From Bacteroides sp. AN502(2024) (lineage in GTDB: Bacteria; Bacteroidota; Bacteroidia; Bacteroidales; Bacteroidaceae), in assembly GCF_041227145.1 (NCBI RefSeq), contig NZ_JBGFSP010000003.1, positions 3,038,001 to 3,102,000 on the forward strand: a DNA stretch of 64,000 bases, written 5' to 3'. The stretch's first letter is position 1, and each line of letters starts with the position of its first letter. Below are positions 1 through 64,000 of the stretch, in pieces. The notes under the pieces were generated by a model. That model saw only the letters and a list, made by a program, of their open reading frames with translations, did not search any database and had not been told where the DNA came from. The position numbers and the translations under genes were made by a program.

Positions 1-927
1 TTGATCTAAAGGTACACTACAAAGGTCGGCGATTTGTTCAAAGTGCAGGTTCTTGTTTACTTGCACTGTGTCGGTACTTGCCGGAATATTGGTTTCCATC
101 GGGCAGATATTGTGATCGCAGTAATAAGTCATCACGTAGTTGGCAGCAATAAAGGCTGGTACGTAGCCACGCGTTTCTTTAGGCAGGTAATTGTAGATTT
201 TCCAGTAGTCTGTTTCGCCATTGGCGCGACGGATTGCCTTATTGATCGTACCGGGACCGCAGTTATAAGCAGCAATCACCAGATTCCAGTCTCCATAGAT
301 ATCATACATTTCTTTGAGATAGCGTGCGGCAGCCCAAGTTGCTTTAATCGGGTCACGACGTTCGTCTACCAGGCTGTTTGACTCTAAACCATAGATCTTA
401 CCCGTGCCAATCATAAATTGCCACAGACCGGAAGCACCTGCACGTGATACGGCTGATGGGTTCAATGCGGATTCGATAATCGGCAGATATTTTAGCTCCA
501 ATGGAAGTCCGTATGCATCCAATGCTTCTTCAAAGATCGGCATATAGAAGTTGCAGGCACTTAGCATAAAAGAAACCTGATTGCGCAAGCGTCCTGCATA
601 CATGTCGATGAATTTGCGGATAATATCATTATAAGGCATTTCCATGACAGCCGGGATACGTGACAAGCGGTCTATATAGACAGAGTCACTGAATAACGGA
701 TTGATTTCGGCCGTACTGCAATCTTTGCCTAAATCAACATAATTTTTGGCTTTCCAGTCATTCAACAGACTGTCAAGTGGATATGTCATACTTTTAGGTA
801 AGTCGATGCTTTCTTTGCGTTCAGTTCCATTTTCACGAATCACCACATCTACACTTTGCGCTTTTACCTGGGAGGTTATCGCCAGTAAAAGAAAAATAAT
901 CCAACAATAGCTAACTAATTTTTTCAT
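1..927 (-). CDS. MltD-like lytic transglycosylase (C-terminus beyond window)
   Basis: The frame is open from an ATG at 927 down to base 1, giving 309 codons, and the 3' end lies outside the window. The N-terminus is a signal peptide (MKKLVSYCWIIFLLLAIT, then a hydrophilic segment after an AQ site). The SLT domain follows: ESALNPSAVSRAG-SGLWQFM carries the catalytic Glu, and AAYNCGPGTINKA is the distal SLT motif. This matches MltD-type enzymes, which cleave peptidoglycan glycan strands with 1,6-anhydro product formation in the periplasm. MltD proteins normally carry C-terminal LysM repeats; these would be off-window and cannot be checked. The gene lies 33 bp downstream of the DUF5683 gene on the same strand, so it probably ends the parA-parB-DUF5683 transcription unit. 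Confidence 0.9.
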   Translation of the reverse strand, partial: MKKLVSYCWIIFLLLAITSQVKAQSVDVVIRENGTERKESIDLPKSMTYPLDSLLNDWKAKNYVDLGKDCSTAEINPLFSDSVYIDRLSRIPAVMEMPYNDIIRKFIDMYAGRLRNQVSFMLSACNFYMPIFEEALDAYGLPLELKYLPIIESALNPSAVSRAGASGLWQFMIGTGKIYGLESNSLVDERRDPIKATWAAARYLKEMYDIYGDWNLVIAAYNCGPGTINKAIRRANGETDYWKIYNYLPKETRGYVPAFIAANYVMTYYCDHNICPMETNIPASTDTVQVNKNLHFEQIADLCSVPLDQ

Positions 928-960
928 GCTTCAATAATAAGATCAATCTAAATTGTGTTT

Positions 961-1848
961 TTAAAATCGTAATACGCATTGCAGACCAACCGACTTGCTT
1001 TTTAAACTGTTGGAGCGGAACAGGTTGTTATTATCGATAACGGCCGGTTCTACTTTCATACTCAAGTCGGGGGTTATATCGAAGTTGGACAACTCTGCAT
1101 CTACATAAGCGTCGATAATAGAGATCAGGTAAACTCCGATAAAAGCAAATATACTAAGGTCCCGATAACGACGGAACATATCTTTTCTTCGTTTTAGTGT
1201 GTTTTTCAGCTGTTCCTCATTATACGTGGAGTTGGGGGGCAACAAATCTTCGTAGCTTTTCGTATTCGGATTGCTGTCCATGATGTCCAGATAGGCTTGT
1301 GAATAGTCTTTGTACATCTTACCGTTCCAGCTTAAGGCGTAAGCACAACCGGCAAATCCTCCGTATATAATAGGTAATTTCCAGTATTTACGATTGTAAA
1401 TCTGTCCTCCGCCGGGGAATACGACAGCCAGCCAAGTGGCTTTGGTCGGATTCGGGATAAATATCTTCTTGTTCAGATCTTGGGCGGTTGGCGGTATACT
1501 GTCGGTCTTTACAATAATCGATGCCGGCTGTTCTATCTTTTTCAGCTCTTTCTTATTGGCTGCATCCAGACTGTCTGCTATTTGTATCTTGGCAGCTGAT
1601 AAACTATCGATGGCCGGAAGCTCTTTGGAGGGTATAATCCGGATAGGATCCTTCTGGGTCGAATCCGGTGTAACTACCTCACGATGCCTTCGTGCACGGG
1701 CTTTCGGTGCTTCACGTTGTATGATTGTTGTGTCTTTCCGTACCGGAGTAACAGTGGACTGTGCATACACATCAATCCCTGCCACCTGTAAAAAACAGAG
1801 AAGCAGGGTGCTGACCAGTAACTTATATTTCTTACTTTTTCTTGTCAT
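961..1848 (-). CDS. DUF5683 domain membrane protein
   Basis: A 295-residue protein with an N-terminal hydrophobic signal segment (KLLVSTLLLCFLQVAGIDVYA, residues ~9-29). A low-complexity charged linker follows to about residue 130. The conserved C-terminal part contains ATWLAVVFPGGGQIYNRKYW, a second hydrophobic stretch (IIYGGFAGCAYALSW) and a third (LSIFAFIGVYLISIID). This layout fits the DUF5683 family of Bacteroidetes; its function is unknown. The start codon abuts the parB stop codon with no spacer, so the two genes are almost certainly co-transcribed and may be translationally coupled. The next gene is the lytic transglycosylase. The context suggests an envelope role, but that is inference only. 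Confidence 0.8.
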   Translation of the reverse strand: MTRKSKKYKLLVSTLLLCFLQVAGIDVYAQSTVTPVRKDTTIIQREAPKARARRHREVVTPDSTQKDPIRIIPSKELPAIDSLSAAKIQIADSLDAANKKELKKIEQPASIIVKTDSIPPTAQDLNKKIFIPNPTKATWLAVVFPGGGQIYNRKYWKLPIIYGGFAGCAYALSWNGKMYKDYSQAYLDIMDSNPNTKSYEDLLPPNSTYNEEQLKNTLKRRKDMFRRYRDLSIFAFIGVYLISIIDAYVDAELSNFDITPDLSMKVEPAVIDNNNLFRSNSLKSKSVGLQCVLRF

Positions 1849-2739
1849 TTACTTCTTTAGCGTATCGAAGATTTCCATGATACGTTCCAATTCCTCCTCG
1901 TTACCGAAAGGGATACTGATCTTTCCTTTTCCCTTTTCAGAGCAGGTAAGTTGTACCTTGGTATTGAAAAAGCCAGAGAGTTGTTGTTTCAATAAGTTGA
2001 ACTCTTCAGGAAGTTTGGCACGTTTGGGTGTTATTTTCCGGGTGCCGCTTTTCACAGCTTCTCCTTCACTTAATGATTTAACAATTTCTTCTACTTTGCG
2101 GACTGAATATCCGTGCTCTTGTATTTCTTCGAATATTTTAACTTGTAGTTTAGGGTCGCCTAATGAAATCAGCGCACGGGCATGTCCCATGTCCAGCTGC
2201 TTGTTTTGCAGGGCCATCTGTATTGGAGCCGGCAATTTCAGTAAGCGCAGGTAGTTGGCGATCGTCGTTCTTTTCTTTCCGATACGTTCGCTAAGACGTT
2301 CCTGCGTCAGTTCATACTGATCGAGCAGATGTTGGTAGGCAAGTGCGATTTCTACGGCATTCAGGTCTTCGCGCTGGATATTTTCAATCAGCGCCATTTC
2401 CATCATGTTTTCGTCGTCGGCGGTGCGTATATAAGCAGGGATGGTTTTCAAGCCTGCTCTTTGTGAAGCGCGATAACGACGTTCTCCCGCGATGATCTGA
2501 TATTCATCGTCTGAGAGTTTGCGTAGAGTAATAGGTTGGATGATACCGATTTCAGCAATGGAATCAGCCAGTTCCTGCAACGCTGTTTCGTCAAACTCAC
2601 GGCGGGGCTGGTTCGGATTGATAGTAATCTTTGCCAGCTCTATTTCATTAATGGAAGAAGACCCTTCGGTTTTCACATCATCCATTGAGAGCAAGGCGTC
2701 GAGACCGCGTCCTAATGCATTTCTTTTTTGTGTTGCCAT
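1849..2739 (-). CDS. parB: Chromosome-partitioning protein ParB/Spo0J
   Basis: A 296-residue protein. The N-terminus (RNALGRGLDALL) is the typical Spo0J start. The ParB/Srx nuclease-fold domain has GERRYRASQRAG (about residue 85), the CTP-binding box II region, followed by ALIENIQREDLNAVE. A helix-turn-helix lies near residues 140-170 (LTQERLSERIGKKRTTIANYLR). ParB loads at parS, spreads as a CTP-dependent clamp and works with ParA in origin segregation. The gene is 11 bp downstream of parA on the same strand. Length and domain order are normal for the family. I did not find a clear parS palindrome in the window. Confidence 0.95.
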   Translation of the reverse strand: MATQKRNALGRGLDALLSMDDVKTEGSSSINEIELAKITINPNQPRREFDETALQELADSIAEIGIIQPITLRKLSDDEYQIIAGERRYRASQRAGLKTIPAYIRTADDENMMEMALIENIQREDLNAVEIALAYQHLLDQYELTQERLSERIGKKRTTIANYLRLLKLPAPIQMALQNKQLDMGHARALISLGDPKLQVKIFEEIQEHGYSVRKVEEIVKSLSEGEAVKSGTRKITPKRAKLPEEFNLLKQQLSGFFNTKVQLTCSEKGKGKISIPFGNEEELERIMEIFDTLKK

Positions 2740-2750
2740 ATCTTCTTCTT

Positions 2751-3515
2751 TTATTTATTTCGGTTGATAATCTCTTTAGCAAGAGCCAGGTGGTTCTTGG
2801 CACCGGTAGATTCCGCATCGTAAAGGATGGTTGGGACACCGTAGCTGGGAGCCTCGCTCAATTTTACATTTCGTTGAATAACGGTGTTGAACACCAGTTC
2901 CTGAAAATGACGTTTCACTTCATCATAGATCTGATTTGCCTGACGCAGACGGGAGTCATACATCGTCAGCAGAAAACCTTCGATCTCTAAAGCCGGATTC
3001 AGTTTCGATTTGATGATTTTGATGGTATTCAACAATTTGCTGATACCTTCAAGAGCGAAATATTCGGCTTGGACAGGGATAATCACCGAATCTGCCGCCG
3101 TTAGGGCATTGATCGTGATTAGTCCTAATGAAGGAGAACAATCTATCAAGATATAGTCATATTCTTTCTTCAGAGGGGTGAGTACTTCTTTTAGTATCTT
3201 TTCTCGGTTTGGAAGGTTTAGCATTTCAATCTCTGCCCCTACGAGATTAATGTGTGAAGAGATCACTTTCAAAGAATCAATCTCCGTGTTAAGAATAGCG
3301 TCCTGTACGTTGGCTCTGTCAATAATACACTCATAGATAGTGCATTTCGACTGCTTGATGTCTACTCCCAGACCGGAAGAGGCATTAGCTTGCGGGTCGG
3401 CATCTATCACGAGTACCTTTTTTTCCAGTGTAGCAAGTGAAGCTGCGAGGTTAATCGTAGTCGTTGTTTTTCCTACACCACCTTTTTGATTGGCCAAAGC
3501 AATAATTTTTCCCAT
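2751..3515 (-). CDS. parA: Chromosome-partitioning ATPase ParA/Soj
   Basis: A 254-residue protein starting MGKIIALANQKGGVGKTTTT. That segment contains the deviant Walker A motif (KGGVGKTT, about residues 10-17), with the signature lysine of the ParA/MinD family. LVIDADPQANASSGLG supplies the Walker A' region, and DYILIDCSPSLG the Walker B region. Length is typical of chromosomal Soj proteins, which lack the N-terminal DNA-binding domain of plasmid ParA. It binds DNA nonspecifically as an ATP dimer and is stimulated by ParB. It is the first gene of a minus-strand unit parA-parB-DUF5683-lytic transglycosylase, with a TAnnTTTG promoter element about 175 bp upstream. Confidence 0.96.
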   Translation of the reverse strand: MGKIIALANQKGGVGKTTTTINLAASLATLEKKVLVIDADPQANASSGLGVDIKQSKCTIYECIIDRANVQDAILNTEIDSLKVISSHINLVGAEIEMLNLPNREKILKEVLTPLKKEYDYILIDCSPSLGLITINALTAADSVIIPVQAEYFALEGISKLLNTIKIIKSKLNPALEIEGFLLTMYDSRLRQANQIYDEVKRHFQELVFNTVIQRNVKLSEAPSYGVPTILYDAESTGAKNHLALAKEIINRNK

Positions 3516-3689
3516 ATTCTCTAAATTTATTGGCAGCGAAATAAGTGATAAATCCTTAGAGCGCCTACGAAAAAAGAGAAACTTTGCAAATTCTGTTGAT
3601 AAGTCGCCTGTTTTGTTAATAACTGTCGGACGAAACGGTTATAAAACTTCAACTGGTTCATCATCTATTTTTCTCTTTTAATGAGTTTG

Positions 3690-3697
3690 CAAATATA
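3690..3697 (-). promoter_or_regulatory. Candidate -7 element for parA
   Basis: On the minus strand this reads TATATTTG, an exact match to the Bacteroides -7 consensus TAnnTTTG. It lies 175 bp upstream of the parA ATG. No good TTTG -33 box was found at the usual 19-21 bp, so the call rests on the -7 element and position only. Confidence 0.45.
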
Positions 3698-3808
3698 CAC
3701 ATTTATATTGGATATCTATTTCTTTTTTTGCTCGCTTGCAGAAGATTAAGATTTGTAAACGGGTGGAAGTGGGGGAGGAGAGAGTTTTCGATCTGATGTA
3801 GGGAGGTG

Positions 3809-3840
3809 TTTGGCGATACGGCTTCTTTTTGCTACTTTTG
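3809..3840 (+). promoter_or_regulatory. Bacteroides-type promoter of surE-lpxB
   Basis: TTTG at 3809-3812 and TACTTTTG at 3833-3840 are separated by 20 bp. Together they match the sigma-ABfr consensus (TTTG, 19-21 bp, TAnnTTTG). Transcription would begin about 25 bp before the surE ATG at 3872. Confidence 0.75.
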
Positions 3841-3871
3841 TGCGAATATAAAAAAGGAAAGGATTGAATAT

Positions 3872-4639
3872 ATGGAAAATGAAAAGCCGTTGATACTTGT
3901 TTCAAACGATGATGGTGTGATGGCTAAAGGGATTAATGAACTGGTGAAGTTTCTTCGTCCCTTGGGAGATATTGTAGTAATGGCACCTGATGCTCCGCGT
4001 TCGGGCAGTGGTTGTGCACTGACGGTGACGCAACCTGTTCATTACCGGTTGGTAAAGAAAGAAGTGGGTTTGACTGTTTATAAATGTTCGGGAACGCCTA
4101 CCGATTGCATCAAATTGGCACGGAATATTGTGCTCGACCGGATACCGGATTTAGTTGTCGGTGGTATCAACCATGGAGATAATTCCGCTACTAACGTGCA
4201 TTATTCCGGCACAATGGGAGTGGTGTTCGAAGGTTGTTTGAATGGAATCCCTTCCATAGGCTTCTCTTTGTGCAATCATGAACCCGATGCTGATTTTGAA
4301 GCTGCCGGGCCTTATATTCGTAGTATTGCCTCCATGATACTGGATAAAGGACTTCCTCCTTTGACCTGTCTGAACGTAAACTTTCCGGATACAGCTGATA
4401 TCAAAGGTATCAAAATCTGTGAACAGGCAAAAGGCCGTTGGACGAACGAATGGGCCGTCTGCCCCCGTCCGAATGATCCGAATTATTTCTGGTTGACCGG
4501 TGAATTTATCGATCACGAACTTGAAAATGAGAAGAACGATCATTGGGCTTTGGCAAATGGTTATGTCGCTATTACTCCGACTACGGTTGATGTGACAGCT
4601 TATTACTTTATGGATGAACTTAATAAATGGTTTAGTTAA
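3872..4639 (+). CDS. surE: 5'/3'-nucleotidase SurE
   Basis: A 255-residue protein from the ATG at 3872. This start is preferred over an in-frame upstream ATG at 3806, because the upstream codons overlap the promoter and the family begins with the LILVSNDDG motif near residue 9. The acidic metal site ND-D (SNDDG), [10 protein letters not shown] and the [10 protein letters not shown] motif are all present, as in SurE metal-dependent phosphatases acting on nucleoside 5'- and 3'-monophosphates. A purine-rich AAAAAGGAAAGG lies just upstream of the start. lpxB follows after 12 bp, so the two genes form an operon. Confidence 0.95.
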
Positions 4640-4651
4640 CCATTCACTACT

Positions 4652-5788
4652 ATGAAGTATTATCTGATTGTCGGCGAAGCTTCCGGTGACTTGCACGCTT
4701 CTCGTCTGATGGCTGCCTTAAAGGCTGAGGATCCACAGGCTGATTTCCGGTTTTTCGGAGGGGATTTGATGGCTGCCGTCGGAGGAACGATGGTGAAACA
4801 TTATAAAGAACTGGCATACATGGGGTTTATTCCTGTGTTGCTCCATCTACGCACTATCTTTGCCAATATGAAGCGTTGTAAAGAAGATATTGTTTCCTGG
4901 GAACCGGACGTTGTTATTCTGGTAGATTATCCAGGATTCAATCTTGATATTGCCAAGTTTGTCCATGCAAAGACACAGATTCCGGTTTATTATTATATTT
5001 CTCCTAAGATATGGGCGTGGAAAGAGTATCGCATTAAGAATATAAAACGAGATGTAGACGAGCTTTTCTCCATTCTTCCTTTTGAAGTGGAGTTTTTTGA
5101 AGGAAAACATCAATATCCCATTCACTATGTTGGGAATCCTACCGTGGATGAGGTGGCGGCCTATCAGGAAGCTCATCCGAAAAATAAGGATCAGTTTATT
5201 GCGGAGAATCAGTTGGAAGATAAACCGATAATAGCTCTTCTTGCGGGTAGCCGAAAACAGGAAATTAAGGATAATCTGCCGGATATGCTGAAGGCTGCTT
5301 TTGCTTTTCCTGATTATCAGCTTGTTCTGGCGGGTGCGCCTGCCATTGCTCCTGAATATTATAAACAATATATAGGAGAATCGAAAGTGAAAATCATTTT
5401 TGATCAGACCTATCGCTTGTTGCAACACGCAGATGTTGCTTTGGTGACTTCGGGTACGGCTACTCTTGAGACGGCGTTGTTTCGTATTCCTCAAGTTGTT
5501 TGTTATCACACTCCGATAGGGAAGGTGATTTCCTTCTTGAGGCGTCATGTCTTAACTGTGAAATTTATTTCGTTGGTTAATTTGATTGCCGACCGTGAGG
5601 TGGTAAAGGAACTTGTTGCAGATACGATGACTGTCAAGAATATGCAAAGCGAATTGAGGAATATTATTGAAAATGAAGTCTATAGGAATGAGATGCTTTC
5701 GGGTTATGAGTATGTAGCCGAACGGTTGGGACCTGTCGGTGCTCCCCGTCATGCAGCTCGTGAAATGTTACACCTGTTGAAAAAATAA
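4652..5788 (+). CDS. lpxB: Lipid-A-disaccharide synthase
   Basis: A 378-residue GT19 glycosyltransferase. The N-terminus MKYYLIVGEASGDLHASRLM is the LpxB signature GEASGD. YYISPKIWAWKEYRIKNIKR is the conserved KIWAW-R region, and ALLAGSRKQEIKDNLP plus TSGTATLETAL form the UDP-sugar-binding C-terminal half. It condenses UDP-2,3-diacylglucosamine with lipid X at the inner membrane face during lipid A synthesis. Length is typical (E. coli LpxB has about 382 residues). It is co-transcribed with surE and followed by an intrinsic terminator at 5811-5842. Confidence 0.96.
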   Translation: MKYYLIVGEASGDLHASRLMAALKAEDPQADFRFFGGDLMAAVGGTMVKHYKELAYMGFIPVLLHLRTIFANMKRCKEDIVSWEPDVVILVDYPGFNLDIAKFVHAKTQIPVYYYISPKIWAWKEYRIKNIKRDVDELFSILPFEVEFFEGKHQYPIHYVGNPTVDEVAAYQEAHPKNKDQFIAENQLEDKPIIALLAGSRKQEIKDNLPDMLKAAFAFPDYQLVLAGAPAIAPEYYKQYIGESKVKIIFDQTYRLLQHADVALVTSGTATLETALFRIPQVVCYHTPIGKVISFLRRHVLTVKFISLVNLIADREVVKELVADTMTVKNMQSELRNIIENEVYRNEMLSGYEYVAERLGPVGAPRHAAREMLHLLKK

Positions 5789-5810
5789 CTTTCTTTTTCT
5801 GAATAAACGT

Positions 5811-5842
5811 AAAGCCGATGCAGTAAATGCACGGCTTTTTTA
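5811..5842 (+). terminator. Intrinsic terminator after lpxB
   Basis: AAAGCCG and CGGCTTT arms flank an inner TGCA/TGCA pair with a GTAAA loop, and a run of six T residues follows. It ends the surE-lpxB unit. Confidence 0.85.
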
Positions 5843-5882
5843 TTTAATAAGCAGAAGACTAAAAAAAAGAAAGGAAAAAGAT

Positions 5883-6665
5883 ATGAAAAAATTTAAGTGG
5901 CTTTTAGGTCTGTTGGTATTGGCATTAGTGCCGATGTTGCAATCATGTGATGATGACGGGTATTCTATCGGAGATTTCAGCTGGGACTGGGCGACTGTTC
6001 GTGCAACCGGTGGAGGAGATTATTATTTGGAGGGTGATCGTTGGGGAGTGATTGATCCGGTTACTACTTCCATACCTTGGTTTAAACCGGTGGACGGTGA
6101 ACGTGTGGTGGCTTTTTTCAACCCTTTGCATGATATGGAAGGGGGAAAAGGAGTTCAAGTGAAGATGGAAGGTATACAGGAATTGTTAACAAAGGAAGTG
6201 GAGGACATGTCTACAGTGGAAGAAGCGAAAGAATTCGGTAATGATCCTATTCTGATTTATCAGGGTGATATGTGGTTGGGAGGAAAGTTTCTGAATGTAA
6301 TTTTCCGTCAGGAGCTGCCTCGTTCGGAGAAACATCGTATCAGCCTTGTGCAAAATAAGATAGGAGTGGGGGAATCGTCAGAACCGGGTACGTCGAATGT
6401 AGCGGAAGATGGCTATGTACATTTAGAACTGCATTATAATACATATGGGGACGTGACCGGCTATTGGGGATGGGGACGAGTCTCTTATAATTTGGAAAAG
6501 TTCTTCCCGACGGAGAAAGATGCCGAATCGACAATGAAAGGTTTTAAAGTGACTATAAATTCAAGAGAACATGGAGAAGGAAGAGTGATTGTTCTTGAAC
6601 TGAATCGTCCGGTAGGTGTGCCGGAAACAGCAAAGGATGTACACTCCACTTCTTCGATCCGATAA
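5883..6665 (+). CDS. NigD-like lipoprotein
   Basis: A 260-residue protein with a lipoprotein signal peptide (MKKFKWLLGLLVLALVPML then QSC; the lipidated Cys is residue 22, followed by DDD). The start of the mature part, with an acidic patch, GDFSWDWATVR and a YYLEGDRWG-I-P segment, fits the N-terminal OB-like domain of the Bacteroidales NigD-like family. The rest is beta-rich, with LHYNTYGD and GWGRVSYNL. Family members were named from a bacteriocin-linked operon, but most copies, like this one, stand alone and have no known function. The gene is monocistronic, with terminators on both sides and a purine-rich ribosome binding site (AAAGGAAAAAG). Confidence 0.8.
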   Translation: MKKFKWLLGLLVLALVPMLQSCDDDGYSIGDFSWDWATVRATGGGDYYLEGDRWGVIDPVTTSIPWFKPVDGERVVAFFNPLHDMEGGKGVQVKMEGIQELLTKEVEDMSTVEEAKEFGNDPILIYQGDMWLGGKFLNVIFRQELPRSEKHRISLVQNKIGVGESSEPGTSNVAEDGYVHLELHYNTYGDVTGYWGWGRVSYNLEKFFPTEKDAESTMKGFKVTINSREHGEGRVIVLELNRPVGVPETAKDVHSTSSIR

Positions 6666-6687
6666 CCTAACTATGATTTATTGTGTG

Positions 6688-6729
6688 AAAAAAGGTCGGG
6701 ATACTTCTAACGAAATTCTCGACCTTTTT
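6688..6729 (+). terminator. Intrinsic terminator after the NigD-like gene
   Basis: AAAAAGGTCGGGA and TTCTCGACCTTTTT arms flank a loop of about 13 bases, and the T-run completes a bidirectional-looking terminator. It lies only 15 bp from the IS insertion point. Confidence 0.75.
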
Positions 6730-6743
6730 ATTGTGTATAATTC

Positions 6744-8424
6744 GGGACATTCATTAAATATTATAAAATGAGCCAACTAATTCATACACAAATTATTGCG
6801 AATTAGTTGGTTTTTTAGTATCTTTAGGTATTCCCCCGAAAACAAGGTTTGACGGCCCAAACGGGGGAAATTCCCCAACTAAGATATGGCTAAGATACAA
6901 AAAATTTCAGAAATCCACCCAACTTTGGGCTTTACAGAATTTGATATTCTGGAAAAATACCGCAAGAGTTTTCATGAGAGTGAGCTTGGCAGGCTTCATT
7001 CGGTCTTTCCATTTGATCGTATGGCAAAAGCCGCAGGCCTGTCTGAACAACGTTTGGGCCGCAGGAACATATTCAGTCCTTCCGCAAAGATCGCCCTTAT
7101 GGTCCTGAAGGCATACACCGGATTCTCCGACAGGAAACTGGTGGAACATCTGAACGGGAACATACACTACCAGATGTTCTGTGGCATCATGATCCCCCCG
7201 TCCCTTCCCATAACCAACTTCAAGATAGTCAGTGCCATCCGTAATGAGATAGCATCCCGCCTTGACATTGATTCCTTCCAGGAGCTCCTGGCTTCACACT
7301 GGAAACCTTATCTTGATAACCTTCACGTCTGCATGACCGATGCCACATGCTATGAGAGCCACATGCGTTTTCCTACGGACATGAAACTCCTTTGGGAAAG
7401 CATCGAATGGCTCTACAGTCATATATGCCGGCATTGCAGGGATCTGGGCATAAGGCGTCCGCGCAACAAATACAGGAATGTGGCGGAATCCTATCTGTCC
7501 TACTGCAAGAAAAGAAAGAGGAGAGCTTCAAGGACAAGAATGCTTAAGCGCCGTATGATCAAGCTTCTTGAAAAGCTCCTCAGTCAAAGGGATGGGCTCC
7601 ATAGCGAGTACGGTGCTTTACTCCGATATACACAGGATTACCATAAGCGTCTTTCCATCATCAGAAAGGTGCTTGTACAGGAAAAGGAAATGTTTGAAGG
7701 GCGAAAAGTCAGTGACCGCATCATCAGCATCGACCGTCATTATGTACGTCCCATCGTCAGAGGCAAGGAAACCAAGTCCGTCGAGTTCGGTGCAAAGGTC
7801 AATAATATACAGATAGACGGCATATCGTTCATCGAACACCTCTCGTTCAAGGCTTTCAATGAGGGGATACGCTTGAAGGACTGTATCCGTATGCAGCAGA
7901 AGCTGATGAATGTAAGGGTAAGATGTGTGGCTGCCGATTCCATATATGCCAATAATGCCAACAGAAAGTTCTGTACTAAATATGGGATATCCACATCCTT
8001 TGTGCGCAAGGGAAGGGCGGGCAAAGATGAGCCTTTGAGGAAGGTGCTTAGAAGCGAACTCTCAAAAGAAAGGGCCACACGGCTTGAAGGAAGCTTCGGC
8101 ACTCAAAAGCAACATTACTCGCTCGCAAGGATAAAGGCAAGGAACAAGAAGACGGAAATCCTGTGGATTTTCTTCGGAATACATACAGCAAATGCCATAC
8201 TGATGATTGACAAGATCAGGAACAGAACGGGGAAAGCTGCATGATATGAGTTTACTGAAAGAATCAGAAGAGGTCAGAAGACTTCTTCCGGAACTTCATG
8301 TCTTGTCAGATAAGAGTATATGAGAATATACAGAAAAATGACAATAATAATGGCATATGAAGTGATTATACTCTATCATCTTCATATGCCATGGTATTTG
8401 GGGGGAACATTTACTGAATATTCC
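6744..8424 (+). mobile_element. 1681-bp insertion sequence, copy 1 (intact, with target duplication)
   Basis: Ends were set by comparison with the second copy at 61952-63632; sequence identity stops exactly at both borders. Left end GGGACATTCATTAAATATT and the inverted right end GGAATATTCAGTAAATGTT are imperfect terminal repeats (15 of 19 positions match). A 6-bp target duplication TAATTC flanks the element at 6738-6743 and 8425-8430. Just inside the left end, CCAACTAATTC and GAATTAGTTGG form a hairpin followed by T6, which should block read-through into the transposase. Near the right end GGCATATGAAG pairs with CTTCATATGCC. The family is not certain: an IS5/IS1182-like or unclassified (ISNCY) DDE element. 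Confidence 0.93.
6886..8244 (+). CDS. DDE transposase of the 1681-bp IS (copy 1)
   Basis: A 452-residue transposase. The N-terminal part (residues ~55-105: FSPSAKIALMVLKAYTGFSD) resembles the DUF772/InsH N-terminal domain. A plausible catalytic triad is D152 (CMTDATCYE), D351 (AADSIYANN) and E401 (RLEGSFGTQKQHYSL). Between the first and second acidic residues is a long basic insertion (KKRKRRASRTRMLKRRM). The protein is intact and differs from copy 2 only at Y25C, L134I and T217A. The ATG lies 143 bp inside the left end, after the protective hairpin. Family assignment is tentative. Confidence 0.9.
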   Translation: MAKIQKISEIHPTLGFTEFDILEKYRKSFHESELGRLHSVFPFDRMAKAAGLSEQRLGRRNIFSPSAKIALMVLKAYTGFSDRKLVEHLNGNIHYQMFCGIMIPPSLPITNFKIVSAIRNEIASRLDIDSFQELLASHWKPYLDNLHVCMTDATCYESHMRFPTDMKLLWESIEWLYSHICRHCRDLGIRRPRNKYRNVAESYLSYCKKRKRRASRTRMLKRRMIKLLEKLLSQRDGLHSEYGALLRYTQDYHKRLSIIRKVLVQEKEMFEGRKVSDRIISIDRHYVRPIVRGKETKSVEFGAKVNNIQIDGISFIEHLSFKAFNEGIRLKDCIRMQQKLMNVRVRCVAADSIYANNANRKFCTKYGISTSFVRKGRAGKDEPLRKVLRSELSKERATRLEGSFGTQKQHYSLARIKARNKKTEILWIFFGIHTANAILMIDKIRNRTGKAA

Positions 8425-8452
8425 TAATTCTAATCGAGGAGAAAAACTCCTG

Positions 8453-9301
8453 TTAGAACCATGTTAATGCATATAGATAAATGACTGCTGCCGGTATGGC
8501 CATTAAAGAACTGTCAAACCGGTCGAGCATCCCTCCATGTCCCGGAAGAATATTTCCTGAATCCTTTACGTGCAATTGGCGTTTTAGCAATGACTCTGTC
8601 AAGTCACCCCATGTACCGAATATGACCGTCATCAATGCCAGTCCTGCCCATTCAACCATTGACATAAATGGGAAGTAGTGAGCAAGTATAAAAGATACTC
8701 CGATTGCTACAACCCCGCCACCGATGGAGCCTTCCCATGATTTCTTGGGAGAAATGCGTTCAAAGAGCCGGTGTTTGCCTATCAGTGAGCCGATACAATA
8801 AGCCCCCGTGTCATTCAGCCAAAGGAAAATAAAGATGGATAACGGTAGAATCGGATTATAACTTATACTGCTATATTCCGATGCGGGATCGTTATGAAAA
8901 GCCAGTACATTCAGCAGAGCAAAAGGCAGACCGATATATAGTTGGCTAAGCATAGAATAAGCCCAGTTAAGTACCGGATTCTCCTTTTTCAGATACAACT
9001 CGCTAATCATCATGTAAAGCAACAAAAGCAGATATGGAATGAATATTTTCGAATCGGCTGCATCAATGCAGAATCCCATGATTGCGAGGAATAAATAAGC
9101 TCCACCGAGCATATTAATGGCCTTGTTTATCTTAACTCCTTCTGCACGCATATTTACCAGCTGTGCAAATTCATAGATAGTTAGTGCACTGATAGCAGTG
9201 AGGAGAATACCAAAGCTGAATGCACCATAAAGGATGCATCCTACCATGATGGCAACGAAGAGTACCCCCGTAATAGCTCGTTTTATGAGATTGTTAATCA
9301 A
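8453..9301 (-). CDS. cdsA: Phosphatidate cytidylyltransferase
   Basis: A 282-residue integral membrane protein with about seven to eight hydrophobic segments. The CdsA signature is near the C-terminus: LKRQLHVKDSGNILPGHGGM then LDRFDS, with the conserved KD and HGG-LDR residues. SPKKSWEGSIGGG is the second conserved loop. It makes CDP-diacylglycerol from phosphatidate and CTP for phospholipid synthesis. It is the last gene of the rsfS-ftsH-cdsA unit, 16 bp after ftsH. The IS at 6744-8424 sits just beyond its stop codon and leaves it intact. Confidence 0.94.
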   Translation of the reverse strand: MINNLIKRAITGVLFVAIMVGCILYGAFSFGILLTAISALTIYEFAQLVNMRAEGVKINKAINMLGGAYLFLAIMGFCIDAADSKIFIPYLLLLLYMMISELYLKKENPVLNWAYSMLSQLYIGLPFALLNVLAFHNDPASEYSSISYNPILPLSIFIFLWLNDTGAYCIGSLIGKHRLFERISPKKSWEGSIGGGVVAIGVSFILAHYFPFMSMVEWAGLALMTVIFGTWGDLTESLLKRQLHVKDSGNILPGHGGMLDRFDSSLMAIPAAVIYLYALTWF

Positions 9302-9317
9302 AATCTATTCGTTTTAA

Positions 9318-11444
9318 TTAGTTGGACTTGTTAGCTTTTTCTTCTGCATTAGATTTATCCTCAACGATATCTTTGCCTTCCACGGTAACTTGGGTTCCTA
9401 TGGAGGCTTGCTCCTCTGCAGTATTTTCAGCTTCTTTTTCATTCATTTCTTTTTCTTTCAGCTTTTGGGCAAGTTCCCTTTCGGCTTTTGCGGCATCCTG
9501 ACTCTCTTTAGCGGCCATGATTTCTTCCGAACGGGAAGCCCAAGGACGTTTGCCGAAAATACGTTCAACGTCTTCTGCAAAAATTACCTCCTTGTCAATC
9601 AGTAATTGTGCCAATTCGTTATGTCCTTCTTTATGCTCTGACAGAATTTTTTTGGCTCGTTCATATTGCTCGTTCACCATTCTCTTGACTTCTTCGTCAA
9701 TTAATTCGGCTGTCTTTTCGCTGTATGGACGGTTGAAAGAATATTCATCATTGTTGTAATAGCATAAATTCGGCAGTTTGTCACTCATTCCTAAGTAGGC
9801 AATCATGCCGTATGCCTGTTTGGTCACTCTTTCCAAATCATTCATGGCACCAGTTGAAATGCGCCCGAGGAATAAATCTTCAGCTGCGCGTCCTCCTAAA
9901 GTGGCGCACATTTCATCCAACATCTGCTCCTTTGTAGTGATCTGGCGCTCTTCCGGCAGATACCAAGCAGCTCCTAATGCACGTCCGCGAGGAACGATAG
10001 TTACCTTAATTAACGGATTGGCATATTCCAATAACCAAGAGATAGAGGCGTGTCCTGCTTCATGCAAAGCGATGGAACGTCTTTCTGCTTCTGTAGTAAT
10101 CTTGGTTTTCTTTTCCAGACCACCGATGATGCGGTCTACTGCATCCAAAAAATCTTGCTTGCCAACGAACTTCTTTCCGTGGCGGGCAGCGATCAGTGCT
10201 GCTTCATTGCAGACATTGGCAATATCCGCACCCGAGAATCCCGGAGTCTGGCGTGCCAGCAAGTCTACATCAACACTGGCATCTATTTTGATCGGGCGCA
10301 AGTGCACGCCAAATACTTCTTTACGTTCATTCAGGTCGGGCAGGTCCACGTGTATCTGACGGTCAAAACGTCCTGCACGGAGCAGTGCCTTGTCAAGTAC
10401 GTCTACACGGTTAGTGGCAGCAAGGATAATTACACCGCTATTGGAACCGAAACCGTCCATTTCTGTCAGCAACTGGTTCAAGGTGTTTTCGCGTTCGTCA
10501 TTTCCTCCCATTGCTGGATTTTTGCCACGAGCGCGTCCTACGGCATCAATCTCATCGATAAAGACAATACAAGGAGCTTTCTCTTTAGCCTGTTTAAACA
10601 AGTCGCGAACACGGGATGCACCTACACCCACAAACATTTCCACGAAGTCGGAACCAGCCAGGGAGAAAAAAGGAACATTCGCTTCGCCCGCTACAGCCTT
10701 GGCGAGCAAGGTCTTGCCAGTTCCCGGAGGGCCTACCAATAGGGCGCCCTTGGGTATCTTACCTCCCAAATTCGTATATTTCTGTGGCTCTTTCAAGAAC
10801 TCTACAATTTCTTCCACTTCTTGTTTAGCTTCCGCCAAGCCTGCCACATCTTTAAATGTAATCTTGATAGCTCCGCCTTTTTCAAAAAGCTGTGCTTTTG
10901 ATTTTCCTACGTTAAATACACTACCGGGGCCACCACTGCCACCTCCACTCATGCGACGCATGAAGAAGAGCCATAACGCTACAAGTAAGACAAGCGGAAG
11001 TATCTGAATCAGAATTGCGGGGAAAATATCCGATTTGGGCGGATAGTCGGAAGAACCGTCAAAATGACCTGCTTCCTTTTCTGCCTGCAAAAACTCTTCC
11101 AGTTTATCGGTAGATGGTGCTCTACTTGTAATGATAGGGTTACGTCCCACTTTGTTGGAGTCTGCTCCAAAAACGGCTCCTACAGCAGTCGGTTTAAGAA
11201 AAGCTTCGATGGATTTATCTTCATAACCCAATACTTTGCTTATATAACCCTTTTTCACGTAGTCCTGAAACTCGCTGTAAGTTACAGATTTGCTTCCAGC
11301 CCCATTTGAATCACTGCCCCACCAGAGGCCGAGAAGCATAAGGGCAATAATCATATACATCCAGTTCAGGTTGAACTTAGGCATATTAACCTTATTGTTA
11401 GGTTTATTGCTATTCTTATTATTGCTATTATTGTCCATAATCAT
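9318..11444 (-). CDS. ftsH: ATP-dependent zinc metalloprotease FtsH
   Basis: A 708-residue membrane AAA+ protease. Transmembrane segments lie at residues ~28-42 ([15 protein letters not shown]) and ~143-162 ([19 protein letters not shown]), with a periplasmic domain between them. Walker A is GPPGTGKT (238-245), Walker B is VFIDEID (294-300), and the second region of homology ends in AGRFDRQI. The zinc site is HEAGH (461-465), with the third ligand in a downstream acidic motif. The tail is rich in Glu and Lys (coiled-coil-like). A second ATG two codons in (11438) gives MDNNSNN and may be the real start. The stop codon of rsfS lies 3 bp upstream of this start, so the genes are coupled. Confidence 0.96.
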
Positions 11445-11447
11445 TAA

Positions 11448-11807
11448 TTAGTCTAGATCGGGGATTTGAGTAAGTTTGGCATCAGCCCAAAGGTGTTCAA
11501 GATTATAAAAAGCCCTTGCTTCCGGTAAAAAAACGTGTACCAGTACGTCTGCATAGTCCATTGCTACCCACTCTGCATTCCGGAGTCCGTCAATTGCATA
11601 AGGTTTGCTGTTCGCACCTTTGCGTGTAAGTTCCTTGATTGAATCTACAATGGCGATCACTTGACTGGGGGAATTTCCCTGGCAGATAACGAAGTATTTA
11701 CAGATGGCATCTTCTATACTGGTTAAATCGGCAACGATTATCTTTTTACCTTTTTTCTCTTGAATTCCTTCTTTTATTTTTTCAATTAATACTTTAGTAT
11801 CGTTCAT
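11448..11807 (-). CDS. rsfS: Ribosomal silencing factor RsfS
   Basis: A 119-residue protein of the RsfS/Iojap family. [21 protein letters not shown] and [28 protein letters not shown] are the family's conserved core. It binds ribosomal protein uL14 and blocks subunit joining when nutrients are short. Length is normal. It is the first gene of the minus-strand unit with ftsH and cdsA; a TAnnTTTG element lies at 11900-11907. Confidence 0.93.
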   Translation of the reverse strand: [119 protein letters not shown]

Positions 11808-11899
11808 TCTTGTAATTGAGATTAATAATTCATGTTCTCTATTTGTTTATAACGAAAAAGGCAACCCTTTGTTTCTGATTATAAACATGATATTTTTGA

Positions 11900-11907
11900 C
11901 AAATATA
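11900..11907 (-). promoter_or_regulatory. Candidate -7 element for rsfS-ftsH-cdsA
   Basis: The minus strand reads TATATTTG, an exact TAnnTTTG match 93 bp upstream of the rsfS ATG. The -33 region is weak (CTTG at 17 bp). Confidence 0.5.
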
Positions 11908-12016
11908 CGCTGATTTATTGGATACAAGAAAGTAATCCTTCAATTTTTGTGTTTTTTAGTGGAGATACTTTTGTTTGGAAAGCTTATTTGGACATTTTTT
12001 CAAAAAAAATACCGGA

Positions 12017-12050
12017 TTTGTTTTGAATTCCCAAATTATTCGTATCTTTG
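12017..12050 (+). promoter_or_regulatory. Promoter of tRNA-Gln
   Basis: TATCTTTG at 12043-12050 matches TAnnTTTG. Candidate TTTG boxes lie at 12017-12020 and 12022-12025, at slightly long and slightly short spacing. The -7 element is 21 bp before the mature tRNA 5' end. Confidence 0.6.
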
Positions 12051-12071
12051 CACCCGAAAATAAAAAAACAT

Positions 12072-12142
12072 TGGGCTATGGTGTAATGGTAACACTACAG
12101 ATTCTGGTCCTGTCATTCCTGGTTCGAATCCAGGTAGCCCAA
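12072..12142 (+). tRNA. tRNA-Gln (anticodon CTG)
   Basis: A cloverleaf of about 71 nt. Acceptor arms TGGGCTA and TAGCCCA pair. The D-arm is GTGT-AATGGTA-ACAC. The anticodon loop TTCTGGT carries CTG, which reads CAG. The T-arm is CCTGG-TTCGAAT-CCAGG. The full CCA end is not encoded (the sequence continues ACA). A terminator follows at 12163-12200. Confidence 0.93.
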
Positions 12143-12162
12143 CAAATCATACTTTTTACTGA

Positions 12163-12200
12163 TAAAAAATCGCTAAATTTGCCTTTTTAGCGATTTTTTT
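12163..12200 (+). terminator. Intrinsic terminator after tRNA-Gln
   Basis: AAAAAATCGCTAAA and TTTAGCGATTTTTTT arms pair around a short loop, followed by a T7 run. Confidence 0.85.
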
Positions 12201-12353
12201 GTGTTTTAACAACTGCCATCCTTCAATGAACAGCGTATTAATTATGCGATCAAGCTGATGAAGAACCGGCGTATAATCATGCCCGAATCCTCCGCATTTA
12301 TTGGGAAATACATCTGAAAGAGTGAAATTAAAGTAATTTTTATCTGTTTACGC

Positions 12354-12384
12354 TTTCTGTCGTTCACTCAATTTCCTACCTTTG
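12354..12384 (+). promoter_or_regulatory. Promoter of the menaquinone operon
   Basis: TACCTTTG at 12377-12384 matches TAnnTTTG. A near-consensus TTTC at 12354-12357 is 19 bp upstream. The HAD-hotdog ATG follows 26 bp downstream. Between the tRNA terminator and this promoter (12201-12353) there is no complete gene, only a short open coding-like stretch. Confidence 0.6.
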
Positions 12385-12409
12385 TCATCTAAACCAAAAT
12401 CGTGTAATC

Positions 12410-13642
12410 ATGAAGTATAAATTATTGGTTCTTGACGTAGACGGAACGCTCCTTAATGATGCGAAAGAAATTAGTAAACGTACATTGACCGCTTTGTTGA
12501 AAGTTCAGCAGATGGGAGTACGTATCGTGCTGGCCTCCGGCAGACCGACTTATGGCTTGATGCCACTGGCCAAGATGCTCGAACTTGGAAATTATGGAGG
12601 TTTTATTCTTTCCTATAACGGTTGCCAGATTATCAATGCGCAAAACGGTGAAATATTGTTTGAGCGCCGGATTAATCCCGAAATGTTGCCGTATCTGGAA
12701 AAGAAAGTCCGTAAAAACGGTTTTGCCATATTTACTTATCATGATGATACGATCATAACAGATTCTCCTGAAAATGTGCACATTCAAAATGAAGCCAGGT
12801 TGAATAACCTGCAAATAATCAAGGAAGAAGAATTTTCTGTTGCCGTTGATTTTGCTCCTTGTAAATGTATGTTGGTCAGCGATGACGAAGAAGCACTGAT
12901 TGGTTTGGAAGATCACTGGAAGAGAAGGCTGAACGGAGCGTTGGATGTATTCCGTTCGGAACCTTATTTCCTGGAAGTAGTTCCCTGCTCCATTGATAAA
13001 GCCAATACTTTGGGGGCTTTGTTGGAAGTATTGGATGTGAAGCGTGAGGAAGTGATTGCTATTGGCGACGGTGTGTGTGATGTGACCATGATTCAATTGG
13101 CTGGATTGGGTGTAGCTATGGGACATTCGCAGGACTCGGTGAAAGCCTGTGCCGATTATGTGACAGCTTCGAATGAGGAAGACGGGGTGGCTATTGCAGT
13201 GGAGAAAGCGATCCTTGCCGAAGTGCGTGCTGCTGAAGTTCCTCTTGACCAATTGAATGCGCAAGCACGTCACGCGTTAATGGGAAACTTGGGAATTCAA
13301 TATACGTATGCCGATGAAGACCGCGTGGAAGCGACGATGCCGGTAGACCATCGTACCCGCCAGCCTTTTGGCATTTTACATGGTGGAGCTACTCTTGCGC
13401 TGGCAGAAACTGTTGCCGGACTCGGATCGATGATTCTTTGCCAGCCGGACGAGATTGTAGTAGGAATGCAGGTCAGTGGAAATCACATATCTTCTGCGCA
13501 TGAAGGAGATACTGTACGTGCAGTAGCGACAGTTGTACATAAGGGGCGTTCATCCCATGTGTGGAATGTCGACGTGTTTACTTCAACCAATAAACTGGTG
13601 TCTTCCATACGGGTAGTCAACAGTGTGATGAAAAAGAGATGA
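12410..13642 (+). CDS. HAD (Cof-type) phosphatase fused to PaaI-type hotdog thioesterase
   Basis: A 410-residue two-domain protein. Residues 1-~270 form a HAD-IIB hydrolase: motif I LDVDGTLL (D9 and D11), motif II LASGRPT, and motif IV IGDGVCDVTMI. Residues ~285-410 form a hotdog thioesterase of the PaaI/DHNA-CoA type, with GILHGGATLALAETVAGLGS (HGG-E catalytic motif) and GMQVSGNHISSAHEGD. The gene heads the men operon and overlaps menF by 4 bp (ATGA). The hotdog domain is therefore the likely 1,4-dihydroxy-2-naphthoyl-CoA thioesterase step (MenI-like). The role of the phosphatase domain is unknown; its substrate cannot be read from sequence. Confidence 0.88.
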   Translation: MKYKLLVLDVDGTLLNDAKEISKRTLTALLKVQQMGVRIVLASGRPTYGLMPLAKMLELGNYGGFILSYNGCQIINAQNGEILFERRINPEMLPYLEKKVRKNGFAIFTYHDDTIITDSPENVHIQNEARLNNLQIIKEEEFSVAVDFAPCKCMLVSDDEEALIGLEDHWKRRLNGALDVFRSEPYFLEVVPCSIDKANTLGALLEVLDVKREEVIAIGDGVCDVTMIQLAGLGVAMGHSQDSVKACADYVTASNEEDGVAIAVEKAILAEVRAAEVPLDQLNAQARHALMGNLGIQYTYADEDRVEATMPVDHRTRQPFGILHGGATLALAETVAGLGSMILCQPDEIVVGMQVSGNHISSAHEGDTVRAVATVVHKGRSSHVWNVDVFTSTNKLVSSIRVVNSVMKKR

Positions 13643-14739
13643 CCGACGAAGAAATAAGTAACTTGACAACTATTGATGCATTTATTCAGCGGAAGCAGCC
13701 GTTTGCTGTTTATCGTATTCCCGGGGAGAAAGTTCCCCGTCTGTTAACGCAGGCGAAAGGAGGGATACGTCTGATATATGCTCTGAGAGAACTGAATGGA
13801 CAGAGAGGATTTGTCATCGCTCCGTTTCAGGTGAGTGAGAAGTGTCCGGTTGTGTTGATTCAATCCGATCAGTGTGGACAGCCTTTACCGGTTGATGATG
13901 ATACGGAAGAAGACCGTAAGATCGCTTTGCGGATGCAAGGACAAGAACCATTCCTTACTTCTTTCACGGAGGAATATGCAGCGTGCTTTCATACCTTTAT
14001 CAACGCTTTACGCGATAGGACTTTTGATAAATTAGTGCTTTCCCGCCATCTTACTATTGATAAAGTAGCAGACTTTTCTCCTTCATCCATTTTTCGTGCG
14101 GCTTGTAAGCGTTATATTCATTCCTATATATATTTATGCTACACTCCACAGACCGGTATCTGGCTGGGAAGCACTCCCGAAATCATTCTATCGGGTGAAA
14201 AAAATGAATGGAATACGGTAGCGTTGGCTGGGACACAGCCTTTGCAAGATGGCAAACTGCCCCAAGTATGGGATGAAAAGAATCGGAAAGAGCAGGATTA
14301 TGTCGCTTCATACATTCGTCGCCAGCTCCTTTCGTTAGGTATTCATTCTACGGAGAACGGGCCTTATCCGGCTTATGCAGGTGCTTTGTCACATCTGAAA
14401 ACAGATTTCCGGTTTTCTTTGAAAGATAACAAAAGTTTGGGAGAACTCTTGAACGTATTGCATCCGACACCTGCTGTATGCGGTTTACCGAAAGAAGAAG
14501 CCTATCGATTTATATTGCAGAATGAAGGTTACGACCGTCGCTATTATTCCGGCTTTATCGGATGGCTGGATCCGGAAGGGAGAACTGACATCTATGTGAA
14601 TCTGCGCTGTATGCATATCGAAGACGACCAACTGACTCTTTATGCCGGCGGCGGATTATTGGCCTCTTCGGATTTGAATGATGAATGGCTGGAAACGGAA
14701 AAGAAGCTGCAAACCATCAAACGGCTTATAACCCATTAA
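13639..14739 (+). CDS. menF: Isochorismate synthase
   Basis: A 366-residue chorismate-binding enzyme. The conserved C-terminal core is present: FDKLVLSRHL, WLGSTPEIILSG, VALAGTQPLQDG, the LHPTPAVCGLPKEEA motif, and YYSGFIGWLDPEGRTDIYVN LR. It converts chorismate to isochorismate, the first committed step to menaquinone. The N-terminal part is short, giving a compact protein like other Bacteroides homologues. Its start overlaps the preceding fusion gene (ATGA), and menD follows after 27 bp. Confidence 0.92.
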   Translation: MTDEEISNLTTIDAFIQRKQPFAVYRIPGEKVPRLLTQAKGGIRLIYALRELNGQRGFVIAPFQVSEKCPVVLIQSDQCGQPLPVDDDTEEDRKIALRMQGQEPFLTSFTEEYAACFHTFINALRDRTFDKLVLSRHLTIDKVADFSPSSIFRAACKRYIHSYIYLCYTPQTGIWLGSTPEIILSGEKNEWNTVALAGTQPLQDGKLPQVWDEKNRKEQDYVASYIRRQLLSLGIHSTENGPYPAYAGALSHLKTDFRFSLKDNKSLGELLNVLHPTPAVCGLPKEEAYRFILQNEGYDRRYYSGFIGWLDPEGRTDIYVNLRCMHIEDDQLTLYAGGGLLASSDLNDEWLETEKKLQTIKRLITH

Positions 14740-14766
14740 TCATTAATTCACTAATCACTAACCATC

Positions 14767-16434
14767 ATGTATACAGACAAGAAGAACATACTCCAGTTGG
14801 TTGCGCTGCTCGAGGCGCATGGGATTACTAAAGTTGTGTTGTGCCCGGGTAGCCGTAACACGCCCATCGTGCATACTTTATCCAGCCACCCGAATTTTAC
14901 TTGTTATCCGGTAACTGATGAACGGAGTGCCGGTTATTTTGCGATTGGTCTTGCGTTGAATGGTGGTAATCATGCAGCTGTCTGTTGCACTTCCGGTACA
15001 GCGTTATTGAACCTTCATCCGGCTGTGGCGGAAGCATTTTACCAGAATGTTCCTATAGTCGTCATTTCTGCAGACCGTCCCGCTGCCTGGATCGGACAGA
15101 TGGATGGGCAGACTGTTCCGCAACCAGACGTGTTTCGGACGTTGGTCAAGAAGTCGGTGAACCTTCCGGAGATTCACACGGAAGAAGATGAGTGGTATTG
15201 CAATCGTCTGGTGAATGAAGCTTTGTTGGAGATGACCCACCATGGGAAAGGTCCGGTACATATCAATGTACCTGTTTCCGAACCGCTGTTTCAGTTTACG
15301 GTCGATTCACTACCCACAGTACGTGTCATTACCCGTTATCAGGGATTGAATGTCTACGACCGTGATTATAACGCTCTGATCGACCGGATGAATCAATATC
15401 AGAAGCGTATGATTATCATCGGTCAGATGAATCTTATCTATCTGTTTGAGAAAAGATATATCAAGTTATTATATAAACATTTTGCCTGGCTAACGGAACA
15501 TATCGGCAATCAGACAGTTCCCGGTATTCCGGTAAAGAATTTCGATGCGGCGCTTTATGCCATGCCCGAAGAAAAGATCGACCAGATGGTTCCCGAATTG
15601 CTGATTACTTATGGTGGACACGTGGTTTCCAAGCGGTTGAAGAAGTTCCTTCGCCAGCATCCGCCTAAAGAACATTGGCACGTATCACCGGACGGTGAAG
15701 TGGTCGATTTGTATGGCTCATTAACTACGGTGATCGAGATGGATCCGTTCGAGTTTTTGGAGAAGATAGCCAGTCTGTTGGACAACCGGACTCCTGAATA
15801 TCCACGTGTATGGGAGAATTATTGCAAGATGATCCCCGAACCGGATTTTGCTTATTCGGAGATGTCGGCTGTCGGTGCGTTGCTGAAAGCCTTGCCGGAG
15901 TCGTGTGCGTTACATCTGGCAAACAGTTCGGTAGTCCGCTATGCACAACTATATTCGATTCCTTCCACGATTGAGGTCTGTTGCAATCGGGGAACGAGTG
16001 GTATTGAAGGTTCACTGTCTACGGCAGTCGGCTATGCGGCAGCTTCCGATAAACTGAATTTTATAGCTATCGGAGATTTAAGTTTCTTCTATGATATGAA
16101 TGCGCTGTGGAATATCAACGTCCGTTCTAACCTGCGTATCCTTTTATTAAATAACGGAGGAGGAGAGATTTTCCATACCTTGCCGGGATTGGATATGTCG
16201 GGCACCTCACATAAGTTTATTGCAGCAGTCCATAAAACATCGGCCAAAGGCTGGGCGGAGGAACGTGGCTTCCTCTATCTGCAAGCGCAAGATGATGAAG
16301 AACTGGCTGAAGTGATGAAAACTTTCACCCAACCGGAAGCTATGGAACAGCCAGTGCTGCTGGAAGTGTTTACCAACAAAAACAAGGATGCGCGTATGTT
16401 GAAGAATTATTATCATCAATTAAAACAAAAATAG
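14767..16434 (+). CDS. menD: SEPHCHC synthase MenD
   Basis: A 555-residue thiamine-diphosphate enzyme. The N-terminal PYR domain has [14 protein letters not shown] and [13 protein letters not shown] (conserved Glu for ThDP). The C-terminal PP domain has [18 protein letters not shown] and the ThDP/Mg motif [14 protein letters not shown]. It adds 2-oxoglutarate to isochorismate to form 2-succinyl-5-enolpyruvyl-6-hydroxy-3-cyclohexene-1-carboxylate. Length is typical. It is 3 bp upstream of menB. Confidence 0.96.
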
Positions 16435-16437
16435 ATT

Positions 16438-17262
16438 ATGTCAATACAAAGAGAGTGGACAACCATCAGAGAATACGATGATATTCTTTTTGATTATTAT
16501 AATGGAATTGCCCGTATCACAATCAACCGTGAACGTTATCGGAATGCATTTACCCCGACTACTACCGCCGAAATGAGTGATGCATTGCGTATCTGCCGTG
16601 AAGAAGCGGATATTGACGTGATTGTGATTACCGGAGCCGGAGATAAGGCTTTCTGTTCGGGGGGCGACCAACATGTGAAAGGACGTGGCGGATATATCGG
16701 GAAAGACGGTGTGCCTCGTTTGAGCGTATTGGATGTACAGAAGCAGATTCGTAGCATTCCGAAACCTGTGATTGCCGCCGTGAACGGCTTTGCCATTGGT
16801 GGGGGCCATGTGCTTCATGTGGTATGTGATTTGTCCATCGCTTCGGAAAATGCCGTCTTCGGTCAGACAGGTCCTCGTGTGGGTAGCTTTGATGCCGGAT
16901 TCGGTGCATCTTACTTGGCACGTGTAGTAGGCCAGAAGAAAGCACGTGAAATCTGGTTCCTCTGCCGGAAATACAATGCGCAGGAAGCACTGGACATGGG
17001 ATTGGTGAATAAGGTAGTGCCTTTGGAGCAGCTGGAAGATGAATATGTGCAGTGGGCGGAAGAAATGATGTTGCTTAGTCCGTTGGCTTTGCGTATGATT
17101 AAGGCGGGATTGAATGCCGAACTGGATGGTCAGGCAGGTATTCAGGAGCTTGCGGGCGATGCAACGTTACTCTATTACCTGACGGATGAAGCACAGGAGG
17201 GAAAGAATGCCTTTCTGGAGAAGCGTAAACCGAACTTCAAACAATATCCAAAGTTCCCTTAA
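16438..17262 (+). CDS. menB: 1,4-dihydroxy-2-naphthoyl-CoA synthase
   Basis: A 274-residue crotonase-fold enzyme. [15 protein letters not shown] and [19 protein letters not shown] form the oxyanion and CoA-binding segments. [20 protein letters not shown] is the MenB-specific active-site loop, and [19 protein letters not shown] follows. It closes the second ring from o-succinylbenzoyl-CoA. menB precedes menC here, with 12 bp between them. Confidence 0.96.
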
Positions 17263-17274
17263 ACCGATTACACG

Positions 17275-18303
17275 ATGAACTGTAAAATAGAAATCATTCC
17301 CCGGTTGCTCCATTTCAAGCAACCCGCGGGAACTTCCCGGGGAACATATACTACGCGTAAAGTCTGGTATCTTCATTTCACCTCTCCTGAATTTCCGGGT
17401 AGAGTAGGAATAGGAGAGTGTGCACCCTTGCCCGCTTTGAGTTGTGATGATCTTCCTGATTATGAAGATGTATTAATGAAAGCCTGCCGGCAAGTGGAGA
17501 GAGAACAAGGAATGTTGGATATGGATGGTTTGTGCGACTATCCTTCCATTTTATTTGGTCTGGAAACGGCCATCCGGCATTTCTTTGCAGGAAACTGGGC
17601 TTTATGTGATACGGCTTTCTCACGCGGAGAGACAGGAATTCCTATCAACGGCCTTATCTGGATGGGAGATTATGATTGTATGTTATCCCAAATTGAGAAA
17701 AAGATAGAAGTCGGATTCCGTTGTATCAAACTGAAGATTGGTGCTATCGACTTTGAAAAAGAGTTGGCTTTGCTACGTTATATCCGTTCACATTTCTCCT
17801 CTAAGGAGATAGAGTTGCGTGTAGATGCAAATGGTGCTTTTTCTCCGGTTGATGTCATGGATAAGCTGAAGCGTCTGTCCGAACTGGATCTACATTCTAT
17901 CGAACAGCCGATCCGTGCCGGACAATGGGAGGAAATGGCACGCCTTACTTCCGAATCTCCATTGCCGATAGCTTTGGATGAAGAACTGATAGGGTACAAC
18001 ACGCTGGAGAGAAAAAAAGAACTACTCTCAACCATCCGTCCGCAATATATTGTGATTAAACCTTCCCTTCACGGAGGAATGTGCGGAGGGGACGAATGGA
18101 TTACCGAAGCTGAAAAGCGGCATATCGGCTGGTGGGTCACTTCTGCTTTGGAATCAAACATTGGCTTGAACGCTATTGCACAGTGGTGTGCAACATTCAA
18201 TAATCCGTTGCCACAGGGATTGGGGACAGGATTGCTTTTTACGGATAATGTGGAAGTACCCCTTGAAATAAGAAAAGATTGCTTGTGGTTTTGTAAAGGA
18301 TAA
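17275..18303 (+). CDS. menC: o-Succinylbenzoate synthase
   Basis: A 342-residue enolase-superfamily protein. The barrel motifs are visible in order: KLKIG (catalytic Lys), LRVDANGAF (first metal Asp), SIEQPI (second metal Glu), IALDEEL (third metal Asp/Glu) and IVIKPSLHGG (second catalytic Lys). It dehydrates SHCHC to o-succinylbenzoate. The N-terminal capping domain includes RVGIGECAPLPALS. It is the fifth gene of the men operon. Confidence 0.94.
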   Translation: MNCKIEIIPRLLHFKQPAGTSRGTYTTRKVWYLHFTSPEFPGRVGIGECAPLPALSCDDLPDYEDVLMKACRQVEREQGMLDMDGLCDYPSILFGLETAIRHFFAGNWALCDTAFSRGETGIPINGLIWMGDYDCMLSQIEKKIEVGFRCIKLKIGAIDFEKELALLRYIRSHFSSKEIELRVDANGAFSPVDVMDKLKRLSELDLHSIEQPIRAGQWEEMARLTSESPLPIALDEELIGYNTLERKKELLSTIRPQYIVIKPSLHGGMCGGDEWITEAEKRHIGWWVTSALESNIGLNAIAQWCATFNNPLPQGLGTGLLFTDNVEVPLEIRKDCLWFCKG

Positions 18304-18326
18304 TAGTTAAAGGATATGGTGATGAT

Positions 18327-19454
18327 ATGATATTCAACCGACAACAACAAAGCCTGTTACTGGAAGGAAAAGAATACACTTCTGAAGATATACGTCGATT
18401 GATAGCAGGAGGAGCAGAAGCTCATTCTCCTGCTTATTGGGATTTATATCTTTTCCTGAACAAATGGTTTGATGATTCTCCTGTCATCACGGTTCATACA
18501 TCGGGTTCTACGGGTACCCCTAAAGAACTGGTGGTACGCAAGGAGCAGATGATGCAAAGTGCACGTCTGACTTGTGAATTTTTGAATTTGAGAAAAGGTG
18601 ATTCGGCATTATTATGTATGAATCTTCGTTATATCGGTGCAATGATGATGGTCGTACGTTCATTGGTTGCAGGCTTGAACCTGATTGTTCGTCCTGCTTC
18701 CGGTCATCCGTTGGCGGGTATAAAAGCCCCTTTAAGGTTTGTGGCAATGGTTCCATTGCAAGTTTATAACACCTTGCAGGTTCCCGAAGAAAAAGAGCGA
18801 TTAAAACAAACGGGTATTCTGATTATAGGAGGTGGAGCCGTTGATGAGGCCTTGGAAACGGAGATGAAACATCTTCCGACTGTGGTTTACTCCACTTATG
18901 GCATGACTGAAACCTTGTCGCATATTGCCCTTCGTCGTCTGAACGGAGTATCGGCTTCGGAGCATTATTATCCATTCTCTTCCGTAAAATTGTCTTTATC
19001 CTCAGAGAATACATTGGTCATCGATGCCCCTTTGGTCTGTGACGAAACATTGCAGACCAATGATATTGCACGTATCTATCCCGATGGAAGTTTTATGATT
19101 CTAGGCCGGAAAGACAACGTGATTAACAGTGGAGGAATTAAGATTCAAGCGGAAGAGATGGAAAGGTTACTCCGCCCGTTCATTCCTGTACCCTTTGTCA
19201 TTACTTCAGTTCCGGACCGGCGCTTAGGGCAGGCTGTCACTCTATTGTTGGAAGGTCAGCTGGGTACTAAGGAAATCGAAAATAAGTTGCAGGAAATATT
19301 CGAACCTTATTATCGTCCCAGATACATATTGTCAACAGACGATATCCCGCAAACAGGGAATGGAAAGATTAATCGTGTGGAATGTCGTATTTTAGCCAAA
19401 CAATTGGTAGCAACGTCTAAAAGAGGAGAATATGAAGGCGGGCAAGAGAATTAA
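18327..19454 (+). CDS. menE: o-Succinylbenzoate-CoA ligase (short form)
   Basis: A 375-residue AMP-forming acyl-CoA synthetase. The P-loop-like motif is VHTSGSTGTPKELVVRK, the A5 motif STYGMTETLSHIA, and the hinge segment GRKDNVINSGGIKIQAEEME. A C-terminal lysine region (PQTGNGKINR) is present. It is shorter than the ~450-residue Gram-positive MenE, as expected for Bacteroidetes. It is the last gene of the operon; no terminator is evident directly after it. menA, menG and menH are not in the window. Confidence 0.92.
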   Translation: MIFNRQQQSLLLEGKEYTSEDIRRLIAGGAEAHSPAYWDLYLFLNKWFDDSPVITVHTSGSTGTPKELVVRKEQMMQSARLTCEFLNLRKGDSALLCMNLRYIGAMMMVVRSLVAGLNLIVRPASGHPLAGIKAPLRFVAMVPLQVYNTLQVPEEKERLKQTGILIIGGGAVDEALETEMKHLPTVVYSTYGMTETLSHIALRRLNGVSASEHYYPFSSVKLSLSSENTLVIDAPLVCDETLQTNDIARIYPDGSFMILGRKDNVINSGGIKIQAEEMERLLRPFIPVPFVITSVPDRRLGQAVTLLLEGQLGTKEIENKLQEIFEPYYRPRYILSTDDIPQTGNGKINRVECRILAKQLVATSKRGEYEGGQEN

Positions 19455-19508
19455 ATTTCCAGTGATCCGTGTCTAAACCTGTCCAAACCCTCTTATTGAA
19501 TTTTCATA

Positions 19509-19980
19509 CTATAATCCGCTTTCAGCGGTTTCAGTTTTATCCGCAAACGCCTTGTAGGAAGGAGATAGCGGCTGAAGGCGGAATATATTGACCCTTGCAG
19601 GAAGGTACTGTAGGCAAGGGGTAGTGCTTTCAGCGCCTTCAGCTTTTTCAGACTTGCCGGTAGGGCTATCTATTCAGCGTGGCGGGTATGTATACTCACC
19701 ATGCCGGTTCTCTTTGTCCACTACATCGGATAAATGGATTCGCCATGTGGGCTGAATCAAATAGAGCCTGTATTCGGTTCAAGTAGAGCCTATATTTGGA
19801 TCAAACAGAGCCTCTGTTACAATGAAATACAGGCTTCGTTTGCTTATCGCGGAGCCTCTGTTGGAAGTAAATATGGCAAAAGGAATTGTAGTGATATACT
19901 TTCGCTTTCAGGAGTGCTTTCAGGAAAAAACACCGATGAAAAGGGGCTTTTTGGAAGAACTGAAGGCTGAAGGCGGTTTT
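19509..19980 (+). repeat. Dispersed structured intergenic repeat, copy A
   Basis: This noncoding stretch aligns over about 450 bp, with small gaps, to 49545-49976. Shared blocks include GCAAACGCCTTG, GGAGATAGCGGCTGAA, CAAGGGGTAGTGCTTTCAGC, CTTGCCGGTA and ATACTCACCAT. It is rich in CTTTCAG/CTGAAAG-type words in both orientations. GCTGAAGGCG (19570-19579) is perfectly complementary to CGCCTTCAGC (19634-19643). No plausible gene lies in it; short ORFs here have no recognisable features. The rest of 19455-20204 holds nothing else I can name. Confidence 0.75.
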
Positions 19981-20204
19981 TCTAAAAACAGCCGCAACGG
20001 AAGAATCCGGCAAAACAACTGACGAAAATATAAAAACAAACATTCAAGCCGACAAAAAGCAGGAAGAAACAGCCAAAGAAACGAAACGACCGAAATGTAG
20101 TTTGCTTTATTAGGCTTTGGGAATTTTTGTAAGTTTCGCAATTTCGGCAAGTGCCGTTATTTATATAAAACGATGCTTCAAAAGATTGAGGAAAGATAAC
20201 TAAA

Positions 20205-20245
20205 AACGCCCACAAAATGCAAAAATGGGCATTTTTACGGGCGTT
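20205..20245 (-). terminator. Terminator downstream of tRNA-Ser
   Basis: Nested hairpin with AACGCCC/GGGCGTT outer arms and AAATGC/GCATTT inner arms. It is placed after the 3' end of the minus-strand tRNA-Ser. Confidence 0.6.
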
Positions 20246-20279
20246 CGTTTCTTAAATCGCTGATTATCAGTATTTATTG

Positions 20280-20364
20280 CGGAGAGACAGGGATTCGAAC
20301 CCCGGGAAGTGTTACCTTCAACGGTTTTCAAGACCGCCGCAATCGACCACTCTGCCACCTCTCC
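20280..20364 (-). tRNA. tRNA-Ser (anticodon TGA)
   Basis: On the minus strand GGAGAGG begins the gene. The anticodon loop CTTGAAA carries TGA, reading TCA. A long variable arm (class II) and the T-arm with GGTTCGAATCC follow. Acceptor arms GGAGAGG/TCTCTCC pair with one mismatch. About 85 nt; CCA is not encoded. Confidence 0.94.
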
Positions 20365-20404
20365 AAAACTCTTTTATCAAAAGTGTTTTCTGTTAAAAGC
20401 GGTG

Positions 20405-20412
20405 CAAAGGTA
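20405..20412 (-). promoter_or_regulatory. -7 element for tRNA-Ser
   Basis: The minus strand reads TACCTTTG (TAnnTTTG), 41 bp upstream of the mature tRNA 5' end. No matching -33 box was found. Confidence 0.5.
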
Positions 20413-20550
20413 CGAAGATATTTTAAACTAGCAAGAGTTTTCACAAAAAAATCACGAATATCATTTCCAAAGAATAGCAATATCTAGGTATTTTTATGTT
20501 GAAAAGCATAAAATAGAGCATGCTTATGCTGATTATGTGAAAAAGACTTG

Positions 20551-20558
20551 TATCTTTG
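20551..20558 (+). promoter_or_regulatory. -7 element for pflB-pflA
   Basis: TATCTTTG matches TAnnTTTG, 47 bp upstream of the pflB ATG. The -33 region does not match TTTG well. Confidence 0.5.
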
Positions 20559-20604
20559 CGCGCTCTAATGAAAAGGATAACTACAACCTCTAATTTTATC
20601 ATTT

Positions 20605-22833
20605 ATGGAATTAAATAAGATCTTTAAAGATGGTCTTTGGAGCACTGAAATCAATGTCAGAGATTTCGTAAGTCATAACATCACTCCGTATTATGGAGAT
20701 GCTTCTTTCCTTGAAGGACCTACCGAACGCACAAAAGCTGTATGGAACCGCTGCCTCGAAGCATTGGCAGAAGAAAGAGCCAATAACGGAGTACGCTCAC
20801 TAGATAATGTCACCGTCTCAACCATAACTTCTCACAAAGCAGGATACATTGACAAAGAAAACGAACTGATCGTCGGCCTGCAGACAGACGAACTTCTGAA
20901 ACGCGCCATTAAGCCTTTCGGAGGTATCAATGTGGTGAGCAAAGCTTGCCACGAAAACGGTATGGAAGTAGACGACCGTGTAAAAGACATCTTCACTCAC
21001 TACCGCAAGACGCACAACGACGGAGTGTTTGACGTATATACCGAAGAAATCCGCTCGTTCCGTTCTTTGGGATTCCTCACCGGACTTCCTGACAATTATG
21101 CCCGCGGACGTATCATCGGTGATTACCGCCGTATGGCTCTCTATGGTATCGACCGATTAATTGAGGCAAAAAAAGAAGATTTACGTAACCTTACCGGTCC
21201 GATGACCGAAGATCGCATCCGCCTACGCGAAGAAGTGGCAGAGCAAATCAAGGCATTGAAGGACATGAAGGTGATGGGCGAGTACTACGGACTCGATTTA
21301 AGCCGTCCTGCTTACACCGCACAAGAAGCCGTACAATGGGTGTACATGGCTTACCTCGCTGCCGTAAAAGAACAAGATGGTGCTGCCATGTCACTGGGTA
21401 ATGTCTCTTCGTTTCTTGACATTTATATGGAATATGAATTGAGTAAAGGAACCATCACAGAATCTTTTGCACAGGAACTGATCGACCAGTTTGTCATCAA
21501 ACTGCGTATGGTACGCCATCTGCGTATGCAATCTTACAATGAAATCTTTGCCGGTGACCCGACATGGGTAACCGAATCCCTAGGCGGACGCCTCAACGAC
21601 GGACGTACCAAGGTGACAAAGACTTCATTCCGCTTTTTGCAAACACTCTACAATCTCGGTCCTTCACCAGAACCGAACCTGACTGTACTGTGGAGCCCGG
21701 AATTACCGGAAGGATTCAAAGAATTCTGCGCCAAAGTTTCCATCGATACTTCATCCATCCAATACGAAAACGACGATCTGATGCGTGAAGTACGCCAGTC
21801 GGACGACTACGGAATTGCCTGCTGTGTATCTTATCAGGAAATTGGAAAACAAATCCAGTTCTTCGGTGCACGCTGTAATCTGGCAAAAGCCCTGCTGCTT
21901 GCCATCAATGGCGGACGTTGCGAAAACACTGGTACGGTAATGGTGAAAAATATCCCCGTACTGACCAGTGATGTTCTCAATTTCGAAGAAGTAATGAGCA
22001 ACTATAAGAAAGTATTGACGGAAATCGCCCGTGTTTACAACGAAGCGATGAATATCATCCATTATATGCATGATAAGTATTATTACGAGAAAGCCCAAAT
22101 GGCATTTGTAGATACAAACCCACGCATCAACCTTGCTTACGGGGTAGCCGGACTTTCCATCGCACTCGATTCACTGTCAGCTATCAAATATGCCAAAGTA
22201 ACCGCACGCCGTAACGACATCGGTCTAACAGAAGGGTTTGACATTCAAGGTGAATTCCCATGTTTCGGTAATGACAATGACAAGGTAGACCATTTGGGTG
22301 TTGATCTAGTATATTTCTTCAGCGAAGAATTGAAGAAACTTCCGGTTTACAAGAATGCCCGTCCGACTCTTTCATTACTGACTATCACTTCCAACGTGAT
22401 GTATGGTAAGAAGACAGGTGCTACTCCCGACGGACGTGCCAAAGGTGTTGCTTTTGCTCCGGGAGCTAACCCGATGCACGGACGTGATAAGAACGGTGCC
22501 ATTGCCTCTTTGAGCTCAGTAGCGAAGCTACGTTATCGCGACTCACAGGACGGCATCAGTAATACTTTCTCAATTGTTCCAAAATCACTGGGAGCTACTG
22601 CGGAAGGACGCATCGAGAATCTGGTTACCATGATGGACGGATACTTCACTAAAGGTGCTCACCACCTGAATGTAAACGTTCTGAACCGTGATATGCTGTA
22701 TGATGCTATGGAACACCCGGAAAAATATCCGCAACTTACCATCCGTGTTTCTGGTTATGCCGTAAACTTCGTGAAGTTGAGCCGCGAACATCAATTGGAG
22801 GTTATCAGCCGTAGCTTTCACGAACGTATGTAA
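20605..22833 (+). CDS. pflB: Pyruvate formate-lyase (formate C-acetyltransferase)
   Basis: A 742-residue glycyl radical enzyme. The catalytic cysteine pair is C406-C407 in GIACCVS. The radical site is G717 in RVSGYAVNF near the C-terminus. Length and motif positions match PflB rather than the diol-dehydratase-type relatives. It cleaves pyruvate with CoA to acetyl-CoA and formate in anaerobic metabolism. The activase gene pflA follows 17 bp downstream and would be co-transcribed. Confidence 0.97.
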
Positions 22834-22850
22834 TATTCTATTTATTCTAT

Positions 22851-23579
22851 ATGATGATAAACGTGCATTCATACGAAAGTATGGGAACATTCGACGGGCC
22901 GGGCTTACGGCTCGTCGTTTTTCTTCAAGGTTGCAATTTCCGTTGTCTATATTGCGCCAATCCCGATACAATAGCCGGCAAAGGCGGTACACCTACTCCG
23001 CCGGAAGAAATCGTTCGCATGGCAATGAATCAGCGCCCTTTCTTCGGAAAGCGAGGGGGAGTTACTTTCTCCGGAGGCGAACCGACGTTTCAGGCAAAAG
23101 CACTCGTTCCACTGGTTCGTGAGTTGAAAGAGAAAGGTATTCATGTGTGCATAGACAGCAACGGTGGTATCTGGAATGAAGATGTGGAAGAGCTTTTCCG
23201 TCTGACCGATCTTGTATTGCTGGACGTGAAAGAATTCAATCCTGTCCGCCATCAGACATTGACGGGGAGAAGTAACGAGCAAACGATCCGCACGGCAACA
23301 TGGTTGGAAGAGAATGGAAAATCTTTCTGGTTGCGATATGTATTGGTACCCGGTTACAGCGATTTTGAAGAGGATATCCGCCAACTGGGAGAAGTCATGG
23401 GGACATATAAAATGATTCAACGCGTGGAAGTGCTTCCTTACCATACATTAGGCGTACACAAGTACGAGGCTATGGAACAGGAATACAAACTGAAAGACGT
23501 AAAAGAAAATACCCCTGAACAACTTAAACGGGCTGCGGAGGTATTTAAAGAGTATTTCGCTATGGTAGTAGTCAATTAG
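22851..23579 (+). CDS. pflA: Pyruvate formate-lyase activating enzyme
   Basis: A 242-residue radical SAM protein. The [4Fe-4S] motif is C28-x3-C32-x2-C35 in GCNFRCLYC. GPGLRLVVF before it and FSGGEPTFQ after it (SAM binding, GGE) are typical. The motif DSNGG and the segment LLDVKEFNP follow. It installs the glycyl radical on PflB. The extra ferredoxin-like insert seen in diol-dehydratase-type activases is absent. It lies directly after its substrate gene. Confidence 0.96.
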   Translation: MMINVHSYESMGTFDGPGLRLVVFLQGCNFRCLYCANPDTIAGKGGTPTPPEEIVRMAMNQRPFFGKRGGVTFSGGEPTFQAKALVPLVRELKEKGIHVCIDSNGGIWNEDVEELFRLTDLVLLDVKEFNPVRHQTLTGRSNEQTIRTATWLEENGKSFWLRYVLVPGYSDFEEDIRQLGEVMGTYKMIQRVEVLPYHTLGVHKYEAMEQEYKLKDVKENTPEQLKRAAEVFKEYFAMVVVN

Positions 23580-23713
23580 CCGACTTTGTGTCAGTAGTTG
23601 AAACCATCCACTAGGTCTTTTGTTTTCACTTCGAAACAAGGGCATTCTTTTCTCTGATCTATGACTTTATGGACTTTTTTCTCTCTTCATGCGGTCAATG
23701 AGAAATAATCGTG

Positions 23714-23721
23714 TAACTTTG
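23714..23721 (+). promoter_or_regulatory. -7 element for topB
   Basis: TAACTTTG matches TAnnTTTG, 32 bp before the topB ATG. The -33 box is not consensus. Confidence 0.45.
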
Positions 23722-23753
23722 TAAGCTGTTAGAGTAAAGATAAGAAGGAAAAA

Positions 23754-25922
23754 ATGATAGTTTGCATAGCCGAAAAGCCATCTGTAGCACGCGATATAGC
23801 CGAAGTACTCGGAGCCCACACTAGAAAAGACGGATATATTGAAGGAAACGGATACCAAGTGACCTGGACATTCGGACATCTTTGTACCCTGAAGGAGCCA
23901 CATGAATACACGCCTAATTGGAAATCGTGGAATTTAGGTAGCCTGCCAATGATTCCTCCACGTTTCGGCATCAAGTTGATAGAAAATCCTACCTATGAAA
24001 AACAGTTTCACATTATTGAGGGACTGATGCAGAACGCAGATGAGATCATCAACTGTGGCGATGCCGGGCAGGAAGGAGAATTGATTCAGCGTTGGGTGAT
24101 GCAGAAAGCCGGTGCGCACTGTCCGGTGAAACGTCTGTGGATTTCTTCATTGACGGAAGAAGCCATCCGTGAAGGTTTTGCGAAACTGAAAGATCAGGCC
24201 GATTTTCAGTCACTTTATGAAGCTGGACTTTCCCGTGCAATGGGTGATTGGCTATTGGGAATGAATGCTACCCGTCTTTATACCATTAAATATGGTCAAA
24301 ATAAACAGGTGCTCTCTATCGGACGTGTGCAAACGCCTACTTTGGCATTGATTGTCAACCGTCAGTTGGAAATTGCCAATTTCCAACCCAAGCAATATTG
24401 GGAACTAAAAACAAACTATCGAGATACTATTTTCTCCGCCCTTATTCGCAAAAGTGATGAAGAAATAGCGGCAGAAGAAGAAAAAAACGGTGGAAAAAAG
24501 AAAATGGACAATCCGGGTATCGATCCTATCACCAATCGTGAAGAGGGAGAAGCCTTGGTAAAACGTATCAAAGACCTTCCTTTTGTTGTAACCAGTGTTG
24601 GTAAGAAAGACGGAAAGGAATACGCTCCGCGTTTGTTCGACTTGACTTCCCTTCAGGTAGAGTGTAACAAGAAATTCGCCTATTCTGCCGATGAAACACT
24701 GAAACTGATCCAATCTCTTTATGAGAAGAAAGTAGCTACCTACCCGCGTGTCGATACCACTTTTCTGAGCGATGATATTTATCCGAAATGTCCTGGTATT
24801 TTGAAAGGACTTCGTGATTACGAAGTATTGACTGCCCCGTTGCATGGTGCTACGTTGCCTAAATCGAAAAAGGTATTTGATAACTCGAAAGTGACGGACC
24901 ACCATGCCATTATTCCTACCGGAGTTTATGCTCAAAACCTTACCGATATGGAACGTCGTGTTTATGATCTGATAGTCCGCCGTTTTATAGCAGTATTCTA
25001 TCCAGATTGTAAGATTTCTACTACTACCGTGATGGGTGAGGTGGATAAGATCGAATTTAAAGTCACCGGTAAGCAAATCTTAGAACCGGGCTGGCGTGTG
25101 GTATTTGCTAAAGATGTGAAAGACACTGCTGAAGAAAAGGACGACGACGATGAAAATGTTCTTCCTGCCTTTATAAAAGGGGAGAGCGGTCCTCACATTC
25201 CCGACTTGAATGAGAAATGGACGCAGCCACCAAGACCTTTTACGGAAGCGACCTTGCTCCGGGCTATGGAAACCGCCGGAAAACTAGTCGATAATGATGA
25301 ACTTCGCGATGCACTGAAAGAGAATGGTATCGGTCGCCCTTCCACCCGTGCCGCTATAATTGAAACGTTGTTCAAACGAAATTATATCCGCAAGGAAAAA
25401 AAGAATCTGATCGCTACACCGACAGGAGTAGAATTGGTGCAGTTAATCCACGAAGAACTTTTGAAATCAGCGGAATTGACAGGTATCTGGGAAAAGAAAT
25501 TGCGTGAGATAGAAAAGAAAACATACGATGCCCGCCAATTCCTTGAAGAATTGAAACAAATGGTTTCGGAAATTGTAATGAGTGTACTTGCTGATAATAC
25601 TAATCGTCGCATCACTATTCAAGATGCGGTAGGTGTCAAGACCGGGGAGAAAGCAAAGAAGGAACCTAAAAAACGAGAACGGAAAGTGAACGTGTCAAAA
25701 GAGAAAAAAAAGAATTCCGAGGCAGGAGAACCGAAAGAGGTAAAAACAGAAGCATCACCGTCTCCTGTTGCTACTCCTGTCTTTTCTCCGAGTAGTATCC
25801 CGGACTCTTTAGTCGGACAGCCCTGTCCGGTTTGTGGTAAGGGAATTATCATAAAAGGGAAAACAGCCTACGGGTGTTCGGAATGGAAAAATGGATGTAC
25901 ATACCGAAAAACATTTGATTAG
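23754..25922 (+). CDS. topB: DNA topoisomerase III (type IA)
   Basis: A 722-residue type IA topoisomerase. The TOPRIM domain starts at residue 1 (MIVCIAEKPSVARDIAEVLG, with the catalytic Glu) and includes NCGDAGQEGELI. The catalytic tyrosine is Y330 in TYPRVDTTFLS. GRPSTRAAIIETLFKRNYI is the C-terminal core motif. A Lys/Glu-rich linker (about residues 640-685) leads to a terminal zinc ribbon, CPVCGKG...CSEWKNGCTYRK. It relaxes negatively supercoiled DNA and decatenates. Bacteroides mobile elements also carry topB genes, but nothing here points to a conjugative element, so a housekeeping copy is preferred. Confidence 0.93.
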   Translation: MIVCIAEKPSVARDIAEVLGAHTRKDGYIEGNGYQVTWTFGHLCTLKEPHEYTPNWKSWNLGSLPMIPPRFGIKLIENPTYEKQFHIIEGLMQNADEIINCGDAGQEGELIQRWVMQKAGAHCPVKRLWISSLTEEAIREGFAKLKDQADFQSLYEAGLSRAMGDWLLGMNATRLYTIKYGQNKQVLSIGRVQTPTLALIVNRQLEIANFQPKQYWELKTNYRDTIFSALIRKSDEEIAAEEEKNGGKKKMDNPGIDPITNREEGEALVKRIKDLPFVVTSVGKKDGKEYAPRLFDLTSLQVECNKKFAYSADETLKLIQSLYEKKVATYPRVDTTFLSDDIYPKCPGILKGLRDYEVLTAPLHGATLPKSKKVFDNSKVTDHHAIIPTGVYAQNLTDMERRVYDLIVRRFIAVFYPDCKISTTTVMGEVDKIEFKVTGKQILEPGWRVVFAKDVKDTAEEKDDDDENVLPAFIKGESGPHIPDLNEKWTQPPRPFTEATLLRAMETAGKLVDNDELRDALKENGIGRPSTRAAIIETLFKRNYIRKEKKNLIATPTGVELVQLIHEELLKSAELTGIWEKKLREIEKKTYDARQFLEELKQMVSEIVMSVLADNTNRRITIQDAVGVKTGEKAKKEPKKRERKVNVSKEKKKNSEAGEPKEVKTEASPSPVATPVFSPSSIPDSLVGQPCPVCGKGIIIKGKTAYGCSEWKNGCTYRKTFD

Positions 25923-25949
25923 TTTTAGTCATATAAGGTTTAACTAAAA

Positions 25950-26030
25950 GGCACTTTGTTTCGCGCCTTGAAACACTTGGTTTTCACGCCTTGAAACACT
26001 TGGTTTTCACGCCTTGAAAAACAAGAATTA
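25950..26030 (+). repeat. Tandem repeat of a 23-bp unit (about 2.7 copies)
   Basis: The unit GCCTTGAAACACTTGGTTTT+CAC occurs nearly three times (GCCTTGAAA beginning at about 25964, 25988 and 26011). The TTTCACGCC/GCCTTGAAA words are partly palindromic. It lies just after topB. The rest of 25923-26320 holds no recognisable gene. Confidence 0.6.
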
Positions 26031-26323
26031 CTCTTTATTTTTCAAAAAATAGGCGGTGACAGATGAGGTTTTCCTCCATGTTTCAGCATATTAATCTTTT
26101 GCTAGGGCTTTCTTTCATTAAAAAAGTGGCAACTAAACACCGACTTTCAAACAAATTGATTTTTAATGTTGCTTTTCTTGTCATACCGAATTCGTATAGA
26201 CTGAAAAACAGAAGCCTGATCAATGTCTAAATGAGTAGTCTGTAAATTAGCACATTGGTAAAATCCATCATTGTTTTAATGGAAAGTTCCGTGAAAAATA
26301 ATAATAAAATAATTTATTATGTA

Positions 26324-26352
26324 TTGTTATATAATAAAATATTGTATATTTG
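26324..26352 (+). promoter_or_regulatory. Candidate promoter of the first SusC/SusD locus
   Basis: TATATTTG at 26345-26352 matches TAnnTTTG. TTG at 26324-26326 lies 18 bp upstream. It would leave an untranslated leader of about 460 nt before the ATG at 26821. No gene is visible in 26353-26820. Confidence 0.45.
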
Positions 26353-26820
26353 CATCCGATAATATTGAATATTTTTCAAGAAACAAAACGAATATATAAA
26401 AATAAATACAGAAAAGAACATTTAAACATTCAAACAATATTTGAGGTGCTTATTTTTATAACCTTTTACTTAATTTCAAGTAGAAAACTTAGTAACAAAC
26501 AAGGATATTCGACTAATTTGTATTAACTAAATCAAGAATGCTGATGAAAAGAAAACCTCCGCTGACCTTATGAATTATGGATTTTGGAAATGAAAATTCA
26601 AAAACAAAGGCAAACATGTTGATACTTCAAAGGAGTGTCAACAGGCTTATTCTTTAAAATCGATTCCGTCCAGGTCTAAGAAACTGATGGATTTCGATTA
26701 ATTGTTAACCTTTGATCTTAGTTTAAAAGTTTATTTGATAATCTTCCCTTTCATAGTATAGGGTAAGAAATTGGTAAACTATAAAATAGGATCATTAATT
26801 TAATAAATGAAATAATAGTA

Positions 26821-28101
26821 ATGAGAAAAACATCTTTGGTAACTATTTTATTTGCAATGCTGGTAACCTTTCTTTCAGCATGTAAAAATGATTCAGAAGA
26901 AGGTGGCACAACAGGCAAACCTTATGATCCCAATCAACCGATTAAACTAATCTCTTTTTACCCTGAAAATGGGGGAATGGCAACGAAAGTTATTATTAAT
27001 GGAGAAAATTTCGGAACCGATCTTTCTCAGATAAAAGTATTCTATAATGAGAAACAAGCGGCAGTGGTACGTTCCATAGGAACTAAAATTTATGTCATTA
27101 CTCCCCGGCAACCGGGAGATAATTGTACTATTACAGTAGAAGTGGGTAAAGATAAAGCCAGTTTTGAACAGCAATTCTTGTATAAGACACAGGTTACTGT
27201 AAGTACGATTACGGGAACGCCGCGAACGGAAGTAAATGCTGTTGACGGAACTCTGGCGGCAGCCCAATTCGGATTGACTCATTTTATTTGCGTAGATCGT
27301 GAGAAAAATATATTTGTTTGTGAAAGGTCTGGCTACCGTTTACGCCAGATAAATGAGCAACAAAATATGGTAACTACATTAGCTACAAATATTACAGCTC
27401 CATTTATTCCAATGGTTGAAACAGAAGGGCAGAAAGTCTTTTTACCACTTTGGGTACAAGGAGGTAATTTATTACAATTTGATCCGGAAACACAATGGAC
27501 TAAAAAACAGGTGAAACCGCAGAATGTAACATTAGATCAATACATATCTGCTGCTGTCAATCCGGAAGATAAGCTGGTGTATATAAAGGCATTAAATGGA
27601 AGCTTGGCTAAAATGGACCCCAAGAGTAAGGAAGCAGAACTGGTTGCTACGGGACTGGATGAGGGTTGGACCTATGATGCTATCTGTTGTTTTGATAGTC
27701 TTGATCCGGATGTGCTCTATATTTGTTATCGGAGTAAGCATTGTATTTATCGCTATGAACTTTCTACCGGAAGTTATGAATTGTATGCAGGGGCGAGAGA
27801 AGATCCGGGTTATGAGGATGGAAAACGTTTGAACGCACGATTTAATGTCCCTTCACAGATATGTTTCGACTTAGACGGAATCATGTATATTGCAGATTCC
27901 AATAATCATTGTATCCGTTCGATTGATCGGGAAGGGGTGGTAAGTACTGTAATTGGTGTTCCAGGCAGAGCTGGCTATGTAGATGGTACACCGGATGACG
28001 CTTTATTTAATGAGCCTTGGGGAGTAGCTGTGGATGAAGAAGGTACAATTTACATTGCAGATACCAAGAATAAATGTATTAGAAAACTTGCTATTCAGTA
28101 A
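26821..28101 (+). CDS. IPT/TIG and NHL-repeat surface lipoprotein
   Basis: A 426-residue lipoprotein. The signal peptide ends in LSAC, so the lipidated Cys is residue 21, and an acidic-rich stretch follows (KNDSEEGG). Residues ~40-125 form an IPT/TIG Ig-like domain (ISFYPENGGMATKVIINGENFG, typical of the family). Residues ~150-426 contain NHL-type beta-propeller repeats; the last two are clear (IMYIADSNNHCIRSID and TIYIADTKNKCIRKL). Proteins of this build commonly precede SusC/SusD genes in Bacteroidetes and are assumed to be surface-exposed accessory binding proteins. The ligand is unknown. susC-like follows after 21 bp. Confidence 0.87.
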   Translation: MRKTSLVTILFAMLVTFLSACKNDSEEGGTTGKPYDPNQPIKLISFYPENGGMATKVIINGENFGTDLSQIKVFYNEKQAAVVRSIGTKIYVITPRQPGDNCTITVEVGKDKASFEQQFLYKTQVTVSTITGTPRTEVNAVDGTLAAAQFGLTHFICVDREKNIFVCERSGYRLRQINEQQNMVTTLATNITAPFIPMVETEGQKVFLPLWVQGGNLLQFDPETQWTKKQVKPQNVTLDQYISAAVNPEDKLVYIKALNGSLAKMDPKSKEAELVATGLDEGWTYDAICCFDSLDPDVLYICYRSKHCIYRYELSTGSYELYAGAREDPGYEDGKRLNARFNVPSQICFDLDGIMYIADSNNHCIRSIDREGVVSTVIGVPGRAGYVDGTPDDALFNEPWGVAVDEEGTIYIADTKNKCIRKLAIQ

Positions 28102-28122
28102 TCTGTTTATCACTAATTCAAT

Positions 28123-31100
28123 ATGAGAAAATTATATATTATTCAAATTTTACTTTTATGTTGTTTGGGCGTTATGGCCCAAAAAGCGGAGAAATCGCTG
28201 ACTATTTCGGGTATAGTTGTCGATAAGTCGTCCGTTAAGGAACCGATTATCGGTGCTAATATCTTTTTGAAAGACCGTCCGGGCGTAGGTACAACGACCG
28301 ATTTGGATGGTAGGTTTAAAGTTCAGGCACATAAAGGAGACGTGCTGATCGTTAATTATATCGGATATGATAAGATAGAATATCTCGTTACAGATAGCCA
28401 AACAAACTTGATTCTTAAAATGACTCCTTCTGCTACTGCTTTGGACGAAGTTGTAGTGGTGGGTATGGGAACCCAACGTAAAGTGAGCGTAGTAGGAGCT
28501 ATTACAAGTGTGGATATTGGGGATCTTGCTGTTCCGGCTACTTCGCTGAATAACTCTTTGGGAGGTAGAGTACCGGGAGTTATATCTATCCAGTCGAGCG
28601 GTGAGCCGGGGAAAAATATCTCGGAATTTTGGGTGCGCGGTATAGGAACATTTGGTGCTAACAGTTCGGCTTTGGTGTTGATTGATGGTTTGGAAGGTAA
28701 TCTGAGTCAGGTCGATCCTGCTGATGTAGAGAGTTTTTCTGTTTTAAAAGATGCTTCTGCAACGGCGGTTTACGGTGTTCGTGGTGCTAACGGAGTAATT
28801 CTTGTAACGACCAAGCGGGGTACAGTAGAGAAACTCAAAATTACAGCCCGTGCCAATTTTACTATTTCACAGTTGAAGCGGTTACCTAAATATTTGAGAG
28901 CTTATGATTATGCCAAGCTGGCCAATGAAGCCAGAGTCGTTTCAGGAGAGAAAGAACTCTATTCTCCTATGGAAATGGATTTGATCCAATATCAATTGGA
29001 CCCGGATTTGTATCCGGATGTAAACTGGCAAGACGAAATTCTGCATAAGACTTCTTTCCAGCAGACTTATTATGTCAGTGCACAGGGAGGTGGCAGTATT
29101 GCCCGTTATTTTGTGAGTATGGGTATGTCGAAAGAATCGGCAGCATATATTCAAGACCCTGACAGCCGTTACAAGGCAGACACAGGATACAACACATATA
29201 ATTATCGAACCAATTTGGATATCAATGTCACTAAGTCAACCATCCTCTATTTGGGTTTGGACGGATTTATATCCAATAAAAAAGAGCCGGGAATGGCTAA
29301 CACAGATTTACTTTGGAATGCTCAGTCAATGTTGACTCCGTTGACTATTCCTACTAGGTTTTTAACAGGGCAACTTCCGGCTTATGGTGTCAACGATGCT
29401 TATTCACCTTATGTTATGCTTAATCATACGGGAATGGCTACCCGCGAGACTTACAAAAATATGGCGACTCTCGCTTTGAATCAGGATTTATCATTTCTTT
29501 TGAAAGGATTGAAAGTAAAAGTACAGGGTGCGTTGAATAGCAACGTGTATTATGATGAGACTCGTTTTGTAATGCCGGAGATGTATTCTGCTATCGGGAG
29601 AACGACTTCTGGAGAACTTCAACTGGCAAAGAAAGTTGATGCTCAAGCTGCTACATTTACTAAGAAATTGAATCATTGGCGTAAATATCATTTTGAATTT
29701 ACCGCCAATTATGAAAGGTTGTTCAACGACAAACACAGGACAACAGCATTGCTTTACTACTATATGAGTGATGAGAAAGCGACTAAAGACATCACAAACA
29801 GTATGAGTGCCATTCCCAAACGCTACCAGGGAGTATCCGGAAGAATCACTTATAGTTTTAAAGATACCTATTTCATTGATGCAAACTTCGGTTATACAGG
29901 TTCCGAAAACTTCGAGCCAGGTAAGCAATTCGGCTTCTTTCCTTCGGGAGCTATCGGTTGGGTGCCGACAAACTATGATTTCATGCGGAAAGCGATGCCC
30001 TGGCTGGATTTCCTTAAAATCCGTTTCTCGTATGGGCAAGTAGGTAACGATCGTATTTCTAATAAACGTTTCCCTTATCTGACTATTATTAATTCTAATG
30101 CACCTACGGGCTGGGGAAGCGATTCCAATGGCGTAAACGAGTCTATCGTAGGTGCAGACAATCTAGCTTGGGAGAAATCCACCAAGGCAGACGTAGGTAT
30201 TGAAGCGAAATTCTTCAAAGAAAAACTCTCTTTAGTGATCGATTATTTTAATGACCAGAGAAATGGTATTTTCCAGCAGAGAACTCAGGTACCCGATTTT
30301 GCAGGTATCATCACCATGCCTTATGGTAATGTGGGTAAGATGCGCAGCTACGGAGCTGACGGAAACATTTCTTATTCACAGGATATAGACAAAGACTTCT
30401 CATTTACGATCAGAGGAAACTTTACTTATTCGAAGAACGATGTGCAGAACTGGGAACAGGCTGATCCTAAATATCCCTATCAGCAGATAAGCGGTATGCC
30501 GTATGGCGTGCAACGTGGTTATATAGCATTGGGATTATTCAGAGACGAACAGGATGTGGAAAGTAGTCCGTCGCAGTTTGGGACTGTCCGTCCGGGTGAT
30601 ATTAAATATAAAGATGTGAATAGTGATGGACGTATAACGGAAGATGACCGGGTGCCGTTGGCATACTCTAACTATCCGTTATTGATGTATGGATTTGGTG
30701 GGGAATTCCGTTACAAGTCATTTACGCTGGCTTGTCTGTTCAAAGGAACGGGAAATACAACCTATTTTAAAGTCGGTAATGGCTATGAAATGGGATATAT
30801 ACCTTTCCACGGTGAAAAGACTGGTAATGTGCCTGTGGAAGCGGCTATTCAAGCGAATCGCTGGACACCCGCCTGGTACTCGGGAGATCCTTCTACCGAG
30901 AATCCTAATGCAGCATTCCCTCGATTGTCCTATGGCAAGAACGAAAATAATACCAAGCTGTCTACTTTCTGGAAAGACAATGCACGCTATTTGCGTCTAC
31001 AGGAAATTAGCTTGACTTATAATCTGAAGACCAGAGGATTTGTAAAAAGACTGGGGATACAGTCATTCGATTTTCAATTGGTGGGATATAATCTGGCAGT

Positions 31101-31203
31101 CTGGAGCGGTGTGAAAACAGTGGATCCGGAACAAGCACAGAAAATGGGGCGTGTATATCCTATTCCTGCCCGCTACGCATTTCAAACCTATATCCATTTC
31201 TAA
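28123..31203 (+). CDS. SusC-like TonB-dependent outer-membrane transporter
   Basis: A 1026-residue protein. The signal peptide ends at VMAQ (about residue 20). A carboxypeptidase-regulatory-like domain (residues ~27-105: ISGIVVDKSSVKEPIIGANI) is followed by the TonB-box-like segment LDEVVVVGMG and the plug domain (SFSVLKDASATAVYGVRGAN, ~residues 205-225). The C-terminal beta barrel ends in ARYAFQTYIHF, with terminal Phe. It forms the outer-membrane channel of a SusC/SusD complex. No neighbouring glycoside hydrolase, sigma/anti-sigma pair or hybrid two-component regulator is present, so the substrate cannot be inferred. Confidence 0.93.
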   Translation: MRKLYIIQILLLCCLGVMAQKAEKSLTISGIVVDKSSVKEPIIGANIFLKDRPGVGTTTDLDGRFKVQAHKGDVLIVNYIGYDKIEYLVTDSQTNLILKMTPSATALDEVVVVGMGTQRKVSVVGAITSVDIGDLAVPATSLNNSLGGRVPGVISIQSSGEPGKNISEFWVRGIGTFGANSSALVLIDGLEGNLSQVDPADVESFSVLKDASATAVYGVRGANGVILVTTKRGTVEKLKITARANFTISQLKRLPKYLRAYDYAKLANEARVVSGEKELYSPMEMDLIQYQLDPDLYPDVNWQDEILHKTSFQQTYYVSAQGGGSIARYFVSMGMSKESAAYIQDPDSRYKADTGYNTYNYRTNLDINVTKSTILYLGLDGFISNKKEPGMANTDLLWNAQSMLTPLTIPTRFLTGQLPAYGVNDAYSPYVMLNHTGMATRETYKNMATLALNQDLSFLLKGLKVKVQGALNSNVYYDETRFVMPEMYSAIGRTTSGELQLAKKVDAQAATFTKKLNHWRKYHFEFTANYERLFNDKHRTTALLYYYMSDEKATKDITNSMSAIPKRYQGVSGRITYSFKDTYFIDANFGYTGSENFEPGKQFGFFPSGAIGWVPTNYDFMRKAMPWLDFLKIRFSYGQVGNDRISNKRFPYLTIINSNAPTGWGSDSNGVNESIVGADNLAWEKSTKADVGIEAKFFKEKLSLVIDYFNDQRNGIFQQRTQVPDFAGIITMPYGNVGKMRSYGADGNISYSQDIDKDFSFTIRGNFTYSKNDVQNWEQADPKYPYQQISGMPYGVQRGYIALGLFRDEQDVESSPSQFGTVRPGDIKYKDVNSDGRITEDDRVPLAYSNYPLLMYGFGGEFRYKSFTLACLFKGTGNTTYFKVGNGYEMGYIPFHGEKTGNVPVEAAIQANRWTPAWYSGDPSTENPNAAFPRLSYGKNENNTKLSTFWKDNARYLRLQEISLTYNLKTRGFVKRLGIQSFDFQLVGYNLAVWSGVKTVDPEQAQKMGRVYPIPARYAFQTYIHF

Positions 31204-31206
31204 ACA

Positions 31207-33231
31207 ATGCATGATATGAAATATTTTAAAAGATTAATGATAACGCTATGTACAGCGTTCTATTTTTGCTTGTCCTCCTGCAATTATTTGAATGTGGATG
31301 AGTACTTTGCTGATACATTGGGATACGATTCTATTTTCCAGAATAAAATGAATCTTCAGAAATATTTATGGGCTACGGCTGCTTTCTTCCCTGACGAGGG
31401 CGCTATCTGGGGCGGTGCTTATACACCGGGTGTTACCGGTTCGGATGAAGCCTTTGTGCAATGGAACACGGGTGAATTTCCCGGAGTAACATTTGTTTTG
31501 GGACACACGACTCCCGACAACTTGGGAACGATGAACAACTGGGCACAGATGTATAAAATCATTCGTAAGGTTAATATTATTTTCAGCAGAATCAATGAAT
31601 GTAAAGACCTTACAAATATAGAACAACGCGAGATTCTAGGCTATGCACATTTTATGAGAGGATATGCTTATTATAATTTGCTTCAAAACTTTGGTCCTGT
31701 CATTCTTGTTGGAGATGAGCCGATGAATACCAATGAATCTCCTGCATACTATAATAGGGAAAGAGCAACGTATGATGAATCGGTAGATTATATCTGTAAC
31801 GAACTGGAAATTGCTGCAAATTATATTCCTTTGCGGGTGACGGTATCTCAATTCGGGCGTCCTACACGCGGAGCTGCGTATGCGCTGATTGCTCGCTTAC
31901 GGTTGCAACAGGCAAGCCCCTTGTTTAATGGAGGAAGTGCGGCGAAAACGACTTTCGGAGGTTGGATGCGTAAATCGGATAATGTTCCTTATGTCAGCCA
32001 AACTTATGACGAACAACGTTGGGCGGTAGCTGCGCATGCTGCTAAACGGGTAATTGATATGGATATGTACGAGTTGCATACCGTAAAAGATGACAAGTAC
32101 ACACCGGAATTGCCGACCAATGTATCAGACGTAAACTATTACACAAAGAATTTCCCAAAAGGGGCTTTAGGGATTGATCCTTATAAGTCTTACAGCGATA
32201 TGTTTACGGGTGAATCGACCGCTACCAAGAATCCGGAATATATATGGGGAAGAACATCCACCAGTCTTCTTAATTATACCCGGCACGCTTTTCCGGTGGG
32301 GGTAATGAGAGGATATAATGGAATGGCTGTTCCTCAGAAGTTTATTGATGCTTACTATATGGTTGATGGTAGAGATCGTACCAATTCGAGTGACGAATAT
32401 CCATATCAGGAAGACGGATTCACTTCTGAAGTGAAGTCTTTCTCTGGATACCAGTTAAAGAGCGGTGTTTATAATATGTATATAAACCGCGAACCGCGCT
32501 TCTATGCATCGATAGGTTTTAGCGGTTGTTTCTGGCCTTGTGCCTCTACGAGTGAAGCTGTGAAGAAAAATGTCTATGTCTATTATTGGAAAGGTGCCAG
32601 TGGTTATGGAGCTTCCGGAAAGGATAAAGCGATAGGTTCCGGTGACGCCAACAATTATCCGGTGACAGGGTATGTGATGAAGAAATATGTCCATAATGAT
32701 GATGCATGGAGTGGCACCGATGCAACGGTATTACCTAAATCATTCCCCATTATCCGCTATGCGGAAATATTACTTTCGTATGTAGAAGCATTGAATAATC
32801 TGACTGGGTCCCATACGGTGACTTTCAGCGATGAAAGCACGGGCATTTATACTCGCGATATGAATGAAATGGCGAAATACTTTAATATGGTTCGCTACCG
32901 AGCGGGTTTGCCGGGCTTGACTACCGATGAGTTAAGTTCTGCCGATAAAATGTTCGACATCATTGTGAGAGAACGCATGATTGAGTTCCTTCACGAGAAC
33001 AGACGTTTTTATGATGTCCGTCGCTGGGGTATTTACTTGGATACGGAAAAAGAACCGATTGTAGGTATGAATACGGACGGGTTTGAAGATGAATTTTTCC
33101 AAAGGACAACGGTCAATCATCTTTTTGCACGTACCAGAGTGGCCGATAAGAAAATGGTCTTTCTGCCTATTCCCCGTTCTGAATTGCGGAAAGTGCCATT
33201 AATGGACCAGAATCCGGGTTGGGATAATTAA
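31207..33231 (+). CDS. SusD-like nutrient-binding lipoprotein
   Basis: A 674-residue protein with a lipoprotein signal (LSSC, then NYLNVDEYF). The ATG three codons further on (31216, MKYFKRLM) is an equally good start and gives a more typical signal peptide. The TPR-like SusD/RagB core is visible: GYAHFMRGYAYYNLLQNFGPV, PTRGAAYALIARLRLQ, and the C-terminal FPIIRYAEILLSYVEALN and REFLHENRRFYDVRRWG-like block. It caps the SusC-like barrel encoded 3 bp upstream and binds the ligand at the cell surface. It is slightly long for the family (most are 500-600 residues). Confidence 0.93.
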   Translation: MHDMKYFKRLMITLCTAFYFCLSSCNYLNVDEYFADTLGYDSIFQNKMNLQKYLWATAAFFPDEGAIWGGAYTPGVTGSDEAFVQWNTGEFPGVTFVLGHTTPDNLGTMNNWAQMYKIIRKVNIIFSRINECKDLTNIEQREILGYAHFMRGYAYYNLLQNFGPVILVGDEPMNTNESPAYYNRERATYDESVDYICNELEIAANYIPLRVTVSQFGRPTRGAAYALIARLRLQQASPLFNGGSAAKTTFGGWMRKSDNVPYVSQTYDEQRWAVAAHAAKRVIDMDMYELHTVKDDKYTPELPTNVSDVNYYTKNFPKGALGIDPYKSYSDMFTGESTATKNPEYIWGRTSTSLLNYTRHAFPVGVMRGYNGMAVPQKFIDAYYMVDGRDRTNSSDEYPYQEDGFTSEVKSFSGYQLKSGVYNMYINREPRFYASIGFSGCFWPCASTSEAVKKNVYVYYWKGASGYGASGKDKAIGSGDANNYPVTGYVMKKYVHNDDAWSGTDATVLPKSFPIIRYAEILLSYVEALNNLTGSHTVTFSDESTGIYTRDMNEMAKYFNMVRYRAGLPGLTTDELSSADKMFDIIVRERMIEFLHENRRFYDVRRWGIYLDTEKEPIVGMNTDGFEDEFFQRTTVNHLFARTRVADKKMVFLPIPRSELRKVPLMDQNPGWDN

Positions 33232-33256
33232 CGGGAACTATAAATTAAAATTTGAT

Positions 33257-34276
33257 ATGAGAATGAAATCAATAACAAAATATATGATGTATGGTGCCGT
33301 GTTAATGGGATTGACAGCGTGCAATGAAAATTCAATATTTGAAGGTGAGCTATACAAGAAGGTGGTGTATGTGTTAAGTGAAACGGACTTGACGTTTCCG
33401 GCCACTCATTCGCTGAATACTCCGGTCTCCGTTGGGTATATAACCATTTACGCAGGTGGTACGCGGGCTATTGATCAGGACGTGACCGTAACGTTGGAAG
33501 AAGATCCTGACTTGATTGATAAGTATAATCATGATAACTTTGACTTGGACGAGGATAAGTACGCCAAAGAACTGGATCCTTCCAGATATACAGTTAAAAG
33601 TTATACTGCGGTGATGAAAGTTGGCGATCAGGACCCTTATGTAAAGTTGCCTATTGAGGTCAGGACCGAGGGATTGTCTCCCGATTCCACTTATCTGATT
33701 CCTTTACGGATTGCCAGTTGCACTCCTTATGAAGTGAATAAGGATAAGTCGCGGGTGTTGTACAGGGTGTATATTGAAAATGATTTTACCAGCCAGAAAA
33801 GTCCTTTGACATTATTTATGAGGGGCACTCAGTTGCGGGAAGATGATACAAAGCCTACACAGATATCGGCGAATAAGATTCTATATCCCTTGTCGAAACG
33901 AGGTGTGAGATTGAATGCAGGCATTGAAAACAGTGCCAATAAAGCAGAAGAGGAGTTGATAAACAAGTCGAGCCTTATCATGGAAATTGGTGAGGAGGAA
34001 CTGACTTATATCGATGGAACCAAGTATAATACTCTTATGCTAAAACCTTATAAATCTGAATTGATAGAGGTCGTACAATTACCCGGTACGACTGATGATG
34101 ATGAAGCATTGTCTGTCCAGCAAGCAAACAGATACATCACCGTAGACGGAGTTACCCGTTTTTATCTTTCTTATAAATACCGTACACTGAAAACTGCTGC
34201 AATCGGCGACGCACCTGCCGAATGGAACTCATGGATCGAAGTTTATGAGAACATGAAAGTTCCTACTGACGACTAA
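33257..34276 (+). CDS. DUF1735/DUF4361-type surface lipoprotein
   Basis: A 339-residue lipoprotein. The signal ends LTAC (Cys about residue 22). Residues ~45-155 have the beta-rich pattern of DUF1735 (VYVLSETDLTF, VTLEEDPDLIDKYN, GLSPDSTYLIPLRI). The C-terminal part (ADGTKYNTLMLKP region, ITVDGVTRFYLSYKYR) resembles DUF4361. Such proteins occupy the SusE/SusF position and probably bind the transported glycan or glycoprotein; this is inference. It is the last gene of the four-gene operon and ends 52 bp before a strong terminator. Confidence 0.75.
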   Translation: MRMKSITKYMMYGAVLMGLTACNENSIFEGELYKKVVYVLSETDLTFPATHSLNTPVSVGYITIYAGGTRAIDQDVTVTLEEDPDLIDKYNHDNFDLDEDKYAKELDPSRYTVKSYTAVMKVGDQDPYVKLPIEVRTEGLSPDSTYLIPLRIASCTPYEVNKDKSRVLYRVYIENDFTSQKSPLTLFMRGTQLREDDTKPTQISANKILYPLSKRGVRLNAGIENSANKAEEELINKSSLIMEIGEEELTYIDGTKYNTLMLKPYKSELIEVVQLPGTTDDDEALSVQQANRYITVDGVTRFYLSYKYRTLKTAAIGDAPAEWNSWIEVYENMKVPTDD

Positions 34277-34328
34277 GTTCGTTTGTAATGAACGATTGGT
34301 TTAAACAAGGTAAAGGCTTATTCTTTTG

Positions 34329-34384
34329 AATCCCGTATACGTGATAGTTATAGTATTCAGAATAACGTATACGGGATTTTTTTA
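34329..34384. terminator. Strong bidirectional terminator between convergent genes
   Basis: AATCCCGTATACGT and ACGTATACGGGATT are perfectly complementary arms of 14 bp, followed by T7 on the plus strand and preceded by A/T-rich sequence on the other. It separates the SusC/SusD operon from the minus-strand dipeptidase gene. Confidence 0.88.
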
Positions 34385-34408
34385 TGTGTATGTTGTCTGT
34401 CTGCTTTA

Positions 34409-35770
34409 TCATCCGGCATATTCCTGATGAAATTTGATCACAGCTTCAATACCTTTCCTGAAAATATCCAGTGAGAAGTTTTCGTTTGGCGAATGGATCG
34501 CGTCCGATTCCAGACCGAATCCCATGAGTACAGTTTTAACTCCTAAAACCTGTTCAAAAGTAGAAATGATAGGAATGCTGCCGCCACGGCGTACAGCCAA
34601 CGGCTTTTTCCCGAAAGCTACTTCAAAACCTTTTTCGGCAGCCTGATAGGCTGCAAGTGAAATCGGGCAGACATAGCCCTGTCCACCGTGCATCGGCGTT
34701 ACTTTCACTTGAACCGTTTCCGGAGCAATACTGAGAATATAATCAGCGAACATCTGCGAAATCTTATGATGATCCTGATGCGGAACTAGTCTGCAGGATA
34801 CTTTGGCATAAGCCTTTGAAGGGAGCACGGTCTTCGATCCTTCTCCCATATACCCGCCCCAAATGCCGCATACATCAAAAGACGGACGACAACTATTGCG
34901 TTCCAGTGTACTGTATCCTTTCTCTCCGAAAAGTTCTTTTACGCCGATTGCCTCCTTATACTTCTTTTCATCGAAAGGGATATGAGCAATCATTTCACGC
35001 TCGGCTTGCGGCACTTCTTCCACATCGTCGTAAAATCCGGGGACGGTGATTCGTCCGTCTGCGTCCGTCACCTTGTTGATTATCAGGCAAAGCACATTGA
35101 TAGGATTGGCTACCGCACCACCGAAGTGCCCGGAATGCAGGTCACGGTTCGGTCCTGTTACTTCGATTTCCCAATAAGCCAGTCCACGCAGGCCGGTGGT
35201 TAAGGACGGCAGTTCGGCTCCCAGCATACTGGTATCCGATACAAGGATGACATCAGCTTTCAGCAACTCTTTATGTTCTTCGCAGAAAGCCTCCAGGCTG
35301 GGAGAACCAATTTCTTCTTCACCTTCGAAAATGAATTTCACATTATTTTTCAGCAAACCGTTCTTGACGAGATATTCGAAAGCTTTCACCTGAATGAATG
35401 ATTGTCCTTTGTCATCATCTGCTCCACGTGCCCAAATATGCCCGTCCCGTATTTCTGGTTCAAACGGTTGGTTCTTCCAAAGTTCTAGCGGTTCGGCTGG
35501 CATCACGTCATAATGAGCATACACCAATACGGTCTTTGCAGCCGGATCGACGATCTTTTGAGCAAAAACAATCGGATTGCCTTTTGAGGGCATAACCAAT
35601 GCTTCATCTGTTCCGGCTTCAAGTAGCAACTGTGTCCAACGTTCCGCACAGGCCAGCATATCATCGTGATGTTCCGGCAGAGCACTGATGCTGGGGATGC
35701 GGATGAGGCTGAACAAGTCATTTATCATTTCCGGTTCGTGCGCTGCTATGTATTTTTGAATTTTGTTCAT
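34409..35770 (-). CDS. M20-family dipeptidase
   Basis: A 453-residue zinc peptidase. Metal and catalytic motifs: VYAHYDVMPAEP (His ligand and Asp), WARGADDDKGQ (bridging Asp), and IFEGEEEIGSPS (catalytic Glu and Glu ligand). The dimerisation/lid domain contains RDLHSGHFGGAVANP. The C-terminal segment is GFGLESDAIHSPNENF (His ligand). The product resembles bacterial peptidase M20 dipeptidases of the CNDP-like type; cytoplasmic, with no signal peptide. Its start codon overlaps the aroC stop codon by 1 bp (TAATG), so translation is coupled. Confidence 0.93.
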   Translation of the reverse strand: MNKIQKYIAAHEPEMINDLFSLIRIPSISALPEHHDDMLACAERWTQLLLEAGTDEALVMPSKGNPIVFAQKIVDPAAKTVLVYAHYDVMPAEPLELWKNQPFEPEIRDGHIWARGADDDKGQSFIQVKAFEYLVKNGLLKNNVKFIFEGEEEIGSPSLEAFCEEHKELLKADVILVSDTSMLGAELPSLTTGLRGLAYWEIEVTGPNRDLHSGHFGGAVANPINVLCLIINKVTDADGRITVPGFYDDVEEVPQAEREMIAHIPFDEKKYKEAIGVKELFGEKGYSTLERNSCRPSFDVCGIWGGYMGEGSKTVLPSKAYAKVSCRLVPHQDHHKISQMFADYILSIAPETVQVKVTPMHGGQGYVCPISLAAYQAAEKGFEVAFGKKPLAVRRGGSIPIISTFEQVLGVKTVLMGFGLESDAIHSPNENFSLDIFRKGIEAVIKFHQEYAG

Positions 35771-36846
35771 TACAGTTGTGTTGTTTTATCCAGTAAGTAA
35801 TAATCGAGTATGGTCATGGCAGCCATTGCTTCTACGATAGGTACAGCACGGGGAAGGACACAAGCGTCGTGGCGTCCGCGTGCTTTCAGAGTGGTGTCGA
35901 TGCCGTCAATGTTGACAGTTTCCTGTTCCATCAGCAACGTTGCAATCGGTTTGAATACTACACGGAAATAGATATCCTGACCATTACTCAATCCTCCCTG
36001 GATACCTCCGGAGTGATTGGTACGTGTCTCAATCCGTCCGTTGTTATTATAGAAAACATCATTCTGTTCGGAACCTTTCATTTTCAATCCCTTGAATCCT
36101 ACACCGTATTCGAATGCTTTAGCTGCGTTGATGCTTAACATTGCATTTCCCAAGGCAGCGTGGAGTTTACCGAAAACAGGTTGGCCCAATCCGATGGGAC
36201 ACCCTTTAATGACGCAGGTTAGTGTACCTCCGATGGTGTCTCCCTCGCCCTTTACCTTATATATAAGGTCTGCCATTTCTTTTGCTTTTTCAGGGTCTGG
36301 GCAACGTACATCGTTGGTTTCTATCAGGTCGAAGTTGTAGTCTGAGTAAGTACCCTCGAGCTTGATAGGACCCACCTGAGAGGTATAGGCAGTGATGCTG
36401 ACTCCCAGTTGGCGAAGTGCTAACTTGGCCAGTGCACCGGCTACAACGCGCGAAATTGTTTCGCGTGCAGAAGAACGTCCGCCACCGCGATGGTCACGGA
36501 TTCCATATTTCACTGTGTATGTGTAATCAGCGTGTGAAGGACGATATACATTTTTCAGATTGTTGTAGTCATTGGAATGCTGGTTTTCATTCCAAACGAT
36601 AAAACCGATAGGACACCCGGTTGATTTCCCCTCAAAGATGCCTGAAAGAAACTCCACTTTATCAGCTTCTTTACGTGGGGTAGTGAGGATCGATTGTCCC
36701 GGGCGGCGGCGATTCAGTTCTTGTTGTATAAATTCTTCGTCGATGATAATTCCTGCCGGAAATCCGTCAATCACTCCTCCAACTCCTTTTCCATGGGACT
36801 CACCGAAGCTTGTGAGTCGAAAGATATTGCCAAATGAATTAAACAT
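35770..36846 (-). CDS. aroC: Chorismate synthase
   Basis: A 358-residue protein from the ATG at 36846 ([19 protein letters not shown]). An upstream in-frame ATG at 36885 would add 13 residues not seen in the family. [18 protein letters not shown] is the N-terminal signature. [18 protein letters not shown] and the C-terminal [18 protein letters not shown] carry FMN and EPSP ligands. It forms chorismate, the precursor used by the menaquinone operon and the aromatic amino acid routes. It is followed by the dipeptidase gene with a 1-bp overlap. Confidence 0.96.
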
Positions 36847-36873
36847 AGTTGTGGCTTTAAAATTTACTATATG

Positions 36874-36881
36874 CAAATATA
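36874..36881 (-). promoter_or_regulatory. -7 element for aroC
   Basis: The minus strand reads TATATTTG (TAnnTTTG), 28 bp before the chosen aroC ATG at 36846. This position inside the longer ORF supports the shorter start. Confidence 0.5.
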
Positions 36882-37129
36882 ACAAAGTTTTCGATAAGAA
36901 AGTTGTGAACTCAAAATATCTTCGAAATAATAGTTTGTATTCCGTACCGCTGTAGACTAATTGTTGCTCTTGGAGTCAATGTAAATTCAAGACTAAGTTT
37001 TGAAGAATCATGTGTTTTGCTTTCATATTTCTATCAATTCTTTCTGTAAAAGTTAGGTATAGGAGGATTTTTATAACAATATGAGATTTAATTTGTCCAT
37101 TATAGAACGTTGGATAAGAAAGAATTTCC

Positions 37130-37137
37130 TATTTTTG
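37130..37137 (+). promoter_or_regulatory. -7 element for the CyuA-like gene
   Basis: TATTTTTG matches TAnnTTTG, 22 bp before the ATG at 37160. A GTTGG segment at 37109-37113 may serve as a weak -33 box at 17 bp. Between aroC and this element (36890-37120) nothing else is visible. Confidence 0.5.
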
Positions 37138-37159
37138 TGGAACTAAAATTTATAAAACT

Positions 37160-38446
37160 ATGACTGAATCAGAAAGAAAGCAAATTATAGGATTGATTAA
37201 GAAAGAAGTCATTCCAGCTATTGGATGTACGGAACCTATCGCAGTAGCACTTTGTGTAGCTAAAGCCGTTGAAACACTGGGAGTGAAACCGGAAAAGATT
37301 GACATTTTGTTGAGTGCTAATATACTAAAGAATGCCATGGGAGTGGGAATTCCTGGAACAGGTATGGTAGGGCTTCCCATAGCCGTTGCTTTAGGTGCGT
37401 TAATTGGCAAATCAGATTATCAGTTGGAGGTGTTGAGAGACTGTACGCCGGAAGCTGTAGAACAGGGGAAACTGTTCATTGCAGAAAAACGAATTTCTAT
37501 CTCTCTGAAAGAAGATATTACGGAAAAACTTTATATCGAGGTGAACTGTAAAGCTGGAGATAATACAGCTACAGCCATCATTGCCGGTGGACACACTACC
37601 TTTATATATATAGCCAAGGGGGCACAGACGTTGCTCGATAAGCAACATACGGTCAGCGAGGAAGAGGAAGATGCCTCACTCGAATTAAACTTGCGTAAAG
37701 TCTATGACTTTGCATTGACAGCTCCGCTGGATGAAATCCGTTTTATCCTTGATACAGCCCGTTTGAATAAAGCTGCTGCCGAACAATCTTTTAAAGGTAA
37801 CTATGGACATTCTTTAGGTAAAATGCTTCGGGGAAATTACGAACATAAAGTGATGGGTGACAGCGTATTTTCTCATATTCTCTCTTATACATCGGCTGCT
37901 TGTGATGCCCGGATGGCAGGTGTAATGATTCCTGTCATGAGTAATTCGGGAAGCGGTAATCAGGGGATATCCGCCACACTCCCTGTCGTAGTCTTTGCTG
38001 AAGAAAACGGAAAAAACGAAGAGGAACTTATTCGTGCTTTAATACTAAGCCATCTTACTGTTATATACATCAAACAGAGTTTAGGACGTCTGTCTGCCTT
38101 GTGTGGCTGTGTGGTAGCTGCCACCGGATCCAGTTGTGGAATCACTTGGTTGATGGGAGGAAACTATAATCAAGTTGCCTCCGCAGTTCAAAACATGATT
38201 GCTAATCTGGCAGGAATGATTTGTGACGGTGCAAAACCGAGTTGTGCTTTGAAAGTAACTACCGGAGTTTCGACTGCTGTATTATCGGCTATGATGGCAA
38301 TAGAAAACCGTTGCGTGACTTCTGTAGAGGGAATTATCGATGAAGATGTAGATCAAAGTATCCGTAACTTGACGAGAATCGGTTCGCAAGCCATGAACGA
38401 AACGGATAAAATGGTACTTGACATTATGACACACAAAGGGTGCTGA
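37160..38446 (+). CDS. L-cysteine desulfidase family protein (CyuA/UPF0597)
   Basis: A 428-residue protein. EVIPAIGCTEPIAVALCVAKA is the N-terminal UPF0597 signature, with the conserved Cys. VMIPVMSNSGSGNQGISATLPV is central. The C-terminal half resembles the serine dehydratase alpha domain (GCVVAATGSSCGITWLMGGN, MICDGAKPSCALKV), whose cysteines bind an Fe-S cluster. The closest described activity is L-cysteine desulfidase (pyruvate, sulfide and ammonia from cysteine). Function is assigned by family only. The gene appears monocistronic. Confidence 0.85.
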   Translation: MTESERKQIIGLIKKEVIPAIGCTEPIAVALCVAKAVETLGVKPEKIDILLSANILKNAMGVGIPGTGMVGLPIAVALGALIGKSDYQLEVLRDCTPEAVEQGKLFIAEKRISISLKEDITEKLYIEVNCKAGDNTATAIIAGGHTTFIYIAKGAQTLLDKQHTVSEEEEDASLELNLRKVYDFALTAPLDEIRFILDTARLNKAAAEQSFKGNYGHSLGKMLRGNYEHKVMGDSVFSHILSYTSAACDARMAGVMIPVMSNSGSGNQGISATLPVVVFAEENGKNEEELIRALILSHLTVIYIKQSLGRLSALCGCVVAATGSSCGITWLMGGNYNQVASAVQNMIANLAGMICDGAKPSCALKVTTGVSTAVLSAMMAIENRCVTSVEGIIDEDVDQSIRNLTRIGSQAMNETDKMVLDIMTHKGC

Positions 38447-38491
38447 TTTTAAGTATCAGGTATTAAGTATTAGCCGGAATAACGGCATAAA

Positions 38492-38549
38492 AAAGTATTA
38501 AGTATTAAATTTGCGGCTATATCTGCACGAAATTAATACTTAATACTTT
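38492..38549. terminator. AT-rich hairpin between convergent genes
   Basis: AAGTATTAAGTATTAAATTT and AAATTAATACTTAATACTTT pair almost perfectly (one base missing) around a GC-richer loop. TATTAAGTATTA also occurs once more upstream (about 38460-38472). It likely terminates the CyuA-like gene and, in the opposite direction, the SlyD-like gene. Confidence 0.6.
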
Positions 38550-38558
38550 ATACTTCAA

Positions 38559-39137
38559 TTAGTGACAATGTCCACCTTCACAACCGCAGTTGTCTCCACA
38601 GCCATCACTGCAGCTCTCACATCCGCAACTGCAGCCACCTTCGCCACTCATCATTTTTACTAATTCTTGAATTTCTTCGTTAGTAGCAGGACGGCTTTCG
38701 ATCACTTCGCCTTCAAAGATAAGGTCAGCACCAGCCAACGGGTGGTTAAGGTCGACTACTACAATATCCGGTTTGATTTCTACTACACTGGCATTTACGC
38801 GTTGACCGTCACTTGTCATCAAAGGTACAATGTTGCCTTCTTTAATGCGTTCGCTATCGAATTTTCCATCTATCTCAAAGATATTTTTGGGGAGGTCAAT
38901 AACGTGTTGCTCGTCATATTGTCCGTAAGCCTTATCTGCCGGAATGGTAAAGTCAAATTTGTCACCTTTAGAAAGAGCAGTTATTTGATTTTCGAAATCT
39001 TCGAGTGTTGTTCCTAATCCTGAAATGAATTGAAAGGGATGTTCTGCTTTTGCTTCTTCGAACAACTCTTTTTCGCCATCTTCCATTGTATATAGTTTGT
39101 ATGCAACGGTAATGTACTTGTTTTCTACTGTTTCCAT
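38559..39137 (-). CDS. slyD: SlyD-like FKBP-type peptidyl-prolyl isomerase
   Basis: A 192-residue protein. The FKBP part is interrupted by an insert-in-flap domain as in SlyD: GLGTTLEDFENQITALSKGD and the PADKAYGQYDEQHVIDLPK segment, then VDLNHPLAGADLIFEGEVIE. The C-terminus is a Cys/His-rich tail (10 Cys and 2 His in about 28 residues, ending GGHCH), as in metal-binding SlyD proteins. It is a prolyl isomerase/chaperone that can bind nickel and zinc. It is transcribed convergently to the CyuA-like gene; a TAnnTTTG element lies upstream at 39184-39191. Confidence 0.9.
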   Translation of the reverse strand: METVENKYITVAYKLYTMEDGEKELFEEAKAEHPFQFISGLGTTLEDFENQITALSKGDKFDFTIPADKAYGQYDEQHVIDLPKNIFEIDGKFDSERIKEGNIVPLMTSDGQRVNASVVEIKPDIVVVDLNHPLAGADLIFEGEVIESRPATNEEIQELVKMMSGEGGCSCGCESCSDGCGDNCGCEGGHCH

Positions 39138-39183
39138 CTGATATTTTTTGTTTCTGATTAATAATTCCCGAACCCCGGGTCTA

Positions 39184-39191
39184 CAAAGATA
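39184..39191 (-). promoter_or_regulatory. -7 element for slyD
   Basis: The minus strand reads TATCTTTG (TAnnTTTG), 47 bp upstream of the ATG. No consensus -33 box. Confidence 0.5.
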
Positions 39192-39380
39192 CGAATTATT
39201 TGTTTGACTCCTGTATAGGGAGGGTAAATTTCAGATTATTAAATGCTTTTGTCAGAAAAGGAGGGCAAGTATAGACTTATATAATAGTTGTAAATTGAAC
39301 TTTTAAGTGATAAAATAGAGAAATAATGACTCTGTTTTCTTACAGTTGTAAACTTTAAATTGATTTTTTTCTTCGATTTG

Positions 39381-39411
39381 TTTGGATATAATAAAAAAGC
39401 CCTTACCTTTG
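39381..39411 (+). promoter_or_regulatory. Consensus promoter of the ilv operon leader
   Basis: TTTG at 39381-39384 and TACCTTTG at 39404-39411 are spaced by 19 bp, a full match to the Bacteroides sigma-ABfr consensus. Transcription would start near 39418, about 20 nt before the leader-peptide ATG and about 200 nt before ilvD. Confidence 0.85.
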
Positions 39412-39438
39412 CAGCACGAAAAATCAAGAAAAGAATAT

Positions 39439-39516
39439 ATGAATATGTTACATACATCTATTAACCTGGCAGTCTTGCATATTATTTGCATCGTGGTGGT
39501 CCCATCGAGAGTGTGA
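39439..39516 (+). CDS. Ilv leader peptide (attenuator peptide)
   Basis: An open frame of 25 codons plus TGA, with a purine-rich AAGAAAAGAA upstream. Twelve of the 25 residues are Ile, Leu or Val, and seven codons in a row read IICIVVV (39481-39501), just before PSRV-stop. The composition matches the ilv leader peptides of enterobacteria, although the sequence is not homologous. The stop codon (39514-39516) lies inside the antiterminator arm. The peptide's likely job is to sense charged branched-chain tRNAs by ribosome stalling, not to act as a protein. It is too short for usual gene callers. Confidence 0.85.
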   Translation: MNMLHTSINLAVLHIICIVVVPSRV

Positions 39517-39600
39517 GAAAGGTTTTTGTGTTGTATGTGTTTGTACCATAAAGATAGAATTTAGAGCCTTTCTCACTTGTGTGAGGAAGGCTCTTTAATT
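39511..39600 (+). promoter_or_regulatory. Transcription attenuator of the ilv operon
   Basis: Terminator: AGAGCCTTTCTCAC (39563-39576) pairs with GTGAGGAAGGCTCT (39581-39594) over 14 bp (one G-U) with a TTGT loop, followed by TTTAATT. Competing antiterminator: GTGAGAAAGG (39513-39522) is perfectly complementary to CCTTTCTCAC (39567-39576). A ribosome stalled in the Ile/Val block would leave 39513-39522 free, so the antiterminator forms. A ribosome reaching the stop codon covers it and the terminator forms. The weak T-tract is the only feature below textbook standard. Confidence 0.82.
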
Positions 39601-39615
39601 AAAAGACAGATTGAA

Positions 39616-41415
39616 ATGAAAAAGCTATTACGCAGTTCTTTTAGTACACAAGGTCGTCGGATGGCTGGAGCCCGTGCATTGTGGGCAGCTAACGGCATGA
39701 AGAAGAGTCAGATGGGTAAACCCATTATCGCTATCGTCAATTCGTTCACACAGTTTGTTCCGGGACATGTGCATTTGCATGAAATCGGTCAACTGGTGAA
39801 GACAGAGATTGAGAAGCTGGGATGCTTCGCTGCGGAATTTAATACTATAGCTATTGATGATGGTATAGCGATGGGACATGACGGTATGCTTTATTCGCTT
39901 CCTTCACGTGATATTATTGCAGACAGTGTGGAGTATATGGTCAATGCGCACAAGGCAGATGCAATGGTATGTATCAGCAATTGCGATAAGATCACTCCTG
40001 GAATGTTGATGGTGGCTATGCGTCTGAATATTCCTACCGTATTTGTATCGGGTGGTCCGATGGAAGCCGGAGAGTGGGGTGGTCAGCATTTGGATTTGAT
40101 TGATGCGATGATTAAATCGGCTGATAAAAGTATTAGCGATCAGGAAGTTGAGAATATCGAGCAAAATGCTTGTCCTACCTGTGGATGTTGTTCTGGGATG
40201 TTTACTGCCAACTCGATGAACTGCCTGAATGAAGCAATCGGACTGGCTCTTCCTGGAAACGGAACCATCGTGGCTACACATGAAAACCGTACGCAGCTTT
40301 TCAAAGATGCAGCTGAACTGATCGTGAAAAATGCAAAGTTATATTATGAAGAAGGAGACGAAAGCGTACTTCCCCGTAGTATTGCTACCCGCCAGGCTTT
40401 CTTGAATGCTATGACGCTGGATATAGCGATGGGAGGATCGACCAATACGGTACTTCACCTGTTGGCTATTGCTCATGAAGCTGAGGTAGATTTTAAGATG
40501 GACGACATTGACATGCTTTCCCGCAAGACACCTTGTCTCTGTAAGGTGGCTCCTAATACACAGAAATATCATATTCAGGATGTAAACCGTGCCGGTGGTA
40601 TCGTTGCTATCATGGATGAACTGGCAAAAGGAGGTCTGATAGATACATTCGTCCGACGGGTAGACGGAATGTCATTAGCGGAAGCTATTAATGAATATTC
40701 AATCACCAGCCCGAATGTAAGTGAAAAAGCAATCAAGAAATATTCGAGCGCAGCCGGAAATAGATTCAATCTCGTACTTGGTTCACAGGGTATGTACTAT
40801 AAGGATCTGGATAAAGACCGTGCAACCGGATGTATCCGCGATTTGGAGCATGCTTATAGCAAAGACGGTGGACTGGCCGTATTGAAAGGTAACATTGCTC
40901 AAGATGGTTGTGTAGTAAAAACAGCAGGTGTAGACGAAAGTATCTGGAAGTTTACCGGACCGGCCAAAGTTTTTGATTCGCAGGAAGCCGCCTGTGAAGG
41001 CATCCTTGGGGGACGAGTCGTCAGTGGCGATGTTGTCGTCATTACGCACGAAGGTCCGAAGGGTGGTCCTGGTATGCAGGAAATGCTTTATCCTACCTCT
41101 TATATTAAATCTCGTCATCTCGGAAAAGAATGTGCTTTGATTACCGACGGACGTTTCAGTGGCGGAACTTCCGGATTGAGTATCGGACATATTTCTCCTG
41201 AAGCGGCAGCTGGAGGTAACATCGGAAAAATTGTAGACGGAGACATCATAGAAATCGATATTCCGGCCCGGAAGATTAACGTGCGACTAACGGATGAAGA
41301 ACTGGCAGCCCGTCCGATGACTCCTGTCACTCGTGACCGTTATGTACCGAAGAGTCTGAAAGCCTATGCCAGCATGGTAAGCTCTGCCGATAAGGGAGCT
41401 GTGAGATTAATATGA
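39616..41415 (+). CDS. ilvD: Dihydroxy-acid dehydratase
   Basis: A 599-residue protein from the ATG at 39616 ([20 protein letters not shown]). An in-frame ATG at 39577 lies inside the attenuator terminator hairpin and is rejected. Fe-S cluster and substrate motifs: [38 protein letters not shown], and the C-terminal [23 protein letters not shown]. It forms 2-oxo acids from dihydroxy acids in valine and isoleucine synthesis. It is the first gene of ilvD-ilvB-ilvN-thioesterase-ilvC and is controlled by the leader attenuator. Confidence 0.97.
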
Positions 41416-41443
41416 TATATTCATTTATCAACTATCAACTAAT

Positions 41444-43138
41444 ATGAAGGATTTAATAACAGGTGCAGAGGCTATGATGCGCTCCTTGGAACATCAGGGA
41501 GTGACTACCATTTTTGGTTACCCCGGTGGTTCCATAATGCCGGTGTTCGATGCCTTGTACGATCATCAAAATATATTGAACCATATTTTGGTTCGTCACG
41601 AGCAGGGAGCTGCCCATGCAGCACAAGGTTATGCCCGCGTATCAGGAAAAGTAGGCGTTTGCCTGGTGACGAGTGGTCCCGGAGCAACCAATACGGTAAC
41701 AGGTATTGCAGATGCGATGATTGATAGTACACCTATCGTAGTGATTGCCGGACAGGTAGGAACAGGGTTTCTCGGAACGGATGCTTTTCAGGAAGTTGAC
41801 TTGGTAGGTATTACGCAACCGATCGCTAAATGGAGCTATCAGATCCGTCGTGCGGAAGATGTAGCTTGGGCGGTAGCACGTGCGTTTTATATTGCCCGTA
41901 GTGGGCGTCCCGGTCCGGTGGTATTGGACTTTGCCAAGAATGCGCAAGTAGAAAAAACAAAATATGAACCGACGAAAGTCGATTTTATCCGCAGTTATGT
42001 TCCTGTTCCCGATACGGACGAGGAGTCTGTACGGGCAGCTGCCGAACTGATTAATAACGCTGAACGTCCGCTTGTATTGGTTGGACAGGGTGTTGAATTG
42101 GGAAATGCACAGAACGAATTGCGTGAATTTATTGAAAAGGCGGATATGCCTGCAGGTTGTACACTGCTCGGACTTTCGGCTTTGCCGACAGAACATCCGT
42201 TGAATAAAGGTATGTTGGGTATGCACGGTAATTTGGGACCGAATATCAATACCAATAAATGCGATGTGCTGATTGCTGTCGGTATGCGCTTTGACGATCG
42301 TGTGACTGGCAATCTGGCTACTTACGCCAAACAAGCGAAAGTAATTCATTTTGATATCGATCCTGCGGAAGTGAATAAGAATGTAAAGGTAGATGTAGCT
42401 GTTTGGGGAGATTGCAAGGAGACATTGCCCTCTGTGACTAAACTCCTGAAAAAGAAAACTCATACCGAATGGATTGATAGTTTCAAAGAATATGAGAAGA
42501 TAGAGGAAGAAAAAGTAATCCGCCCTGAACTTCACCCTGCAACAAACTCTTTGAGTATGGGAGAAGTGGTGCGTGCGGTAAGCAATGCTACTCATCACGA
42601 AGCAGTGTTGGTAACGGATGTAGGTCAAAATCAGATGATGTCTGCACGTTACTTCAAATATACGAAAGAACGCAGTATCATCACTTCCGGAGGACTCGGA
42701 ACAATGGGCTTCGGTCTTCCCGCAGCCATCGGGGCAACTTTCGGAGCACCTGAACGTACCGTATGCGTATTTATGGGAGATGGCGGGCTGCAAATGAATA
42801 TTCAGGAACTGGGTACAATTATGGAGCAGAAAGCTCCGGTGAAAATTATCTGCCTGAATAATAATTTCCTCGGGAATGTACGCCAGTGGCAAGCTATGTT
42901 CTTCAATCGCCGCTATTCGTTTACTCCGATGTTGAATCCGGATTACATGAAGGTTGCTTCGGCTTATGATATTCCTTCCAAACGGGCTTTCACCCGTGAA
43001 GAACTGAAAGAAGCCATTACAGAAATGCTGGCAACGGATGGTCCGTTCCTGCTCGAAGCGTGCGTAGTGGAAGAAGGCAATGTTTTGCCGATGACTCCTC
43101 CGGGTGGTTCAGTCAATCAGATGCTGTTGGAATGCTAG
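41444..43138 (+). CDS. ilvB: Acetolactate synthase large (catalytic) subunit
   Basis: A 564-residue ThDP enzyme. FGYPGGSIMPVFDALYD and RHEQGAAHAAQGYAR (conserved Glu for ThDP activation) lie near the N-terminus. GMLGMHGNLGPNI and VLIAVGMRFDDRVTGNL form the FAD-binding region. The ThDP motif is GDGGLQMNIQELGTI to CLNNNFLGNVRQWQ. It condenses pyruvate with pyruvate or 2-oxobutyrate. It pairs with the regulatory subunit encoded 56 bp downstream. Confidence 0.96.
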   Translation: MKDLITGAEAMMRSLEHQGVTTIFGYPGGSIMPVFDALYDHQNILNHILVRHEQGAAHAAQGYARVSGKVGVCLVTSGPGATNTVTGIADAMIDSTPIVVIAGQVGTGFLGTDAFQEVDLVGITQPIAKWSYQIRRAEDVAWAVARAFYIARSGRPGPVVLDFAKNAQVEKTKYEPTKVDFIRSYVPVPDTDEESVRAAAELINNAERPLVLVGQGVELGNAQNELREFIEKADMPAGCTLLGLSALPTEHPLNKGMLGMHGNLGPNINTNKCDVLIAVGMRFDDRVTGNLATYAKQAKVIHFDIDPAEVNKNVKVDVAVWGDCKETLPSVTKLLKKKTHTEWIDSFKEYEKIEEEKVIRPELHPATNSLSMGEVVRAVSNATHHEAVLVTDVGQNQMMSARYFKYTKERSIITSGGLGTMGFGLPAAIGATFGAPERTVCVFMGDGGLQMNIQELGTIMEQKAPVKIICLNNNFLGNVRQWQAMFFNRRYSFTPMLNPDYMKVASAYDIPSKRAFTREELKEAITEMLATDGPFLLEACVVEEGNVLPMTPPGGSVNQMLLEC

Positions 43139-43194
43139 GAGAAGTTGAATATTGAGAATGGAAGATTGAAAGTTCACAATTAAAATTTAGGATT

Positions 43195-43758
43195 ATGAAT
43201 GATAAGACACTCTATACGATAATAGTTCATTCCGAAAATATAGCCGGATTGCTGAATCAGGTAACTGCTGTATTTACTCGTCGGCAAATTAACATCGAGA
43301 GTCTGAATGTATCTGCTTCTTCTATTAAAGGTGTACACAAATATACGATTACAGCCTGGACGGATAAGGACACTATTGAGAAGGTCGTGAAACAGATCGA
43401 AAAGAAAATCGATGTGATTCAGGCACATTATTTCACCGAGGATGAAATATACTTCCATGAGATTGCATTATATAAGGTATCTACTCCTGCTTTTCAGGAA
43501 ACTCCGGAAGCATCCAAGTTAATCCGTAGATACAATGCCCGTGTGGTGGAAGTCAATCCGGTATTTTCTATTGTTGAGAAAAATGGTATGAGCGAAGATA
43601 TAACATCGCTTTATGGTGAGCTGAAGGCTTTGAATTGTGTGTTGCAGTTTGTCCGGTCGGGACGCGTAGCGATTACTACCAGTTGTTTTGAACGGGTGAA
43701 TGAGTTTCTTGATGGACGGGAATCCAAGTATAACCAAAGTAAAAAACAGCAAGAATAA
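43195..43758 (+). CDS. ilvN: Acetolactate synthase small (regulatory) subunit
   Basis: A 187-residue protein. The N-terminal ACT domain is TIIVHSENIAGLLNQVTAVF then RRQINIESLNVSAS, the valine-binding motif. A second ferredoxin-like domain occupies residues ~85-165. It confers valine feedback inhibition and raises catalytic activity of IlvB. Its stop codon overlaps the thioesterase start codon by one base (TAATG), so the two genes are coupled. Confidence 0.93.
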   Translation: MNDKTLYTIIVHSENIAGLLNQVTAVFTRRQINIESLNVSASSIKGVHKYTITAWTDKDTIEKVVKQIEKKIDVIQAHYFTEDEIYFHEIALYKVSTPAFQETPEASKLIRRYNARVVEVNPVFSIVEKNGMSEDITSLYGELKALNCVLQFVRSGRVAITTSCFERVNEFLDGRESKYNQSKKQQE

Positions 43759-44501
43759 TGAGTGAAGAAAATAAAATAGGGACTTATCAGTTTGTAGTAG
43801 AGCCGTTCCATGTTGACTTTAACGGACGTCTTACTATGGGTGTATTGGGAAATCATTTACTGAATTGTGCTGGTTTTCACGCAAGTGACCGTGGCTTCGG
43901 CATTGCAACACTGAATGAGGATAATTATACATGGGTACTTTCACGTCTGGCTATTGAGTTGGATGAAATGCCTTATCAGTATGAAAATTTTTCAGTTCGG
44001 ACATGGGTGGAAAATGTCTACCGCTTGTTTACTGACCGTAACTTTGCCATTGTCGATAAGGATGGGAAGAAAATTGGTTATGCGCGTTCGGTATGGGCGA
44101 TGATTAATCTCAATACCCGCAAGCCAGCCGATTTGCTGACCCTGCATAGAGGCAGTATCGTAGATTATATCTGTGACGAACCTTGTCCTATTGAAAAACC
44201 TTCACGTATCAAAGTGACAAGCGATCAACCGATGGCTACCCTGGCGGCAAAATATAGTGATATTGATATTAATGGTCATGTGAACAGTATCCGTTACATC
44301 GAGCATATCCTCGATCTGTTCCCGATAGAGTTGCACAAAACTAAACGTATTCGCCGTTTTGAGATGGCGTACGTGGCCGAAAGTTACTTTGGCGATGAGC
44401 TCTCTTTCTTCTGTGATGAAGTAAATGCAAACGAGTTTCACGTAGAAGTAAAGAAAAATGGCAGCGAAGTCGTTTGCCGCTCGAAAATAGTATTTGAATA
44501 A
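43758..44501 (+). CDS. Acyl-ACP thioesterase (double-hotdog FatA/B-like)
   Basis: A 247-residue protein of the acyl-ACP thioesterase family (PF01643-type). The N-terminal hotdog has FNGRLTMGVLGNHLLNCAG. The second hotdog carries the catalytic block DIDINGHVNSIRYIEHILD (Asn-x-His, with a later acidic residue). YARSVWAMINLNTRKP is the connecting strand. It should release fatty acids from ACP in the cytoplasm. It is embedded between ilvN (1-bp overlap) and ilvC (63 bp), so it is expressed with branched-chain amino acid synthesis. The reason is not evident from sequence. Confidence 0.87.
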   Translation: MSEENKIGTYQFVVEPFHVDFNGRLTMGVLGNHLLNCAGFHASDRGFGIATLNEDNYTWVLSRLAIELDEMPYQYENFSVRTWVENVYRLFTDRNFAIVDKDGKKIGYARSVWAMINLNTRKPADLLTLHRGSIVDYICDEPCPIEKPSRIKVTSDQPMATLAAKYSDIDINGHVNSIRYIEHILDLFPIELHKTKRIRRFEMAYVAESYFGDELSFFCDEVNANEFHVEVKKNGSEVVCRSKIVFE

Positions 44502-44564
44502 ATAGGATATAAAATCAATTAATAACAGATGGTGTAAGCCATCAAAACTAAAAACAAAAAGAAA

Positions 44565-45608
44565 ATGGCACAGTTGAATTTTGGCGGAACTATTGAAAAT
44601 GTAGTGATCCGTGACGAATTTCCTTTGGAAAAAGCTCGTGAAGTATTGAAAAATGAAACAATTGCTGTAATTGGGTATGGTGTACAAGGACCTGGCCAAG
44701 CGCTGAATTTGCGTGATAACGGTTTCAATGTAATCGTTGGTCAACGTCAGGGAAAAACATACGATAAAGCAGTGGCAGACGGATGGGTTCCGGGTGAAAC
44801 TTTGTTCGGCATTGAAGAAGCTTGCGAGAAAGGTACTATTGTAATGTGCCTGTTGTCTGACGCAGCAGTAATGTCTGTATGGCCTACTATCAAACCTTGC
44901 TTGACTGCCGGGAAAGCTCTTTATTTCTCACATGGTTTTGCTATCACTTGGAACGACCGTACAGGTGTAGTTCCTCCTACTGATATCGATGTTATCATGG
45001 TTGCTCCTAAAGGTTCGGGCACCTCTTTGCGTACAATGTTCCTTGAAGGACGTGGCTTGAACTCTTCTTATGCCATCTATCAGGATGCTACAGGTAAAGC
45101 AATGGATAGAACCATCGCGTTGGGTATCGGTATTGGTTCCGGATATTTGTTTGAAACAACTTTCCAACGTGAAGCAATCTCTGATTTGACAGGTGAACGT
45201 GGATCATTGATGGGAGCTATTCAAGGTTTGTTGCTGGCCCAGTACGAAGTATTGCGTGAAAACGGTCATACTCCTTCAGAAGCATTTAATGAAACAGTAG
45301 AAGAACTGACGCAGTCGTTGATGCCGTTGTTTGCAAAGAACGGTATGGATTGGATGTATGCTAACTGCTCTACTACTGCTCAACGTGGTGCTCTTGATTG
45401 GATGGGACCATTCCACGATGCTATCAAGCCGGTAGTTGAAAAGTTGTATGATAGCGTGAAGACAGGTAACGAAGCACAGATTTCTATCGACAGTAATTCA
45501 CAACCTGATTATCGTGAAAAATTGAATGAAGAGCTCCGTCAACTACGTGAAAGTGAAATGTGGCAGACAGCTGTTACTGTGCGTAAACTTCGTCCGGAAA
45601 ATAATTAG
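44565..45608 (+). CDS. ilvC: Ketol-acid reductoisomerase
   Basis: A 347-residue class I enzyme. The Rossmann motif is VIGYGVQGPGQALNLRDNG, with the NADP-binding loop at NVIVGQRQGKTYDKA. VAPKGSGTSLR is conserved; the C-terminal knotted domain has DLTGERGSLMGAIQGLLLAQYEV and EEL-QSLMPLF with the Mg ligands. It isomerises and reduces acetolactate. The last base of its TAG stop codon is the first base of the IS remnant. Using the flank now found at 61946, the pre-insertion end reads one codon longer (...ENNY-stop). It ends the operon. Confidence 0.95.
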   Translation: MAQLNFGGTIENVVIRDEFPLEKAREVLKNETIAVIGYGVQGPGQALNLRDNGFNVIVGQRQGKTYDKAVADGWVPGETLFGIEEACEKGTIVMCLLSDAAVMSVWPTIKPCLTAGKALYFSHGFAITWNDRTGVVPPTDIDVIMVAPKGSGTSLRTMFLEGRGLNSSYAIYQDATGKAMDRTIALGIGIGSGYLFETTFQREAISDLTGERGSLMGAIQGLLLAQYEVLRENGHTPSEAFNETVEELTQSLMPLFAKNGMDWMYANCSTTAQRGALDWMGPFHDAIKPVVEKLYDSVKTGNEAQISIDSNSQPDYREKLNEELRQLRESEMWQTAVTVRKLRPENN

Positions 45609-45809
45609 GAATATTCAGTAAATGTTCCCCCCAAATACCATGGCATATGAAGATGATAGAGTATAATCACTTCATATGCCATTATTATTGTCATTTTTCT
45701 GTATATTCTCATAGGGACATTCATTAAATATTATAAAATGAGCCAACTAATTCGCAATAATTTGTGTATGAATTAGTTGGCTCATTTTATAATATTTAAT
45801 GAATGTCCC
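45608..45809 (-). mobile_element. Collapsed remnant of the 1681-bp IS, inverted orientation
   Basis: Bases 45608-45712 equal the last 105 bp of the IS (copy 1, 8320-8424) in reverse complement. Bases 45754-45809 equal its left end, also reversed (hairpin loop and arm through GAATGTCCC). The ~1.5 kb interior, including the transposase, is gone. In its place is a second, oppositely oriented copy of the left end (45714-45753). The flanks do not form a target duplication with each other (TAATTA versus TATGAC) but match the flanks of copy 2 at 62 kb. Confidence 0.9.
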
Positions 45810-45814
45810 TATGA
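45709..45814. repeat. Perfect palindrome, 45-bp arms, 16-nt loop
   Basis: Arm 1 (45709-45753) begins TCATAGGGACATTC and ends CCAACTAATTC. Arm 2 (45770-45814) is its exact reverse complement, ending GTCCCTATGA. The loop is GCAATAATTTGTGTAT. The outer five bases are not IS sequence but flank sequence. The RNA would form a 45-bp hairpin just downstream of ilvC. Confidence 0.93.
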
Positions 45815-45837
45815 CACACCCTCTTTACAAGTATCCT

Positions 45838-45875
45838 GCATAGCTCTCCTCCCTCCCGAAGGAGGGGAAGCTATG
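45838..45875 (-). terminator. GC-rich hairpin downstream of nagB
   Basis: GCATAGCT and AGCTATGC arms flank an inner CCTCC/GGAGG stem with a CCGAA-type loop. It lies 32 bp after the nagB stop. No T-run follows on the minus strand, so it may be a processing or weak termination site. Confidence 0.5.
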
Positions 45876-45906
45876 CGGAAGAATATAATTACTTGCGAAA
45901 CTTGAG

Positions 45907-46719
45907 TTACTTAATCAATGATTCCGGATCCAAATGAGTAGATTCGATATCTTTGAAGTAACGATAAGTACCGACTCTCAATTCTACAGTAGCAGCATCA
46001 TCACAAACAATAATACCTTTTTCATGCATTTGTAATGCACTGATTGTCCACATCTGTGTGACAGCACCTTCTACGGCGTGATACAAAGCGCGAGCCTTGT
46101 TATGTCCATTTACAATAATCATCACTTCCTTTGCAGAAAGCACAGTTCCCACTCCCACCGTCAAAGAAGTCTTAGGAACTTTATTGATGTCATTATCAAA
46201 GAAACGAGAGTTAGCAATGATGGTATCCATTGTTAACGTTTTCTGACGAGTGCGTGAAGCCAATGAAGATCCCGGTTCGTTGAACGCAATATGTCCGTCA
46301 GGACCAATACCGCCCATAAACAGGTCAATACCACCGTATGACTTGATCTTTTCTTCGTAACGAGCACATTCTGCATCCAAATCAGGAGCATTACCATTCA
46401 GAATATTCGTATTCTCCGGTTTGATATCGATATGACCGAAAAAGTTATTCCACATGAAAGAATAATAGCTTTCCGGATGCTCTTTCGGTAATCCGACATA
46501 TTCATCCATGTTGAATGTTACCACATTCCGGAAGGAAACGATTCCTTTCTTATTCAGGTCAATCAAAGCTTTATACATGCCCAGAGGAGATGATCCGGTA
46601 GGACAGCCCAACACAAATGGTTTTTCAGGGGTTGGATTGGCAGCTTTTATTTTAGCAGCAACATAATGTGCAGCCCACAGAGATACAGACTGATAGTCCG
46701 GCTGAATAATAAGTCTCAT
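45907..46719 (-). CDS. nagB: Glucosamine-6-phosphate deaminase
   Basis: A 270-residue protein close in length to E. coli NagB (266). Motifs: [19 protein letters not shown] (phosphate loop), [10 protein letters not shown] (catalytic Asp72 region), [20 protein letters not shown] (active-site loop with His), and SRTRQKTLT. It converts glucosamine-6-phosphate to fructose-6-phosphate and ammonia. It stands 48 bp downstream of the flavodiiron gene on the same strand. No other amino-sugar gene is nearby, and the locus has been moved by the inversion. Confidence 0.96.
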
Positions 46720-46767
46720 AAGTCGATTGTTTTATTGGTTAGTTAATAAATTATCTCATTCACTGTT

Positions 46768-47964
46768 TTAACGATCTTTCTTCAAACGGTCCGCCATGGC
46801 ACGTGCCAAATTTTCGCACTGGGCATAAGTCAGTTCTTTCATCGCCTGCTTCATCTCCACCGGATCACCGACCAATTCGAATTTACTCTTTTCGGCAAAC
46901 TCCGCCAGACGCTTCACCGCAGCACCGGCCCACGTAAAAGAACCGAAGTAACCCAAATAGCGTCCCTTTACCTCACGCAGCAGAATCTTTGAAAGCAACG
47001 CTTCCACCTCCGGGAATATCTGATTGCTATACGTAGGAGCACCGATAATCAATCCCTTATAACGGAAAATATCCGCTATAATATAAGAAGGATGACTCTT
47101 TGCCACGTTATGCATAACGATATTCTTAACCCCCTGTGCAGAAAGTTCTTCAGCAATAGCTTCCGCCATCTGCTCCGTATTTCCATACATGCTTCCGTAG
47201 GCAATAACAACACCCTCATCGGCATCATAACGACTCAAACGATCATATATACCCATCACCTTTGCAATATTCTCCGTCCATACCGGTCCGTGAGTAGAAC
47301 AAATAGCAGATATGGGAAGTCCGCCCAATTTCTGCAAAGCCTTTTGCACGGGGCTTCCGTATTTACCAACGATGTTAGAGTAGTAACGGACCATTTCTCC
47401 CCAGTACTTATCTACATTGATCCGCGTATCCAAGAATCCACCATCTACCGTACCAAAACATCCGAATCCATCGCCAGAGAAAAGAACTCCATCCGTTTCA
47501 TCAAAAGTCATCATCGTTTCCGGCCAATGCACCATCGGAGTCATATAAAAACGTAGTTTGTGATGTCCCAAAGCAAGGAAATCACCGTCCTTTACCAGAT
47601 ATTGTTCACCGGTTACCCCATAAAAGCCTTCAATCATACCGAATGTTTGCTTATTACCCACAATAATAATTTCCGGATAATGTTGTTTAATCAATCGGAT
47701 AGACCCCGAATGATCCGGTTCCATGTGATTTATAATCAAATAATTAATGGGACGTTCTCCAATCACTTGCTTGATTTTACGCAAGTAGACTTCAAAATAA
47801 CAGATATCTACCGTATCCACCAATGCCACCATTTCATCATCAATCAGATAAGAGTTATATGAAACTCCATAGGGCAACGGCCACATCGCTTCAAATCTGT
47901 GCTTGTTACGATCATTTACTCCCACATAGTGGACATTTCCTTTAATTCTTGTTTTACTTTCCAT
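46768..47964 (-). CDS. A-type flavoprotein (flavodiiron protein, FprA-like)
   Basis: A 398-residue protein. The N-terminal metallo-beta-lactamase-like domain has the diiron ligands H80-x-E82-x-D84-H85 in NHMEPDHSGS, a further His in MVHWPETM, Asp in FSGDGFG, and His in CSTHGPVW. The C-terminal flavodoxin domain begins near residue 255 with the FMN loop GSMYGNTEQMAEA. Such enzymes reduce O2 to water or NO to N2O in anaerobes. There is no rubredoxin domain fused. An oxygen-scavenging role fits an anaerobe, but the substrate preference cannot be read from sequence. Confidence 0.92.
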   Translation of the reverse strand: MESKTRIKGNVHYVGVNDRNKHRFEAMWPLPYGVSYNSYLIDDEMVALVDTVDICYFEVYLRKIKQVIGERPINYLIINHMEPDHSGSIRLIKQHYPEIIIVGNKQTFGMIEGFYGVTGEQYLVKDGDFLALGHHKLRFYMTPMVHWPETMMTFDETDGVLFSGDGFGCFGTVDGGFLDTRINVDKYWGEMVRYYSNIVGKYGSPVQKALQKLGGLPISAICSTHGPVWTENIAKVMGIYDRLSRYDADEGVVIAYGSMYGNTEQMAEAIAEELSAQGVKNIVMHNVAKSHPSYIIADIFRYKGLIIGAPTYSNQIFPEVEALLSKILLREVKGRYLGYFGSFTWAGAAVKRLAEFAEKSKFELVGDPVEMKQAMKELTYAQCENLARAMADRLKKDR

Positions 47965-48070
47965 CTTTCAATTCAAATCCATTAAATATTTCTTCCACTA
48001 TTCTATACTCCGCAAAACAGCTATTTAGTAAGTGGTAAATTTATAATCTGCAAAAATAATCCTTTTTTTC

Positions 48071-49006
48071 TTAATCCCCATACTTCTTACCTTGATAAGC
48101 ACCTCTTTCTTTCATTCTTTTTTGTAAACGAGCTACAAATTCATAATTTTTCAATCCCCAGTCTGGAACTATTAATAATTCTTTAGGGGATTGGGAAACA
48201 AAGCGTTCCACAACTATATCGGGACGAAGATGCTCTACATAATCAATCACCAGATCGATGTATTCCTCAACCTCATTAAACAAGTGAAAGCCGGCAGGCG
48301 CTATTTCATACTCATGCGCCATTCGCGTACCACGAATCAATTGCAACTGATGGATTTTGAGCGTAGCTAAAGGCAAATCGGAAAGAATTTCCGCTTGCGC
48401 AACCATTGCATCATGCGTTTCTCCCGGAAGCCCGAGGATGATATGTCCACCCGTCAAAATGCCGCAGGCCGCTGTCTGACAGACAGCTTCCACCGTATCT
48501 GCATAAGTATGCCCCCTATTAATACGCTTTAAGGTTTCATCACAAGTGCTTTCGATTCCATATTCTACCATGAGAAACGTATGTTTGTTCAATTCTTCCA
48601 GATAACGCAACAAGTTTTCCGGCATACAATCAGGACGAGTACCAATCACCAGCCCGACTACCCCATCCACCGCCAATGCTTCCTCATACTTACGCTTCAA
48701 TCCTTCCAACTCCGCATACGTATTGGTATAAGCCTGGAAGTAGGCCAGATATTTCATTTCCGGATATTTATGGGCAAAAAAGCATTTGCCTTCTTTTAAT
48801 TGATTAGCAATAGATTTCTCTGTCCGGCAATAATCCGGATTAAAAGTCTGATTATTGCAATAGGTACATCCCCCCCATCCTTTTGTACCATCACGATTGG
48901 GGCAAGTAAAACCTGCGTTCAATGAAATCTTTTGCACCTTGTAAGGAAAATATTTCCGTAAAAAAGTAGGAAAATCATTATATAATAGCTGTGTAGACAT
49001 ATTCAT
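48071..49006 (-). CDS. TIGR01212-family radical SAM protein (YhcC-like)
   Basis: A 311-residue protein. The Fe-S motif has the spacing of this family: GFTCPNRDGTKGWGGCTYCNN. The SAM-binding domain continues with LVIGTRPDCMPENLLRYLEEL and VEYGIESTCDETLKRINRGH, then GGHIILGLPGE. The family (E. coli YhcC and relatives) has no established reaction. A start two codons downstream (49000, MSTQLLYND) is possible. The gene is separate from fprA (106 bp) and no operon partner is clear. Confidence 0.9.
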   Translation of the reverse strand: MNMSTQLLYNDFPTFLRKYFPYKVQKISLNAGFTCPNRDGTKGWGGCTYCNNQTFNPDYCRTEKSIANQLKEGKCFFAHKYPEMKYLAYFQAYTNTYAELEGLKRKYEEALAVDGVVGLVIGTRPDCMPENLLRYLEELNKHTFLMVEYGIESTCDETLKRINRGHTYADTVEAVCQTAACGILTGGHIILGLPGETHDAMVAQAEILSDLPLATLKIHQLQLIRGTRMAHEYEIAPAGFHLFNEVEEYIDLVIDYVEHLRPDIVVERFVSQSPKELLIVPDWGLKNYEFVARLQKRMKERGAYQGKKYGD

Positions 49007-49267
49007 TTACTTTATTCTTAATTTTACCTACAAACATAAGCAAAATCAACGAGTTACGGAAAGGTGGCACAAAATATCTTCAATATATTAAAAAATTCAT
49101 AAATACCATAAGATAAATTAATAAATATTGCCATACGAAAAAACTATTTAATTAGCTTTGCTATGATTTTAGGCATTGACAGGAGGGTACTTGTGAAAGT
49201 ATTGTGCAAATTATTCCCCAATTATGAGTTCATCTCACCATACCCCATGCAACTCTTGTCAATAATT

Positions 49268-49364
49268 GAGGCTGTGTCATAATGCCTAAATATAAAGATT
49301 TGCCTCTGCCACAGATAGCTATAGCAGGGGTAATTTCCTCAAAAAAGGCATTACGACACACCTC
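49268..49364. mobile_element. 97-bp deletion derivative (MITE) of the IS1182-like element
   Basis: Ends GAGGCTGTGTCATAATGCC and, inverted, GAGGTGTGTCGTAATGCC form imperfect terminal repeats. The interior (ATATAAAGATTTGCC...GCAGGGGTAATTTCC) matches the terminal ~75 bp of the IS1182-like element at 63633-63716. It therefore consists of that element's two termini joined. It has no coding capacity. The rest of 49007-49267 is AT-rich and shows no gene. Confidence 0.75.
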
Positions 49365-49544
49365 TCTTGCTTGTTTAGTAGTCTGAAAACATAAAGACAA
49401 GGCGTTGCTGTGAACATTCTCGATAACAGAGATACAAACAACTGTTTCTGGGGGGATCGGCCGGAAACGGAAGAAATTGACCGAACAGCACCGGAAACTG
49501 ATATGCAATCCCTCCCATTGGAGCTCTCCCATGAAATGTCTGTT

Positions 49545-49976
49545 ATCCGGTTTCAGTCGTTTCAGGTTTATCTGCAAACGCCTTGATAGAAGGAGATAGC
49601 GGCTGAAAGCAGAAAATGTCCCCCCTGCAGGAATATGCTGTAAGCAAGGGGTAGTGCTTTCAGCGCTTTCAGGCTTGCCGGTAAACCTGTATATGTAGCG
49701 TGGTAAGCATATATACTCACCATCTGATTGAAATTCATCAGCACGTAAACCGAACAGAACAGCGCCTCTATCTTAGTGAAATAGAGGCGCTATTTTGTTG
49801 AAACAGAGCCTCTATCTTAATGAAACAGAGGCTCCATTTCGCTAAAACAGAGCCTTTATGACAAGACACCGTATTAACAAGAGGCTGAAACCATACACCT
49901 TTGCTTTCAGGTACGCTTTCAGGCTAAAACCCCGATGGGAAGGGACTTTCCTGAAAAGCTGAAAGCTGAAAGCGAT
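49545..49976 (+). repeat. Dispersed structured intergenic repeat, copy B
   Basis: Aligns with copy A at 19509-19980. It contains two tandem hairpins: AGCGCCTCTA/TAGAGGCGCT (49761-49791) and GAGCCTCT/AGAGGCTC (49807-49834). CTGAAAGC (49602-49609) pairs with GCTTTCAG (49665-49672). No gene is seen in the 49365-50103 interval. Confidence 0.75.
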
Positions 49977-50103
49977 TTTCTGTTTTACTATTTCCGTACC
50001 TTTTTTCTCTTACGATGAGTGCTTCCGTACCTATCGAGAATTGGAAAATCTTCAAGAAAAGTTCGCACCTTTATATCGTTGAAGAAACAATATGGCTTAT
50101 TAC

Positions 50104-51669
50104 CTATTTATTCTGTGCATCGACTATATCATGCACCAAACTATTCATATACATCTCCAGATTCGTATACTGACCATATTTATCTATCGTTTTCCCATTA
50201 CCATCAGAAGCATCGTTCGGATTTAACCCGAATTTTCTCTCCCACATATCAGGCATACCATCACGGTCAGAATCGGCCAAGGCACTTCCATGTAAAAGAA
50301 CAGGCCATGGAGAAACACCTCTCGAAGCATTTGACGCTGACAAATCATCCTGACTATCTATCAATCCCGGCTTCGGATATCCCTCACTTTCCCAAATACC
50401 TCCTTCTCCGTTATGAGCATTCAAACCTTTATAGCCAGCAGTTCTGGTACGTGTTTCCTCTATAATACGCTTATCCACATCATCTCGATGCAATGAACAT
50501 CCCGCATAATCCAATACTCGTTTATAAGCATTGAGAGCCGTATGTGTCGTAACCGATGCAAACTCGTGAGGTTTATTCAGGCGAATTGAGTCTTTAGTCT
50601 TTTCTGTAATTACTTTTTTATATTTACTCAAGAATTGATTGTAAACTCCATATACCCAATTATCAGCAGTAGCCTTCCGGCAGTTTTTATCATCTGCCCC
50701 TCCATCTACCACATTACCATCAATATAATACTTTCCCCACAAATAACCTCCATTCCCATCTTCTGTTGCATCTATTGCAAAAATCCGCCCACGCTTAGAT
50801 CCCGTCACTGTAGCAGGACCCGGTTTATAATAATTGTTCACCAGATTAATATTCATCCTTTCCCCGCCATACGAGCTATTCATTCCCCAATTATAAATAA
50901 CATTATTACGAAAATCGACATAATCACCATCACATTCTCCATGCTTACGTGCCTTGGCTCCTATACCAAAACGAGGATTACGACTATCATGATGGGCAAG
51001 CAGATTATGATGAAATGAAGAGTGTTCACCTCCCCAGATTCCTCCATAGCCGTGAGGTCCTTTGGTATGTCCTCCCAATCTAAGGCTCTCTGAAATAATA
51101 CACCATTGCATAGTAAAATGATCATTCTCATAAAACGAAGCACATTCATCAGTACACCAACTTATAGAACAATGATCTATAATCACATTCTTTGCTCCTT
51201 TTCCTCCTAAAGTATCCGCACCGTCAGGATGTATGCACTCTTTATTCCCCATACGGAAACGGAGAAAACGAAGAATCACGTTACTTGCATAATTTGTTAC
51301 CGGATAACCCGCTATACAAATTCCTCCTCCTGGAGCAGTTTGCCCTGCAATGGTCAAATCCCCTTTCCGTATTTTCAAGTCTTTAAGTAGAAAGATCGTA
51401 CCGGATACTTCAAAAATGATAGTACGGGGACCATTCAATTTTTCTATGCCATATCGTAAAGTACCCGGTAATCCATCATCAGCCAATGAAGTAACCCTAT
51501 ATACCTCACCACCACGTCCGCCCGTAGTCATGCTCCCATATCCCTCTGCACCAGGAAAAGCGGCCAATTCTCCAAAATCAAGCGTATTTCCAATACCTGA
51601 GGAAGCAAAAACAACTTCGCTCCCCACTATCATTAAAAACACAATCAAACAACGACAGATTAAATTCAT
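50104..51669 (-). CDS. Secreted pectate lyase (PL1-like)
   Basis: A 521-residue protein from the ATG at 51669; the upstream ATG at 51714 would place charged residues before the signal peptide (MNLICRCLIVFLMIVGS). The parallel beta-helix begins with FPGAEGYGSMTTGGRGGEVY and continues with LTIAGQTAPGGGICIAGYP and NVIIDHCSISWCTDECASFY. HHNLLAHHDSRNPRFG carries the conserved Arg region. The C-terminus has a calcium-binding-like repeat (DSDRDGMPDMWERKFGLNPN). It would cleave polygalacturonate by beta-elimination in the periplasm or outside. It is 45 bp downstream of a paralogous lyase gene. Confidence 0.92.
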   Translation of the reverse strand: MNLICRCLIVFLMIVGSEVVFASSGIGNTLDFGELAAFPGAEGYGSMTTGGRGGEVYRVTSLADDGLPGTLRYGIEKLNGPRTIIFEVSGTIFLLKDLKIRKGDLTIAGQTAPGGGICIAGYPVTNYASNVILRFLRFRMGNKECIHPDGADTLGGKGAKNVIIDHCSISWCTDECASFYENDHFTMQWCIISESLRLGGHTKGPHGYGGIWGGEHSSFHHNLLAHHDSRNPRFGIGAKARKHGECDGDYVDFRNNVIYNWGMNSSYGGERMNINLVNNYYKPGPATVTGSKRGRIFAIDATEDGNGGYLWGKYYIDGNVVDGGADDKNCRKATADNWVYGVYNQFLSKYKKVITEKTKDSIRLNKPHEFASVTTHTALNAYKRVLDYAGCSLHRDDVDKRIIEETRTRTAGYKGLNAHNGEGGIWESEGYPKPGLIDSQDDLSASNASRGVSPWPVLLHGSALADSDRDGMPDMWERKFGLNPNDASDGNGKTIDKYGQYTNLEMYMNSLVHDIVDAQNK

Positions 51670-51714
51670 ATTCTTTTTATTTATCAAAATAATGTCCAAA
51701 CATAGTAGATTCAT

Positions 51715-53355
51715 CTATTGTACCCCTCCTTTATTCTGTCCTTCAACAATCTTCTGAACCAAACTATTCATATACATTTCCAAATTCGTATATTTCCCTT
51801 CTTCATCTATCGTTATACCATTTCGGTCAGAAGCATCATTCGGATTCAAGCCATACTTTCTTTCCCATTCGTCAGGCATGCCATCATTATCAGAATCCTT
51901 CAGAACAATGCCTTGTTCCAGTTCAGGCCATGCTGAAGATTCTCCAACAGAAATCACATCATCCTGACTATCAATGATACCTTTCTTTGGATACCCCACA
52001 CTTTTCCAATCAATTCCGCCAACAGTTCCCTGACCATTATGCTCGTTCTTGCCCTGATAGTTCGCAGTCCCGGTACGAGTCTCCTGAACAATACGTTCAT
52101 CCACTTTGTCTCTGTTCAATGAACAACCCACATAATCCATTACACGTTCAAAAGCCGTGCGAGCATCATGAGTTGTTACAATACCTGTTTCTACAGGAAC
52201 AGCCCGTTTAAGAGCTTTCTTTGTATCTTCATCCAACGTTCCATACTTTTTATCAAACTGATTATAAACCCCATACTTCCAATTATCCTCCGTTGCCTTC
52301 ATACAACGGTCATAATCAGCTTCACCGTTGATTCGTCCATCATCCACCACATTTCCCTGAATAAAGAAATCTCCCCAAGTATCAAAAATAGCCGGATATG
52401 ATTTCTTATCCGAGTCACTCACTTTTTTATCAATAGCTATAATACGTCCACGCTTTGAAGTACCGGTAGGAGTAGCAGGACCGGGTTTATAGAAATTATT
52501 TACAATATTTACATGCATGGCTTCTCCCCCATAGCAAGAGTTCCCACACCAGTTATAAATAACGTTATTGCACATATCTACAATTTCATTCTCCTTTGTC
52601 GAATTGACTCCAGGACCTAAACGAGGATTACGGCTATCATGATGCGCCAATAGATTATGATGAAAAGAAGCTTTCATTCCTCCCCAAATGCCGCCATAGC
52701 CATGAGGCCCTTTCGTATGACCACCTAAACGTAGACTTTCAGAAATGAGACACCACTGCAATGTAAAGTTTTCATTTTGATAGAAAGAAACACATTCATC
52801 GGTACACCAACTCATGGAACAATGATCAATTATTATATTTTTATGATACCGGCCACCCAAAGCATCTGCTCCATCTGCACTTACCTCTTTTTTATTTCCC
52901 ATTCGGAAACGCAGAAAACGGACAATTACATTATCTGCCTCCAGAAAGACCGGATAACCGGCTAAGCAAATGCCATCCCCCGGAGCTGTCTGACCTGCAA
53001 TGGTTAAATCTCCATTTTTAATTTTTAAATCACTATTTAAGTGAATAGTTCCTGATACTTGGAAAACAATCGTACGCTTTCCGCTTAATTTCTCAATGCC
53101 ATAACGTAACGTTCCGTTTTGCAACTTGTCTTCCAATGAAGTAACCATATACACCTCACCACCACGTCCTCCGGTCGTGTAGCGTCCATGTCCTTCCGCC
53201 CCCGGAAAAGCAGGTATCTTCTCATCCGGAGTTTCTTCAACCTTGTCAGGCTGTTTAGAAGTCTCATTAGCATCAACACTGTCAGAACATGCCATACCTC
53301 CCCAAACGAACAAAATGGCTAAACACCATCTACTTAAAATTATATCCATTTTCAT
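51715..53355 (-). CDS. Pectate lyase lipoprotein (PL1-like)
   Basis: A 546-residue protein closely similar to the next gene downstream. The signal peptide ends in GGMAC (Cys about residue 23), so it is probably a lipoprotein. After a Glu/Thr-rich linker the catalytic domain starts with FPGAEGHGRYTTGGRGGEVY and has LTIAGQTAPGDGICLAGYP, IIIDHCSMSWCTDECVSFY and HHNLLAHHDSRNPRLG. The same DSDNDGMPDEWERKYGLNPN repeat ends it. A TAnnTTTG element lies just upstream. The pair diverges from the SusC/SusD genes, forming a pectin-type utilisation locus. Confidence 0.92.
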   Translation of the reverse strand: MKMDIILSRWCLAILFVWGGMACSDSVDANETSKQPDKVEETPDEKIPAFPGAEGHGRYTTGGRGGEVYMVTSLEDKLQNGTLRYGIEKLSGKRTIVFQVSGTIHLNSDLKIKNGDLTIAGQTAPGDGICLAGYPVFLEADNVIVRFLRFRMGNKKEVSADGADALGGRYHKNIIIDHCSMSWCTDECVSFYQNENFTLQWCLISESLRLGGHTKGPHGYGGIWGGMKASFHHNLLAHHDSRNPRLGPGVNSTKENEIVDMCNNVIYNWCGNSCYGGEAMHVNIVNNFYKPGPATPTGTSKRGRIIAIDKKVSDSDKKSYPAIFDTWGDFFIQGNVVDDGRINGEADYDRCMKATEDNWKYGVYNQFDKKYGTLDEDTKKALKRAVPVETGIVTTHDARTAFERVMDYVGCSLNRDKVDERIVQETRTGTANYQGKNEHNGQGTVGGIDWKSVGYPKKGIIDSQDDVISVGESSAWPELEQGIVLKDSDNDGMPDEWERKYGLNPNDASDRNGITIDEEGKYTNLEMYMNSLVQKIVEGQNKGGVQ

Positions 53356-53376
53356 ACATTATTAGATTAATGGGAG

Positions 53377-53384
53377 CAAAAATA
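53377..53384 (-). promoter_or_regulatory. -7 element for the pectate lyase pair
   Basis: The minus strand reads TATTTTTG (TAnnTTTG), 22 bp upstream of the ATG. CAAA (TTTG inverted) at 53409-53412 is 24 bp away, longer than usual. Confidence 0.45.
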
Positions 53385-53575
53385 GGTAGGAAAAAGAATA
53401 ATCATGTTCAAATTTTGTTTTTCTAAGCCATTGAAATCAACCCAACAAGGCATTTCAAGCTAACATGTGGATTTTTTGTTTCAAAACCATCCTACTAAAA
53501 CATTTACCTGCAAGCAAAAAACAAAAAATACTAAGTGAAAAACAAATATTGCACATGGCTATATTCACATTTATC

Positions 53576-53583
53576 TACTTTTG
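53576..53583 (+). promoter_or_regulatory. -7 element for the susC/susD genes of the pectin locus
   Basis: TACTTTTG (TAnnTTTG) lies 58 bp upstream of the SusC-like ATG. The 53385-53575 interval holds no gene or regulator. Confidence 0.5.
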
Positions 53584-53640
53584 TACCGAGAAATCAACTC
53601 TAAATGTGAGTTCGAAATCAATAACCATTAATTAATAAAC

Positions 53641-56600
53641 ATGCAAAGAATGTCTAACAAAGTGAAAAACATGCGCAACTGGCTGCTAATGCTATTTGCA
53701 GCGATATCGCTTGGCGTATCAGCGCAAACAATTACCGTCAAAGGTAATGTGAAAGACACAACAGGGGAACCGATCATCGGAGCTTCTATTGTTGAAAAAG
53801 GCAATACCACCAATGGTACAATTACCGATTTAGAGGGTAACTATTCTATTAAAGTTCCTTCCAAAGCAACCCTTACGATTTCTTATATTGGAATGAAGAC
53901 GCAGGACATTGCTATAAAAGGACAAACTCAAATTAATGTCACCCTCTCCGATGACACACAAGCACTGGATGAGGTAGTAGTAATTGGTTATGGTACCGTT
54001 GCTAAAAAGGACTTGACAGGCTCAGTGTCTTCCGTTAGTGCCAAACAGATTGCCGCCATTCCGGTATCTTCTGCATCAGAAGCCTTACAAGGGAAAATGG
54101 CCGGTGTATCTATCACAACGACAGAAGGTTCTCCTGATGCTGACATTAAAATCCGCGTACGTGGTGGCGGCTCTCTATCCCAAGACAATTCACCGCTTTA
54201 TATTGTAGACGGATTTCCCGTATCAAGTATCTCAGATATTGCCCCAACGGATATTCAATCAGTGGATGTATTGAAAGACGCTTCTTCTACAGCGATTTAT
54301 GGTGCCCGCGGTGCAAATGGTGTCATCATCATTACTACTAAATCCGGGCAGGAAGGTAAAATTCAGGTAAACTTGGGGGCTTCATTCGGTGTTCGTAAAG
54401 TGACCAAAATGGTAGATGTGCTCAATCCGTACGAGTTCGTAATGTGGCAACAAGAATTAGATCAGGAAGGTATGAAATATGGTATCTTCGATGATCTGGA
54501 CATTTACAAATCCACGAAAGGGATCGACTATCAAGATGAAATCTTTGGTCGTACAGGAAATCAACAGCAATACAATGTGAGTGTGAGTGGAGGTAATAAA
54601 GACACTAAATTCAGTGTTAGTTATGCTCATAACGAAGAAAAAAGCATCATGCTTGGTTCGGGGTTCTCAAAAGAAAATATTAATGCCAAACTTAATACCA
54701 ATATCAACAAATGGTTAACAATGGACTTTAATGCCCGTTTTAGTTACCAAACAATTGATGGTATCAGCGGTGGAGCAGATGCAAACGAATCGAGTGCAGC
54801 TAATTCACTGATATCACGTTCCGTCATCTACAAACCGGTAGAGGAAATCAATACAACAAGTTCAGATAGCGATGATGATGAGAATGTGAATAATGCGCAA
54901 TATAATCCATTGGAACGTTTGAATGCAACTTACAAAAAACAAACTCGATTGCAACAAAACTATAACGTAGGACTTAACTGGAAACCAATCAAAGGATTAA
55001 CATTCAGAAGTGAGTTTGGTTATGGATGGAGATATAACCATACTGACCAAGTATGGGGAGTGGAAGCTACCAGTAATTCAAAATACGGTTATTACGGACA
55101 ACCACAGGCTCTGCTAAATAAGATCGTTCATAAAAACTGGCGTAATGCTAACACAGTAACATATAATACTAAGTTCTTGAATAACACCCACAAATTAAAT
55201 GTTATGCTAGGACATGAGGTTTCAAGCGGTTACGACCATGAGACTATCAACACCTCCGTTGCCTTCTCCAAATATATGACTATTAATGACGTTCTTTCCG
55301 GTATGAGTAACGGAACGGCATTGCCTACCTCTACTTATATAGGTTTTAAAGATAATCTATTATCGTTCTTCGGACGTGTTAATTATACGATACAAGACAA
55401 GTATCTAATGACTTTCACAATGCGTGCTGATGGTTCCAGCAAATTCTCGAAAGGAAACCAATGGGGGTATTTCCCATCATTAGCTTTAGCATGGAGAATA
55501 TCTGACGAAGCATGGATGGAAAGAAGCAAAGAATGGCTATCAAACCTGAAACTTCGTTTAAGTGTAGGTACAGCTGGTAATAACCGTATTAAATCAGGTG
55601 CCATCAATTCAACTTTCTCATTAGCAGAAACAAGTGATAAAAACATTTATTTCAATGAAACAAGTGCTGTTGTTTTACAACATGCTTCCAATCTTTCTAA
55701 TCCTGACCTAAAATGGGAAACAACACTTACCCGTAACTTTGGTATTGACTTCGGATTCTGGAATAACCGTTTATCCGGTAGCATTGATGCATACTGGAAC
55801 ACAACTAAAGACTTGTTGATGAATGCAACAATACCTTCAAGCACTGGTTTTTCCACTCAATATAAGAATTTTGGACAGACATCGAATAAAGGTATAGAAT
55901 TAGCATTAGACGCAGTCATAGTAGACACTAAAGACTTTGGCTTAAATGCCAACTTCAATATTTCTTATAATAGAGCCAAAATTGATAAGTTAGCCGGAGG
56001 ACAAACCTGGCAAAGTAGTAACTGGGGAGGCAAACCTGCCGGACAAAACGACTTCTTCATTGAAGAAGGAGGACGTCTGGGAGAAGTATACGGATATGAA
56101 TTGGACGGCTTCTATACTACTGACGATTTTTCATGGAACGGCAGCAAGTGGGTACTTAACGAAAACCTCCCTGATCCAACAGAATTGATTAAATATAACA
56201 ATTTTGGTCCGGGTGCACTAAAGCTGAAAGCTGATGAAGATGGCAAATTTACGAAGAAACGCTTAGGAAATACAGTTCCAACTGTTACTGGTGGTTTCGG
56301 TATAAACATGCGTTACAAGAACTTTGATTTATCAGCCTTCTTCAATTACTCTCTTGGTAACAAGATTGTTAATGCAACCAAGTTAGGTTCAAGTTACTAT
56401 AATGATACTAAAAAAGGATGGAACTTAAATGATAACTTTACGTTGGCTAAACGTTATTCTTGGATTGACCCTTCAACAGGAGAAAATATGCTAAGAAGCT
56501 CATATATCAAGAACAATGGACTTGATTATACTATTAACCGCTTAAATGAAGTAAACGCTGGAGCTTCCATATACAACCCGGGCTCAATTACAGAAATGCC

Positions 56601-56871
56601 ATTGCTTGACTGGGCAGTAGAAGATGGTTCTTTCCTCCGTGTCAACAACATTTCAATCGGATATACACTACCAAAAGCTTTTGTGAACAAAATATTTATG
56701 CAAAACATACGTATCTACGTAACCGGTTACAACTTGTATTGTTTCACAAAATACTCAGGAGCAGATCCGGAAGTAGATACACGTCGCAGTACTCCAATGA
56801 CTCCGGGCGTAGATTATTCTGCATATCCCAAAAGCCGCTCATTTGTAGGGGGGATCAATGTTACATTCTAA
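53641..56871 (+). CDS. SusC-like TonB-dependent transporter (pectin locus)
   Basis: A 1076-residue protein. The signal peptide (NWLLMLFAAISLGVSAQ) is followed by a carboxypeptidase-regulatory-like domain (VKGNVKDTTGEPIIGASIVE). The TonB box region is LDEVVVIGYGTVAKKDLTGS, then the plug with VDVLKDASSTAIYGARGANG. The barrel ends at SFVGGINVTF, with terminal Phe. The first Met (MQRMSNKVKNMRNW) or the fourth residue could be the start. With the SusD-like protein it imports oligosaccharides; the adjacent pectate lyases suggest oligogalacturonides. Confidence 0.94.
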   Translation: MQRMSNKVKNMRNWLLMLFAAISLGVSAQTITVKGNVKDTTGEPIIGASIVEKGNTTNGTITDLEGNYSIKVPSKATLTISYIGMKTQDIAIKGQTQINVTLSDDTQALDEVVVIGYGTVAKKDLTGSVSSVSAKQIAAIPVSSASEALQGKMAGVSITTTEGSPDADIKIRVRGGGSLSQDNSPLYIVDGFPVSSISDIAPTDIQSVDVLKDASSTAIYGARGANGVIIITTKSGQEGKIQVNLGASFGVRKVTKMVDVLNPYEFVMWQQELDQEGMKYGIFDDLDIYKSTKGIDYQDEIFGRTGNQQQYNVSVSGGNKDTKFSVSYAHNEEKSIMLGSGFSKENINAKLNTNINKWLTMDFNARFSYQTIDGISGGADANESSAANSLISRSVIYKPVEEINTTSSDSDDDENVNNAQYNPLERLNATYKKQTRLQQNYNVGLNWKPIKGLTFRSEFGYGWRYNHTDQVWGVEATSNSKYGYYGQPQALLNKIVHKNWRNANTVTYNTKFLNNTHKLNVMLGHEVSSGYDHETINTSVAFSKYMTINDVLSGMSNGTALPTSTYIGFKDNLLSFFGRVNYTIQDKYLMTFTMRADGSSKFSKGNQWGYFPSLALAWRISDEAWMERSKEWLSNLKLRLSVGTAGNNRIKSGAINSTFSLAETSDKNIYFNETSAVVLQHASNLSNPDLKWETTLTRNFGIDFGFWNNRLSGSIDAYWNTTKDLLMNATIPSSTGFSTQYKNFGQTSNKGIELALDAVIVDTKDFGLNANFNISYNRAKIDKLAGGQTWQSSNWGGKPAGQNDFFIEEGGRLGEVYGYELDGFYTTDDFSWNGSKWVLNENLPDPTELIKYNNFGPGALKLKADEDGKFTKKRLGNTVPTVTGGFGINMRYKNFDLSAFFNYSLGNKIVNATKLGSSYYNDTKKGWNLNDNFTLAKRYSWIDPSTGENMLRSSYIKNNGLDYTINRLNEVNAGASIYNPGSITEMPLLDWAVEDGSFLRVNNISIGYTLPKAFVNKIFMQNIRIYVTGYNLYCFTKYSGADPEVDTRRSTPMTPGVDYSAYPKSRSFVGGINVTF

Positions 56872-56897
56872 CCCATAAATAGAAAGGAAATACATAT

Positions 56898-58895
56898 ATG
56901 AAAACTTATATAAAATCAATGTTATTAGGAACCGGATTGTTGAGCTTGCTTTCATGCAGTGACTTTCTCGACCAATCTTCCCCTTCAGAGTTGAAAGGAG
57001 AAAATGTTTTTAACTCTGTCGTATATACAGAACAGGCGTTAAACAAAATATATGCCGATTTGACATACGACCACACTTATGGTTCTCGTATTCCTATCAA
57101 TTTCGGTAATAATACGGATATTGAACTGGCAAATGCAACCAAGCAGTCTGAGGTTCATCAAAATTCAGAAAGAGGATTAGGAAATTACTATCTAAGCAAA
57201 GGATGGAATAAACTGGATACAAACTGGGAAAGATGTTTTGCTATTATTGAAAATGCCAATATCGTTATTGACGGTATTCGTAATAGTGACTTGTTGGCAG
57301 AAGGAACTACCACCCGTAAACCAATGCTCCGTTATTTAGGAGAAGCATTAACGATGCGTGCAATGGTATATTATGATATAGTTAAAAATTACGGAGATGT
57401 TCCGATGCGTTTTGAGCCGACCCAACCTGATGGTTCTAACACGTATGCAGCAAAAACAGACCGTGATATTATTTTAGATCGTCTGTTAGATGATTTGGAT
57501 GAAGCAGCCAATTACCTTCCTTGGGCTGGTGAAGACGGATACACAACAGAGCATGCCACTGCAGGTTTTGCACATGGGTTATTTGCACGTATTGCTTTAT
57601 CACGCGCCGGATATAGCATCCGCGAACAAGCAAAAACAGGTTATAGAAATCATCCGACTTGCAGTGACGAACAATTCCCTACTCAACGTCCATCGGAAAC
57701 AGAAGTTCAAAAATTACACGAACGCGCATTAGCACATTTGGATATTGTAGTTAGCAAACAGGTTCATAAATTAAACCCATCTTTTGAGAACCAATGGGAT
57801 TTGATCAACAAGCGAACACTGGATACTAAATATTACGAAAATCTATATGAGGTAGCTCACGGATTAGGGAGATCCGGTGAAATGGGCTATAGTACCGGAG
57901 TTCGTATTAATGGTGCCAGCAACAAATATGGAGCAAAAGGTAATAGCAGTGGTAATATCAGACTTACAGCTTCTTATATTTTATCTTTTGATGATAACGA
58001 CAGCCGTAGAGATATTACATGTGCTTACTATGAATTAAAACAAACAACGATAGATAATAAAGCTGTTATAAAAGAGACATTGCTTTCCAATGCTCCTTTC
58101 AGTGCTTACGTAGCCAAATGGGATATTCGTAAAATGGACGATGCAATCATCTCTTTGGCACAAAATACAGACCAGAAATGGGCTCCAGGCATTAACTGGG
58201 TAGTCATGCGTTATTCTGATATTTTATTGATGTATGCTGAAATTATGTATAACTTGTATGGGTTAGAAAGTAGCAACCCCAATGGTACCACTACCAAAAC
58301 TGCACTTGAAGCTTTGACAGAAGTACATATTCGTGCCTTTGACACTGCTTCCCAGAACGCAGCTAAAACAGCAATTGAAGCATCTGCCCGAAATAATTTT
58401 ATGGAAACACTTGATCAAGAGCGTGCATGGGAGTTTGCAGGTGAATGTGTTCGTAAATATGACCTGATACGTTGGGGAACACTTTCTGAAAAGCTGGCTC
58501 AATTCAGAACAGACTATAAAGCGATGATTGAGACTGCTCCTAAATTTATCTTCTACAAAATGAAGGCAGATGATCCGTATTCAATTGATATGAATAGCAT
58601 CACTTGGCGTACCGAACAAATTCCCAACGAACTTAGAAACCTTGAAGATCCTGATAAAGTGAAGGAAGCTGCAAAGGCTGCAGGTTATGAATATGTTATC
58701 GGTTGGGGAACCAACTACGAATGGGAAAAAGGAGTACCAGATACTAGTAAAACAACCAATGATTTAAATCTTGAGTATGTAGATGATATTAGCAGCGGTT
58801 TAAATGCTACAATCAAAAATAGACATCTATTACCGATAGGATCCAAAACAATTTCAGATGCTAACGGATACATAGATAACTCCTATAATTTTTAA
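56898..58895 (+). CDS. SusD-like lipoprotein (pectin locus)
   Basis: A 665-residue lipoprotein with the signal ending LLSC (Cys about residue 21) and then SDFLDQSSPSELKGENVFNS. SusD/RagB motifs: YLGEALTMRAMVYYDIVKNYG, AGFAHGLFARIALSRAGYS, and the C-terminal WVVMRYSDILLMYAEIMYN and QERAWEFAGECVRKYDLIRWG. It binds ligand at the surface and gates the SusC-like channel. It starts 26 bp after the SusC-like gene, and the third lipoprotein gene follows after 30 bp. Confidence 0.94.
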   Translation: MKTYIKSMLLGTGLLSLLSCSDFLDQSSPSELKGENVFNSVVYTEQALNKIYADLTYDHTYGSRIPINFGNNTDIELANATKQSEVHQNSERGLGNYYLSKGWNKLDTNWERCFAIIENANIVIDGIRNSDLLAEGTTTRKPMLRYLGEALTMRAMVYYDIVKNYGDVPMRFEPTQPDGSNTYAAKTDRDIILDRLLDDLDEAANYLPWAGEDGYTTEHATAGFAHGLFARIALSRAGYSIREQAKTGYRNHPTCSDEQFPTQRPSETEVQKLHERALAHLDIVVSKQVHKLNPSFENQWDLINKRTLDTKYYENLYEVAHGLGRSGEMGYSTGVRINGASNKYGAKGNSSGNIRLTASYILSFDDNDSRRDITCAYYELKQTTIDNKAVIKETLLSNAPFSAYVAKWDIRKMDDAIISLAQNTDQKWAPGINWVVMRYSDILLMYAEIMYNLYGLESSNPNGTTTKTALEALTEVHIRAFDTASQNAAKTAIEASARNNFMETLDQERAWEFAGECVRKYDLIRWGTLSEKLAQFRTDYKAMIETAPKFIFYKMKADDPYSIDMNSITWRTEQIPNELRNLEDPDKVKEAAKAAGYEYVIGWGTNYEWEKGVPDTSKTTNDLNLEYVDDISSGLNATIKNRHLLPIGSKTISDANGYIDNSYNF

Positions 58896-59342
58896 TCATT
58901 ATGAACATCATTCAATATTGATCTCATGAACATGAATTTTATTAAATCAACAAGATATACGGTTTCATCAGGACTTTTTATAGTCCTGACCGTACTGCTT
59001 TCATCGTGTGAGAAAGCAAATGATTGGGAAACAGATAGCGCGTATAATCGTCTGTTCCGTAGCACAAAACTGGCAGTCAGCCCCAGTATCAACGATGCTG
59101 AAGTTATTTGGAATAATACAATCAATACAGATTATTATATCATTGAAGTGAATACTTCTGAACTTACGTCTGAAGATTATCAGGAAGGGTCTGTTATTTT
59201 CGGAGAGGATAAAAGTATAAAAAGTTCTCCATACACCATTGAAGGACTGGATGCAAATACCAGTTACTATATTCGCATTCGTTCGTGCTCTGAAATAGCA
59301 TCACCTTCCAAATGGGTATATCCGGAAAATACAAGTTTTAAG

Positions 59343-60677
59343 CAATATTGTCCTAAATAAATTGGGAGAACAAATAAAAAGGAAGTAGAACTAAGGTAAA
59401 ATGACTACCTTAGTAGCGAGCCACCAACTCATCTACTTCCTATGGCAAATATAACACTTTTCGCACAGGTAATATCACATCTCCCGAAAGAAAATATCAG
59501 GAAAATCATAAAATCTTCGGGGTCAGACAAGCATTGTAAGGGCTACAATACATGGAGTCAGTTTGTTAGCATGATTTTCAGCCAATTCTCAGGATGTGAT
59601 TCAGTCAGAGATATCTCAAACGGGCTGAAATCAGCCACCGGCAACCTCAATCATTTGGGAATCAACCGTGCACCATCCAAGTCAACGGTAGCATATCAGA
59701 ACGCCAACCGAGACAGTTCGGTTTTTCGCGGCATATTCTACTCGTTGTTTCAGTATTTCGGACAGCAAGCCCTATGGCAACGAAGAAAGTTCCGTTTCAA
59801 GATGCCGATAAAACTGCTCGACTCCACATTGGTGTCATTGACTCTGTCAATATATGACTGGGCACATTACACTACCACCAAGGGGGCGGTCAAGATGCAC
59901 ACGCTATTGGACTATGACAGTCTTTTGCCGGAGTTCGTGAATATCACCGATGGCAAAACCACCGACAACAAAGCTGCTTTTGATATTGAGTTACATCCGT
60001 ATAGTATTGTAGTAGCCGACCGAGGCTACTGTGACTACTCATTGCTGAATAATTGGGACAGCAGCAACGTGTTCTTTGTAGTGCGTCATAAAGACAATAT
60101 CCGGTACAAAGCCATAGAGGAGTTGCCTTTGCCTGAAAAACACGCTCAGAATGTACTTATTGACGAAATAATCGAGTTCGAACTCTCGGCGGCCAAATCC
60201 AAATATCCCAAACGTTTACGTCGCATCGCAGTATGGAACGATGAACACGGTTTTGAAATTGAGTTACTCACAAACAACTTCACATTGGCAGCATCAAGCA
60301 TAGCGGCTCTGTACAAGGCTCGGTGGAACATAGAAATCTTCTTTCGCAACCTCAAGCAACTGCTACGCATCAAGAGCTTTATCGGCACATCCCGCAATGC
60401 CGTAGAGACCCAAATATGGACTGCTATGACTACAATGCTGATTCTGACATGGCTAAAGCACATCGCAAGATACAAATGGGCATTGGCTAACCTTGTGGTC
60501 ACGCTCCGGCTGAACACATTTACCAAAATCGACCTCCAAAAATGGCTTGATCAACCATTTACACCACCTCCCGAAACCATCGAAAACGATTAGGGGGGAT
60601 TGATTTTGAACTCTCGAGGCTATACTTAACAGTATAGTCAGTTAGCTCATGCTCAAAATTTATTTAGGACAATATTG
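59343..60677 (+). mobile_element. IS4-family insertion sequence (1335 bp)
   Basis: Terminal inverted repeats begin CAATATTGTCCTAAATA at both ends and run about 21 bp. The direct repeat AGTTTTAAG (59334-59342 and 60678-60686) is a 9-bp target duplication, normal for IS4. CAATATTG is itself palindromic and could be mistaken for a target duplication, but only the 9-bp choice restores the host frame. Nested hairpins lie before the transposase ATG: GGAAGTAGA (59381) with TCTACTTCC (59432), and CTAAGGTA with TACCTTAG inside. Confidence 0.93.
59442..60593 (+). CDS. IS4-family transposase
   Basis: A 383-residue protein with an N-terminal DUF4372-like domain (residues ~1-75: HCKGYNTWSQFVSMIFSQFSG). 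The DDE_Tnp_1 catalytic core has LLDSTLVSLTL (first Asp), SIVVADRGYCDY (second Asp) and YKARWNIEIFFRNLKQ (Glu in the IS4 YREK-like motif). It appears intact. The ATG follows directly after the closing arm of a hairpin, which would limit translation from read-through transcripts of the host operon. Confidence 0.93.
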   Translation: MANITLFAQVISHLPKENIRKIIKSSGSDKHCKGYNTWSQFVSMIFSQFSGCDSVRDISNGLKSATGNLNHLGINRAPSKSTVAYQNANRDSSVFRGIFYSLFQYFGQQALWQRRKFRFKMPIKLLDSTLVSLTLSIYDWAHYTTTKGAVKMHTLLDYDSLLPEFVNITDGKTTDNKAAFDIELHPYSIVVADRGYCDYSLLNNWDSSNVFFVVRHKDNIRYKAIEELPLPEKHAQNVLIDEIIEFELSAAKSKYPKRLRRIAVWNDEHGFEIELLTNNFTLAASSIAALYKARWNIEIFFRNLKQLLRIKSFIGTSRNAVETQIWTAMTTMLILTWLKHIARYKWALANLVVTLRLNTFTKIDLQKWLDQPFTPPPETIEND

Positions 60678-61951
60678 AGTTTTAAGACCAAAACAGAACA
60701 GTTAATTGAGGACATCTCTACCATCACCGGTTCGACTGCCATTATCACATGGAAAAAGAATCAAAGCGTAACTCACTTCTTACTGACGAACACAGAGACT
60801 TCAGCAGTAACAAACATTCCAATTACTTCGGAAATGAACACAAAAGGCAGTTATCAACTTACAGATCTGATAGCTTCTACTGCATACACTATCGGTATAT
60901 ACAATACTGTTAACGGTGAGGAGATATTGAGAGGTGAGAAATCATTCCAAACTACAGAAAATTTCCCAGAAGGCTACACACCTGTATATCTTACAGCTAC
61001 TGATGATCCCAATGAGTTACTTGCAACACAAAGCGGAAATGTTGTTCTAGTTGTACCGCATTCCACAGCAATCACATTCAGTAAAACTATCATTGTTCCT
61101 GAAGCTATTACATCAATAGTATTCTGGGGAGCAAGTGGAGGAGCAGAACAAGCTACAATGACAACTAAGCCTATTTTAACTTTAGGCAATAAAGATGTGG
61201 TGCGTTTCTATAATTTAAATGTAAATGCACAAGGGGAATATTTCTTTAATCTTCAGAAAAGTGTAGAAATGACAGAGGATATAGCAACCAGCATCAACAC
61301 TTTATTAATAGAAAATTGTACAATAAACGACTCTAAATCAGTAGTAAGAGCCAAAGAAGGCATTAGTATCAAAATTAATAAAGTCAGTGTAAGTAACTCT
61401 ATTATCAACGGTTGTAAAGGAGATATGTTTGCTTATAAAGAATCAACAGTTGCCCAAATTCCTGTCACTGAAATAACTAACAGTACTTTGATTAAACCAC
61501 AAGGACGTATCTTCTACGCAGGAAGTAATGCAGCTTCTTTCTCTATTGATCGTTGTACGATGTATGGTTGGGGTGGCTCAAAGGCAATGTTAGAATTAGG
61601 AGACAAAAACGCTCAAGGAATGTCTTTAGCCATCAAAAATACAATTCTGGCCGATGGTGGAAGCAATAGAAAAGCTCACAATGCAAATGCAGCTGCTAAT
61701 CTTAGTCTGACTATTGAAAAAGTTTACGGCACCAATGACATGACATTCCATAGTACTCTTAGTGACGTAACCAAATATGACAAATCATCTGCGGAAGTAT
61801 TCGAAAATCCGGAAGAAGGAAACTTCAAAATCATAGATGCTCTATTCCCAAGCGGCATTGGTGATCCTCGCTGGACGGAATAAGGAGATAATGGAATGTT
61901 TGAAAAGACATGCTAAAAATGAAGAGGCTGTCTAACTGATCTCAGTAATTA

Positions 61952-63632
61952 GGGACATTCATTAAATATTATAAAATGAGCCAACTAATTCATACACAAA
62001 TTATTGCGAATTAGTTGGCTTTTTAGTATCTTTAGGTATTCCCCCGAAAACAAGGTTTGACGGCCCAAACGGGGGAAATTCCCCAACTAAGATATGGCTA
62101 AGATACAAAAAATTTCAGAAATCCACCCAACTTTGGGCTTTACAGAATTTGATATTCTGGAAAAATGCCGCAAGAGTTTTCATGAGAGTGAGCTTGGCAG
62201 GCTTCATTCGGTCTTTCCATTTGATCGTATGGCAAAAGCCGCAGGCCTGTCTGAACAACGTTTGGGCCGCAGGAACATATTCAGTCCTTCCGCAAAGATC
62301 GCCCTTATGGTCCTGAAGGCATACACCGGATTCTCCGACAGGAAACTGGTGGAACATCTGAACGGGAACATACACTACCAGATGTTCTGTGGCATCATGA
62401 TCCCCCCGTCCCTTCCCATAACCAACTTCAAGATAGTCAGTGCCATCCGTAATGAGATAGCATCCCGCCTTGACATTGATTCCTTCCAGGAGATCCTGGC
62501 TTCACACTGGAAACCTTATCTTGATAACCTTCACGTCTGCATGACCGATGCCACATGCTATGAGAGCCACATGCGTTTTCCTACGGACATGAAACTCCTT
62601 TGGGAAAGCATCGAATGGCTCTACAGTCATATATGCCGGCATTGCAGGGATCTGGGCATAAGGCGTCCGCGCAACAAATACAGGAATGTGGCGGAATCCT
62701 ATCTGTCCTACTGCAAGAAAAGAAAGAGGAGAGCTTCAAGGGCAAGAATGCTTAAGCGCCGTATGATCAAGCTTCTTGAAAAGCTCCTCAGTCAAAGGGA
62801 TGGGCTCCATAGCGAGTACGGTGCTTTACTCCGATATACGCAGGATTACCATAAGCGTCTTTCCATCATCAGAAAGGTGCTTGTACAGGAAAAGGAAATG
62901 TTTGAAGGGCGAAAAGTCAGTGACCGCATCATCAGCATCGACCGTCATTATGTACGTCCCATCGTCAGAGGCAAGGAAACCAAGTCCGTCGAGTTCGGTG
63001 CAAAGGTCAATAATATACAGATAGACGGCATATCGTTCATCGAACACCTCTCGTTCAAGGCTTTCAATGAGGGGATACGCTTGAAGGACTGTATCCGTAT
63101 GCAGCAGAAGCTGATGAATGTAAGGGTAAGATGTGTGGCTGCCGATTCCATATATGCCAATAATGCCAACAGAAAGTTCTGTACTAAATATGGGATATCC
63201 ACATCCTTTGTGCGCAAGGGAAGGGCGGGCAAAGATGAGCCTTTGAGGAAGGTGCTTAGAAGCGAACTCTCAAAAGAAAGGGCCACACGGCTTGAAGGAA
63301 GCTTCGGCACTCAAAAGCAACATTACTCGCTCGCAAGGATAAAGGCAAGGAACAAGAAGACGGAAATCCTGTGGATTTTCTTCGGAATACATACAGCAAA
63401 TGCCATACTGATGATTGACAAGATCAGGAACAGAACGGGGAAAGCTGCATGATATGAGTTTACTGAAAGAATCAGAAGAGGTCAGAAGACTTCTTCCGGA
63501 ACTTCATGTATTGTCAGATAAGAGTATATGAGAATATACAGAAAAATGACAATAATAATGGCATATGAAGTGATTATACTCTATCATCTTCATATGCCAT
63601 GGTATTTGGGGGGAACATTTACTGAATATTCC
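61952..63632 (+). mobile_element. 1681-bp insertion sequence, copy 2 (no target duplication)
   Basis: The length and ends equal copy 1 at 6744-8424. I count six base differences between the copies. Flanking bases are TAATTA on the left and GTCATA on the right, so there is no direct repeat. The left flank matches the remnant at ilvC, and the right flank matches the far side of that remnant in reverse complement. The copy therefore now bridges two formerly separate insertion sites. Confidence 0.93.
62094..63452 (+). CDS. DDE transposase of the 1681-bp IS (copy 2)
   Basis: A 452-residue protein identical to copy 1 except C25, I134 and A217. The D152, D351 and E401 residues are retained, so it should be active. 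Same uncertainty about family as for copy 1. Confidence 0.9.
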   Translation: MAKIQKISEIHPTLGFTEFDILEKCRKSFHESELGRLHSVFPFDRMAKAAGLSEQRLGRRNIFSPSAKIALMVLKAYTGFSDRKLVEHLNGNIHYQMFCGIMIPPSLPITNFKIVSAIRNEIASRLDIDSFQEILASHWKPYLDNLHVCMTDATCYESHMRFPTDMKLLWESIEWLYSHICRHCRDLGIRRPRNKYRNVAESYLSYCKKRKRRASRARMLKRRMIKLLEKLLSQRDGLHSEYGALLRYTQDYHKRLSIIRKVLVQEKEMFEGRKVSDRIISIDRHYVRPIVRGKETKSVEFGAKVNNIQIDGISFIEHLSFKAFNEGIRLKDCIRMQQKLMNVRVRCVAADSIYANNANRKFCTKYGISTSFVRKGRAGKDEPLRKVLRSELSKERATRLEGSFGTQKQHYSLARIKARNKKTEILWIFFGIHTANAILMIDKIRNRTGKAA

Positions 63633-64000
63633 GTCATAATGCCTGAATATAAAGATTTACCCCTGCCACAGATAGCGATAGCAGGGGTAATTTCTTCAAA
63701 AAGGGAATTTTGATACAGAAGGTGTGTCGTAATGAACGATACGTCTTCTTTTTTTCATCACCTATAAAGAATCAGTAAACCTTCTTCAAGCTGCGCTCTT
63801 TTGAAGATTTGTTTGATAAATGTGCTCCCCCCATCTGAAAAGAGCGGGTACAAGTTTATAAAACAGTTTAATCATCCAGTCTATACCTTCTTTTCTCATT
63901 TTTGCACACATCTTTTTTATATTGAAGGCAATGGCCAAGAATGCGAAGTCCATAAAGACCTTCTCCTTTCCAAAATGGCGGAAGCGTTTGTAGTTCATAT
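63633..64000 (-). mobile_element. IS1182-like element, partial (terminus and transposase end)
   Basis: In the transposase direction (minus strand) the sequence runs from the C-terminal codons, past the stop at 63786, through CATTACGACACACCTTC, then a hairpin (TTACCCCTGC with GCAGGGGTAA, a likely terminator), to GGCATTATGAC at 63633. The element's last bases, ACACCCTC, are missing here because the 1681-bp IS inserted within the terminus; they are now at 45816-45823. The other end lies beyond the window. Confidence 0.75.
63786..64000 (-). CDS. IS1182-like transposase, C-terminal part
   Basis: About 71 residues are in the window, reading MNYKRFRHFGKEKVFMDFAF then LAIAFNIKKMCAKM. This is the familiar end of Bacteroides IS1182-type DDE transposases. 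The frame continues beyond base 64000, so the gene is cut by the window, not necessarily by mutation. The Met at 63998 is internal, not the start. Confidence 0.75.
   Translation of the reverse strand, partial: MNYKRFRHFGKEKVFMDFAFLAIAFNIKKMCAKMRKEGIDWMIKLFYKLVPALFRWGEHIYQTNLQKSAA

Follow-up and report, generated by a model that had tools for sequence, protein, structure and literature searches.

The ilvD locus and its leader

The DNA analysed here (the window) is a 64,000-nucleotide stretch of the genome of Bacteroides sp. AN502(2024), hereafter referred to as the host. It carries the gene for dihydroxy-acid dehydratase, ilvD, followed by ilvB, ilvN, an acyl-ACP thioesterase gene and ilvC, and preceded by the leader region under study (Table 1). 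Their spacing and common strand suggest that the five genes are co-transcribed. As the upstream neighbour, an FKBP gene, is divergent, the terminator described below, which sits between the promoter and ilvD, does not belong to the FKBP gene. Among the best 80 of at least 595 named IlvD loci, the nearest IlvD is that of Bacteroides propionicigenes, with 90% identity. The thioesterase gene (PF01643, PF20791; window positions 43758-44501) lies between ilvN and ilvC, a position hinting that the ilv operon may be tied to branched-chain fatty acids.

Table 1. Features of the ilvD leader and neighbouring genes (positions in the window)
Feature	Positions	Strand	Basis or remark
FKBP gene, upstream neighbour of the leader	38559-39137	opposite, divergent	
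TTTG, -33 element of a Bacteroides-type promoter	39381-39384	+	read from sequence; spacer of 19 to the -7 element
TACCTTTG, -7 element (TAnnTTTG)	39404-39411	+	no other TAnnTTTG within 500 nt upstream of ilvD
Leader ORF MNMLHTSINLAVLHIICIVVVPSRV, regulatory block I-I-C-I-V-V-V	39439-39516	+	ATG at 39439, TGA at 39514-39516
Region 1, pairs with 39517-39539 (1:2 hairpin)	39449-39474	+	fold, swap test, slid-partner control
Region 2, 5' arm of the antiterminator, overlapping the stop codon	39513-39526	+	sequence, fold, swap test
Region 3, shared by antiterminator (3' arm) and terminator (5' arm)	39563-39576	+	GCCTTTCTC invariant in 24 aligned
Region 4, terminator 3' arm	39581-39594	+	3:4 cells 95.2% paired in 24 genomes
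Short U-rich tract, at and after the terminator stem end	39592-39600	+	CUCUUUAAUUAA
ilvD, dihydroxy-acid dehydratase, first regulated gene	39616-41415	+	Pfam PF00920 and PF24877
ilvB, ilvN, acyl-ACP thioesterase, ilvC (presumed operon)	41444-45608	+	Pfam domains

A previous examination of the letters of this stretch (the sequence-only reading) had described a complete attenuator upstream of ilvD, and its anatomy was confirmed on re-reading. The promoter boxes, TTTG and TACCTTTG, are present with a spacer of 19 and match TTTG/TAnnTTTG, which we take to be the Bacteroides consensus at -33/-7; in 46 of the 50 leaders called below, a TAnnTTTG likewise precedes the start codon by 24-57 nt. The 25-codon ORF is rich in the amino acids of its operon, with Ile, Leu or Val at 12 of 25 residues. 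Its regulatory block closes with a Val codon whose last base is 39501, leaving 11 nt to region 2, and the leader stop codon does lie inside the antiterminator arm, where GTGAGAAAGG (39513-39522) contains the TGA. The same ten bases are a perfect 10-bp match to CCTTTCTCAC (39567-39576), a helix that grows to 14 pairs when G-U is allowed, and the 14-bp terminator claimed for 39563-39576 with 39581-39594 is likewise found, one of its pairs being G-U. The 2:3 and 3:4 helices are mutually exclusive.

The sequence-only reading had not mentioned a third helix. When the leader is folded without region 3, positions 39449-39474, corresponding to leader codons 4 to 12, pair with 39517-39539. This 1:2 helix completes the classical 1-2-3-4 layout and provides, as a predicted pairing, its pause or protector hairpin. 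The segment 39420-39616 folds more stably than shuffled versions (z -3.15; 2 of 200 shuffles as good), and its fold includes a 6-bp stem near the ilvD start, at which the folded segment ends (39616). In many relatives the T runs are longer than the short U-tract of the host, CUCUUUAAUUAA. No Rfam family, T-box and other leaders included, reached its gathering score within or close to the leader; twelve sub-threshold matches, such as PyrR and BTnc201, were judged to be due to chance.

Distribution of the leader

Of 121 genomes of the family, 108 have an IlvD match, as do 46 of the 118 in the order sample. Upstream regions were read for 60 of the 108 and, with G000 and G002 excluded, for 40 of 44 order matches, the remaining four starting near the contig start. 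A strict caller was applied. It requires an ORF that starts with ATG, spans 12-40 codons, has an Ile, Leu and Val content of 40% or more and is followed, at a distance of 10-90 nt, by a perfect hairpin with a T-rich tail. It was positive for 50 of these 100 Bacteroidales upstream regions, host included (26/60 in the family, 24/40 in the order), compared to one call among 1000 dinucleotide shuffles and one among 100 reverse strands. When Ile, Leu and Val were replaced by any of ten other sets of three residues, 0 or 1 of 100 regions was called. The conservation of the ORF and stems, on which the sequence-only reading had made its interpretation depend, is hence borne out. The count is a lower bound, as Ile/Leu/Val leaders were also seen by eye in six further genomes (G041, G097, G112, G031, G124 and G235), two of which, G124 and G235, have no hairpin by the rule. 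Between families, the leader peptides share Ile/Leu/Val richness and, by eye, little else.

These counts bear on an alternative reading, a constitutive partial terminator preceded by a chance ORF, with no amino acid sensing. The short U-tract of the host would suit such an arrangement and the case for an attenuator is itself sequence-based, but the difference between real and shuffled upstream regions, together with the partner-specific 2:3 and 1:2 pairing reported in the next section, makes this explanation scarcely credible.

Among the named IlvD loci (best 80 of at least 595), the strict caller was positive in 32 of 80. This set overlaps with the family and order set (at least three loci: L185/G062, L208/G158 and L220/G142) and so the two are not independent. 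None of the 14 named loci with titles outside Bacteroidota was called, three of which had less than 200 nt of upstream DNA. Of ten named Prevotella or Prevotellaceae loci, two were called and eight were not, and seven of the eight have TAnnTTTG 31-54 nt before ilvD. In some relatives, for instance L028, L034 and L037, neither leader nor terminator was seen upstream of ilvD and the TAnnTTTG element is 46-54 nt from the gene, which suggests that such branches have lost attenuation or never had it. A phylum-level search for IlvD matched 61 genomes, of which 30 loci were read (one being the host); several loci of one family in this set, in which the ORFs alone were examined, carry short Ile/Leu/Val ORFs.

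Partner-specific pairing

Pairing was scored in an alignment of 24 family members, with the partner slid by 1-3 columns as a control. For the 1:2 helix, 80.5% of cells are paired as compared to 29-52% after sliding, and 8 pairs are changed on both sides, a number that is reached by 13 of 500 shuffles and also by slides -2 and +2, two of the six controls. The corresponding values are 94.6% versus 44-68% for 2:3 and 95.2% versus 42-73% for 3:4, the latter with slight covariation. Only one pair of the 2:3 helix is changed on both sides within the family, and in the 24 aligned members this helix does not rise above shuffles (133/500 for cells paired, 70/500 for covariation). Region 3 (GCCTTTCTC) is invariant in the alignment, which accounts for the near lack of compensatory change. 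The within-family 2:3 result counts against a covariation argument at that depth.

At larger distance, the interaction energy of each genome's own region pair was compared with that of permuted partners across 50 genomes (5000 permutations, which ignore kinship although the genomes are related). For 2:3, the own partners sum to -673.1 kcal/mol, against a permuted mean of -591.6 and a minimum of -634.0. In the 18 genomes lacking CCTTTCTC in region 3, which include the near twins G023 and G049, the own sum is -207.3 and the permuted mean -160.6, with 0 of 5000 permutations as low. For 1:2, the sum over all 50 is -814.6 and the permuted mean -655.1, again with 0 of 5000 as low. Examples of own partners are GGAGGGCT with AGCCCTCC, ACCCGGAAA with TTTCCGGGT and AAGAATGGT with GCCATTCTT. 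On the other side, the divergent regions 2 pair with consensus-type regions 3 (mean -11.17) nearly as well as with their own (-11.52), and in several genomes (e.g. G018, G003 and G179) the best 2:3 helix without interruption has only 5 pairs. Compensatory stem changes, which the sequence-only reading had proposed to look for, are hence weak within the family, whereas the swaps support partner-specific predicted pairing of both 1:2 and 2:3 at larger distance.

Ribosome position and the switch

The effect of a ribosome on the leader was modelled by folding the RNA that begins 16 nt downstream of the first nucleotide of the codon in the P site and ends with region 3, and calculating the probability that region 3 is paired upstream. 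Over the 50 called genomes, this probability averages 0.73 when the A site holds an Ile, Leu or Val codon, 0.17 when it holds the stop codon (48 genomes; two have no value) and 0.44 with no ribosome. It exceeds 0.5 for the stalled ribosome in 49 of 50 and falls below 0.3 at the stop codon in 39 of 50, both being the case in 39 of 50. In the fold model, a stall frees region 2 and a ribosome at the stop codon covers it, and the geometry which had been said to suit an enterobacterial-type mechanism holds up in these 39 leaders. The host values are 0.87 stalled, 0.05 at the stop codon and 0.94 without a ribosome; the last means that the equilibrium fold does not predict termination as the default in the host.

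The switch point follows the last adjacent pair of Ile, Leu or Val codons by a median of 2 codons. Of the 972 codons before the switch 558 encode these residues, as compared to 11 of the 108 that follow it; when residues are permuted within each peptide (2000 permutations), the number after the switch averages 55.2 with a minimum of 38. Since the location of the stop codons also constrains the possible switch points, permutation is the relevant control. In five ilvD leaders (L008, L013, L019, L027 and L056) the ORF runs through region 2 and stops 8-12 nt past it, and the pheA leader L166 also runs through region 2 with its stop beyond.

Leaders of other amino acid operons

Four further operons of the host begin with a leader ORF followed by a terminator: hisG (MKYTAIHHHHHFPDE, with HHHHH), leuA (MNQMFIHILLCGIIILLSKGGGSECCA), trpB (MKTMLVNTYWWWRPLQLRQS, with WWW) and pheA (MKSFTYAYYFFFYFYFSSKVEREFVCIK, with FFFYFYF). 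The host TrpB scores over the cut-off of TIGR00263; the trp operon was reached via a trpE-like gene scoring below the cut-off of TIGR00564. Across six or seven genomes, including one from another family, matching leaders were found at 6/6 hisG, 5/7 leuA, 6/6 trp (7 genomes matched) and 7/7 pheA loci; the leuA loci L141 and L142 were unreadable, their start being misplaced in the cut locus. Exact patterns for the ilvD antiterminator and terminator have no second site in the host genome, and so the sibling attenuators are not copies of the ilvD leader sequence.

The footprint model was applied to 24 sibling cases without L164, of which 2 were not located, 2 were terminator-less by the rule and 20 were scored. 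Four of six hisG cases dropped from 0.65-0.86 (stalled) to 0.02-0.05 (stop codon), the other two remaining at 0.35 and 0.54 with the ribosome at the stop codon, and five pheA cases gave 0.63-0.86 and 0.03-0.36, respectively. The trpB leaders are intermediate (0.48-0.54 stalled in 4) and the leuA leaders weak (0.32-0.43 stalled in 4).

The leader ORF could instead encode a functional small hydrophobic, perhaps membrane, protein, with the terminator only setting its level relative to ilvD. Peptides rich in Ile, Leu and Val would resemble transmembrane segments, which speaks for this. However, the peptides of different families have, by eye, little in common beyond that richness, the sibling leaders are each rich in the residue of their own pathway, runs of His and Trp included, and the switch coincides with the last Ile, Leu or Val codons, all of which render a small protein very improbable.

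Upstream of thrA, the host (L176; C3:2620300-2621800) has a Thr/Met leader-like ORF, MKYYPHTVTSMCTMTLRG, 133-190 nt before the gene. An ORF of this type was found in 4 of 6 thrA loci, with a Thr-rich ORF in a fifth, and by eye no clear intrinsic terminator accompanies these ORFs. Other regulatory outputs may hence exist in the group, and together with the short U-tract of the host this gives some grounds for supposing that the ilvD leader acts mainly on ilvD translation, or via Rho, instead of through an intrinsic terminator. The terminator hairpin of ilvD is nevertheless kept across the 24 aligned genomes and its tails are T-rich, so that we regard this route too as highly unlikely.

Proposed mechanism and related systems

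Taken from the sequence evidence, the ilvD leader very probably attenuates transcription by the ribosome-mediated mechanism of the 1-2-3-4 type. Transcription would start a few bases after 39411 and proceed through the leader ORF. When charged tRNA-Ile, -Val or -Leu is scarce, the ribosome would stall in the I-I-C-I-V-V-V block and leave region 2 free, upon which 2:3 would form and the polymerase continue into ilvD-ilvB-ilvN-thioesterase-ilvC. When charged tRNA is ample, the ribosome would reach the stop codon and cover region 2, and 3:4 would terminate transcription before ilvD. The 1:2 hairpin probably causes pausing or, if the leader is untranslated, occupies region 2 by default. Ribosomes of this phylum hardly use Shine-Dalgarno pairing. 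If the attenuator works as proposed, the ribosome must trail RNA polymerase closely, which would make coupling directly testable in the phylum, and the conserved leaders could serve as ready-made reporters of amino acid status in dominant gut bacteria.

The mechanism is known in kind from E. coli, and the ilvD leader of Bacteroidales appears to be a further instance with a sequence unrelated by eye. The sequence-only reading had supposed that ilv-leader logic operates here with a sequence unlike the enterobacterial one, and the conservation in half of the upstream regions, the footprint results and the sibling leaders support this. Similarly to the host leader, that of the E. coli ilvXGMEDA operon (ilvL, NC_000913) is rich in Ile, Leu and Val (MTALLRVISLVVISVVVIIIPPCGAALGRGKA) and is followed by a GC-rich hairpin and a T-run. 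It differs in having 32 codons instead of 25; in the host, region 2 starts at the stop codon, the promoter is of the Bacteroides type and the first gene is ilvD.

A comparative genomic survey by Lopatovskaya et al. in 2010, which judging by its title reportedly covers attenuation in amino acid and aminoacyl-tRNA operons of bacteria, may have listed such leaders. Flavobacterium psychrophilum belongs to the same phylum as the host and to a different family. Its amino acid operons are preceded by clues of leader peptides and attenuation has been suggested for them, in a main text that does not contain 'ilv' (PMC9723704). In B. thetaiotaomicron, long 5' UTRs hold sORFs 'reminiscent of leader peptides', the named example being BT_4401, and the main text again is without 'ilv' (PMC7366714). 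The main text of PMC10994844 contains neither 'attenuat' nor 'leader peptide'. In the open-licence literature, as far as the accessible portions of the sources go (PMC7366714, PMC4833913 and PMC9723704 included), we found no description of the ilvD leader. It had been remarked that coupling is less well studied in Bacteroides, which is fair; the subject is not unexplored, however, given the suggestion of leader-peptide attenuation in PMC9723704.

Synonymous codons in the leaders

Codon use in the ilvD leaders was compared to a background of 39 ORFs of the window only; with this narrow background, and with each codon treated as independent, the chi-square values for the differences are rough. 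The Val codon GTC accounts for 52/123 (family) and 52/101 (order) of Val codons in the leaders versus 169/1123 in the window ORFs, and GTA for 4/123 and 17/101 versus 391/1123. For Ile, ATT makes up 86/102 and 52/71 versus 539/1225, and for Leu, CTA makes up 18/81 and 18/91 versus 79/1506. At least one GTC codon is present in 46 of 50 ilvD leaders, and all four Leu codons of the host leuA leader are CTA. The preference is not a general feature of the leaders: in other four-fold codons of the same leaders, C occupies the third place in 16% and A in 46%, compared to 46% and 9% for Val, and the Ile ratio ATT:ATC is 138:24 against 102:94 for other NNT:NNC pairs.

Bias of this kind is known from attenuator leaders and is ascribed in E. 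coli to selective isoacceptor charging (PMC1183508). In the host, 150 of 247 tRNA candidates were scored and gave 70 matches, all of which were assigned by ARAGORN. Among these 70, Val is represented by the anticodon TAC only (2 genes) and Ile by GAT only, a CAT tRNA for ATA being indistinguishable from Met; no tRNA-Val(GAC) and no tRNA-Leu(CAA) were present among them. With one tRNA reading every Val codon, the host has no choice of isoacceptor, and selective isoacceptor charging could not explain its Val bias.

A GAC-type tRNA-Val sequence was seen by eye in 28 of 60 Bacteroidales and confirmed by ARAGORN in 11 of 11 that were fetched; at 9 other fetched pattern matches, that of the host included, ARAGORN found no tRNA-Val. 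GTC forms 12 of 21 Val codons in four leader-bearing genomes with tRNA-Val(GAC) and 18 of 39 in nine without. A single tRNA-Val as the general cause of the GTC bias was ruled out, as the bias is present with tRNA-Val(GAC) too.

It is conceivable, although we would hold it only tentatively, that Bacteroidales run a classical set of attenuators (ilv, leu, his, trp and phe) in which the ilv leaders are selected for the synonymous codons GUC/GUG, AUU and CUA. With such a set, transcription and translation would have to be tightly coupled at these leaders, and if the codons are selected, decoding speed on one tRNA would set the sensor in the host. The codon bias would offer a test of the part that codon identity, apart from tRNA charging, plays in attenuator sensitivity. 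The E. coli ilvL leader (L318:23-121) shares the preference for GTC/GTG and ATT, which the isoacceptor set does not explain; counted by eye, its Val codons are GTG five times and GTC once, and its Ile codons ATT four times and ATC once.
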